A program made the position numbers and the translations under genes. From Thalassolituus oleivorans MIL-1 (GTDB taxonomy: Bacteria > Pseudomonadota > Gammaproteobacteria > Pseudomonadales > Oceanobacteraceae), in NCBI RefSeq assembly GCF_000355675.1, contig NC_020888.1:1461001-1525000 (forward strand): a stretch of DNA of 64,000 nucleotides. Reading direction: 5' to 3'. Below the pieces are notes generated by a model. The model saw only the letters and a list, made by a program, of their open reading frames with translations, was not told the origin of the DNA and did not search any database. Below, piece by piece: positions 1-64,000 of the stretch (the stretch's first letter is position 1; each line of letters opens with the position of its first letter).

Positions 1-16675: not shown

Positions 16676-16738
16676 GGACGGACTTTCCTCTAAGATCGAA
16701 AATCATGGTTTAAAATGATCTCGAGGAACGTCCTTTTT
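16676..16738 (+). terminator. large nested hairpin with T tract after the zinc-ribbon gene
   Basis: Nested arms GGAC/GTCC, TTCCTC/GAGGAA and ATCAT/ATGAT, followed by TTTTT. It can act as a terminator, but at 58 bases of stem-loop it is larger than needed. Confidence 0.55.
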
Positions 16739-16797
16739 CGTTTGTGTTAATTTCTAATTCTACTGACCATCAATTGTTGAACCGATCAATGCACTTC

Positions 16798-16845
16798 TTA
16801 CTAAAATAATACAGTTGTTTGATTGAGCATAATCGCTTCCCTTGG
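16798..16845. repeat. imperfect direct repeat, copy B
   Basis: TTACTAAAATAAT ... CTTGG, about 83% identical by eye to 14167-14215. Here it is non-coding and lies just upstream of the YkgJ-family gene. Confidence 0.6.
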
Positions 16846-16878
16846 TTATGATTGCACGACAAATCCTTGGATATATCA

Positions 16879-17232
16879 ATGGACACTAATCGAAATATCA
16901 TTGCGCGCTTGCGCGAACGCATTCCCACATTCGAGTGCGTTGAAGGGTGTCATGATTGTTGTGGCCCTGTGACCACCTCTTCAGAAGAGATGTCACGCCT
17001 ACCAGTTAAAACCGATGCTGAACATGAAGCGGCATGGGAACATCTTAATTGCGTTCACTTGGGCCCTAATGGCTGCACTGTGTACGACGAACGCCCGCTG
17101 ATTTGCCGCTTGTTTGGTACAACACCGCGTATGCCTTGTCCTAATGGACGTCGTCCTGAAGTGATGATTGATACCAAGACTGAAAATCAGATTCATCATT
17201 ACATTGCCAATACGCGGCAAGTGTTGGTTTAA
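16879..17232 (+). CDS. YkgJ family cysteine-cluster protein
   Basis: About 117 residues of the YkgJ / CxxCxxCC family (zinc or iron-sulfur binding, function unknown). The cysteine pattern is complete: CVEGCHDCCGP, then LNCVHLGPNGCTVYDERPLICRLFG and MPCPNG. I prefer ATG 16879 to the TTG at 16852, although its ribosome site (GGA) is weak. The last four bases overlap the end of the convergent redoxin gene. Confidence 0.85.
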   Translation: MDTNRNIIARLRERIPTFECVEGCHDCCGPVTTSSEEMSRLPVKTDAEHEAAWEHLNCVHLGPNGCTVYDERPLICRLFGTTPRMPCPNGRRPEVMIDTKTENQIHHYIANTRQVLV

Positions 17233-18068
17233 ATACCCGCTTCAGTAAACACGTTTAAAAACACATCAGGTTCAGGTCTTACTCGATAGTTATCGGTAAG
17301 ATCAGCGAATAATATTTTACCGTTTGCGTCGGTCATTATTACGGTTGGCATAACGGTATCGCTGTCGTAACCCAAGGCTTCTAATCCTACTGGCAGGCCG
17401 TTTGATGCGGCTATTCCCAATCGTTTGGCCATGGCATTGTCGTGATCCACTAAAAAGCTCATAGGCGCATCAAAGCGTTCGGCAAGCGAGGCGGTATGCC
17501 CTTGCGGTTGTGGGCTAATAAGCATGATTTCAACGCCTTTTTCGGCCAATTCGCGATACTGAGTAGCTACTTCTTTAATCTGCGCCATGCACAATGGGCA
17601 CCAGTTACCGCGGTAGAAAATCAGTAATAATGGTTTATTTAATTCATTGGTTTTAATTACCGCGCCTTCGGTATTCATCAATTCTAAATTGGGGAGTAAT
17701 TTTCCAACAGTTAAGATAGCGCTGCTTCTATCTCTAAATCTTGAATACCACCATTCGTATAAAGCACTTCCTATCACGGCTACCACTAAGATCCAGATCA
17801 GTGGTTCCGAGGTCGATATTGAGGTGGCCAACGCACCGATAAAAGCGAAAAGTGTTATTGCAAAGGTAGCCTTGCTAGCCATCGCAGTACGGGCGACATG
17901 CGTCAAAAAAATCCACGCAAAGAATATCAGTGGAGACGCTAATGCAAATACTGCCCAATACCAAACGGTCGCTTCGGTTTCTTGGGTTAGCACCCAAAGG
18001 CCACGAATAACGCCGATAGCAAGCAGTGTGATCCATGTTGAAAGGAACAAAGATTTTAAGCGATTCAT
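17229..18068 (-). CDS. membrane-anchored peroxiredoxin-like (AhpC/TSA-type redoxin) protein
   Basis: 279 residues. The N-terminal half has four predicted membrane segments (about 7-26, 35-57, 67-85 and 89-106), followed by an AhpC/TSA-type thioredoxin-fold domain (about 118-279) with the motif GNWCPLCMAQ, i.e. a CxxC redox pair, and a typical ISPQPQGHTASLAERFDAPMSFLVDHD segment. An even number of membrane segments puts the redoxin on the same side as the N-terminus, probably the cytosol. The TetR gene immediately upstream (26 bp gap, same strand) is likely co-transcribed and may regulate it. Role in peroxide or disulfide chemistry is inferred from the fold. Confidence 0.78.
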   Translation of the reverse strand: MNRLKSLFLSTWITLLAIGVIRGLWVLTQETEATVWYWAVFALASPLIFFAWIFLTHVARTAMASKATFAITLFAFIGALATSISTSEPLIWILVVAVIGSALYEWWYSRFRDRSSAILTVGKLLPNLELMNTEGAVIKTNELNKPLLLIFYRGNWCPLCMAQIKEVATQYRELAEKGVEIMLISPQPQGHTASLAERFDAPMSFLVDHDNAMAKRLGIAASNGLPVGLEALGYDSDTVMPTVIMTDANGKILFADLTDNYRVRPEPDVFLNVFTEAGI

Positions 18069-18094
18069 TGTTTATTAATTCCTAAGTGTTTTCA

Positions 18095-18694
18095 TTAGCG
18101 TTTATCTAACGTCGGCATCAGCATATTGAGTAACGGCGTAATGCTTTGTCGTAAGTCAGATATTTCAACGCCGCGACGACTTTGTACTCGCAAGCCAATC
18201 ATGCTGGTCATTAGCATCTTTCCTGCACTTTCTGGCGTTATTTCTGTGGTCATCTGATTGAGTGTTTGGGCGCGCTTACATGCAGTTATAAAAGCTTGCT
18301 CCACGGCGTCTAATTTCTTGGCTGCATGGTTAGCGAGATCAGAATCAATAGGGGATAGCTCATTAATGGTATTAACGAGCAAGCAGCCCAGCGCTAATGA
18401 ATCTTTCGTTAATGCCAATAGTGTTAACTCGAAGACATCTTTTATGCCTTTCGCTGGATCTAGTTCGTTACTCAATAAACCAATAACAACGGCTTGTATT
18501 CGGTTCTGATAGTTGTCGATTACCTCTGTGAATAATCCAGCTTTATCACCAAAGGCGGCATAAAGGCTGCCTCGATTAATCTGCATGGCATTGAGTAGTT
18601 GCTGCAAGGAGCTGGCTGAATATCCTTGCTGCCAAAAAACTCGCATAGCGGCATCTATCGCTTTTTGGCGTTCGAATTGTAGAGGTCTTGCCAT
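18095..18694 (-). CDS. TetR family transcriptional regulator
   Basis: 199-residue TetR/AcrR regulator. The helix-turn-helix is standard: RQKAIDAAMRVFWQQGYSASSLQQLLNAMQINRGSLYAAFGDKAGLF, a form common in regulators of redox or electrophile responses. The C-terminal domain has Cys in LGCLLVN and in ACKRAQ, one of which could sense an electrophile. It precedes the redoxin gene by 26 bp in the same direction. Upstream, around 18731-18749, is ATTG-N11-CAAT, a modest dyad that might be its operator. Confidence 0.87.
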   Translation of the reverse strand: MARPLQFERQKAIDAAMRVFWQQGYSASSLQQLLNAMQINRGSLYAAFGDKAGLFTEVIDNYQNRIQAVVIGLLSNELDPAKGIKDVFELTLLALTKDSLALGCLLVNTINELSPIDSDLANHAAKKLDAVEQAFITACKRAQTLNQMTTEITPESAGKMLMTSMIGLRVQSRRGVEISDLRQSITPLLNMLMPTLDKR

Positions 18695-18786
18695 TATTTT
18701 CTCCTCGGCTGAGTGTCACTATATTTATATTGGAACGATTGGTCAATAACTGCGTGATCAGGCGACGAGCTGTAAATAAGGGGTAT

Positions 18787-18817
18787 AAAAAAACCGCTGA
18801 ATAATCAGCGGCTTTTG
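18787..18817 (-). terminator. second terminator downstream of the TSP3/GLUG lipoprotein gene
   Basis: Read on the minus strand: CCGCTGA-TTAT-TCAGCGG followed by seven T. It backs up the hairpin at 18871-18899. Confidence 0.8.
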
Positions 18818-18870
18818 TTTAATGGGCCTGTATTCACATAGCTGTATACTAAGATCGAACAATAGAAAAC

Positions 18871-18899
18871 CCCAAGAGTTGGTGTAACCTGCTCTTGGG
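18871..18899 (-). terminator. hairpin just after the TSP3/GLUG lipoprotein gene
   Basis: Eight-base arms CCCAAGAG / CTCTTGGG with a 13-base loop; on the minus strand the arm is followed by GTTTTC, a poor T tract. First of two tandem terminator-like structures. Confidence 0.55.
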
Positions 18900-18909
18900 A
18901 TTTTGTGGG

Positions 18910-20391
18910 TTATTTGAAAACAGGCAAGCTAGTGTTGGTTCCAAAATCCCAGGGGGCAATAGAGGGCGTGTTGACGTCGTTGTCTTCGTCAATCGCATCC
19001 CAACCCTCATACAGGGTTCCGGTGTTAATGCACGTTGTATCGTTTGCGGCGGTAGGACATTGTAATTCTTCTAATGTGACGCCTAGCACGCCTGGTCGGT
19101 TCCCATCACTATGGATGCTGTGTGACAAGCCAGAAATATCGGTTGCCCAATAGCTAGTGGTGATGGTGGCCGAGTTTTGCAGTTTGCCTACTAGGCCGCC
19201 AAGAAATATATTGGTGTTTGCTGTCACTGAATTCATTGCGTAACTAGTGCTTAGATCGGAATTATCGATTAACCCGATTAAGCCTCCAACTTGGTTTTCA
19301 CTACCGGTTACGGCACCCGTACTGAAGCTACTTTTGACCGTGCTGGAGCTGGATGCCGCACCGATTAAGCCCCCAACATTACTTCTGCCGTTGACTGCGC
19401 CGGTTGCATAGCAGGTATTAAGGTGTGAGTTGGCGATATTTCCTGCGAGTCCGCCGATCGAATTATTCTTTCCGGTGACATTGCCGGTCGAATAGCTTGA
19501 ACTGAGTTTCGAGCCATCAATTAAACGTCCCACTAAACTGCCGACGCTGGTTTCTCCTGTTATTGTCATTACGGCACCACCGAGACCAATATTTTTTAAC
19601 GTACCTGCGGAGACGACTCCAAATAGTCCAATGTTTTTGCCGCTGGTTGCATCATCGGCTGAAAGACGGTTGATGAATAGGTTTCGAATTTCAAACCCAT
19701 TGCCGTTAAATTGGGCGGTAAATGGGGTTGTGTTATCGCCAATGGGTAACCAACCATTGTTTTCGCCATCTGTATCGTAATCGAAGAAAGGAGCGTCGTT
19801 AGAATCTATAACGCCATCACTATTGATGTCGAAATCCAAATTTTGTGTCAATTCATAGCCAATACAGCCGGTATCTATGAAGCAGCCAAGAGTACTGCTT
19901 TCAATGCCGTCACCTAATGCGCTGCCATCGAGGTGATGACGGATGAAATCTAGCTGTTCTAGGCTGCTGATTTCAATGAGCCCATTATTGTTGTCGTCAA
20001 TATCGTCTGTATCGAGCACGAGGTCGTTATCATCGTCTTCATCGGCGTTATTGCCAATGCCATCGCCATCGGTGTCGACGCTCTCTAAGGTATCAAGTGG
20101 GAAGGCATCGTTAGTGTCGGCAATCCCATCGTTGTCATCATCGCTGTCGGAGTTATTGCCAATGCCATCGCCATCGGTGTCGATGCTCTCTGCGGCATCA
20201 AGCGGGAAGGCGTCGTCGGCGTCAGGAATACCATCACCATCAGCATCAATCACACTTGGCGCTTCAGTTACTGGATCATTGACAATCGGTGCTGTATTGC
20301 TGCTACCTCCACTTCCGCCTCCGCAAGCGGTTAAAGTGGCAAATAATATGGTGATAGAGCAGCATTTTATTGGGGCAATTAGATTCTTCAC
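18910..20391 (-). CDS. lipoprotein with thrombospondin type-3 calcium repeats and GLUG repeats
   Basis: 493 residues, predicted cell-surface lipoprotein. Signal peptide ends in LTACGGGSGG. Residues about 45-135 are thrombospondin type-3-like Ca2+ repeats (DADGDGIPDADDAFPLD, DTDGDGIGNNSDSDDDNDG, repeated). A middle part (about 135-240) has further D/N-rich calcium sites, and residues about 240-420 hold tandem GLUG motifs (IGGLAGNI, VGGLIGAA, VGGLIGLI, LGGLVGKL) with interleaved 'S..Y.TG.V.G' strands, a beta-helix seen in adhesins and surface proteins. GTG start with CGGAG seven bases upstream. Its upstream region carries a putative ECF promoter identical in layout to that of the sigma gene 3.3 kb away, so it is a probable regulon member. 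Adhesion is a likely but unproven role. Confidence 0.8.
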   Translation of the reverse strand: MKNLIAPIKCCSITILFATLTACGGGSGGSSNTAPIVNDPVTEAPSVIDADGDGIPDADDAFPLDAAESIDTDGDGIGNNSDSDDDNDGIADTNDAFPLDTLESVDTDGDGIGNNADEDDDNDLVLDTDDIDDNNNGLIEISSLEQLDFIRHHLDGSALGDGIESSTLGCFIDTGCIGYELTQNLDFDINSDGVIDSNDAPFFDYDTDGENNGWLPIGDNTTPFTAQFNGNGFEIRNLFINRLSADDATSGKNIGLFGVVSAGTLKNIGLGGAVMTITGETSVGSLVGRLIDGSKLSSSYSTGNVTGKNNSIGGLAGNIANSHLNTCYATGAVNGRSNVGGLIGAASSSSTVKSSFSTGAVTGSENQVGGLIGLIDNSDLSTSYAMNSVTANTNIFLGGLVGKLQNSATITTSYWATDISGLSHSIHSDGNRPGVLGVTLEELQCPTAANDTTCINTGTLYEGWDAIDEDNDVNTPSIAPWDFGTNTSLPVFK

Positions 20392-20428
20392 GATAGACTC
20401 CGTATAACTCTAGTTAAGGTTATGTAGG

Positions 20429-20454
20429 TATACGGAGCGATATTCGATAAAGTT
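20429..20454 (-). promoter_or_regulatory. putative ECF-sigma promoter of the lipoprotein gene
   Basis: Read on the minus strand: AAC, 17 bases, CGTATA. This is the same -35 core, spacer length and six-base -10 as the element in front of the ECF sigma gene at 23743-23768. Confidence 0.6.
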
Positions 20455-20517
20455 TCAAAATAGAATGAAGATGTTTACAACGCGCACATGATGGCGTGAA
20501 TGGAGGCAGATAAGGGC

Positions 20518-21780
20518 CTACAGGTTGTGTGTAAACATTAAAAATACTCTCTGTTCATGTTCAAAACCGTCAGCAGTGGCGGTGAAATCAGCAAAGCGAA
20601 GTAGGACACTATTTATTGTGTTAATTTTATAGCCGACGTCGATATCGAATTCCTTTCCAATACGTGAGTTGTCATCATCTGTATTAAATAGGTGATAGCG
20701 AGCATCTATTTTTATCGGGCTCTTACGCCAGATGTACTGTAGAGAGTAGTCACGCAGACCTGAGTTTGGGGTCAGTAAAAACTTGTCAGCCCAACCATTG
20801 TGATCGTGTAACGATGCTAGTGGGGTAACAAAGCTAACTCCATTTTTTTCACCTAGGCGCTGAACGTTGAGTGTTATTTCATGATGATCAAAGCCAATGC
20901 CGCCACCGATATCATAAAATTGAAGCAGGGCGTCATTATGGATGTCTGTGCGTTCTTGTAATGCTAATTCAGCGTGCGCTAATGTCCTTAGAGCGTTCCA
21001 GCGTCCTTTGTACTCATAGCGTAGGCCGAGTGTTTGATTGGAAAGCGCCTTGGCGTCTTTGATTTCCATATCAAAGTAGTAGGCATCGATTTGGGATAAA
21101 TCCCACTCTTTAAAATGGGCAAATACAAGGTGGGTATTGTGATCATGATCGCCAAGGAATTGGGGCGGGCGTATGCCATTGTTAGCGGCGTAGTTACTAT
21201 CCGTAGGACTGAGTTTTTTACCCGCATCTTGGCCGTTAATACGGTTTGCATTATCGACATAGCGATACATCACGTTGGAGGCCGAACCAAACTCAAGTTT
21301 AAAACCAGCGGTGTCTAATGTTTGTTCGTTTTGCCAGAAACTATTAGTGCCGACAAAACGTTGGTTACCTAGATTGAGAGCTTCTCGACCGAGTGTGAGC
21401 TGCAAAGTGTTCGTTGGGGAGTAACTCAACAAGGCTTGATTTAGATCCGTCCCCGCCACATCAGGAATCACAGGATGGCCATTAAAATGCTCGCCATTAC
21501 TGAATTCGTCTTGCCAGCCTAAGGCGACGCTATCAAGTTCAAATAAGGTTGAGAACTGTTGCGACCACTCACTGGTTGCTCGCAAACGGATTAACAGAGA
21601 TGCGGCGCGGGCATTTTCTTCGGCATCGACATGGGCTAGGCGCGCGCGGGTGCCCAGTTCAAATGTGTGGTTTTCTAGCGTGTATTCTAGGGCGACAACG
21701 GGCTGTGAGGTTGCGGCGATAACGGCTAAAAGAGTTATTAAAATCGTCGAAAAAAATATCGATTTACCAATCTTCGGCAT
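20518..21780 (-). CDS. alginate-export-type outer-membrane beta-barrel protein
   Basis: 420 residues in the preferred form. Signal peptide MPKIGKSIFFSTILITLLAV...PVVA, then a barrel of the alginate-export family: YTLENHTFELGTRARLAHVDAEENARAA, LGREALNLGNQRFVGTNSFWQNEQTLDTAGF, ending in an aromatic-rich strand (RVFLMFTHNL) typical of outer-membrane proteins. I start it at ATG 21780; in-frame ATGs further upstream would add residues read from the overlapping leucine-rich-repeat gene. The start overlaps that gene by 17 bp, so translation is likely coupled. Relatives in other gammaproteobacteria are general porins, so the substrate is not necessarily alginate. Confidence 0.78.
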   Translation of the reverse strand: MPKIGKSIFFSTILITLLAVIAATSQPVVALEYTLENHTFELGTRARLAHVDAEENARAASLLIRLRATSEWSQQFSTLFELDSVALGWQDEFSNGEHFNGHPVIPDVAGTDLNQALLSYSPTNTLQLTLGREALNLGNQRFVGTNSFWQNEQTLDTAGFKLEFGSASNVMYRYVDNANRINGQDAGKKLSPTDSNYAANNGIRPPQFLGDHDHNTHLVFAHFKEWDLSQIDAYYFDMEIKDAKALSNQTLGLRYEYKGRWNALRTLAHAELALQERTDIHNDALLQFYDIGGGIGFDHHEITLNVQRLGEKNGVSFVTPLASLHDHNGWADKFLLTPNSGLRDYSLQYIWRKSPIKIDARYHLFNTDDDNSRIGKEFDIDVGYKINTINSVLLRFADFTATADGFEHEQRVFLMFTHNL

Positions 21781-22423
21781 TACCGTCATGGAGGAAAGTA
21801 ACATCATCTTTTTTATCCATTTCATCGTAGAGTGAGTCTGGCATTGGGTTTTGGCGACAGTCCATATATTGCAATTTGGGCAAACTATAAATATCAATGG
21901 CAGCGAGTTTATTATTGAAAATATAAACCTTTTCTAGTTGCGACATATTTGAGTAGGTAAAGTGTTCAATTTTATTATTGTTGGTTTTGAGCGTTTGAAG
22001 TTTTACTAAATTCGATAGTGTTAGTGTGTCTAATTGGTTATCGAACAGGTAAAGCTCACTGAGATTAGGCAAATCGGTAAGGTTGAATTGACTTAAATTA
22101 TTACGGGCCAAATTCAAGGTTTTTAGTTGTTTAAGTAATGTCAGATCAACATCCAGTTGTTCAAGCTTATTGTTGTATAGCGAGAGTGATTGCAGCTGGG
22201 TAAATTGCTCTAAGCCAACCATAGAACGAATGTCTTTGCTGTGACATTTTATCTCAGTGACATCCTCGGGTTTGCTCCAGCCATTGTTTTCGGCAAGTGC
22301 TTGCAAGCAAGCGTGTAGTGCTCTGTCTTGCACGTCAAATGTCGCAGCATAGGCTGGATGTATCCCAGTCAATATGAAAGCCACTAGCAGGTTTAGCCCA
22401 TGACGATAGTTAATAGTGATCAT
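21764..22423 (-). CDS. periplasmic leucine-rich-repeat protein
   Basis: 219 residues. Signal peptide MITINYRHGLNLLVAFILTGIHPAYA, then an N-terminal cap with two cysteines (HACLQAL, IKCHSKD) and five to six leucine-rich repeats of about 21-23 residues (LQSLSLYNNKLEQLDVD, LKTLNLARNNLSQFNLTD, LSELYLFDNQLDTLTLSN and so on), ending in a short C-terminal cap with Cys (YMDCRQNP). It sits between the anti-sigma and barrel genes, overlapping both (4 bp and 17 bp). An extracytoplasmic LRR in an ECF operon is a plausible protein-protein sensor or barrel partner; that role is inference. Confidence 0.82.
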   Translation of the reverse strand: MITINYRHGLNLLVAFILTGIHPAYAATFDVQDRALHACLQALAENNGWSKPEDVTEIKCHSKDIRSMVGLEQFTQLQSLSLYNNKLEQLDVDLTLLKQLKTLNLARNNLSQFNLTDLPNLSELYLFDNQLDTLTLSNLVKLQTLKTNNNKIEHFTYSNMSQLEKVYIFNNKLAAIDIYSLPKLQYMDCRQNPMPDSLYDEMDKKDDVTFLHDGNAEDW

Positions 22424-23163
22424 GCGCTGTCCTTCGTGACAGCAAGGCGAATGCAGACCCCTTTGGCAATCACTATGTCGCTCGGCTCATCCAATGGCGA
22501 GCCACCTTGTTCTTCTTTGGTAATAATTAAATCGGAAGAGTCTCGAATTAAACGCAATGTTGCTTCGTCGATTTGTACTTCCTTTTGCTCGCGGTTATTA
22601 AACACCAGTAACGGTCGGATTTGTCCGTCACGACGAGATTTAGCCCAAAGTTGCAGGCTATGATCTTGCGGAGCCTGCCAATCTTCCCACTTTAACCACA
22701 GCGTTTTTCCATTGCTTGAGGTGAGGGCCGTTAAAATAGGCGCGTCATTGTTATCAACCAGTACTGCGACGTAATCGGCATTGAGGCCGATGTTCTGATT
22801 GATGGAGTTGTTGAGCAATAATCCACTCATTAGCAGTAACATGGCAAACGCAGCGCCAGTGACTATTTTCCACGGCAGCAGTTTTTCCCAGAAAGTGACT
22901 GATTTCTCTTGAGCCGTTGATTGCTCGTTGTTATTAATTCTTGCTTGGATCTTGGCGAAAGTGTCAGGGTTAGGTGCTAGAGAAGGCACGCTTTCAGGCG
23001 CGGGCATAAGGGATTGTTCCCAGTAACGCACCGCTTGCATCAAGCTGTCATCCGAGCGTAATTGTTTGGCAAAAGCTTCGCGCTCTTCTCCGCGCAGAGT
23101 ACCCAATACATATTCAAGGGCGAGGGCGTTTTTATCGTCTGCATTAATCATTATTTGATCCAC
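22420..23163 (-). CDS. RskA-like membrane anti-sigma factor
   Basis: 247 residues. N-terminal cytosolic sigma-binding part (NALALEYVLGTLRGEEREAFAKQL, the usual anti-sigma helical domain without an HxxxCxxC zinc site), one membrane segment (about 101-118, IVTGAAFAMLLLMSGLLL), and a periplasmic RskA domain with conserved LWAKSRRDGQIRPL and the C-terminal ITKEEQGGSPLDEPSDIVIAKG. It should hold the co-encoded ECF sigma factor at the membrane until a periplasmic signal frees it. It overlaps the sigma gene by 20 bp. GTG 23163 has GAAGG upstream; ATG 23151 is an alternative start. Confidence 0.9.
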   Translation of the reverse strand: MDQIMINADDKNALALEYVLGTLRGEEREAFAKQLRSDDSLMQAVRYWEQSLMPAPESVPSLAPNPDTFAKIQARINNNEQSTAQEKSVTFWEKLLPWKIVTGAAFAMLLLMSGLLLNNSINQNIGLNADYVAVLVDNNDAPILTALTSSNGKTLWLKWEDWQAPQDHSLQLWAKSRRDGQIRPLLVFNNREQKEVQIDEATLRLIRDSSDLIITKEEQGGSPLDEPSDIVIAKGVCIRLAVTKDSA

Positions 23164-23722
23164 CGTTTTCGCCTTCCATGCATACTTTTAGTTTAGCGCC
23201 TCCGCGTTTTAACCAAGTTTTGACGGTATTAATGTTGGTATCTAAGACATCGGCGAGTTCTTCGCGTGAGTAACCGTACAGGTAGGCCAGCTCAAGGCTT
23301 TGTTTGAACTTGTCGTTCATCGACTCTAAACATTTCTTTAATTGTGCATTCAAGCGAAAGCGACTGTAGATCTCTTCTTGAGTCTCTTCAGTTGGGGTGT
23401 TTAGTAGAATTTCAGTTTCCGCTTCGTGATGCGGACGATTTTGATGGCGCGCTTCGTGCCGCAGTTTATCAATGGCGCGATAACGCACAATGCTGGTCAT
23501 CCAAGTCGTTGGATTTCCTTGCGCTGGTGTATAGCTCGATGCGTTGTTCCAAATTTGTACGAAAGATTCTTGCAGTACGTCGTTACTGCTATCGGCAGAA
23601 CCAAGGATACGAAAGGCCACGCCGTTAAGATAAGCAGCGGCAGCCTGATATAAGGCTTCTAGCGCTTTTTGCTCTCGCAGCGCACACCGTGCTATTAAAT
23701 TCATTAACATTTCGTTATCCAC
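23144..23722 (-). CDS. ECF (group IV) RNA polymerase sigma factor
   Basis: 192-residue extracytoplasmic-function sigma factor. Region 2 is present (FRILGSADSSNDVLQESFVQIWNNASSY, then PTTWMTSIVRYRAIDKLR) and region 4 (ELAYLYGYSREELADVLDTNINTVKTWLKRGGAKLK). The length is normal. GTG start with AAGGA eight bases upstream. It is the first gene of a four-gene overlapping operon with the anti-sigma, LRR and barrel genes. A candidate autoregulatory promoter (AAC-N17-CGTATA) lies just upstream; the same element precedes the TSP3/GLUG lipoprotein gene. Confidence 0.93.
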   Translation of the reverse strand: MDNEMLMNLIARCALREQKALEALYQAAAAYLNGVAFRILGSADSSNDVLQESFVQIWNNASSYTPAQGNPTTWMTSIVRYRAIDKLRHEARHQNRPHHEAETEILLNTPTEETQEEIYSRFRLNAQLKKCLESMNDKFKQSLELAYLYGYSREELADVLDTNINTVKTWLKRGGAKLKVCMEGENGGSNND

Positions 23723-23742
23723 AAAGAATGTCCTTATATACC

Positions 23743-23768
23743 TATACGTAATGCGAGCGAATATGGTT
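23743..23768 (-). promoter_or_regulatory. putative autoregulated ECF promoter
   Basis: Minus strand: AAC, 17 bases, CGTATA, 21 bp before the GTG start of the sigma gene. AAC at -35 and CGT at -10 are the usual cores of ECF promoters. Confidence 0.6.
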
Positions 23769-23813
23769 GCAGTGTAATGAACAAATTTTAATCATTCTAC
23801 AAGCGATGGATAT

Positions 23814-23844
23814 AAAAAAACCGCTGAAGTAGCAGCGGTTTTTT
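23814..23844. terminator. bidirectional terminator upstream of trhO's 3' end
   Basis: Seven A, CCGCTG-AAGTAG-CAGCGG, six T. On the minus strand it ends the trhO transcript before the ECF operon. Confidence 0.85.
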
Positions 23845-23871
23845 AATATACCAAGCTTCTATTACGGTTAT

Positions 23872-24876
23872 TTATGCGTCGGCTTTACCATCGTGCTTAC
23901 GCTGTTGATTTTTTAGCGCTAGTTTTTCTAAACGACGTTTTTCAATAATGGCGGCCAAATCGTTACCTAAGTGATCTTCACCACGGGCTTTGGCTAGCTG
24001 CATTTGATGTTCACGCTGACGGAAACGTTCACGCTGGGCTTCATCGTATTCGTCGATGCAATGATGACAACTAACGCCTTGGACGTAATGTTCCGATTGT
24101 TTGTCGTCTTCTGTAATCGGGCGGCGGCAGGCGTGACACTGATCGAAGTGGCCTTTTTGTAAGTCGTGATCGACGGTTACGCGGTTATCAAACACAAAAC
24201 ATTCGCCTTCCCACATCGTCTCTTCTTTTGGCACTTCTTCTAAGTACTTGAGAATACCGCCTTCAAGGTGGTAAACCTCGTCGAAGCCTTGTTCTTTTAA
24301 GTAGGCTGTCGATTTTTCACAACGAATCCCCCCGGTGCAGAACATGGCGACTTTTTTGTGTTTTTGCGGATCGAGGTTTTCTTTCACGTATTGTGGGAAT
24401 TCGCGGAAGGTTTTGGTGTTTGGATCAAGGGCACCCTTGAAAGTACCGATACCAACTTCATAGTCGTTGCGAGTGTCTACCAGAATCACATCTGGGTCGG
24501 AGATCAAGGCATTCCAATCTTTTGGCTTCACATAAGTGCCAACCACACGCTTAGGATCGATACCTTCGACGCCCATCGTCACGATTTCTTTCTTCAGTTT
24601 TACTTTGGTGCGGTAAAACGGCATTTCGTCGTCGAACGATTCTTTGGTGCCCACGTCTGCAAGGCGTTCATCACGGCGTAGGTAATCAAGAAGGGCATCA
24701 ATGCCTTCACGGCTGCCGGCAACCGTGCCGTTGATTCCTTCATTCGCCAGTAGCAGCGTGCCTTTGACATCAAGACGTAACATTTCATCAAGAAGGGGTT
24801 TTTGTAACAGTTCGAAATCGTTTAATGTTACAAATTTATACATCGCACAGACGACGAATGGAGTATGTTCAGTCAT
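23872..24876 (-). CDS. trhO: tRNA uridine(34) hydroxylase, rhodanese family
   Basis: 334 residues, TrhO/YceA family: oxygen-dependent hydroxylation of U34 in tRNA, the first step to cmo5U and mo5U. N-terminal acylphosphatase-like domain ([12 protein letters not shown] ... [16 protein letters not shown]) and a central rhodanese domain with [17 protein letters not shown] and the catalytic Cys in [13 protein letters not shown]. The C-terminal region has two CxxC pairs ([17 protein letters not shown]), and the tail is rich in Arg, Lys and Gln. ATG 24876 is chosen because GAGGA precedes it; the longer frame to 24930 lacks a ribosome site. Confidence 0.93.
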
Positions 24877-25143
24877 AAGTTCCTCGCTGGCCGGAACGTA
24901 AATCCGGTGCGTTATCGGTAGTGATTTCAATGCAGAGCATTGAGTTTGCGGGCGCGATTATACAGAAGAAGAGCCGCTAGGGCAGGTTGGATATGACTAT
25001 CCGGCCAAAGTTAGCAATATTGCGACTTATTTCTGGCGTCAACTTTTTTTCCGGTGAAGATGTACTAGTGTTTATAAAGTTGCCTAACGGGCGTGTGGTT
25101 GATGTAAAACCCTGATTTTGCAGACGTTAGGCCTTGGGTTGTC

Positions 25144-25944
25144 GTGTATTTATTCAATAGCGATGACGAAGAATCCGTAATTTGGACTCTAAAATACCAA
25201 GATAGGATGGTTACTATGTGGATATCACTTTGCTCGATCACTTTGATGGGTTTCTTACTTGGTGTGGCATACCATCGTTACAGTGCACGTTGGACCGGTG
25301 CTAGTGGCAGTTATAACGGCATCGGTTATCAATTCAGTCTTTTCAAGTTTTCGCTATTCTCTAGTTCTTTCGAAATGCTCGGTGTTGAAGCTCCCCTCGG
25401 ATACGATTTTGTGATCAAGCGTGAAACACGCATGGATCGGTTGTTCAGAATTCTTGGTATTAGTAGTAAATCGACGGTAGGTAATGCTGAGTTCGATGAG
25501 CAGGTATATGTTGTGTCGGATAACTATTCGATGCATCAGGTGTTAGCGGCCCAGCCACACTTACAGCAAGTAATCATGAATATCCTTTACCGCCAGCCAG
25601 TTGATGGCGATATTGAGCGAATCGTATGCCGTCATGGGCGTATGTGGGCATGTATCTATGGCAAAGCAACGCCAGCGGCAGAAGCCGTTATCGTGCAACG
25701 TATGATTCCAGCGCTAAACAAGCTAGGTAAAGGTATGGAGAAGTACGCGGGAGGCTTATCCCCGCAGCGTCGTGACCGTATCAACGCCATGGCAGTGCTG
25801 TTTTTGTTTGCGACCAGTGCGATACTTCTAAACGGTAGCCTGAGTTTTGCTCAGCCGTTGTTATCGAGTTTCTTTTCTGATGTGGATAGCGTATTGCGTT
25901 TATCCCAGACCAATTTGCCGCAATTCGCAGCCGTGCGGGGTTAG
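25144..25944 (+). CDS. membrane protein of unknown function
   Basis: Up to 266 residues with a membrane segment near the N-terminus (WISLCSITLMGFLLGVAY) and a second near residue 213-232 (AMAVLFLFATSAILLNGSLS). The part between (about 50-200) is soluble and contains IKRETRMDRLFRILGIS and a conserved-looking VSDNYSMHQVLAAQPHLQQ segment. The start is uncertain: GTG 25144 gives the length listed, while ATG 25216 has AGGA eight bases upstream and places the hydrophobic segment at the very N-terminus. I do not recognise the family. It is a single-gene unit ended by a strong terminator. Confidence 0.6.
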   Translation: MYLFNSDDEESVIWTLKYQDRMVTMWISLCSITLMGFLLGVAYHRYSARWTGASGSYNGIGYQFSLFKFSLFSSSFEMLGVEAPLGYDFVIKRETRMDRLFRILGISSKSTVGNAEFDEQVYVVSDNYSMHQVLAAQPHLQQVIMNILYRQPVDGDIERIVCRHGRMWACIYGKATPAAEAVIVQRMIPALNKLGKGMEKYAGGLSPQRRDRINAMAVLFLFATSAILLNGSLSFAQPLLSSFFSDVDSVLRLSQTNLPQFAAVRG

Positions 25945-25983
25945 GTTTAGCTCGGCTGATCATTAGATAGTTAGATCAAAGAG

Positions 25984-26022
25984 TCGCTCGTCCTAGGTTA
26001 AACAGGACGAGCGATTTTTTTT
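25984..26022 (+). terminator. strong terminator between the membrane protein and rsxE
   Basis: Eleven-base arms TCGCTCGTCCT / AGGACGAGCGA around a nine-base loop, followed by eight T. It ends the plus-strand gene; rsxE ends seven bases further on from the other side. Confidence 0.9.
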
Positions 26023-26028
26023 GCGGGT

Positions 26029-26742
26029 TTAGCTGATTTTTCCAGTCACACGAGCACGTTTTGCACCCGCTTGCACAGGTACTTTTTGGGCTTCTGCGCG
26101 GCGCTTGATTCGCGCATCAATGATGTTCTTACCGGCAATTAATAAGCCCATCGCAACGAATGCGCCTGGTGGCAATATCGCAAAAAGGAAGTCGGGATAA
26201 CCAGAGATCAGTTCAATCTTCCAATGTGCAGCGCTTGGGCCGAACAATAGATCCATATTGCTGAATACGACGCCTTGACCGATGATTTCGCGCATTGCTC
26301 CTAATATGACTAAAACAACCGTGAAGCCCATGGCCATCATAAAACCATCAACGACCGAGGGTAAAATGGGGTTTTTACAGGCAAAGGCATCGGCTCGTCC
26401 TAAGATGGCGCAGTTAGTAACGATCAGTGGAATAAAAATCCCCAGTACTTCATACAGCTCGTAGGTGAAAGCTTGCATCACCAATTCCGCAACGGTGACG
26501 AACGACGCAATAATCATCACGAATGCCGGTAAACGCACAGCATCGGATACGTGATTACGAATCAACGAAACAGAGAAGTTTGACCCTACCAATACCATCA
26601 TAGTGGCTAAGCCTAGCCCTAGCGCATTGACCACCGAGCCCGTAACCGCAAGCAAAGGGCAGAGACCCAGTAGTTGAACGAGAGCAGGGTTGTTGTTCCA
26701 TAGGCCGTCGAGGCTAATATCGCTTAACGATTTTTCGCTCAT
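26029..26742 (-). CDS. rsxE: Rnf/Rsx electron transport complex subunit E
   Basis: 237-residue integral membrane subunit of the Rnf (Rsx) complex, paralogous to subunit A. About six membrane segments; family motifs [19 protein letters not shown] and [17 protein letters not shown]. In Rnf, subunits A and E frame a membrane [2Fe-2S] site; the conserved cysteines LCPLL and NCAIL are present. It is the last gene of rsxABCDGE and overlaps rsxG by 4 bp (ATGA). No nth gene follows, unlike in Escherichia coli. Confidence 0.96.
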
Positions 26743-27434
26743 TTGGCATCTCTCTCTTTATTGTTCAAGGAGGTTGAAGCAGCGCTGGTCGGTTCTACTA
26801 AGCGCGAGGTTAACAGCAGCTCTTTATGCATGTTGAAAAACAGCAATGCTTTCTTCACGGCACGTACAACGGCACGAGGGGTAATAGTGGCACCAGTAAA
26901 TTGATCGAATTCACCGCCATCTTTCTTCACCGCCCAACTATCTGCTTTAGGATTAAGCAGTGATTTGCCATTGAAATCTAATACCCATTTTGATTTACGA
27001 ATATCAACTTTATCGCCTAAACCGGGCGTCTCGCGATGGGAAACAACACGTACACCAGCAATAGTACCGTCGCGATTAACACCAACGATAATACCGATTT
27101 CGGTGGTATAACCATCAGGCGCGATCACTGGCAGAATAACGGTTTTCACTTCACCTTGCTGCCGCGCTAAATGAATTTGCGCATCTTCAGGCAGCGGGCC
27201 CAACAGTTGCTGATTAAAACGTGAGTCGACCGATATCACATCGTTAAGTAAATCGTTGTCATAGCTACCGACCGCAACGATATCGTTTAGCGCACGGGCT
27301 TCTGCTGCGCGGCGGTTATGATCAATACGATCTGCCGTGAATACTTGAGCTACGGCGATGGCCCCCGCAGTGACGATGGCAAATAACCCAAGGCCAATCG
27401 CATTTTTTCGAATTGAGGCGAAGAGTTCTTTCAT
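26739..27434 (-). CDS. rsxG: Rnf/Rsx electron transport complex subunit G
   Basis: 231 residues. One N-terminal membrane segment ([20 protein letters not shown]), then a periplasmic FMN-binding domain. FMN is attached covalently to Thr of the TGAT motif ([13 protein letters not shown]), and the flanking [11 protein letters not shown]-type loop is present ([20 protein letters not shown]). It carries electrons across the Rnf complex. It starts 5 bp after rsxD and overlaps rsxE. Confidence 0.95.
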
Positions 27435-27439
27435 ACGAA

Positions 27440-28486
27440 TTAGTCCTTAGCCGTTAAGCCGCGGCGGGCTTTTTTATGGCCGTAGGTTCGCGGCTGGGTG
27501 TATGCATCAATAAATGGCGCCGCGAAGTTCATCAGCAATACGGCAAAAGCCACTGCATCTGGGTATGCTCCCCAAGTACGGATCACGTACAACAAGATAC
27601 CAATGCCTGCGCCGTAAATGAGTTTTCCGCGCGGTGTCGTTGATGCGGATACTGGATCGGTGGCAATGAAGAAGGCTCCGAGCATAGTGGCACCGCTAAG
27701 CAGATGTAACGACAGCGGTGTGTACATGTCCGCGTCCCAACCAAATACGAGAGAGCAGGTTGAGAGAGCGATCAATAGTGATACTGGGATGTGCCAAGTA
27801 ATAATTCGTTTAAACATGAGGAACAAACCACCGGCCATAAAGGCGAGGTTTACCCATTCCCAACCACCGTTTAACCAACCATTAAAGGTCGCTTTTTGCA
27901 GTAAGCTATTGGCGGTTTCGGTACTAATAAGGTGTTTGTAATCGTCTAACGGGGTGGCACCACTATAGCCATCGACTAGACCACTGTGAGTAAAGATGGT
28001 TTTTAACGTATCGAAAAATGGCAGTACATCGTGCCCCGACATTTGAAATGACAGCGCCCAGTTAGTCGTCATTTGCACCGGAAATGACACGAGCACTAAG
28101 GCATATCCGATCATGGCAGGATTGAAAGGATTGTTCCCCATACCGCCGTATAAGTGCTTAGCAAAGATGATGCAGAAGGCGGTGGCTAATACGGTAATCC
28201 ACCAAGGTGCAAATGGTGGCAGGGCCAAACCGAGCAGTACACCCGTTACTAGCGCCGTGTTATCGCGTAAAAAGAACATCACCGGACGCTTACGCAAGGT
28301 CAGCATTAATGCTTCGCTGGCGACAGCGACAAGGCTAGCAAGAACAACGTTGATCAGTGTGCCGTAACCAAAAAATACCGTCATTACGGCGAGTGCAGGC
28401 AGCGTGGCAAGGGCAACGGTTAGCATTAAACGCCCAGTGCGATTTGGCCCGTGGGTATGTGGGGACGACAGCGTTAACAAGGCCAT
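27440..28486 (-). CDS. rsxD: Rnf/Rsx electron transport complex subunit D
   Basis: 348-residue membrane subunit with about eight to ten hydrophobic segments. Start region typical of RnfD ([25 protein letters not shown]). Covalent FMN site in GYSGATPLD (Thr of SGAT). Motifs [27 protein letters not shown] and [21 protein letters not shown] are diagnostic. It lies 15 bp downstream of rsxC. The complex couples electron flow between NADH and a low-potential acceptor to ion movement; in marine gammaproteobacteria it may use Na+ or H+. Confidence 0.96.
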
Positions 28487-28501
28487 GATGTGCTCGTCAT
28501 G

Positions 28502-30694
28502 TTATGGGTTCTCCGAGGCAGACTCAGCTTGCTGTTGCAGCTGGGTCAATTTGTCTTGCTGTTTATTAACCGCCATTGTTAATGCATCGACGGTGTCTAG
28601 GCCTTCTTGCTGAGCCATCGCCAAACGTTCTTTGGCTTTCTCTAGGCGATCAGTCTGGGCCAGAATTTTCTTCGCGAGGGCGTCGGCATCTACCGCCGTT
28701 GCCGTCTTCGCTTGGCTTTCAGTGCTGGCTGCTGGAGCAGCTAACGCGGCTTCGTAGGCAGCTTTTGCTTCGTCGACGCGCGCTCTTTGTTTTTCGACAC
28801 CGGTTTCCAAGGCGGCGACTGTATCAGCACCTTGTTCGCGTGCTTCGGCTAAACGTTTTTCAGCGGTATCTAAGCGGGTTTGCGCCATATCCCATTTTTT
28901 CTTTAAACGCTCAGGGCTATTCGGATCACCCTTGTCGGCATCGCTATCGGCGGCAGGGGCTGCTTTCGCTGCTTTTTTCGCGACAGCCAATTGCTTAGCA
29001 AGGTCTTTCATTTTGTCTTGGGTTTTAAGCAAGGCCGCTTCAAACAAGGCCACTTTATCGGCTTGCTCTGGATCGCTTTTCGCGGCTTCTAATTTTTCTT
29101 TGGTTTTGGCAATGGCAGCTTGGCTTGCATCAAATTGCTTTTGTAGCTTTTCTAAATCAGCACTCGGAGCAGGAACTACACCGTCAGTAACGGCTGGTGC
29201 ATCGGCTTTGGCACTTTGTGCTTGTGCGGCTTTTTCGGCCCGTGCTTTACGCTTGGCTTCTTTCTCTGCTTGTTCGCGCTCTTGGCGAGCTAAGCGATGT
29301 TCAAAGCGCTCACGCGCTTGATCGGCTTTTGCTTGGGCTGCACGTTCTTCACGCACGGCGCCTTTGGCGTAGCGATAGTATTGCACCAGCGGAATTTCAC
29401 TTGGGCAAACATAGGAGCACGCGCCGCATTCGATACAGTCGAACAAGTTGTGTTGCTCAGCCTTGTTGAATTCTTCAGCCTTACTAAACCAGTACAACTG
29501 TTGTGGTAACAGGTCGGCAGGGCATGCATCTGCACACATACCGCAGCGAATACAGGCCATGGATGCTTTGTTAGTGGGCAGTTCTTTTTCGGTTGGGGCG
29601 AGCAGGCAGTTGGTGGTTTTCACTACTGGAATATCTAATGAAGGCAAAGCAAAGCCCATCATTGGTCCACCCATGATCACGCGTTCGCGTTTTTGTACCG
29701 TATAGTCGGCAAGCTCAAGTAATTCGCCAACCGGTGTACCAATTAATACTTCCCAGTTACCAGCGGAATGAACGGCATCGCCGGTAACGGTGGCGATACG
29801 GCTAATGAGGGGTTCGCCATGATCCACTGCGCGAGCAATGGCGCTAGCGGTGCCGACGTTTTGGCAAACGATGCCAAGGTCGGCAGGGATGCCTCCCGCA
29901 GGGACTTCTTCACCCGTTAAAATTTGGATTAACTGCTTTTCGCCACCGCTTGGATACTTAGTTGGAATCACTACGACATCAATATGATGTTCTTCGTGTA
30001 AATCCACTAAGGCGGCATTCAGCGCGGCAATGGCGTTGGGTTTGTTATCTTCTACACCAATCAAACATTGGCTGGCATTTAATATGTGCAGCAAAATTTG
30101 CGCGCCGCGTACGACTTCATGAGCGCGTTCGCGCATCAGCATGTCATCCGCGGTGATATAAGGTTCGCACTCGGCACCGTTGAGAATAAGAGTGCCGATG
30201 TTGCGTTGGCCAATATTCAGTTTCACTGCCGTAGGGAAGCCTGCGCCGCCCATACCTGCAATTCCACAATCACGGATGTGGTTTACCAGTTGTGCGGCCG
30301 GAATGTCGGTAACGTCGTCGACGCCCAGTTGCTCAAGTAATCCCTGGCGTTCAATCCAGCGATCAGCACCATCAGGGCGAATAACAATACAGTCTTCGCT
30401 TAGTCCTGATGCATGGGGTACTAAACGTGGCTCAATGGCAATAACTTCGCCGGAAGTTGGTGCGTGCAGCGGTACGCTTACAAAACCTGCCGCTTCGGCG
30501 ATTAGTTGGCCTTTTAATACTTTTTCGCCCACAGCAACGATGGGTTTAGCGGCTGCACCAATATGTTGATGTAGTGGTAATACCAATTCGTTTGGAATGG
30601 GAGCCAAGCGAATAGGGCGCTGGGTGGATTGCGCTTTGTTCTCGGCTGGATGAATGCCACCGTCGAAATCAAAAATACGAATCTGGTGGGTCAT
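28502..30694 (-). CDS. rsxC: Rnf/Rsx electron transport complex subunit C
   Basis: 730-residue peripheral NADH/FMN/Fe-S subunit. N-terminal half similar to complex I 51-kDa subunits ([57 protein letters not shown]), then two [4Fe-4S] motifs ([17 protein letters not shown] and [17 protein letters not shown], about residues 377-425). From about residue 450 onward it becomes an Ala/Lys/Glu-rich predicted coiled coil ending in [10 protein letters not shown]; such a long charged tail is usual for gammaproteobacterial RsxC. It overlaps rsxB by 4 bp and precedes rsxD. Confidence 0.96.
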
Positions 30695-31299
30695 GCGTGC
30701 TCTCCAACAGCGAGTTTACGGCGGTCGGTGGCGATCAACTCAACGCCTGAGGTGGGCGCTTGCCAATACCAGCTGGATTTATCGACGCTGACAGGCACCA
30801 TATCAATACAGTCTACTGGGCAGGGTTCAACACAAAGATCGCAGCCAGTGCACTCGTCAATAATCACGGTATGCATCTGTTTGGCGGCGCCTAAAATGGC
30901 ATCGACAGGGCAAGCCTGAATACATTTAGTACAGCCGATGCATTCGTCTTCACGGATGTAGGCCACAGTCGGCACCGCTTTTTCAGCACCGTGTTCAGCG
31001 TCAAGTGGCTCTGGATCAACACCAAGAAGATCGGCTAAGGCTTGAATGGTGCTTTCGCCACCGGGTGGGCATTTATTGATTTTTTCGCCGCCAACAATGG
31101 CTTCTGCGTAAGGTTTGCAACCGGGATAGCTGCACTGGCCACATTGCGTTTGCGGTAGCAGACCGTTGATCTGATCAACAATAGGGTTGCCTTCAACTTT
31201 AAAGCGCACCGCCGCAAAGCCCAGTACAGCACCAAAAATGGTGGCCAATACAGCGAGCATGCCAACAGCGATCAAGATTGTGGTTAAGGTCGTACTCAT
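30691..31299 (-). CDS. rsxB: Rnf/Rsx electron transport complex subunit B
   Basis: 202-residue ferredoxin subunit. N-terminal membrane anchor ([23 protein letters not shown]), then an Fe-S domain with [16 protein letters not shown]...CPPGG, then two ferredoxin [4Fe-4S] motifs ([16 protein letters not shown] and [18 protein letters not shown]). It passes electrons from RsxC toward the membrane subunits. It is second in the operon, 20 bp after rsxA. Confidence 0.96.
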
Positions 31300-31319
31300 A
31301 ATAATGCTTACATACCCCC

Positions 31320-31901
31320 TTAAATGCTCACTAAGCCGGTGAAGCCCATAAAGGCCAACGACATTAATCCTGCTGTGACCATCGCAATCGCGTTGCCTTT
31401 AAATGGCGTTGGTACATCGGCCACAGAAAGACGCTCGCGTAGTGCAGCGAACAAGACCATAACGAGTGAGAAGCCAACCGCAGCACCAAAACCGTACAGA
31501 ATGGATTCAACAAAGGTGTTGTCGCGTTTGATGTTTAATAGGGCAACACCCAAAACTGCACAGTTAGTGGTGATCAATGGTAAGAAAATACCCAGTACGC
31601 GATAGAGCAAAGGACTGGTTTTGCGAATGGCTAATTCAGTGAAACCTACGACCACTGCAATCACCATGATGAAGCTGATGGTTTTTAAATAGGCGAGGTC
31701 AAACGGTAGTAATAGGTAGGTGTAAACCAAGTAGCTACACACCGATGCCAGCGTGAGTACGAAGGTCGTTGCTGCACCCATACCAATGGCGGTTTCTAGC
31801 TTGTTCGACACCCCCATAAAAGGGCACAAGCCTAAGAACTGAACCAGTACAAAGTTGTTTACCAGGATGGTACTTACCAGAATGAGCAGGTAGTCGGTCA
31901 T
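31320..31901 (-). CDS. rsxA: Rnf/Rsx electron transport complex subunit A
   Basis: 193-residue membrane subunit, the usual RsxA length. About six membrane segments, with [30 protein letters not shown] and [17 protein letters not shown], the two conserved Cys sites. I set the start at ATG 31901 (GGAG eight bases upstream); the longer frame to 31961 would run into the -10 element. First gene of rsxABCDGE. Confidence 0.96.
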
Positions 31902-31959
31902 CAGTGGCTCCGGAGGCTGGTCTGCAACGGCAAACCCGCCAGATTGAATTTGGGCGCGC

Positions 31960-31989
31960 ATTATCCCAAAACTTCTTTATGTCGTACAA
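31960..31989 (-). promoter_or_regulatory. candidate sigma-70 promoter of rsxABCDGE
   Basis: On the minus strand: TTGTAC, 18-bp spacer, GATAAT, about 60 bp before the rsxA start codon. Confidence 0.45.
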
Positions 31990-32098
31990 CACGGTTTTTG
32001 GAGTTTCTAAGCACGAATTAGAATAAGCATAGTAACTGTTACGTCAAAACGTACCGCAATAGCCGATATCCCGATGAAATCGAGGTATCGCCTTAGTT

Positions 32099-34828
32099 TT
32101 ACTGGGGTGATGGCGACGCCGAATACCAGTGCTGCAGTACCACTTTCTCTAGCTCAACCAACAAAATTAAAGGGCTAGCGGCTAAGGTAATAATCAGCCA
32201 GTCGTGCAGCGCTAAATCGGCAAGATCAAATATGGATTGTGAAACCGACCAGTAGCTAAAACCGAGTTGCAATATGGCAACCGCTAAAATGCCCAACAGG
32301 CTGGGCATTGCGCCTTTGAATAACGACAGCGAGAAAATACTTCGGCGTAAAAATCGGCAGTTGAGTAAATATAACGCTTCGATCATTACCAAGGCGTTTA
32401 CCGCGACGGTGCGTGCCATTTCGACGCTTGCCCCTTGGGCTAAATAATAACGGAACAACGCAAAAATAATGGCCGCAGCACCTACACCAACAAAGGCGGT
32501 GCGCCAAAGCAAGGCTAATGTAATGAGTGGTTGCTGGCTGCTTCTCGGCGGCCGCAGCATGATGTCGTTTTCGGCGCGCTCAAACGCTAATGTGAGTGCC
32601 AGTGTAATGGCGGTAATGGTGTTTACCCAAATCACTTGCGCTGGGGTGATGGGCAGTAATTGCCCTAATAATATCGCCGCTAGAATAACCAAGGATTCGG
32701 CTAAGCTGGTGGGCAAAATAAATATGATGGCTTTGACTATGTTGTCGTAAACACTGCGGCCTTCGGCAACGGCATGGGTAATGGTCGAGAAGTTGTCGTC
32801 AGTCAGGACAAAATCGGCAGCATCGCGTGCCGCATCCGTGCCTTTTTTGCCCATGGCAACACCAATGTCGGCTTGGCGTAGTGCGGGGGCATCGTTGACG
32901 CCGTCGCCGGTCATGGCAACGGTGTGGTTGCGAGCACGTAAGGCATTTACTAGCTGGAGCTTATTGGCAGGGCTGGTGCGGGCAAATACGTGGCAGCGTT
33001 CGGCACTGTCGGCCAGTTGCTCGGGGGATTGTTGATCCAGCTCGGCTCCTGTCATTACCTCATCGGCATTCATGCCTAGCTCTTTAGCGATGGCGAGGGC
33101 TGTGATCGGGTTGTCTCCCGTTATCATTTTTATCTGAATGCCGGCGCTATAACATTGCTGAATGCTCTCGCTTACTCCTGCCCGTGGCGGATCATTCAGC
33201 CCGATCAGGGCCAGTAGGGTTAAATGCTGTTCAACGTGCTGATGATTTAAACTCTGGCTATCAATGTCGTCACGGTAGGCCAACGCCAAAACGCGCATGC
33301 CTTGTGATGCCAAGTCGTCCATTTGGGCTTGCCAATATTCGCTATCCAGTGGCTCTGAACCTTGAGGACCAAACTGTTGATCACAAAACTCGATTATTCG
33401 ATCTGGGGCACCTTTAACAGCAATAAGACGCTGACCATCGTGATTGTGGTGCAGGGTAGCCATGTAGCGTGCATCGCTGGAGAACGGGATTTCATCGACT
33501 CGTGGCCATTCGCGTTGGATCTGCTCTTTGACTAAATCATGTTTCAACGCGAAGACTAACAAGGCTGCTTCCGTTGGATCGCCACTAACACTCCAATCTG
33601 TGTTATCGAGATTAGGCGGTTGAATGCTGGAGTCGTTACACAGTAAGGCAACGATGGCGGCTTGATTCAAAAACGCACCATGTTGCGCCGATGTATCGGT
33701 ATCGTTGCTGTGAATTTCGCCCTCGGGATCGTAACCTTCACCATGAATATGAAAGTTATGGTGCGCGCTGACGATGCGTCGAGCCGTCATGGCGTTTGCG
33801 GTGAGTGTTCCTGTTTTATCGGTGCAAATAATATCAACAGAACCCAGTACCTCAACCGATGGCAAGCGTCGCATCAGGGCATTCTTGCTGGCCATGCGTT
33901 GCACGCCTACGGCTAATACAATGGTAACGACGGCAGGAAGACCTTCTGGAATTGCCGCTACTGCAATGGCAATCGCCGCTTGAAACATAGTGCCAATATC
34001 GTACTGATAAAGACCCATGCCAATCGCTATGGTGATGACCGCGGCAATGATAATGACAATGGTCAGGCGCTTGGCAAATTGCTCGATCTGATTTTGCAGT
34101 AACGTCGGTTCAGTGGTGATCTTGTCGACCATAGTGCTGACTTTACCGATTTCTGTTTTTGCTCCGGTTAAACATACTAAACCGTGGGCGCTACCACGGC
34201 TTACGAGCGTACCCATGTAGGCCATACATGAACGCTCAGCGAGCGGCGTATCTGCCGCAACCGCGACCACTGATTTTGCGCCGGGTAGTGATTCCCCCGT
34301 TAAGGAGGATTCATCACAGTACAGGTCTTTGCTTTTGATAATACGCAAATCTGCAGGGACCTTATCTCCCGCCTGAAGCATTACAACATCGCCGGGGACA
34401 AGTTGTGCGCCATTGAGGCTGAGTAGTTCGCCGTCGCGCATGACTAAACATTGAGTTTTTGTCATCGACATAATGGCGCGTAAGGCATTTTCGGCTTTGC
34501 CTTCTTGAAAGAAACCTACCAAGGTATTGGTAACAATAACTGCGAAGATCACCCCGGCATCAATAAAATGCTGCAACCCAAGGCTGATAAGCATGCTGCC
34601 AGCGAGCACATAGATCATCATGTTTTGTGTTTGTTTTAGCAGTCGTCGCCAAGCGGGTACGGGCTTAGCCGTGGGGAGGGTGTTGGGGCCGAATTGTGCC
34701 AGCCGTGCTGCGGCTTCGGTTTTGCTTAATCCAACCTTAGTGCTAGCAAGCAGTTCGATGAGCGCCTCACTGTCACAAGCGTAGGGCGCATCAGCAATCG
34801 TTGTGGCGAGTTCAGTTGGCGTAGTCAT
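32099..34828 (-). CDS. class II cation-transporting P-type ATPase
   Basis: 909-residue inner-membrane ATPase of the Ca2+/Na+ (PacL/PMA1-like) group. Ordered features: N-terminal cation-ATPase domain ([20 protein letters not shown]), actuator loop TGES (about 177-180), M4 with PEGLP (about 294-298), phosphorylated Asp in DKTGTLT (about 337), nucleotide-binding domain, hinge [21 protein letters not shown], then M5-M10. Sites in M5 and M6 differ from the Ca2+-pump consensus (see findings), so the ion is uncertain. ATG 34828 with AAGAGAA upstream is preferred; the 63 residues before it look non-coding. It precedes rsxA on the same strand but the gap holds an rsx promoter. Confidence 0.88.
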
Positions 34829-35087
34829 AAGATTCTCTTGGTGATGCACTCTTGGGATTTTATGTGGTTCGTAAGCCGATGATATTGATGCGTAGCAAGT
34901 TCGGAATTTGTTATTGTCGTTTGTCGAGGTGCTGGTGGCTTCTGAGTATATGGCCATCAAGGGCTTGCTAAGCCTAAAAATCTTGGCACACTCTAACGTT
35001 AACCTGTTACAAGCCATTTAGTGTTGTTGCGATGGCGGGGAATAATAACCATAAGCCAGCCATTTGAACTGGTATTAAGAGCAAAAA

Positions 35088-37352
35088 ATGATTTCAGCGT
35101 TTTGTTTAGTACCGCTTAGCCGGTTGTTTAGGCCTCGTGGTCGAGGAGTAGCGGGATGCGGTGTGGCAATCACTGTGTTATTGAGCAGTGGATTGCTAGC
35201 GGGTTGCAGCGAGGAAACTTGGAATAACCCCCATTTAGCCGATGAGTTTGGCAAAAACATCATTTACTCCAGCTTTTCTGAACGTCCTAAACACCTCGAT
35301 CCAGCTCGCTCGTACAGTGCCGACGAAGGCCGATTTATCGACCAAATTTACGATGCACCTCTGCAGTACCACTATTTAAAGCGCCCCTACGAGCTAGAAC
35401 CTAATACCCTTACACATATGCCGGATATTAGCTATCTTGATGCCGATGGTAATCAAGTGAGTGCAGACGCGGAAAATGTGGCCTACAGCGAATACTTATT
35501 CGAATTAAAGCCCGGCATTCAATATCAGCCGCATCCGGCATTTGCTTTGAATAGCGCAGGTGAACCGAGTTACTTATTTGCGTCTCCAGAAGCCAGTGCG
35601 GCGTATCAGCATTTTGACGATTTTACCGAACAGGGCAGCCGCGAATTAGTTGCCGCAGATTATGTGTATCAAATTAAGCGTCTTGCCGATCCGACATTGC
35701 TGTCGCCAGTTCGTGGTCTATTAAGCGAATACATCGTAGGGATGACAGAATTTAGCGATGCAGTCACCGAAGCAAGAAAATCATTAACACAACCCAATGA
35801 CTGGCTTGATTTAGATACTCTGACGATGAGTGGTGTTGAAGTGATCGACGATTACCACTATCGCGTGCGCTTAAATGGTAAATATCCTCAGTTTAAATAT
35901 TGGTTAGCGTTTCATTTCTTTGCGCCTATGGCACGTGAGGTTGATCGTTTTTATCATCAGCCGGGTTTAGCCGATCGCAATATTGTTTTGAACTGGTATC
36001 CGGTAGGTACTGGGCCATTCATGATGACTCGCAATGATCCTAACGAAGTGATCATTTTAGAGCGCAATCCAAACTACCGTGATGATCGCTATCCCGCGGA
36101 AGGTGAGCCGAGTGACGAAGCCGCCGGTCTATTAACTGATGCCGGTGCAAAACTGCCGTTTGTAGATAAAGCCGTATACCGCCTAGAAAAAGAAGCCATT
36201 CCGTTATGGACCAAATTTTTGCAGGGCTATTACGACCGTTCTGGTATTGCTAGCGATAGCTTCGACCAAGCAATTAGCGTGGGCAGCCAAGGTATTAGTT
36301 TAAGCGATGATATGAAAGAGCGTGGTGTGACCTTAGATTTAGAGGTTGTTCCGGGCACCTATTATTTCGCCTTCAACATGCTGGACCCTATTGTTGGTAA
36401 CGTAGGCGATGCCCAGCAGCGCGAAAAAGCACGTAAGTTACGTCAGGCTATTGCGATTGCATACGACCAGAAAGAAATGATTTCTATCTTTATGAATGGT
36501 CGCGGTGAAGACGCCATGAGCCCAATTCCACCGGGGATTTTTGGTTACCAAACCGGTGAAGAAGGTATTAACCCGTATGTTTACGATTGGGTCGATGGCA
36601 GTGCCGAGCGTAAATCAATAGACGAAGCAAAACGCTTATTAGCTGAAGCTGGTTACCCTGGTGGACGCTCCGCCACAACGGGCGAACCTTTAGTTTTAAA
36701 CTTAGATACCACCGGAGGTTCTGGCGGAAGTGCTATGCAAAACTGGATGGTAAAACAGTTTAAGAAAATCGGCGTGCAACTCAATATACGTGGCACCGAC
36801 TACAATCGTTTTAAAGAAAAAATGCAAACAGGCAATGCGCAGATGTTTCAGTGGGGTTGGATGGCCGATTACCCTGATGCCGAAAACTTTTTATTCCTGC
36901 TGTACGGCGCTAACGGTCAAGTGGTTTCTGGAGGCTCGGGTGTGAACTCAACGAACTACGATAACCCGGAATACAATCGCCTGTTTGAAAAAATGAAATT
37001 AATGGAAGACTCGCCAGAGCGTATGGAAATTATTCGTCGCATGATCCGTATTATGCAGCACGATGTTCCATGGGCTTCGGCATGGCATCCGCATTCATAT
37101 GTATTAAATAATCAATGGGTGAGCAACAGTAAGCCTCACGGTATTAGTAAGTCTATTTTGAAGTATTTGAAAATTGATCCGCAGCTTCGTGGAGAAAAAC
37201 AGCACGAATGGAATCAGCCGATACTGGCGCCACTATGGCTGGTTGCTTTACTAATAGCGATTTTTGCCTTTCCTGGCTGGATTGCCTACCGACGTCGCCA
37301 GCAGCACCGTATTGCAGATGACGCTTCTTCTAGCAATGTAGGAGGGCACTAA
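35088..37352 (+). CDS. oligopeptide-type ABC transporter substrate-binding lipoprotein with C-terminal membrane anchor
   Basis: 754 residues, family 5 (DppA/OppA/YejA-like) solute-binding protein. N-terminal lipobox LLAGCSE; family motifs ERPKHLDPARSYSADEGRFIDQIYD, NWYPVGTGPFMMTRNDPNEVIILERNP, LRQAIAIAYDQKEMISIF, WGWMADYPDAENFLFLLYG. Unusually it ends with a hydrophobic segment (PLWLVALLIAIFAFPGWIAY) and a basic tail RRRQQHR, so it appears doubly anchored: a lipid at the N-terminus and a helix at the C-terminus. First gene of a four-gene transporter operon; the permease starts 2 bp after its stop. Substrate is probably peptides. Confidence 0.88.
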   Translation: MISAFCLVPLSRLFRPRGRGVAGCGVAITVLLSSGLLAGCSEETWNNPHLADEFGKNIIYSSFSERPKHLDPARSYSADEGRFIDQIYDAPLQYHYLKRPYELEPNTLTHMPDISYLDADGNQVSADAENVAYSEYLFELKPGIQYQPHPAFALNSAGEPSYLFASPEASAAYQHFDDFTEQGSRELVAADYVYQIKRLADPTLLSPVRGLLSEYIVGMTEFSDAVTEARKSLTQPNDWLDLDTLTMSGVEVIDDYHYRVRLNGKYPQFKYWLAFHFFAPMAREVDRFYHQPGLADRNIVLNWYPVGTGPFMMTRNDPNEVIILERNPNYRDDRYPAEGEPSDEAAGLLTDAGAKLPFVDKAVYRLEKEAIPLWTKFLQGYYDRSGIASDSFDQAISVGSQGISLSDDMKERGVTLDLEVVPGTYYFAFNMLDPIVGNVGDAQQREKARKLRQAIAIAYDQKEMISIFMNGRGEDAMSPIPPGIFGYQTGEEGINPYVYDWVDGSAERKSIDEAKRLLAEAGYPGGRSATTGEPLVLNLDTTGGSGGSAMQNWMVKQFKKIGVQLNIRGTDYNRFKEKMQTGNAQMFQWGWMADYPDAENFLFLLYGANGQVVSGGSGVNSTNYDNPEYNRLFEKMKLMEDSPERMEIIRRMIRIMQHDVPWASAWHPHSYVLNNQWVSNSKPHGISKSILKYLKIDPQLRGEKQHEWNQPILAPLWLVALLIAIFAFPGWIAYRRRQQHRIADDASSSNVGGH

Positions 37353-37353
37353 C

Positions 37354-38331
37354 ATGTTGGCTTATATTATTCGCCGTTTGGGCTACGCCATTCCGATTTT
37401 ACTAGGCGTTAATCTCTTAACCTTCGCACTGTTTTTTGTAGTGAATACACCCGATCAAATGGCTCGTGTTCAGCTAGGTGATAAGCACGTATCGGAAGAA
37501 GCGATTGAACAGTGGAAGGCACAGCGCGGGTACGACAAACCGCTCATGTTTAATACAGAAGCGGGTGGTTTGGGTTTAGTGACCGATACCATTTTTTATG
37601 AAAAATCACTGAGCCTATTCGCCTTTGATTTTGGTAAGTCGGATGAGGGACGTAATATCGGCTCCGATATTCAACAGCGCATGTGGCCGAGTTTAATGGT
37701 GGCGCTGCCGACGTTTATCATAGGTATTGCGGTTAATATTGCCTTTTCACTCTTCGTGGTGATGTTCAGAGCCAGCGTTTTCGATACCGCCGCTATGGTT
37801 TTGTGTGTGGTGTTGATGTCGATTTCTGGCGTTTTCTACGTGATTGGCGGTCAGTTTTTTTTCGCCAAACTCTGGCATTTAGTGCCGATATCGGGCTATT
37901 TATCCGGCCCTGATGCCATTCGCTTTTTAATACTGCCAGTAATTATTGGGGTAATCAGTGGCATTGGTGGTGGTACTCGCTTATACCGAACCTTATTTCT
38001 AGAAGAATCCGGTAAAGATTATGTTCGTACCGCGCGGGCTAAAGGTGTGCCTGAGTTAACCGTGTTATTCCGCCATATATTACCTAACGGTTTGATTCCG
38101 ATTTTAACCAGCGTGGTGGTGGTTATCCCCTCGCTCTTTATGGGCAGCCTGCTGGTGGAGTCTTTCTTTGGGATTCCGGGTTTAGGGAGTTACACCCTAG
38201 ATGCGATTCAGGCACAAGATTTTGCCATTGTACGGTCGATGGTGTTTCTAGGTTCTGTGCTTTATATCTTAGGTTTATTACTAACCGATATTTCTTACAC
38301 CCTCGTTGATCCAAGGGTGCGCTTATCATGA
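37354..38331 (+). CDS. oligopeptide-type ABC transporter permease (DppB/YejB-like)
   Basis: 325-residue inner-membrane permease. N-terminal MLAYIIRRLGYAIPILLGVNLLTFALFF and the cytosolic EAA loop YVRTARAKGVPELTVLFRHILPNGLIPI, followed by membrane segments and the typical GIPGLGSYTLDAIQAQDF. It overlaps the next permease by 4 bp (ATGA). With its partner it forms the membrane channel of the peptide importer. Confidence 0.93.
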   Translation: MLAYIIRRLGYAIPILLGVNLLTFALFFVVNTPDQMARVQLGDKHVSEEAIEQWKAQRGYDKPLMFNTEAGGLGLVTDTIFYEKSLSLFAFDFGKSDEGRNIGSDIQQRMWPSLMVALPTFIIGIAVNIAFSLFVVMFRASVFDTAAMVLCVVLMSISGVFYVIGGQFFFAKLWHLVPISGYLSGPDAIRFLILPVIIGVISGIGGGTRLYRTLFLEESGKDYVRTARAKGVPELTVLFRHILPNGLIPILTSVVVVIPSLFMGSLLVESFFGIPGLGSYTLDAIQAQDFAIVRSMVFLGSVLYILGLLLTDISYTLVDPRVRLS

Positions 38332-39761
38332 CATTGCCAAGGTTTAGTGATTTCAGCATGTTTCAGCCCATGCTCTTATGGAGCGATATTCTTATCTTTA
38401 TCTTGCTGTTTAGCTTGATAGCATTTTTTATAAATTTAAGCCGTAATCCAGTTGCTCGCGCTCGGTGGCGTCATGTGTTTACCACACGAATTGGCTCCGG
38501 TGCCTTTATTGTGATTGTCTTTTATGTGTTGATTGCTGTATTGGATTCGCTGCATTTTCGTACGGCTTTACCGCCAGTTGAGGGCGGTGATGGGGCGGTT
38601 GCCCAAGAAGCAGATGGGACTGTTCATTACAGCCAAGACGTGCGTAGTGTGTTGGATATTATTCTGCACGATCTCGATAGCCAAGATGAAAAAACCTATT
38701 CAGCTCCCTTTGCTTTGTATTCGTTTGCAAAAGAAAACCAAGAATCAGATGCCGGTTATGTTATTCGTGCCTTTCCGCGTTTAGAGCACGGAGGTAAGCA
38801 TATTGTCCGCGATGAAGAGCATGTATTGGATATCTGGGTTAAGACAGCCCGAGCAATTGGCTTAACGATTCTGCCCTGTCTTTTAGTGATTTTTTTACAT
38901 TCGGCGTGGCGTCGGCGTAAGCCGCCCGTCGAGCATCCATTGCCTTGGACCGTTATTTATACCACCTTAACCATTTTAGTATTGCTATGTGGTTGGGTGC
39001 TGAACTTAAGTCAGTATTATCATATTTTGGGTACTGATAAGGTTGGTCAAGATGTGCTCTATCAAAGTATTAAAGCCATTCGTACCGGTGTATTAATTGG
39101 TACATTGGCAACCTTGGTAACCTTGCCGCTGGCAGTGGTACTTGGTATTTCTGCTGGGTACTTCAAGGGTAAGATAGATGATGTCGTGCAGTATATTTAC
39201 ACGACATTAAATTCAATTCCCGGCATCTTATTAATCGCTGCTTCGGTGTTATTAATTGATGTGTATATCGAAACTAACCCCGAGCAATTTAAGCTCATCA
39301 GTGAACGTGCAGATTTCAAGTTTATTGCTTTGTGCTTTATTTTAGGTGTTACCAGTTGGACGGGATTGTGCCGTTTGTTGCGTGCAGAAACCTTAAAACT
39401 AAGCCAGTTAGAATATGTACAAGCAGCACATGCCTTTGGTGTCGGGAATTGGCGTATTATCTTCCGGCATATTTTACCCAATGTGAACCATATTATTTTG
39501 ATTGCACTGGTTCTCGATTTTAGCGCGTTTGTGTTAGCCGAAGCGGTGCTCTCTTATATCGGTGTTGGTGTTGATCCATCGATGGCTAGTTGGGGCAATA
39601 TGATTAACGAAGCGCGCTCCGAATTGGCCCGTGATCCTGTAGTTTGGTGGTCGGTATCCGCGGCATTTATATTGATGTTTGTGTTGGTGTTAGCGGCTAA
39701 CTTATTTTCTGATCGTGTGCGTGATGCTTTCGATCCTCGTTCTGTTCATGGGCGGGTTTAG
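38328..39761 (+). CDS. oligopeptide-type ABC transporter permease (DppC/YejE-like) with extended N-terminus
   Basis: 477 residues, much longer than the usual roughly 300. The C-terminal part (about 225-477) is a normal DppC-type permease (HILGTDKVGQDVLYQSIKAIRTGVLIGTLA, EAA loop YVQAAHAFGVGNWRIIFRHILPN, VLSYIGVGVDPSMASWGNMI). The first 220 residues hold about four extra membrane segments around an acidic extracytoplasmic loop of roughly 90 residues (about 82-170). YejE proteins have a similar but shorter insertion. It overlaps the previous gene by 4 bp; the ATPase starts 8 bp later. Confidence 0.9.
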   Translation: MTLPRFSDFSMFQPMLLWSDILIFILLFSLIAFFINLSRNPVARARWRHVFTTRIGSGAFIVIVFYVLIAVLDSLHFRTALPPVEGGDGAVAQEADGTVHYSQDVRSVLDIILHDLDSQDEKTYSAPFALYSFAKENQESDAGYVIRAFPRLEHGGKHIVRDEEHVLDIWVKTARAIGLTILPCLLVIFLHSAWRRRKPPVEHPLPWTVIYTTLTILVLLCGWVLNLSQYYHILGTDKVGQDVLYQSIKAIRTGVLIGTLATLVTLPLAVVLGISAGYFKGKIDDVVQYIYTTLNSIPGILLIAASVLLIDVYIETNPEQFKLISERADFKFIALCFILGVTSWTGLCRLLRAETLKLSQLEYVQAAHAFGVGNWRIIFRHILPNVNHIILIALVLDFSAFVLAEAVLSYIGVGVDPSMASWGNMINEARSELARDPVVWWSVSAAFILMFVLVLAANLFSDRVRDAFDPRSVHGRV

Positions 39762-39769
39762 GAGTCGTT

Positions 39770-41386
39770 ATGTCTACATTATTGCAAGTTCAAAATTTAA
39801 GCGTCAGCGTTGGTCAGCAATGTTTAGTGGATGGCGTTAGCTTTCATATTGATGCGGGTGAAGTCTTCGCTTTGGTAGGAGAGAGTGGTTCCGGTAAATC
39901 GGTGACCTCGTTAGCGATCATGCGATTACTGAGCGACGGCTTGCATATTGCGAGTGGCGATGTGCACTTGGTTGGACAGTCGCTATTCACCCTAACGGAA
40001 GCGCAAATGAACGGGGTGCGCGGGCGTCGTATCGCTATGGTATTTCAAGAGCCCCAGAGTTCGTTGAATCCTGTACACACTATTGGTCGACAAATTGGTG
40101 AAGTATTAACGCTGCATCGTAAACGTTCGGGGGCTGAGCTTAAGCAAGATGTTATTGCATTGCTGGAAGAAGTAGGAATTCCGGATGCGGAGCAACGTGC
40201 TTCTTGGTATCCGCATCAGTTGTCGGGTGGGCAGAAGCAGCGCGTCATGATCGCCATGGCTTTGGCATGCGAACCGGAGTTATTGATTGCCGATGAACCT
40301 ACAACCGCTTTAGATGTGACCATTCAAAAGCAGATTCTGAATTTATTAAATGAGCTGCGTAAAAAACGTCAGCTGGGTATTTTACTCATTACCCACGATA
40401 TGGGTGTTGTTGCGGAAATGGCAGATCGTATTGCGGTTATGCGCCATGGGCAATTGCTAGAGCAAGCTCCACGAGATGAGTTTTTTAGTAGCCCTAAGCA
40501 TGAGTACAGTCGCCAGCTAATTCATTCGTTACCGCGCCAGGATTCTTTCCGTGCGGCGATTAACAAAGAACAAACACCCTTGTTAGAAATGACCAATGTC
40601 TGTGTGTGGTTTGCTCAACGCAAGGGCGTACTGCAACGAATAGCCGGTTATACCAAGGCCGTTGATGGCATTAGCTTAACCATTGGCCACGGCGAAACGT
40701 TGGCCTTAGTGGGCGAGTCTGGTTCGGGTAAAAGTACTGCAGGCCGGGCAATTTTGCGGCTAACTCCAACGACCTCAGGTGAGGTGCTTTTTAATGGTTT
40801 GCGCATTGATCAGCTGCATGAATCGGAGTTTATCGATCTGCGTAAACGTATTCAGGTGATTTTCCAAGATCCATTTTCGTCGATGAATCCGCGTATGACG
40901 GTGCGGGAAATTATCGAAGAGGGGATGATTAGTTTAAACGTTGGTGGTAACGACGGTAAATGGAGCAAATCTGAGCGTGAACAAGAAATCCGCAGAATTT
41001 TGCAGCGTGTTGGCTTAGAGGCGGAACATTTGGACCGTTTCCCGCATGAGTTCTCTGGTGGGCAGCGTCAGCGTATTGCCATTGCTCGTGCCATTGCCGT
41101 GAAACCTCAGCTGATTATTTGTGACGAACCGACCAGTGCGTTAGACGTATCTATTCGTGGCCAAGTATTGCAACTACTGCAAGAGCTTCAGCAAGAAATG
41201 GGGCTGTCGTATTTGTTTATCACGCATGATTTATCCATTATTCCGCATATTGCCCATCGTGTCGCAGTCATGAAGGATGGAAAAATTGTAGAGCAAGGTT
41301 CAACCGAAGCTGTGATGCAGAATCCACAGCATGAATATACTCAGCAATTACTGAGTGCCGTGCCCATGATTCCAGAGCACGTTTAA
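39770..41386 (+). CDS. oligopeptide-type ABC transporter ATPase, two fused ATPase domains (YejF-like)
   Basis: 538 residues with two complete ABC ATPases. Domain 1: Walker A GESGSGKS, signature LSGGQKQR, Walker [13 protein letters not shown]. Domain 2: Walker A GESGSGKS, signature FSGGQRQR, Walker [14 protein letters not shown] linker with the family 5 C-terminal motif joins them, and a single polypeptide can power the transporter, as in YejF. It ends the operon. A small membrane-protein gene follows 54 bp later. Confidence 0.94.
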
Positions 41387-41440
41387 TTCACAACTCAGAT
41401 ACGTTTCATACCAATTATTTGGTCGTAATTTAGAGGATTT

Positions 41441-41722
41441 ATGAAAGATACTTTAAGAAAACTATTTTCGCCGCTTTTGAAACCGTTAGAAGCAGGAACG
41501 GAAGAATATAGCTACAAACCGTCGCATCGCACCATTCTGATTGGTGTTGGTAGTTTGTTTTTAGCCTTGTCGACGATTTCGATTGTCTTAGCAATCGTGG
41601 GTGGTCAGTTCGGAGCCATGATCCCGAGCGTGGTATTTTTTATTGCTGGGTGGGTTTGCGTCATCGTCGGTGCTTTAGGAAGCGACCGCGCAATCGCAAA
41701 AATCTGGGGTAACCGTTCTTAG
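41441..41722 (+). CDS. small two-helix membrane protein, unknown function
   Basis: 93 residues with two hydrophobic helices (TILIGVGSLFLALSTISIVLAIV and MIPSVVFFIAGWVCVIVGAL) and short charged ends. An AGAGGA ribosome site precedes the ATG. It could be co-transcribed with the ABC transporter. Its last four bases overlap the stop of the convergent trkH gene. Confidence 0.65.
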   Translation: MKDTLRKLFSPLLKPLEAGTEEYSYKPSHRTILIGVGSLFLALSTISIVLAIVGGQFGAMIPSVVFFIAGWVCVIVGALGSDRAIAKIWGNRS

Positions 41723-43173
41723 TCTTTCCAGAACATAGGCGAGAATATTGCGAATACCGTGAAGTACTCTAAACGTCCTAATATCATTGCGCCAGAAAGT
41801 AACCAAGTTCCAGCATCGGTCACTGGCGCGAAGTTATTACCGAGTGCACCAAATCCCGGCCCTAATACATTCACGCATGCCGCTACTGCAGACAGCGATG
41901 ACCAAAAATCTAAGCCTGTTGTCATTAGCATTAGGGTAATTATGATAGTTGAAATCGCTGAAAACGACATAAACGCCATCACAGCGCTTCGTACTTCTGT
42001 TTGTACTGGGCTTCGTTGATATTTGATCGCAAATTTACCGTGCGGGTGAATCATCTGTTTGAGGCTGCGATTAAAGATTTTAACCGTCAAAATGTTACGA
42101 ATAATCTTATTGCCACCGGCTGTTGATCCTGCGCATCCTCCTAAATAGCCCGTCATAATTAATACGCAAGTGGCTGCAGCAGGCCATTCGGTAAAGCCCG
42201 AGGCGCCATAGCCGGTACTGGTAATAAAGGAAATGATGTGGAAAGTGGAATAACTCATCGATTCAAATAGGTTGGTGTAGGTATCTTCGAAGAATAGATA
42301 GCCAGCGACTAAAATCGAGAGCACTAAAATAATGATTAAAAATACGCGCGTCTCTTCATCGCGAAAGTAGCCGGAATAATCGCGATGTCTAAATACACGA
42401 AAATGCAGCCCGAAGTTGATAGCGCCGAGCACCATAAAGAGATTGCTTATCCAGAGTAAGGTATGACTATTGAAGTAGCCCATGCTGGTGTCGTGAGTTG
42501 AGAAGCCTCCTGTTGATACCGTAGTGAAGCTATGTGCCACGGCATCAAATAACGACATTCCACCAATGTAATAAGCCATAATGCAGGCGAGGGTGATGAA
42601 TATATACACTCCCCACAAATAGTGTGCAGTGCTCGAAACGCGAGGAGAGAGTTTGTCGTCTTTTACTGGCCCCGGTGTTTCGGCTTTTAGCAGCTTCATA
42701 CCACCGACGTTGAGCATAGGTAGTACGGCAACCACAAAAATTACAATGCCTAAACCCCCCATCCACTGTAGGAATTGGCGATACATTAAAAATGTTTTTG
42801 GCATGCTATCTAAGCCAGATAGCACGGTTGCCCCTGTCGTCGTTAGCGCGCTGATAGACTCGAATACGGCATCGGTAAAGCTAACGCCGGCGATAATTTC
42901 TATCGGTATTGCCGCTAATATTCCAGATACTATCCACGTTGCTGTCGCATAAATTAATGCATCGCGATAACTGGCTTTAGATAAATCAATGGTGCGATAT
43001 TTGAAATATAAGATTGCGCCAACACTGAGCATGCTTAAGCTAGGAATTAAAAAACTAACAACCATGTGATCAAGAAATAGCCACTCAGAAAGTGCGGCAA
43101 ATACCAACTGCACAATACCAACCCAAACGATGGGTAAGGCAAGGAGTCGTAGAGTGATATTTAAATGCACCAT
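41719..43173 (-). CDS. trkH: Trk system potassium uptake protein
   Basis: 484-residue K+-translocating subunit of the Trk system. Four repeated membrane-pore-membrane units, with filter segments recognisable as TTTGATVLSG, TTVSTGGFSTHD, ITSTGYGASGF and NVLGPGFGALGNN, each holding the conserved glycine. The FLQWMGGLGIVIFVVAVLPML motif is characteristic. The regulatory subunit TrkA is not in this window. Confidence 0.95.
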   Translation of the reverse strand: MVHLNITLRLLALPIVWVGIVQLVFAALSEWLFLDHMVVSFLIPSLSMLSVGAILYFKYRTIDLSKASYRDALIYATATWIVSGILAAIPIEIIAGVSFTDAVFESISALTTTGATVLSGLDSMPKTFLMYRQFLQWMGGLGIVIFVVAVLPMLNVGGMKLLKAETPGPVKDDKLSPRVSSTAHYLWGVYIFITLACIMAYYIGGMSLFDAVAHSFTTVSTGGFSTHDTSMGYFNSHTLLWISNLFMVLGAINFGLHFRVFRHRDYSGYFRDEETRVFLIIILVLSILVAGYLFFEDTYTNLFESMSYSTFHIISFITSTGYGASGFTEWPAAATCVLIMTGYLGGCAGSTAGGNKIIRNILTVKIFNRSLKQMIHPHGKFAIKYQRSPVQTEVRSAVMAFMSFSAISTIIITLMLMTTGLDFWSSLSAVAACVNVLGPGFGALGNNFAPVTDAGTWLLSGAMILGRLEYFTVFAIFSPMFWKD

Positions 43174-43397
43174 TAACTGTTTACTCGAATCTCATCTGAA
43201 TGACGCTAGGAGTTGACGGTCGAAAGGGGGGCTGGACAGGCAACCTTAATCACTACTCCTGTCCGACGAGCGCGATTATAACGATTTCAGACGTAGGGTA
43301 ACACCCATACAACCAACTGTTCCTCCAACACTCGCTGACATTCGGTGTACCGCGGCGTACAATCCAACATCCCGATTTTTATGTATAGGAGTGGATT

Positions 43398-44492
43398 GTG
43401 TCTGAGTTATCTCTGATTCAAGTTAACGCTGCATTGGCAAGTTATACTGACCCGTATCTTGAAACTGATCTCGTCGCCGCACACTGTGTACGCGATATTC
43501 GTATAGACGGTCGTCGTGTAAGTGTCGACATCCACCTCGATTATCCATCCGATTTTTTGAAAAGTGGCGTTGCTCAAATGCTGCAAGTTGCGCTTGAAAA
43601 TATCGACGGCTGTGACAGCGCAAGCGTGAACGTAACTTGGTCGGTTGCTGAGAGCAAAAGCCAAAACAGTGTTGAAGCGGTAGAGAACGTAAAAAACATT
43701 GTTGCTGTCGCATCCGGTAAAGGCGGCGTAGGTAAATCGACAACAGCGGTTAACCTTGCGATTGCTCTAGCGAAAGATGGTGCCAAAGTGGGGTTGCTCG
43801 ACGCCGACATCTATGGCCCAAGCCAAGGTATTATGCTTGGAGTTAAAGAAGGCACGCGCCCTGACACGCTTGATGGTAAATGGTTTGTGCCGATTGAGGC
43901 GCATGGTCTTAAAACCATGTCGATGGCGTACTTAGTGACCGAAAGTACACCAATGGTGTGGCGTGGGCCGATGGTGTCAGGTGCTCTGATGCAGATTCTT
44001 ACCCAGACCCAATGGGGTGAGCTGGATTATCTCATCATTGATATGCCGCCGGGTACAGGTGATATTCAGTTAACTCTGAGCCAGAAATTCCCAGTATCAG
44101 GCTCTGTGGTTGTTACCACGCCACAAGAAATTGCCCTCGCTGATGCGAAAAAAGGCATAGAAATGTTCAATAAAGTGAATATTCCGGTGCTAGGTATTAT
44201 TGAAAATATGAGCATGCATATCTGCTCGAATTGCGGCCATGCAGAACATATTTTCGGTGAAGATGGTGCCGATCGACTGGCTGAGCAATACAACACCACA
44301 GTGTTAGGTTCATTGCCATTGTCTAAATACATTCGCGAACAGAGTGATATCGGCACGCCAGCGGTTGCTGCCGATGACTCATCTGAAGTCGCCATGATGT
44401 ATCGGCATGCAGCCCGTCGCATGGCCGTTGAGTTAGCTAAGCGAGCGGCTGCTGGCGTTATGATTCCTGGGATTGATGTTAGCGAAGACTAG
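43398..44492 (+). CDS. apbC: Mrp/ApbC-type iron-sulfur cluster carrier ATPase
   Basis: 364-residue Mrp-family P-loop protein that binds and transfers [4Fe-4S] clusters in the cytosol. N-terminal DUF59/MIP18-like domain (about 1-85), then deviant Walker A GKGGVGKST (about 107-115), LDADIYGPSQGIMLG, DMPPGTGDIQL and the cluster-binding CSNCG. GTG start with AGGAG seven bases upstream. In many gammaproteobacteria it sits next to metG, which is not seen here. Confidence 0.95.
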   Translation: MSELSLIQVNAALASYTDPYLETDLVAAHCVRDIRIDGRRVSVDIHLDYPSDFLKSGVAQMLQVALENIDGCDSASVNVTWSVAESKSQNSVEAVENVKNIVAVASGKGGVGKSTTAVNLAIALAKDGAKVGLLDADIYGPSQGIMLGVKEGTRPDTLDGKWFVPIEAHGLKTMSMAYLVTESTPMVWRGPMVSGALMQILTQTQWGELDYLIIDMPPGTGDIQLTLSQKFPVSGSVVVTTPQEIALADAKKGIEMFNKVNIPVLGIIENMSMHICSNCGHAEHIFGEDGADRLAEQYNTTVLGSLPLSKYIREQSDIGTPAVAADDSSEVAMMYRHAARRMAVELAKRAAAGVMIPGIDVSED

Positions 44493-46870
<2,378 letters not shown>

Positions 46871-46886
46871 GTTGTAATGCTGTAAT

Positions 46887-46916
46887 AAAAAACGCCGATT
46901 ATCGGCGTTTTTTTTT
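46887..46916. terminator. bidirectional terminator between fadH and the sensor kinase
   Basis: A tract, AACGCCG-ATTAT-CGGCGTT, nine T. Works for fadH and for the convergent kinase gene. Confidence 0.9.
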
Positions 46917-46924
46917 GCTTACGC

Positions 46925-49303
46925 TTATCTGATTCTCGTCGTTTCTTGCGATGTATAGGCCATGTCAGGTAAGTGCAAACAGATGCTAAATCCCTTGTTG
47001 GTCTCTGGCCAACTAATTTCACCTTTCATTAGTTCGACGACTAGATTACGTGTTTGATACAGGCCAAGCCCTTTGCTTTTAGCCGTGATACGCTGTGTGG
47101 TGTAGAAAGGCATGAAAATCTCCTCTCGAAGCTCGGGCTTAATCCCTATGCCATTATCAAAATATTTTACGACGAGTTCTTTTCCCATATTAATGTAGAT
47201 ATTAATTTTGACTCGTTGTTTTAATTGACGCATTTTTTCATTGTGCGTCCATGAGTTATCGACTAATTGATTTAGTATCTGATCGAGTGCAACGGCGTAG
47301 CCATGCCAAATAGCATTACGTTGGGGGATGTCGACATCTAAGTCGATATCAGGAAAGCGATTGGCGATACGTTGCTGCCAATCCTGTATCCAAACTCGTA
47401 GTAGTAAGGTCTCTGGTTGATGGGGATGATCAGCAACGGCTGATGAGCGAATTAATGCATTCAGTTCGCTCAAACGATGCACACCCGTTGTGATATGTGT
47501 TAAACCGGTAAGAATGTCTTGTTGCATTTGTTTATCGGGCAGAGAGGCTATTTGATCTTCGACGAATGTGGTCGCCAGTTGAATATTCCCCAGTGGTGTA
47601 TTCATTTCATGGGATACGCCCATAACTAACTGGCGAAGCGACTGGGTTTTTTCTGTTTGCAATCGTTGTAAATCAAGCTCGTTTTGATGACGATGAGTAA
47701 CATCTAACGTCGACCCAATCCAAATAGAAGCGTCATCCGATTGGTCGTGACGCAGTGTAATTAGCACTTGTAAATCAGATGTAGAGTTATATGGGCGAAT
47801 AGTAATCGGGAAACCTTGCACACGCTTATTCTTGTTTAAATTTTCCCATAGTTCGGCACTGTTTTTCTTGGTTGTTATGTAGTCGGTTAATAGCATATTG
47901 CTGGCTAATAACTCACTTTCGGTTTGATAGCCGAATAACTTGGTGAATGATTTGTTGGCTTTAATAATTGCACCACTATCGTCCATGCGGAAGTGGCCGT
48001 TAATCGAATTCTGATAAATATCTTCGTATCGTTGTAAGTAACGGATGGCCTCTTGCTGGCTTTCGACCACTTTCTTTCGAGCTCTCGTATGCTCATCTTG
48101 TAAGCGAATAATACGTTCGCCGAGAGCAAGTGATAGGAAGATAACTTCGAAAAATGAACCAAATTGATATCCAAATAGCGTTAGCAAATTAGTAGGGGCG
48201 ATTCCTAAAGAACTAAGATTACCAACAACCATACCTGTGATTAACATAACCCAAGCAATGGTGAAAAAACGCGCACCTCTGTGTCCCTTTAGCCAGAACG
48301 AGGTGCTGATAACTAAAGCTGATACTGCCATTAATGAACTGAACAGGTTTTGTGTAGAAACACTGAAGCGATAGGGCGTAATCAGTGCCAATGCCATAAA
48401 AACGATGGCCAATGCACTGAATATACGAAAGAGTCGAAAGCTGGTTGGACCATATTTTTCTAAGCGTAAAAACGAGGGGATAAACCAGCTCATTGCCAAC
48501 TGAGCCAAAGCAAAAAAGAAGGGTAGAGCAATGTTGTTTAATTCTGGATAGTTTGGCCAAAAATATTGGAAGGCCGAGCCTTCATACGACATATGGAACA
48601 ATAAGAATGAGGCAACAAAGGCAGAGTAAAATAGGTAACTTCGATCACGTATAGAAAAAAATATAAATAAGTTATAAAGCCCCATGACAATCATCATGGA
48701 GTAATATCCACCTCGCAGTATGTTATTGCCTAACAAGCCAGAGCGCAGACTTTCGCCATCAATAAGTTCTATTGGCAGTTGATATGTACCTTGCGTATCG
48801 ACAAATATGTAAGCGTCGTAACTATTACCAGCGGTGAGCGGTAAAGCAAAAATCAAATTGGGATGGGCTATTTCTCTTTCCGCAAAAGGTAATGAATCCC
48901 CAGCGGTTGATATACGACACTGGGAGCGTCGCTTAGAATCTGCAGTACATAAGTAGAGTGTTACTTTATCTAAGAGTGAATAGCGATTCCAAAAATACCA
49001 ATTACCACTGACATCACTAGTCAGTTTGATTTTTAGCCAGTAAGCAGAATCGCTAAAACCAAAGTTAAGACTTTCTTTATCATCCATTTGCCAAGCAGAG
49101 GAGCGCATGACGTCTTCTAATCGATAACTGCGATTATGATCTTCGATATACTGAACGTGCCTGCCAATATACTGACTTCCCGGTGCGGAAATCACGAGAC
49201 GTTCTAAGTCTTGAGGCGTGTCTGCAGATGCCGCAGGTAGCAGATTGCCCAGTGCAAATATGACAAATCCTATAGAAGCAAAAAGCTTATTGAACCAACG
49301 CAT
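46925..49303 (-). CDS. 7TM-DISM sensor histidine kinase with PAS domain
   Basis: 792 residues. Signal peptide (about 1-27), periplasmic 7TMR-DISMED2 ligand domain (about 30-165, with SDSAYWLKIKL and NWYFWNRYSLLDKVTLY), seven membrane segments (about 190-390), a short coiled coil, a PAS domain (YEDIYQNSINGHFRMDDSGAIIKANKSFTKLFGY), then the kinase core: H box GVSHEMNTPLGNIQL, N box QILNQLVDNSWTHN, G1 YFDNGIGI, G2 SKGLGLYQTRNLV. Its response regulator is not adjacent, making it an orphan in this window. It overlaps the upstream small membrane protein gene by 17 bp. Confidence 0.92.
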   Translation of the reverse strand: MRWFNKLFASIGFVIFALGNLLPAASADTPQDLERLVISAPGSQYIGRHVQYIEDHNRSYRLEDVMRSSAWQMDDKESLNFGFSDSAYWLKIKLTSDVSGNWYFWNRYSLLDKVTLYLCTADSKRRSQCRISTAGDSLPFAEREIAHPNLIFALPLTAGNSYDAYIFVDTQGTYQLPIELIDGESLRSGLLGNNILRGGYYSMMIVMGLYNLFIFFSIRDRSYLFYSAFVASFLLFHMSYEGSAFQYFWPNYPELNNIALPFFFALAQLAMSWFIPSFLRLEKYGPTSFRLFRIFSALAIVFMALALITPYRFSVSTQNLFSSLMAVSALVISTSFWLKGHRGARFFTIAWVMLITGMVVGNLSSLGIAPTNLLTLFGYQFGSFFEVIFLSLALGERIIRLQDEHTRARKKVVESQQEAIRYLQRYEDIYQNSINGHFRMDDSGAIIKANKSFTKLFGYQTESELLASNMLLTDYITTKKNSAELWENLNKNKRVQGFPITIRPYNSTSDLQVLITLRHDQSDDASIWIGSTLDVTHRHQNELDLQRLQTEKTQSLRQLVMGVSHEMNTPLGNIQLATTFVEDQIASLPDKQMQQDILTGLTHITTGVHRLSELNALIRSSAVADHPHQPETLLLRVWIQDWQQRIANRFPDIDLDVDIPQRNAIWHGYAVALDQILNQLVDNSWTHNEKMRQLKQRVKINIYINMGKELVVKYFDNGIGIKPELREEIFMPFYTTQRITAKSKGLGLYQTRNLVVELMKGEISWPETNKGFSICLHLPDMAYTSQETTRIR

Positions 49304-49802
49304 ACGTCATCAGGGTAAGCCAAGCAATCATGCCGCTTACTATCAGTGCCCAATTCAAGCCAGATAGCTCAGTGTTTTTAGCAAAGAAATGCATACGCTG
49401 ATCGTGAAGTTTGTTGATGGTTTGGTTAACCAATAGATTAGGTAGCAAAGTCATTAGGTTGGCTAATAGCCCCCAATAATGGTCGGTTATAAGCATCCAT
49501 ATGGGCATTAGGGTAAACAGCAAGTAGAGAAAATAAAGGCGAGCAGGCTTCCAGCGTGTAGGTTCGCCAAACTCTTCGCCAGTTTTACTAATTCTACGAT
49601 ATAGGTCGAATTGATAGACAACACTAACCAAGGTGCGCCAGATGGGGCTTACTTGGCCACCACGACGGGCAATCTGGAGCCAGTTACAATAGGTCCAATA
49701 GAAGCTATACAGGCCAAACGAGGCCAGAGACAGTTCGATAAGCTTCTCAGTGCCGACTTCAAAAAAGAGTGATTTGGCACGAGTTTCAGGGTGTTGCTGC
49801 AT
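49287..49802 (-). CDS. DUF4234-like small membrane protein
   Basis: 171 residues with about three to four hydrophobic segments and the pattern EKLIELSLASFGLYSFYWTYCNWLQIARR, which recalls DUF4234 proteins ('tiGiYplyWf'). ATG 49802 with AAGGAA upstream is preferred to the longer frame at 49862. It lies just upstream of the sensor kinase and overlaps it by 17 bp, so the two are co-expressed. Function unknown; a signalling accessory is a guess. Confidence 0.6.
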   Translation of the reverse strand: MQQHPETRAKSLFFEVGTEKLIELSLASFGLYSFYWTYCNWLQIARRGGQVSPIWRTLVSVVYQFDLYRRISKTGEEFGEPTRWKPARLYFLYLLFTLMPIWMLITDHYWGLLANLMTLLPNLLVNQTINKLHDQRMHFFAKNTELSGLNWALIVSGMIAWLTLMTYALVQ

Positions 49803-49961
49803 AGAAGATTTCCTTTTCAGGGCGCACTTAGTATAGCTCGAACCTGCATAAGGGCGAAGCATTCACCTATGGTTACACACTCATTGGTTTCTGCACTGGT
49901 CAAGGCGCTCTGCTTTCAGTAATCTAGCGCGTTTGAATCGCGACAAATTGAATTGAATCGT

Positions 49962-51422
49962 ATGTTTTTTGAACAGGAACGAGGGCAGTTTTTCCGCCCC
50001 ATGACCGGCAAGTACCGGGCACAGATTATGGAGTGCTTACGCGAGCTGTATCAGCGACTGTATAGCTCCAGCAGTGCGGATTATGGCCAAGCAATTCAAC
50101 GTGATACGGTGGTTGAGGTATTTCAAGAGGCGCTTGTACGTGCCCCTGTATTGGCGGATGGCAGCGAAGAAGCTGACGATACGCCAGACGGTCGCTTTCG
50201 TAACAGCCGCGAGCAAGCCGGTTGGGTACTCAATCAACTTTTAGAACATGGTTGGTTAGAAAAGCAGGTGGATGAAGCCACGTTGCAAAGTACCTTTGCG
50301 TTTACTCGCTACGGGCGCTTATTCACAGAGCCATTCATCACCGAAAGTCGTTCAATGGCGCGCACTCGCCATCGTAATACGCGCAACACACGTAACTCGC
50401 TAGAATCTTTCTTAGAGCGCGGCGATATCTATGACCTGTTGGACGCCTATGAATACTCTGAGCGTATTATTAGTGATTTCACCGATGTGATTGCCGAGCT
50501 GGAAGAACGTAAGCGTGATCTTGTGCGTGAGATGGAAGATCAGCTTCTTATTCAGCGTGCCAGTGAAGCCTTCTTCGATTTTATGGAGAATCGCTTCCAG
50601 CCCGATCTATCTGTGCGTTTGTCGGCGGACAACGTTGAGAAGCATCGCGATACTATTCAAAAGATCATCAATGCTATCCGTAAAAAAGACGTCGCTTTCA
50701 AAGCGAAGACCGAGCGTCGCTTACGTGAACTCCTGCCGGAACTAGGGCAAGAAGGGCAGTCGGTATTTTGGACTTTGCTTGATGGCATCGAAATGCGTTT
50801 GCGTAATGCCAGTGACATCATGCTGCCAGCACTGCGTCGCGCACTGCAAAGCTTTACCAAACGTGCAGACATCATTATTCGTCAAATGAGTTATCTCGCG
50901 TCGCAGTCTAAAAATGACGTACTGACCGTGTGTAAGCACTTGGCCAGTAAGACCGAGAAAGAACAAAACAGCATTTTAGAGCGGGCCGGTGAGTTAATGG
51001 CCGTGCCACAAGTGCGATTAGTGGATCCTGGCCAAGTGCGTATGGCTGCGCCGCGTCATCGTCGTCATATCGAAGCGCATTTAGACGATGGCCAAGGCGA
51101 TTTCGATATCGAAGCGCGTCGCGACATCTATGTGCAGCAAGTGTTGGATCAAGCCTTCCTTGTTAATCAGCAGGCTTTGAAAAACTACATGCAACGCCAA
51201 TTGTCGACGGGTAAGCCGGTATCAACCCGAGATATGCCGATTGAATCGGCGCAAGATTTCCTCGCCGTAGCGCATGCTATTGGCCTAGGTGCAGCCGACG
51301 GCTTGTCGTCCGAATTCACCTTCCGTATTGATTATGATGAAAGCCCAGCCCGAGAACAGGGCGATGTGTATTTCACCAAAAAAGATCATTTTACCTTTGA
51401 ACTGGTTCAGAAAGAGTCTTGA
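49962..51422 (+). CDS. mksF: condensin kleisin subunit MksF (Wadjet JetA-like)
   Basis: 486 residues of the MksF/JetA family, the kleisin of Mks-type condensins. N-terminal winged-helix part ([27 protein letters not shown] ... [23 protein letters not shown]), a long charged coiled-coil middle (about 160-320), and C-terminal domain with [23 protein letters not shown]. It should bridge the two MksB heads and bind MksE. ATG 49962 is preferred over TTG 49953. The gene overlaps or abuts mksE by a few bases, indicating one transcript mksF-mksE-mksB. Confidence 0.85.
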
Positions 51423-51424
51423 GT

Positions 51425-52363
51425 ATGTTGCAGTCGATTGAAAAAGAATTAGAAAAAGAAGGACTGAGCCAGCGCGATTATTCCGAGTTATTAATTCGTT
51501 TGCTGGATTACGGCGTTATTTGTCGTGATGAATCTCAGATCGAACAAACACTTTATGATCGCTATGTGCGTTTAGAAGAATTAGTGGGTGAATATTTATC
51601 GCTGATTGGCGTGCGTATTCAACACGACCGCCGTTTTCAATTCGTGCGGTTATTTCCACCAGGTTCACAAGTTCCGGGCATGGATGAAGACCAAGAATTT
51701 GGTGGTCAGCAATCCTTCCGTACGCGCCTAAACCAAGCGGAAGTCGCATTAACCTTGGTATTGCGTGCTCAGTACGACAAGGCGCTGCGTGAAGGAGCGG
51801 TTGACGATCAAGGTTGCGTGATGACCTCGCTAGAAGCGTTAAGTATCGCCATGAAAAACCTTTTGAAGCGCAATTTGCCCGATAACCTAACGGATCGTAA
51901 ACAGCTATTTCGTCGCTTAAAACAATTACGTTTAGTGCAAATTGCTAACGAAGAGACTTTAGGTGATGGCGACATGTGGTTGCGCATTCGCCCTATGATT
52001 ATGAGTTACGTCAGTGATCAAGTCTTAACCGAACTGATGGATGGTGAGGATGACTCTGATGATGTTGAAATCGCGGCACTAGACACTACACCTGTGCCAG
52101 AAAAAGAAGCTGAAGTCGCTGCTGAATTGACTGACTCCGAAGATGGGGACGCAGTCGAAACTGTCGAAGAAACAACGGAAGACGTTGTTGTCGCCGACGC
52201 AGAGTCTGAAGCAGAAATTACGGCAGAAGCTGCCGATTCAGATCCTGCTGAAGAAGCTGATTTAGCTGAAAACACAGAACAAGCAGCAGCCGTAAAAGCT
52301 GACGAAGACACAAATAACGAGCCGCAGCGTTCACATCAACCTGCCAGCTTGTTTGGGGAATAA
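51425..52363 (+). CDS. mksE: condensin subunit MksE (Wadjet JetB-like) with acidic C-terminal tail
   Basis: 312 residues. The first about 205 residues match the MksE/JetB family (DUF4194-like winged helix: [84 protein letters not shown]). Residues about 206-305 are an extra Glu/Asp/Ala-rich, probably disordered tail ([30 protein letters not shown] and so on), ending in HQPASLFGE. The in-frame TTG 51419 is less likely than ATG 51425. It binds the kleisin in Mks complexes. Confidence 0.85.
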
Positions 52364-52368
52364 TTGCC

Positions 52369-55300
52369 ATGTTTTTAAAGAAATTTATATACGTTAACTG
52401 GGGCAATATTCCGGCCACTGAATTTGAATTTGGCCCCATTAATTTGCTCTCTGGTGGTAACGGTTCAGGTAAAACGACCGCAGCTGATGCCATTCAAACC
52501 ATCATGACGGCAGCGCACGATACCTTGTTCCATTACAACCCCGGTCAGGACGAAGCTACCCAACGTGGTCGCGGTAAAAACGTGCGTACCTTGGCCTCTT
52601 ATGTTTTAGGTTGTGACGATGGCAGTTATGCGCGCCCCGGCGGTGCTGTTGGCTATTTAGCCGCGGTATTTCATCCAACGGCGAACAGTGCGGATGGCAC
52701 AGGTGGCGAAAGTGGTGAGCCGTTTACCGCGATTATCGGCGTGAGTGCGTCGATTGATCGCGCCGGTAGCCAGCCTGTTGCACGTCAAAATGATTTGCAG
52801 TTTTTTATTATTGCCGGCGAGCAGTTAACGCTAAACGACTTCTTGTTAGATCAAGCCGATGGTCAGCGTAATGTCGTCGAGTTGAATAAACTCGGTAAAA
52901 ATCTAGCGCGTCGTATCGAACCGCACAATATTGAAAAATACGATACGAAAAAACAGTATTTACGTCGTTTATATGGAGCTTTACGTGGTCGCAATGATGC
53001 GGTGCCAGAACGTGAAGCCATGAACGCAGCGCGTACTTTCTCACGCTTTATGGCCTATAAGCCGGTTAAAAGTATTAACGGCTTTGTGGCTAACGAAATT
53101 CTCGAAGCCAAAGATATGGGCGATGCTATTCGCAGCGTATCGGACTTAATGAAAACCATCTATGCGATGGAATCCGATGCTAATACCTTGGCTGAAACCA
53201 TCGCAATATTGAACAGCACCAAAGGCGCGACGGGCCGGTATATTGATCAATGGATTGATTACAACGTACTGGAATATACCGCTGCGCGCAGCCGTTTTTT
53301 ACATGACCAACGCAGTTATTTAAGCGCAAAAGAACAGCAACAAAACTTTCGCGAGCAATTAAATAAAACGCAAAAAGAGCGTGATGTTGCCCAAGATCGC
53401 CGCAAGCAATTACGCGAACAGCTGATCACCATGGAAGCGCGTCGTCGTGGTATCGATGCGCTGCAAGATAAAGATGCGGCTGAAAGCGCTTTAGCTGATG
53501 GCAAAAAGAAATTGCAACAGCAAGCCATTCCTTTATTGGAACAAGAGCAGCTATTGCAGGCCAGTTTACGCGCGACCGAGTTAGTACACGGTGCTTTGCA
53601 AAAGACGTCAGTTGCCGCAGAAATTCCGTCGTTAGGTTCCAAGCGAATTCTTGATCAAGCGAAACAAGTATTAGCCATTAAAGATCAAGATGCGGTCGAT
53701 TTCCGTAAACTACTGGGTAAAGACTGGGTCGATTTGTCGCCGCTAGAAGCGCACTTAGACGAAGCGCGTGAGCAGCAATCATTGGTGAATCAATGGCGTG
53801 ACCGCTTCCATAATGTGGATTTAGAAAGCAGCGGCATTTCATTGCGCGATCAAATTGCGCGTAACGTCGACCGTCGCGAACAAAAATTCCAACAAGTACA
53901 AGCGCGCATGAATCAAAAACAAGGCGACATTGATAGCCTTGAAGCGCGTCAGCTAAATTACCCCGGTTTCGTGCGCCAAGCACTTGAAGCCATTCTGCGC
54001 GAGTGCCCACAAGCTGATCCGCGCGTACTTGCCGACTACGTTGAAGTGACCGATCCTGCATGGCAGAGCGCCATTGAAGGTTATATTGGTGGTGCGCGTT
54101 TCAGTATTATCGTTGAAGCAGCATTTGAAGCCGAAGCGGCGCATATTTTGCGTTCGATTCCTGGTGGTAGCCGTGCTCGCGTTATTCAAGGGCAAAAAGC
54201 GAAGAAAGACTGCGAGCGTTTAAAGCTGCCGTCGAATTCGATTTTAAATGTGATGTCGTTCGAACACGCGACCGCACGTTATTACCTTGAAGCCAGCTAC
54301 GGCACGGTAGAACAAGTCGAAGACCTACACACTCTGCGTTTAACTCGTCGTGGTGTTACTAAGGAAGGCTTGGGTTCGGGTGCGTATTCAATTTATCGTT
54401 GCGACTTAGATGATACCGAACTGGTATTTGGTTTGGGCGCGCGCGAACGTGCGCTATCGGCCAAGCGTGGTGAATTAGAAACCTTGGCTGAACAAGCTAA
54501 CGAAGCTAATCATCAGTTCCGCCAAGCACAGCAATTATTGGATGCCGTTAATTTACTGCGTCACGTAACATTCGCCGACCAAATGCAGGGCATGTTAGAT
54601 ACTCAGTATCAAATGGATCAAGCTGAAAAAGCCTTGAACCAAGTCGACGTATCCGACTTTAGCAATATGGAAGACGAATTTACTGGCTTAAAAGAAAAAG
54701 CCGATGAACTCGATGCCGTGATTAAAGAGCTGGATGGTGAGCTAGGTCGTTTACAGCAAATGTTAAACGACAGCGAAAAATTCTGTAAAAACCTTAGCGA
54801 TATGCAGGAAAAAACTTCTGAAATCGCCGATAAAAAAGAAGAAAACCTACGCGCTATCGTGAGTGTGTGGCCAGACTTTGATTCAGAAGCACGTCTCGCC
54901 GCCGCCGATGCGGAAGCCAATGACAGCCCAGCCGAAGCCATCGAAAATATGCGTAAGAGCGTATCCCAAGAGCTTAATGCCACGGCTTACGAAATTGAGC
55001 GTAATATTAACGAGCACAATCTGCGTTGCCAAACCGCCGATGCGATTGTTTATGCACCGGATTATCGCGAAGAGCACAGCGCCCATTTCTTTAAAGGCGT
55101 GTGTGGTTTGCAGCGTGAAATCGAACGCGTTCATAACCGTTTGAAAAACAATATTTTGGTTGAGAAACAAGACAAGCTGGCGCAACTGCGCGAAAGCTTC
55201 AATAACGTCTTTATCACCAACCTATGTCACTCCATTTATCAAGCCATTAATGATGGCAAACGTATTCTGGAAGACCTAAACAAAGAATTGGCTCATCACC

Positions 55301-56031
55301 AGTTCGGTGCCGACCGAGAAACCTATTGGTTTGATTGGGAATGGGTGCCTGAATATAAGGAATATTGGCAGTTCTTTGATGAGGTAATTAAAAACCCATC
55401 GTTAGGTGATGGCGCTACCTTATTTACTGCGGATATTTCTGCAGCATCGAAGAAAGTTCGCGATCATCTGATGGCAATGCTGTTGGATGACGATGAGCAA
55501 AAAGCGATGCGCGAATTAGAGCGTATCTCTGATTATCGAAATTACCGCGCTTACGAAATTTATAAGCAGCCTGCGAACAAAGAGCCGATTGCGCTTAGCC
55601 AATACGGCACAGGGTCGGGTGGTCAGTTAGAGACTCCGGCTTATATTATTCGTTCTGCTGCGATTACCTCTGCCTTCCGCTTTAACGAAGGTGATACCCA
55701 CTTGCGTGTGGTATTGGTCGATGAAGCCTTCTCTAAAATGGATGAAACCCGTTCGAAAGAAGTGATTAACTATTTAACTGAAAGCTTAGGTTTGCAGTTA
55801 TTGTTTATTATGCCGACCAGTAAATCAGGGCCATTTATGGACTTGGTGTCTAACCAATTTGTGTTCAGCAAAGTGCCGTTAGTGGGTGGCCAATGCAAGG
55901 GTGAATTGCAAACCCGCGTTCTGGTTGATCGCCAAGAGTGCAACCAAGACAAAGTAAAAGAATTGTGGGCGAATCATCGCCGCACGATTCGCCACCAAGC
56001 GGCGCTCGATTTTATGGAAGAGTTTGCTTAA
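52369..56031 (+). CDS. mksB: SMC-like condensin ATPase MksB (Wadjet JetC-like)
   Basis: 1220 residues. N-terminal Walker A GGNGSGKTT (about 29-37) and the subfamily motif DTLFHYNPGQDEATQRGRGKN; two long coiled coils (about 310-420 and 690-900) around a hinge (about 540-650); C-terminal signature YGTGSGGQLETPAYI and Walker B LRVVLVDEAFSKMDE. This is the SMC/Rad50-like ATPase of MksBEF/JetABC condensins, which extrude DNA loops. In Wadjet, JetD nuclease cuts small circular DNA; no jetD/mksG lies within reach here. mksB shares one base with the haemoglobin gene that follows (TAATGA). Confidence 0.92.
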   Translation: MFLKKFIYVNWGNIPATEFEFGPINLLSGGNGSGKTTAADAIQTIMTAAHDTLFHYNPGQDEATQRGRGKNVRTLASYVLGCDDGSYARPGGAVGYLAAVFHPTANSADGTGGESGEPFTAIIGVSASIDRAGSQPVARQNDLQFFIIAGEQLTLNDFLLDQADGQRNVVELNKLGKNLARRIEPHNIEKYDTKKQYLRRLYGALRGRNDAVPEREAMNAARTFSRFMAYKPVKSINGFVANEILEAKDMGDAIRSVSDLMKTIYAMESDANTLAETIAILNSTKGATGRYIDQWIDYNVLEYTAARSRFLHDQRSYLSAKEQQQNFREQLNKTQKERDVAQDRRKQLREQLITMEARRRGIDALQDKDAAESALADGKKKLQQQAIPLLEQEQLLQASLRATELVHGALQKTSVAAEIPSLGSKRILDQAKQVLAIKDQDAVDFRKLLGKDWVDLSPLEAHLDEAREQQSLVNQWRDRFHNVDLESSGISLRDQIARNVDRREQKFQQVQARMNQKQGDIDSLEARQLNYPGFVRQALEAILRECPQADPRVLADYVEVTDPAWQSAIEGYIGGARFSIIVEAAFEAEAAHILRSIPGGSRARVIQGQKAKKDCERLKLPSNSILNVMSFEHATARYYLEASYGTVEQVEDLHTLRLTRRGVTKEGLGSGAYSIYRCDLDDTELVFGLGARERALSAKRGELETLAEQANEANHQFRQAQQLLDAVNLLRHVTFADQMQGMLDTQYQMDQAEKALNQVDVSDFSNMEDEFTGLKEKADELDAVIKELDGELGRLQQMLNDSEKFCKNLSDMQEKTSEIADKKEENLRAIVSVWPDFDSEARLAAADAEANDSPAEAIENMRKSVSQELNATAYEIERNINEHNLRCQTADAIVYAPDYREEHSAHFFKGVCGLQREIERVHNRLKNNILVEKQDKLAQLRESFNNVFITNLCHSIYQAINDGKRILEDLNKELAHHQFGADRETYWFDWEWVPEYKEYWQFFDEVIKNPSLGDGATLFTADISAASKKVRDHLMAMLLDDDEQKAMRELERISDYRNYRAYEIYKQPANKEPIALSQYGTGSGGQLETPAYIIRSAAITSAFRFNEGDTHLRVVLVDEAFSKMDETRSKEVINYLTESLGLQLLFIMPTSKSGPFMDLVSNQFVFSKVPLVGGQCKGELQTRVLVDRQECNQDKVKELWANHRRTIRHQAALDFMEEFA

Positions 56032-56438
56032 TGACAGATCAAACTCTAGCGTACGGCGAGGGCGATGCCTCCTACCGTGCCGCAGGACAAGAAGAGGGCA
56101 TTCGCCAATTGGTGGATACATTTTACGATGCCATGAGTGTATTACCCGAAGCGGCAATGATTCGGGCCATGCACCAAGACGACCTGACAGAATCGCGTGA
56201 TAAACTCACGCGGTTTTTGTGTGGCTGGCTCGGCGGTCCGAAATTATACAGCGCCAAATACGGTCCAATAAATATTCCCGCTGCACATCGACATTTATCC
56301 ATCGGCCCTGCGGAACGCGATGCATGGCTTGCCTGCATGCGTGAAGGACTAAAATCTCAGCCATACGCCGATGATTTTAAAACCTATCTCCTCACTGAAT
56401 TATGGAAACCGGCAGAGCGTAGCCGGACGCATGATTAA
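56031..56438 (+). CDS. group II truncated haemoglobin
   Basis: 135-residue globin. Group II truncated haemoglobin features: GQEEGIRQLVDTFYDAM, TRFLCGWLGGPKLY, the proximal His in PAAHRHLSIGPAERDAW with Trp of WLACM. Such proteins bind O2 or NO or scavenge reactive species in the cytosol. Its ATG uses the last base of the mksB stop, so translation may be coupled, yet the roles seem unrelated. Confidence 0.9.
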   Translation: MTDQTLAYGEGDASYRAAGQEEGIRQLVDTFYDAMSVLPEAAMIRAMHQDDLTESRDKLTRFLCGWLGGPKLYSAKYGPINIPAAHRHLSIGPAERDAWLACMREGLKSQPYADDFKTYLLTELWKPAERSRTHD

Positions 56439-56457
56439 GCGCGCTCGTTAAGTTATT

Positions 56458-57192
56458 GTGCAATCGAAAAAATCCCGTCTCGACCGATTTTTAAGCGTAA
56501 AAACCGGCACTCCAAAAGGTGATATTCGTTTATTACTTGCGCAAAAACGTGTGCAAGTGGATGGTCGTATCGCTACCGATGCGCAACAGATTATTGATCA
56601 GTTCAGGCATATCACCCTTGATGGTGACATACTGCAAAGCAATACCCGCCGTTATATCATGCTGAATAAACCGGTGGGTGTTGTTAGTGCCACCAAAGAC
56701 GATCAGCATACCACCGTGTTAGACCTTCTGAGTGAATATAAAAACGGCGAATTTTACGCCCCAGATTTACATATCGTTGGGCGTCTGGATTTAAACTCGT
56801 CGGGTTTGTTGCTACTTACCAACGATGGCGAGTGGTCACGGTATTTAATGTCACCTGAAAATAAAGTCGCTAAAGTGTACGAAGTCACGGTTGAAAAACC
56901 TATTAGCGATGAATGCATACACGCTTTTTCTGACGGTATGTATTTCCCCTTTGAAGACATCACCACTAAGCCAGCAACGCTTGAACGTATGAGCGATTGT
57001 GTTGGCCGAGTAACCCTCGAAGAAGGCCGCTATCACCAAATAAAACGCATGTTTGGTCGTTTTCGTAATCCGGTACTTAAATTGCATCGAATCTCAGTGG
57101 GGGCGTTTTATCTGGATAATGAACTGGCAGCTGGGCAGGCTAAAAATTTAGTCGCGGTTGAATGTATTAAAATAATTAAGGAGGAATTTTAA
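56458..57192 (+). CDS. rsuA: RsuA-family 16S rRNA pseudouridine synthase
   Basis: 244 residues. S4 domain (RLDRFLSVKTGTPKGDIRLLLAQKRVQVDG), then MLNKPVGVVSATKD, catalytic Asp in GRLDLNSSGLLLLTNDGEWS and EGRYHQIKRMFGRF. RsuA makes pseudouridine at position 516 of 16S rRNA; the length and motifs fit. It starts at GTG 56458, 19 bp after the haemoglobin gene, and is probably co-transcribed. Unlike the gene at 9559-10242, it has a normal RsuA layout. Confidence 0.87.
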   Translation: MQSKKSRLDRFLSVKTGTPKGDIRLLLAQKRVQVDGRIATDAQQIIDQFRHITLDGDILQSNTRRYIMLNKPVGVVSATKDDQHTTVLDLLSEYKNGEFYAPDLHIVGRLDLNSSGLLLLTNDGEWSRYLMSPENKVAKVYEVTVEKPISDECIHAFSDGMYFPFEDITTKPATLERMSDCVGRVTLEEGRYHQIKRMFGRFRNPVLKLHRISVGAFYLDNELAAGQAKNLVAVECIKIIKEEF

Positions 57193-57278
57193 TTGAAGCG
57201 CTTTTTTCAGTGGCAGTTTTAAGTGAAAACTGAAATTGAATAACATAAAATCTGCATTATTTTTATCGCTAGGTTATT

Positions 57279-57297
57279 AGGGCCACAATGTGGCCCT
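57279..57297. terminator. palindromic hairpin between rsuA and alkJ
   Basis: AGGGCCACA-A-TGTGGCCCT: nine-base arms about a single base. No T tract, but the symmetry makes it a candidate end for both convergent transcripts. Confidence 0.5.
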
Positions 57298-57336
57298 TAA
57301 CAAGAGAATTATTGCGCATAAGGCGTTTTGTCGCGA

Positions 57337-58932
57337 TTAAATGTTCCCTAAAATCATGTCGGCGGCATTTTCAGCAATCATCATGGTCGGCGCATTGGTA
57401 TTACCCGCCACTAAGGTTGGCATAATGGATGCGTCAATCACGCGTAAGCCTTGTACGCCACGTACCTTCAGCTCAGGGTCAACAACAGAATTCTCATCTG
57501 CGCCCATTCGGCAGGTGCCGACCGGATGATAAATAGTTTCTGCCCGTTTACGAATATCCGCTTCTAGTTGCGCATCCGTTTGAACATCCAGTCCAGGCAA
57601 TAACTCACATTTGGTGTGAGCAGACATAGCAGGAGAGCGGAATATTTTACGGGCAATTTTGACAGCATCCATCATGGTTTTTAAATCATCGGGATGTTCA
57701 AGGTAGCATGGATCAATCAATGGATCGGCCAGTGGATCAGCGCTCTTTAAGCCAATGAAACCACGGCTTTTCGGTAATAAATCACAAATGTGCAGCGTAA
57801 AGCCGTATCCTGGGGTGATTTTTCGACCATGATCATTTAAGTAAACAGGCAAAAAATGAAATTGAACATTGGGGCGATCACGAGTCTCATCACTTTTTAC
57901 AAAGCCACCGGACTCTGCCACGTTAGAGGTAAGAAATCCTTTGCTTTTAAATATATAAGAAAACACGGCCCCAATAGACTTAGGGATTGCACCGAATGCA
58001 ACCCCAATCGGAAGGCTCGAATTCGCCGTATTCATCAATGTGATGTCAAGGTGGTCTTGTAAGTTTTTGCCCACTTCAGGAAGATTATGAATCACAGAAA
58101 TGCTGTGTTTTTTTAATTCATCCGCCGCCCCAATTCCCGAAAGCATGAGCAGCTGGGGTGAGTTAACGGCTCCACCAGACAATAATACCTCGCCACCTTG
58201 ATTGAGCATGACTTGCTCGCTGTTGTTACCTTGTTGATAAGCGACGCCGCTAGCGGTGGTGCTATCGAATATCACACGGGTCGCACGAGCATTGGTAATA
58301 ATGTCTAAGTTGGGTCTATCCAATGCGCCGGTTAAGAAGGCTTTAGCTGAACTCCAGCGGCGGCCTTTCTTTTGAGTTACCTGATAAAATCCAACGCCTT
58401 CTTGGCTTGCACCGTTAAAGTCATCATTCAGTGGCAAGCCGGTTTGCTGCCCAGCCTCAATGAATGCTTTGCTTAAAGGGTTGGTTGTCTGCAATTCACT
58501 AACGGACAACTCGCCTTGATTGCCATGATACTGTGAATCACCAAAACGTTCATTTTTTTCTAGGCGTTTAAATAACGTGAGCGCACGATCCCAGCTCCAA
58601 TTGTTACCGGCTGATTTTTGCCATTCATCGAAGTCTTTTTCATGTCCACGAATATATACCATGGCATTAATGGAGCTAGACCCCCCAAGTGTTTTACCCC
58701 TTGGCCAAAATAACTCGCGGTTATTCAGTTTGTTCTGCTTTTCAGTATTAAAAGCCCAGTTGAGCGTTTTATTGTTCGCTAATAATGCGATACCAATAGG
58801 CATATGAATGAAAGGGTTTTTGTCGGCAGGGCCTGCCTCTAGTAAACATACACGCTTTGAGCTATCGGCTGATAAACGATTGGCAAGTACGCATCCTGCG
58901 GATCCAGCACCGACAATAATATAATCATACAT
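57337..58932 (-). CDS. alkJ: AlkJ-type alcohol dehydrogenase (GMC oxidoreductase)
   Basis: 531-residue FAD-dependent GMC family alcohol dehydrogenase. N-terminal FAD loop [23 protein letters not shown] signature [20 protein letters not shown]-terminal catalytic His/Asn region HPVGTCRMG and [13 protein letters not shown]. AlkJ passes electrons from long-chain alcohols to the respiratory chain, turning 1-alkanols into aldehydes. ATG 58932 is preferred because AGGA is nine bases upstream; ATG 58938 is only three from it. Last gene of the alk operon, 20 bp downstream of alkH. Confidence 0.9.
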
Positions 58933-58958
58933 GAACATAATTCCTATTTTAGTGGTTA

Positions 58959-60410
58959 TTAACCTAAGAACTTAACGACCATATTAACGAGTCGTTTGAC
59001 CGTGGGTGTGTATGGAGGAAAGAGCATGTGAGTGATGGATGTTTGATCCTGCAATATGCCCTTTTCATGAGAAAAAGCAAGAAAGCCATGATATCCATGA
59101 GCAACACCAATACCACTGTTATTAACCCCACCAAAGGGCAAATTAGGGTGAAGAAAATGGACTACGGTTAAATTAACACCCACAGCACCAGAGCTAGTTG
59201 AGGTAATTATATGGTCAACAAAAGCACTATCGTCAGAGAATATATATAAGGCTAATGGTTTTGGGTTGGCATTAATACGGGTAATTACTGACTGAATATC
59301 ATCGAACTCAATAATCGGTAAGATAGGCCCAAATAATTCTTCCTGATTGATTTTCATATCATCGGAAACATGCGTCAAAACAGTCGGAGCAAGATAATTA
59401 TCGCTGGCATCCATATCACCGCCTTGAATAAATTTGGCACCTTTATCACGAGCATCATTGAGGAGTGATTCTAAACGCCCAAAATGCCGATCATTCACGA
59501 TTCGGCAGTAATCGGGTGACTGCTTTTGTGCATCCTTGGAGTGACCATATACACGTTGCACTTCTTTTTTTACAGCCTGAGTAAATTTTTCGGCTATGTC
59601 GCGATGAACAAAGACATGATCAGGCGCAATACAGGTTTGACCGTTGTTCGCAAATTTCCCCCACACAATATTGCGTGCGGCTTTATTAATGTTGGCGGTT
59701 GGACCGACGATGGTCGGTGATTTTCCACCTAATTCTAGGGTGACAGAGGCTAATGATTTAGCGGCTTCGCCCATGACGATTTTTCCGACCTGAGGGCTGC
59801 CGGTAAAAAATATGTGATCAAAAGGCAGTTTTAACAGGGCTTGTGAAGCGACTGCATCGCCCTCAATGACGGTAACCAAGTCAGGTGGAAAGGTGTTTTT
59901 AACAATGTCGGCAACTAGGGCGGATGTATGAGGCGTCATTTCAGAAGGTTTGATGATGGCCGAATTGCCAGCTGCCAATGCAGAAACTAATGGGCCAAAG
60001 CTTAAATTAAAGGGATAGTTCCACGGGGCTATAATTAAGCATGTGCCTTTTGCTTCAGGGCGTAACTTGGCTTTGGTGCCCAGTACTGATAATGAGGTTT
60101 TAACATTTTTGGTTTTCATCCAGTTTTTTAAATGCGCTAGCGTATGACGAATTTCTTGTAGAACTGGGAATATTTCGGTTAGCTGAACTTCGGTTTCAGG
60201 CTTTTTAAAGTCGGCATAAAGCGCTTGGTAGATATCCTTCTCTCGACTTTGTATGGCGTGTTTTAATTTTTCTAAGATGGCAACGCGTTGTGCATAGTTA
60301 AAATTTTGACGGCGCTCTTCAGTACGATCGTGTTGCTGTTTGAAGGCATCTGAAATAATCGGGTTTGTATCGTCAGACGGGAATACAGCCGTTTGAATGG
60401 TGGAGTTCAT
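58959..60410 (-). CDS. alkH: AlkH-type fatty aldehyde dehydrogenase
   Basis: 483 residues, NAD(P)-dependent aldehyde dehydrogenase of the AlkH/class 3-like group that converts alkanals to fatty acids. Catalytic Glu in [11 protein letters not shown] and Cys in [11 protein letters not shown] are present, as is the cofactor-fold motif [17 protein letters not shown] and the C-terminal [12 protein letters not shown]. The C-terminus ends with [12 protein letters not shown], a basic-hydrophobic tail that may touch the membrane. GGAAGG precedes ATG 60410. Confidence 0.92.
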
Positions 60411-60442
60411 ATGCCTTCCTTTTTAATAGGTTTATATTATTT

Positions 60443-60898
60443 TTATTTATCTTCTAAGACAGTGTAATCATCTTTGGTCGCACCGCAATCAGGGCAGCAC
60501 CAGTCTTCAGGGATATCTTCGAAGCGCATGCCAGGAGGAAAACCCTCAGCTTCATCGCCGAGAGCTTCATCATATATATGATCACACGTAATGCATACCC
60601 ACTTACGTAATGGGCCCTTGTCATCACTAACGGACTCGACTTTCCCCAGTGTGGCTTTCTTCACTGGGATTTTTTTTTTAGCAGCTGTGGGTTGAGCGGC
60701 GGGTTTAATCACAACTTTTTCAGCTACGGCACTGCCTTCAATTAATCTGAAGTCAGGTTTGTCGCGTACCGCGCAGTCAGGGCAAGACCAAGAGTCAGGT
60801 ACATCGGCCCATAAGGTAGAGGGGGGAAACCCTTCATGAGGTTCGCCGGTGGTTTCATTATAAATGTATTCACAATCTGGGCACTGATATTTTGCCAT
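60443..60898 (-). CDS. alkG: two-domain rubredoxin (AlkG-type)
   Basis: 151 residues with two rubredoxin domains joined by a basic, Ala/Lys/Pro-rich linker (about 57-97). Domain 1: CPDCEYIY ... CPDCAVRDKPDF; domain 2: CITCDHIY ... CPDCGATKDDY. Each has CxxC-CxxC iron ligands. It delivers electrons to AlkB; the C-terminal domain is the one expected to be active by analogy with AlkG. ATG 60898 is preferred over the frame at 60931. The rubredoxin reductase (AlkT) is not in the window. Confidence 0.93.
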   Translation of the reverse strand: MAKYQCPDCEYIYNETTGEPHEGFPPSTLWADVPDSWSCPDCAVRDKPDFRLIEGSAVAEKVVIKPAAQPTAAKKKIPVKKATLGKVESVSDDKGPLRKWVCITCDHIYDEALGDEAEGFPPGMRFEDIPEDWCCPDCGATKDDYTVLEDK

Positions 60899-60951
60899 GG
60901 GGATATTTTCCTTTTTTGTTATTTGAACCAACAGGTATTCATGTTGGCACT

Positions 60952-60982
60952 GGGCTGCACTTTCTTCAAGAGAGTGCAGCCC
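60952..60982 (-). promoter_or_regulatory. intercistronic hairpin between alkB and the rubredoxin gene
   Basis: Ten-base perfect arms GGGCTGCACT / AGTGCAGCCC, extendable inward by TCTT/AAGA. On the transcribed strand it is not followed by a T tract, so it is more likely an RNA-stability or processing element than a terminator. Confidence 0.6.
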
Positions 60983-61021
60983 GTTAACCTACAGTGTTTA
61001 GTAGACTAAGCTTTTTCTTAA

Positions 61022-62197
61022 TTAGGCGGCTTTTTTATGACCAAACTGTTGTTCGTATTGCTCACGGCAGCCTTCATGGATCTGGATTTTATCTAAATCA
61101 CCATCAGCCCATTCAACAACACGCTTATCCATGACTGAGCGGAACCAGCCAGGAAACAGGGCCATAAAGAACATACCTGGATAGCCGCTGGGCAGTGTTG
61201 GTAGACCTTTAAAATCGCGTAAAGACTGATAAGAGCGAGTTGGATGTGCATGATGATCCGAATGACGCTGCAAGTGGAACAACATCAAGTTAGACATGAT
61301 GTGGTTACTATTCCAAGAATGGTAAGGCGTTTGATGTTCGTAACGACCATCAGGTTTTTTCTGACGTAATAAACCATAATGTTCAATAAAGTTAGCACTG
61401 GTGAGCTGCCACCATGCAAATGCCGCTTGTAGTGGTAAAAATATCAACATCAATGGGCCATACAGAGCAAGCAATACAGCATACAGTGCCACGGTAATAA
61501 TCGCGGGTTGCAGTACTTCATTGTCTAGAGACCATGGGCTTTTTCCGCAGCGCTCTAGGCGTACCGCTTCTAAATCCCACCCGCGACGAAACGCGCCAGG
61601 CAGTTCACGCTTAGAGAAGGTATAGATGCTTTCACCCATGCGTGAGGTGGCTGGATCGGCAGGTGTGGCGACGTCGCGGTGATGCCCTTTGTTGTGTTCA
61701 ATGAAAAAGTGGCCATAACCTACGGAGGCCAATACAATTTTAGCCATCCAACGATCAAAACGGTCTTTTTTGTGTCCTAATTCGTGTCCAGTATTGAGCG
61801 CTAAGCCATTAAGAGCGCCAACCGAGAGGGTGAGCAGTAGGAATCCATACCAAGAAATATCATGAGTGCCAATCCACCAAGCGGATACCACTAGTGTGAT
61901 GTAATGCATGGGGACGGTTAGATAGACTAAAAATCGGTAGTAGCGGTCGTTTTCAAGACTAGGTACAGCCTCTTCTGGGGGGTTGCTGGTATCTTCACCA
62001 AACATGGTATCTAGGAGGGGGATCACTCCGTACCAAAACACCAACACGGCGGCATAAAAAAGTTCTATACCTGTTTGATAGACTAACCAGATACCGACCA
62101 TAGGAGCTAATGGCCAAAAAACCGCAAGTGGCCAAAGGTAACGTTTTTTATCAACATAAGGCGTCAGCGGTCCGAGCGCCTGGGTCGTTGTATTCAT
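61022..62197 (-). CDS. alkB: alkane 1-monooxygenase (membrane diiron hydroxylase)
   Basis: 391-residue integral-membrane AlkB that hydroxylates the terminal carbon of n-alkanes using O2 and rubredoxin electrons. Diagnostic histidine motifs: HELGHK (about 138-143), EHNKGHH (about 167-173), NFIEHYG (about 269-275) and LQRHSDHH (about 309-316). About six membrane segments precede and interleave them. ATG 62197 with AGGAGA upstream. First gene of the alkB-rubredoxin-alkH-alkJ operon; a candidate AlkS-dependent promoter lies about 80-130 bp upstream. Confidence 0.97.
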   Translation of the reverse strand: MNTTTQALGPLTPYVDKKRYLWPLAVFWPLAPMVGIWLVYQTGIELFYAAVLVFWYGVIPLLDTMFGEDTSNPPEEAVPSLENDRYYRFLVYLTVPMHYITLVVSAWWIGTHDISWYGFLLLTLSVGALNGLALNTGHELGHKKDRFDRWMAKIVLASVGYGHFFIEHNKGHHRDVATPADPATSRMGESIYTFSKRELPGAFRRGWDLEAVRLERCGKSPWSLDNEVLQPAIITVALYAVLLALYGPLMLIFLPLQAAFAWWQLTSANFIEHYGLLRQKKPDGRYEHQTPYHSWNSNHIMSNLMLFHLQRHSDHHAHPTRSYQSLRDFKGLPTLPSGYPGMFFMALFPGWFRSVMDKRVVEWADGDLDKIQIHEGCREQYEQQFGHKKAA

Positions 62198-62279
62198 ATA
62201 GGTGTCTCCTGTGTGGGACTTTTATTTTTATGGTGGTTTCTCCTGAACTCATAGTCATGCGAATATCGGAGGATTCCTT

Positions 62280-62309
62280 ACTATCCCCTTCAATCAGCGA
62301 TACCGACAA
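62280..62309 (-). promoter_or_regulatory. candidate alkB promoter
   Basis: On the minus strand: TTGTCG (62304-62309), 18-bp spacer, GATAGT (62280-62285). The 20-bp palindrome abuts the -35 from upstream, as expected for an activated promoter. Confidence 0.5.
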
Positions 62310-62327
62310 CTACACTTTAGAGTAGTT
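62308..62327. promoter_or_regulatory. 20-bp palindrome, candidate AlkS-binding site
   Basis: AACTAC-N-CT-NN-AG-N-GTAGTT: 16 of 20 positions symmetric, in the alkB-alkS intergenic region, its centre near -44 from the predicted alkB start of transcription. Confidence 0.55.
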
Positions 62328-62420
62328 TTTACTGGAAAAGCATGAAACGATAGGAACAACGGGGCGTGAACTATGGGTGAGCTCTTGATGGTCATTAATC
62401 AAAAATGGAGATGAAAGGGG

Positions 62421-64000
62421 TTGATTGAAGATGAATCAAGAAACCAGCAGCGCATCAAAAAAAAGCTGATGCAGGTGAATCGTCACTGCCTCGAGCGCGT
62501 GCGCTTAAGTATACCATATGATAAGGGGGAACGGGTTGTGCTGTGTCAGGCATTACCGGGCTACGGTAAAACAGTGCTGCTTGCTCAACATGGCTTGGCA
62601 CACATACAGCGTTATAATGCGACGGTTGTGTGGTTGAGTCTTGCCTCGACAGGGTCCTCAGAGGATGCTCTTGTGAAGGCTCTTTGGGAGCAAATATCAC
62701 CCACACCTGCATTAGAGATTTTGAATCAGCAGCCGCCACTTGATTTAGAAACATTAGGAAGTCACTTGTGGATGATAACAGAGCACAATGAAACACCGAT
62801 TTTGATATGTATTGACGATGCCGAAGATAGATTGATCCATTTTGAAAATTTTGAAGAATTTGTACTCAGTACACCTGAATGCGTGTACTTTTCAATAGCC
62901 AGTGCCCAGAAATTGCCTTTCACGCGCTTACGTTTAAGGCATGTGCTTATCGAATTGAATGGACAAGATTTGGCGTTAACAGAAGAAGAATTAATGTGCT
63001 GGGGAGCTCACCATCCGACATGTGCCGGTTTGGTGCGTGAACAATGGCATGACATTCAAGTCATGACCGATGGTTGGGCGGCATTGTGTGTGCTGGTATC
63101 AATGAACTACCGCCCTGCAGATACTATTTTAGAGTATTCAGAAATAACCCACTTTCTAAATAATTATGTATTTACATTATTAGATGACGAACAATATGAG
63201 TTTTTATTGCAGGTATCTGATTTTGTCAGCCTCACTGAGCGGTTATACGATCATGTGTATAAAACCACACAAGCATGGCGTTTGATTGAGGAATTAAGCC
63301 AGCAGTTACTATTTTTAAGTCGTGATAAAAAGCACCAGGATGGTTATTGTATTCAGTCAGCTATCGCTAAACATTTATCCAGACGATATCAAGATACAGC
63401 GCCCAAAGAACGTTCTCGATCTATCAAGCGGGCGGCGTATTGGTATTGGAAAAACAAACGATTTCAGCATGCGATCAGCATGGCTATTTTAACGAATGAT
63501 TACCAGTGGTCTCATCGTATTAATACGGATGTCATTGTTGATTTGGCCTTGCTTCAAGGAGAGACAGATTCACTTAAAAGTTGGTTGTTTGAGATACCTC
63601 AAAAAGAATTATTAGAAAACCCTGCTTTGGTAATTCTTTGCGCTTGGATGCTCTATTTTAGTCAAGAGCATGAGCGTGCCGAGTCTTTATTGCATCACTT
63701 GTCTGTTAACTCGAATCATATGCATAAAGGTTGGCCTCTTTTGGTGCGTGCAGTGGGGTATGCAAATCATGATAAGTTGTTTGTTAGCGAAACCATGTGT
63801 CAGGAATGGCTGCTTGAATTTGGTGAGAATAATGCCAGTGGTAAAGGGATCGCACTCACCTGTTTAGCGGTTAATTATGCGATTAGTGATCAGGTTGGAA
63901 AATTCAAGGCCATTTTGCCCGAGGCCAAGGCACACGTTCAGCCGTTGAGCCAAAGTTTCGCATATGGATGGATCCATATTGCTGAAATTTTGCATAACAT
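62421..64000 (+). CDS. alkS: AlkS-like LuxR/MalT family transcriptional activator, 3' end beyond window
   Basis: An uninterrupted frame of about 526 codons runs to the right edge. The N-terminal ATPase is of the MalT/LuxR (STAND) type: Walker A in CQALPGYGKTVLLAQ, Walker B-like ILICIDDAEDR, then the family's helical and TPR-like region (YWYWKNKRFQHAISMAILTND; LVILCAWMLYFSQEHERAESLL). The C-terminal LuxR DNA-binding domain would lie past the window. TTG 62421 with GGAG ten bases upstream is my preferred start; ATG 62469 is the next candidate. It is divergent from alkB, the usual place of AlkS, which activates alkB in response to alkanes. The ligand is inferred. Confidence 0.78.
   Translation, partial: MIEDESRNQQRIKKKLMQVNRHCLERVRLSIPYDKGERVVLCQALPGYGKTVLLAQHGLAHIQRYNATVVWLSLASTGSSEDALVKALWEQISPTPALEILNQQPPLDLETLGSHLWMITEHNETPILICIDDAEDRLIHFENFEEFVLSTPECVYFSIASAQKLPFTRLRLRHVLIELNGQDLALTEEELMCWGAHHPTCAGLVREQWHDIQVMTDGWAALCVLVSMNYRPADTILEYSEITHFLNNYVFTLLDDEQYEFLLQVSDFVSLTERLYDHVYKTTQAWRLIEELSQQLLFLSRDKKHQDGYCIQSAIAKHLSRRYQDTAPKERSRSIKRAAYWYWKNKRFQHAISMAILTNDYQWSHRINTDVIVDLALLQGETDSLKSWLFEIPQKELLENPALVILCAWMLYFSQEHERAESLLHHLSVNSNHMHKGWPLLVRAVGYANHDKLFVSETMCQEWLLEFGENNASGKGIALTCLAVNYAISDQVGKFKAILPEAKAHVQPLSQSFAYGWIHIAEILHN

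Follow-up and report, generated by a model that had tools for sequence, protein, structure and literature searches.

Described systems of this kind pair a SigK-like ECF sigma factor with an RskA-type anti-sigma factor. The −35 element of SigK is of the CCATCC type, and the MPT83-type lipoprotein is a fasciclin. A minimal mpt83-sigK-rskA cassette is described, as far as the available text of the source goes, for Mycobacterium and Yersinia enterocolitica (PMC7509140). The following features of the window, i.e., the whole 64-kb stretch of DNA that was analyzed, are compared here with these systems.

18910..20391, minus strand: putative target, a protein of 493 aa presumed to be a surface lipoprotein, containing Asp-rich TSP3-like repeats and GLUG repeats (Pfam Glug, E 7.6e-12)
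20429..20457, minus strand: putative lipoprotein promoter, TGAAAC(TTT) as −35, 17-base spacer, CGTATA at 20429-20434; exact match
20518..21825, minus strand: porin-like protein (Alginate_exp-like; Pfam Alginate_exp, E 3.5e-6)
21764..22423, minus strand: leucine-rich-repeat (LRR) protein, 219 aa (Pfam LRR_4, E 8e-14)
22420..23163, minus strand: RskA-type anti-sigma factor, 247 aa (Pfam RskA_C, E 9e-19)
23144..23722, minus strand: SigK-like ECF sigma factor, 192 aa, GTG start (Pfam Sigma70_r2, 8e-14; Sigma70_r4_2, 2e-9)
23743..23771, minus strand: sigma-operon promoter, TGCAAC at 23766-23771 (−35), 17-base spacer, CGTATA at 23743-23748 (−10); exact match
23820..23836, minus strand: terminator-like hairpin between the upstream gene (23872-24930) and the sigma operon

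The locus resembles the SigK-RskA systems, as outlined in the available text, in its SigK-like sigma factor with two cysteines, the adjoining gene for an RskA-type anti-sigma factor, and the putative lipoprotein target near the sigma gene (PMC7509140). It differs from them in the −35 element, which is GCAAC(TTT), in the lipoprotein, which is of the GLUG/TSP3 and not of the MPT83 type, and in the LRR protein and porin that are additionally encoded in the operon. Pfam listed no fasciclin domain in the five window proteins, which sets the locus apart from the mpt83-sigK-rskA cassette. Judging by the available portions of the sources, ECF18/RpoT of Pseudomonas is likewise a proteobacterial sigma factor whose gene shares an operon with an anti-sigma gene but has different neighbors, and no promoter motif is given for it there (PMC3597554). 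EcfF of Bradyrhizobium japonicum is, on the same footing, comparable as an autoregulated ECF sigma factor whose −35 (GTAAC) contains AAC and whose −10 contains CG, yet has a spacer of 14–15 bases, the anti-sigma factor OsrA, and other targets (PMC3420878). The ECF26 and ROS-type groups, considered from the available descriptions, were dropped as the closest kind because the window anti-sigma factor is RskA-type. The literature matches listed, which include few subscription papers and no figures, contain no report of the GCAACTTT/CGTA motif or of an LRR-porin-RskA operon.

The sigma factor has sigma regions 2 and 4 only and exceeds the cut-off of the NCBIfam sigma70-ECF superfamily; the NCBIfam SigK subfamily is its second-best match, under its cut-off. 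Its closest solved structure is SigK (4nqw_A, E 9.3e-17), and Cys131 and Cys181 align with the two SigK cysteines (Cys133 and Cys183), both of which were found in all 29 of 29 sigma loci. The closest solved relative, the cysteine pair and the adjacent RskA-type anti-sigma gene together place the predicted protein among SigK-like factors, in the ECF18/19 neighborhood. The anti-sigma gene shares 20 bases with the sigma gene and 4 bases with the LRR gene. By eye, the start of the LRR protein resembles a signal peptide; the start codon of the porin is uncertain, its mechanical frame starting at 21897. Among nine larger sigma loci searched, homologs of the LRR protein (37–48% identical) and of the porin (29–37% identical) were each found in seven. 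The lipoprotein carries a lipobox-like LTACGGG (by eye) and matches the NCBIfam model of TSP3-type MtsC under its cut-off (E 4e-8).

The earlier note had reported two same-strand sites, 3.3 kb apart, that share AAC, a 17-base spacer and CGTATA but have unrelated spacer letters, and this was confirmed, on the minus strand, for AACCATATTCGCTCGCATTACGTATA on the sigma side (23743-23768) and AACTTTATCGAATATCGCTCCGTATA on the lipoprotein side (20429-20454). The common block extends further 5′, to TG[C/A]AAC. Measured from its end, the sigma site is 20 bases upstream of a GTG start preceded by AAGGA, and the lipoprotein site 37 bases upstream of one preceded by GGAG. Exact matches to AAC-N17-CGTATA number three in the window versus 0.49 expected (one of 100 shuffles reached three); the third, at 36785-36810, lies within an opposite-strand frame of at least 689 aa. 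TG[CA]AAC-N16-18-CGTA occurs in only two places in the window, namely the two reported sites, both directly before genes. The hairpin upstream of the operon is weak evidence, since the region has seven such hairpins versus 6.8 expected.

The promoter type is conserved upstream of related sigma genes. Ten of the 17 clade sigma genes, the window included, are preceded by a two-block site at no more than 260 nt, versus about 0.14 expected (summed chance), with test-pattern letters that had been loosened after the upstream regions were read (A/C at one position, G[CA], a spacer of 16–18, and a −10 shortened to CGTA); without the ACC variant the count drops to 9/17. An eleventh gene has its site 270–300 nt upstream, and six of the 17 have none within 260 nt, larger loci only having been searched beyond that limit. 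The consensus of the clade sites is TGCAACTTT...CGTA, with TTT after AAC in 8/9 ortholog sites. No GCAAC-type site was found in the 260 nt upstream of 12 more distant SigK-like sigma genes, and a class-wide ortholog search at E 1e-40 added one genome of 369, without a site within 260 nt. Leaving the window aside, the site is kept before 9 of the 16 other clade genes within 260 nt. The proposed autoregulation and shared promoter type are backed by these sites, by the one at 270–300 nt and by the TTT in the lipoprotein site; on these upstream comparisons, autoregulation of the window sigma factor is very likely.

The search pattern suggested earlier did not survive as written. Bare AAC-N17-CGTATA has 28 matches genome-wide versus 31 for the reversed pattern, and because this is the chance level we rejected it for regulon searches. 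A GNAAC version with one mismatch fell under its control (171 versus 255) and was likewise discarded. Extended TG[CA]AAC-N16-18-CGTATA has six matches in 3.9 Mb, all N17, versus three in the control. Two lie within coding frames and four are promoter-placed, before the sigma operon and the genes of the GLUG/TSP3 lipoprotein, of a subtilase lipoprotein at C1:54446 and of a C58-type peptidase at C1:1985827.

The extended pattern does stand apart from controls once promoter placement is considered as well. In ten genomes, 15/30 examined matches to GCAACTTT-N13-15-CGTA were promoter-placed, versus 1/30 for the reversed control (p 6e-5) and 0/9 for the shuffled one; with the seven sigma promoters removed, the ratio was 10/23 versus 1/39 (p 9e-5). 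For TG[CA]AAC-N16-18-CGTATA it was 12/30 (p 0.001 versus the same reversed control). Match numbers were no higher than in the reversed controls (34 versus 42 and 35 versus 40). Nine sigma neighborhoods contain 13 sites versus 3.55 expected; seven are the sigma promoters, and two of the other six fall within coding frames.

Several targets recur. A CxxCH lipoprotein family is preceded by the site in genomes G420, G422 and G131, the last with the ACC variant also seen in the G131 sigma promoter. A search of 11 genomes gave five CxxCH matches in four genomes and none in the own genome; among the four examined, the one on G419 C1 has no site upstream. Peptidase_S8 proteins recur in the own genome and G422, and ribA in G420 and G422. 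In G421, an RTX-type protein gene beside the sigma gene carries the site. By eye, no convincing site precedes the separate LRR gene of three loci (L086, L087, L088).

From the observed sites, their placement, their conservation upstream of sigma orthologs and the protein families, we derive a model in which a SigK-like sigma factor, held inactive by the RskA-type anti-sigma factor, quite probably drives its own operon and the GLUG/TSP3 lipoprotein gene from a shared promoter type. An envelope signal, possibly redox acting via the conserved cysteine pair, would free the sigma factor, which would then recognize TG[CA]AAC(TTT)...CGTATA and turn on the genes for itself, RskA, the LRR protein and the porin. 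Acting at the other site, which lies 3.3 kb further downstream, it would turn on the lipoprotein gene, leading to co-expression, and the subtilase lipoprotein and C58-type peptidase genes elsewhere in the genome, bearing the same site, may respond as well. The on-switch common to the sigma and lipoprotein genes is kept in many sigma relatives, and therefore both are probably turned on together. What began as a two-site observation is now a regulon that can be tested, with a motif fit for use, in a branch of gammaproteobacterial SigK/RskA systems that has received little study.

The tie between lipoprotein and sigma operon is likely, if indirect: the site fits the clade consensus and carries GAAACTTT, including TTT after AAC, but no homolog of the lipoprotein gene was found at the sigma loci of nine relatives, which puts its promoter beyond cross-species footprinting. 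Homologs of the GLUG protein exist in 49 of 390 genomes of the order (own included), the strongest outside match being 52% identical, and no site was found before the genes in two stretches of such homologs (four tandem lipoproteins of G177 and one own paralog). One could argue that only the sigma operon is autoregulated and that the lipoprotein site looks similar by chance, given the missing homologs, the chance-level bare pattern and site numbers not above controls. This is improbable, since the extended sites are just two in 64 kb and both directly precede genes, the TTT is a feature unused in the first reading, and G131 and G421 also show the site at a gene near or adjoining the sigma gene. 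Read-through from the sigma operon, with a minor second promoter, would be favored by the porin-lipoprotein gap of 126 bases, in which no minus-strand terminator-like hairpin was listed; as the main source of transcription it is nonetheless unlikely, because the gene is provided with a ribosome site of its own and the promoter-like site lies within this gap. Read-through is in any case compatible with co-regulation. Least probable of all is reading by another ECF sigma factor, of the sigma-E type or the second SigK-like one encoded in the same genome (C1:3585322). The latter has an identical CGTATA in its upstream region, but within CATCC-N16-CGTATA, and a GCAAC-type site occurs in 0/12 sigmas with its helix; sigma-E recognizes GGAACTT, and its −10 does not resemble CGTA. 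Control of the lipoprotein gene by the window sigma factor is likely.

The second module and its genus counterparts share with the window a same-family sigma factor, an anti-sigma factor and the −10 CGTATA, and differ in CATCC-N16 versus GCAAC-N17 and in a recognition-helix Gly versus Asn. The helix residue tracks the −35: Asn occurs with GCAAC and Gly with CATCC, while SigK 4nqw has Ser at the position of Asn165. CATC[CT]-N14-18-CGTAT was found within 260 nt of none of the 17 clade members, 10 of which carry the GCAAC type. Tentatively, two SigK-type sigmas in one cell may be separated mainly by the −35, the Asn165 type (NT[VI]K[ST]W, region 4.2) reading CAAC and the Gly type CATC, with the same CGTATA at equal distance; the Asn type would mostly be accompanied by the LRR protein and porin and drive a different neighboring surface-protein gene in each lineage. 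In this related pair within one genome, −35 preference seems to have split along with one recognition-helix position, which bears on the avoidance of cross-talk among ECF sigma factors.

The earlier note had claimed that the same AAC-N17-CGTATA promoter precedes an ECF sigma gene and a distant surface lipoprotein gene, and both elements are found on the minus strand, at 20429-20454 and 23743-23768, each with a 17-base spacer and CGTATA. In both, the common block extends three bases further 5', to TG[C/A]AAC; it runs on as AACTTT in the lipoprotein site and AACCAT in the sigma site. The genes behind them are:

GTG start at 20391, minus strand: putative GLUG/TSP3 lipoprotein gene, with a ribosome site and the element directly upstream
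GTG start at 23722, minus strand: SigK-like sigma gene, with a ribosome site and the element directly upstream

The window holds three exact matches where 0.49 are expected, a count that 1 of 100 shuffles reached; the third lies at 36785 within an opposite-strand frame of at least 689 aa.

The sigma gene opens an operon of overlapping genes, followed by an RskA-type anti-sigma, a leucine-rich repeat (LRR) protein and an Alginate_exp-like porin. The solved structure nearest to the window sigma is SigK, and Cys131 and Cys181 of the window sigma line up with two SigK cysteines; oxidation of SigK Cys133 and Cys183 influences RskA binding (excerpts of PMC7509140). A terminator-like hairpin stands upstream of the operon at 23820-23836, from a scan that found seven hairpins vs 6.8 in shuffles.

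Sigma homologs were collected from 44 genomes of the family (E 1e-25), 390 of the order (E 1e-33), 369 of the class (E 1e-40) and a genome collection, giving 29 loci, the window's own included. Seventeen of these, the window sigma and loci at 40.6-48% identity to it, group on one side of a branch supported at 100/97. The pattern G[CA]A[AC]C-N16-18-CGTA, in which AAC, 17 and CGTA come from the two window sites and the remaining letters were loosened after the upstream regions had been read, lies no more than 260 nt from the projected start in 10/17 clade sigmas vs 0/12 others. The chance per clade locus is 0 to 0.015, about 0.14 summed over the 17. Leaving aside the window, which supplied the pattern, 9 of 16 loci independently have it; without the ACC variant of genome G131, the clade count is 9/17. 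An eleventh locus, L085, has TGCAACTTT...CGTA at 270-300 nt, beyond the 260-nt test. AACTTT, seen in the lipoprotein site, recurs in 8 of 9 ortholog sites set out.

Of nine larger sigma loci searched (L081-L089), seven (L081, L082 and L084-L088) combine an LRR homolog at 37-48% with a porin homolog at 29-37%, and neither was found at L083 and L089. The LRR gene is on the opposite strand in L086-L088 and about 7 kb distant in L088; the short locus L180 has a partial porin match. The site precedes the sigma gene in the window and at all seven LRR/porin loci, if that of L085 is counted.

The two sides of the tree differ in region 4.2, where NT[VI]K[ST]W is found in 17/17 clade sigmas and Gly replaces Asn in 12/12 others. 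SigK of 4nqw has Ser at this position, so the helix rule goes beyond a choice between Asn and Gly. Upstream of four of the 12 non-clade sigmas (L035, L036, L037, L077) lies CATC[CT]-N14-18-CGTAT, always as CATCC-N16; the L035 site counts as genic in the automatic scoring, since a frame overlaps it. Within the same 260 nt, this pattern is absent from all 17 clade sigmas. In the 14 loci where one or the other site is present, the split is complete (Fisher p 0.001), but as the tree has essentially one divide, the pairing of helix residue and -35 element is a correlation on one branch. At L037 (C1:3585322-3585873) the own genome has a second sigma of the SigK-like kind, accompanied by an anti-sigma gene and preceded by CATCC-N16-CGTATA. 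In seven genomes of the genus, CATCC-N15-17-CGTATA has 14 matches vs 12 in the reversed control, three of them promoter-placed, i.e., just before a gene: the own second sigma, one gene of G027 and one of G028. Each of the latter two genes, which we take to be DUF4331-like, shares its contig with a Gly-type sigma 4 to 5 kb away, and at the protein start (ASSHREAPN) both are similar to a gene adjoining the G021 sigma.

As a search pattern for the regulon, which the earlier note had proposed, bare AAC-N17-CGTATA is noise by count, because the 3.92-Mb genome holds 28 matches vs 31 for the reversed control; placement before genes, not number, tells signal from noise. Five matches (L001, L008, L009, L011, L023) lie outside any frame of at least 60 aa, all with a frame downstream (for L023 at 131 bases), and another, L025, lies only in a 74-aa frame. 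The extended TG[CA]AAC-N16-18-CGTATA has six matches vs three in the control, all with a spacer of 17 although 16 to 18 were allowed. Two are within coding frames and four are promoter-placed:

Window site of the sigma gene
Window site of the lipoprotein gene
C1:54446, Peptidase_S8 lipoprotein
C1:1985827, Peptidase_C58 protein

In the own genome and nine relatives taken together, GCAACTTT-N13-15-CGTA has 34 matches vs 42 reversed and exceeds the control in four of the ten; 15 of 30 classified matches are promoter-placed vs 1 of 30 examined reversed ones. An ATG inside the reversed pattern could bias that control towards coding; the shuffled -35 pattern, without ATG, gave 0/9. Without the seven sigma promoters, the counts are 10/23 vs 1/39 controls (p 9e-5). 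TG[CA]AAC-N16-18-CGTATA has 35 matches vs 40 control (of 30 examined, 12 are promoter-placed). In the neighbourhoods of nine sigma genes, TG[CA]A[AC]C-N16-18-CGTA has 13 sites vs 3.55 expected and one reversed: seven sigma promoters, two sites within coding frames and four before neighbouring genes (in the window, L082, L083 and L087).

The findings are best explained by a SigK-like sigma that drives its own expression. RskA would free the sigma upon an envelope or redox signal, and the freed sigma would recognise the sites, raising the operon along with a number of surface or secreted proteins, the GLUG/TSP3 lipoprotein among them. With an LRR protein and a porin in the operon, the system may act at the outer membrane. 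SigK-RskA with a lipoprotein target nearby is already known (excerpts of PMC7509140). The literature matches listed include no account of this LRR-porin cassette, of the CAAC/CATC sigma pair or of the TGCAACTTT/CGTA motif. Motifs derived from sigma upstream regions of 29 ECF groups are given in the figures of PMC3817407, and the TGCAACTTT/CGTA motif may therefore be among them.

Several putative target types recur. A CxxCH lipoprotein has five matches in 4 of 11 genomes (G420, G422, G131, and G419 on C1 and C12) and none in the own genome. The site stands before it in G420 (L110) and in G422, where it lies at C11:25494 and the gene match begins at 25645; in G131 it takes the form TGCACCC...CGTA, the variant also present in that genome's sigma promoter. 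Of the four upstream regions read, that of G419 C1 has no site. Peptidase_S8 proteins are putative targets in the own genome and G422, and ribA in G420 (by Pfam) and G422 (by likeness to the G420 protein). Genes close to the sigma gene that have such a site encode an RTX-type protein in G421, a TPR-like protein in G212 and the lipoprotein in G131. At L087 (Alteromonadaceae), a divergent GCAACTTT...CGTA pair at about 9849-9941 separates the sigma gene from a gene for an RTX-type calcium-binding protein. Weaker sites precede a lipoprotein of G028, at a distance of about 360 nt, and an RTX-type protein of G419 (AGTATA).

A further putative lipoprotein gene on this strand of the window (14260-15648, 462 aa), in which FFGGCGG resembles a lipobox by eye, has no TG[CA]AAC-N16-18-CGTA site upstream. 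Paralogs of the GLUG/TSP3 lipoprotein occur at C1:442726, 450492 and 1797837 of the own genome, two within open frames roughly 2400 aa long, and four similar genes stand in tandem in another species (L218, G177:C1:974500-984500). At C1:1264701, 1264901 and 1265078 of the own genome, three 28-base matches that are nearly identical and spaced by 180-200 bases suggest a tandem repeat.
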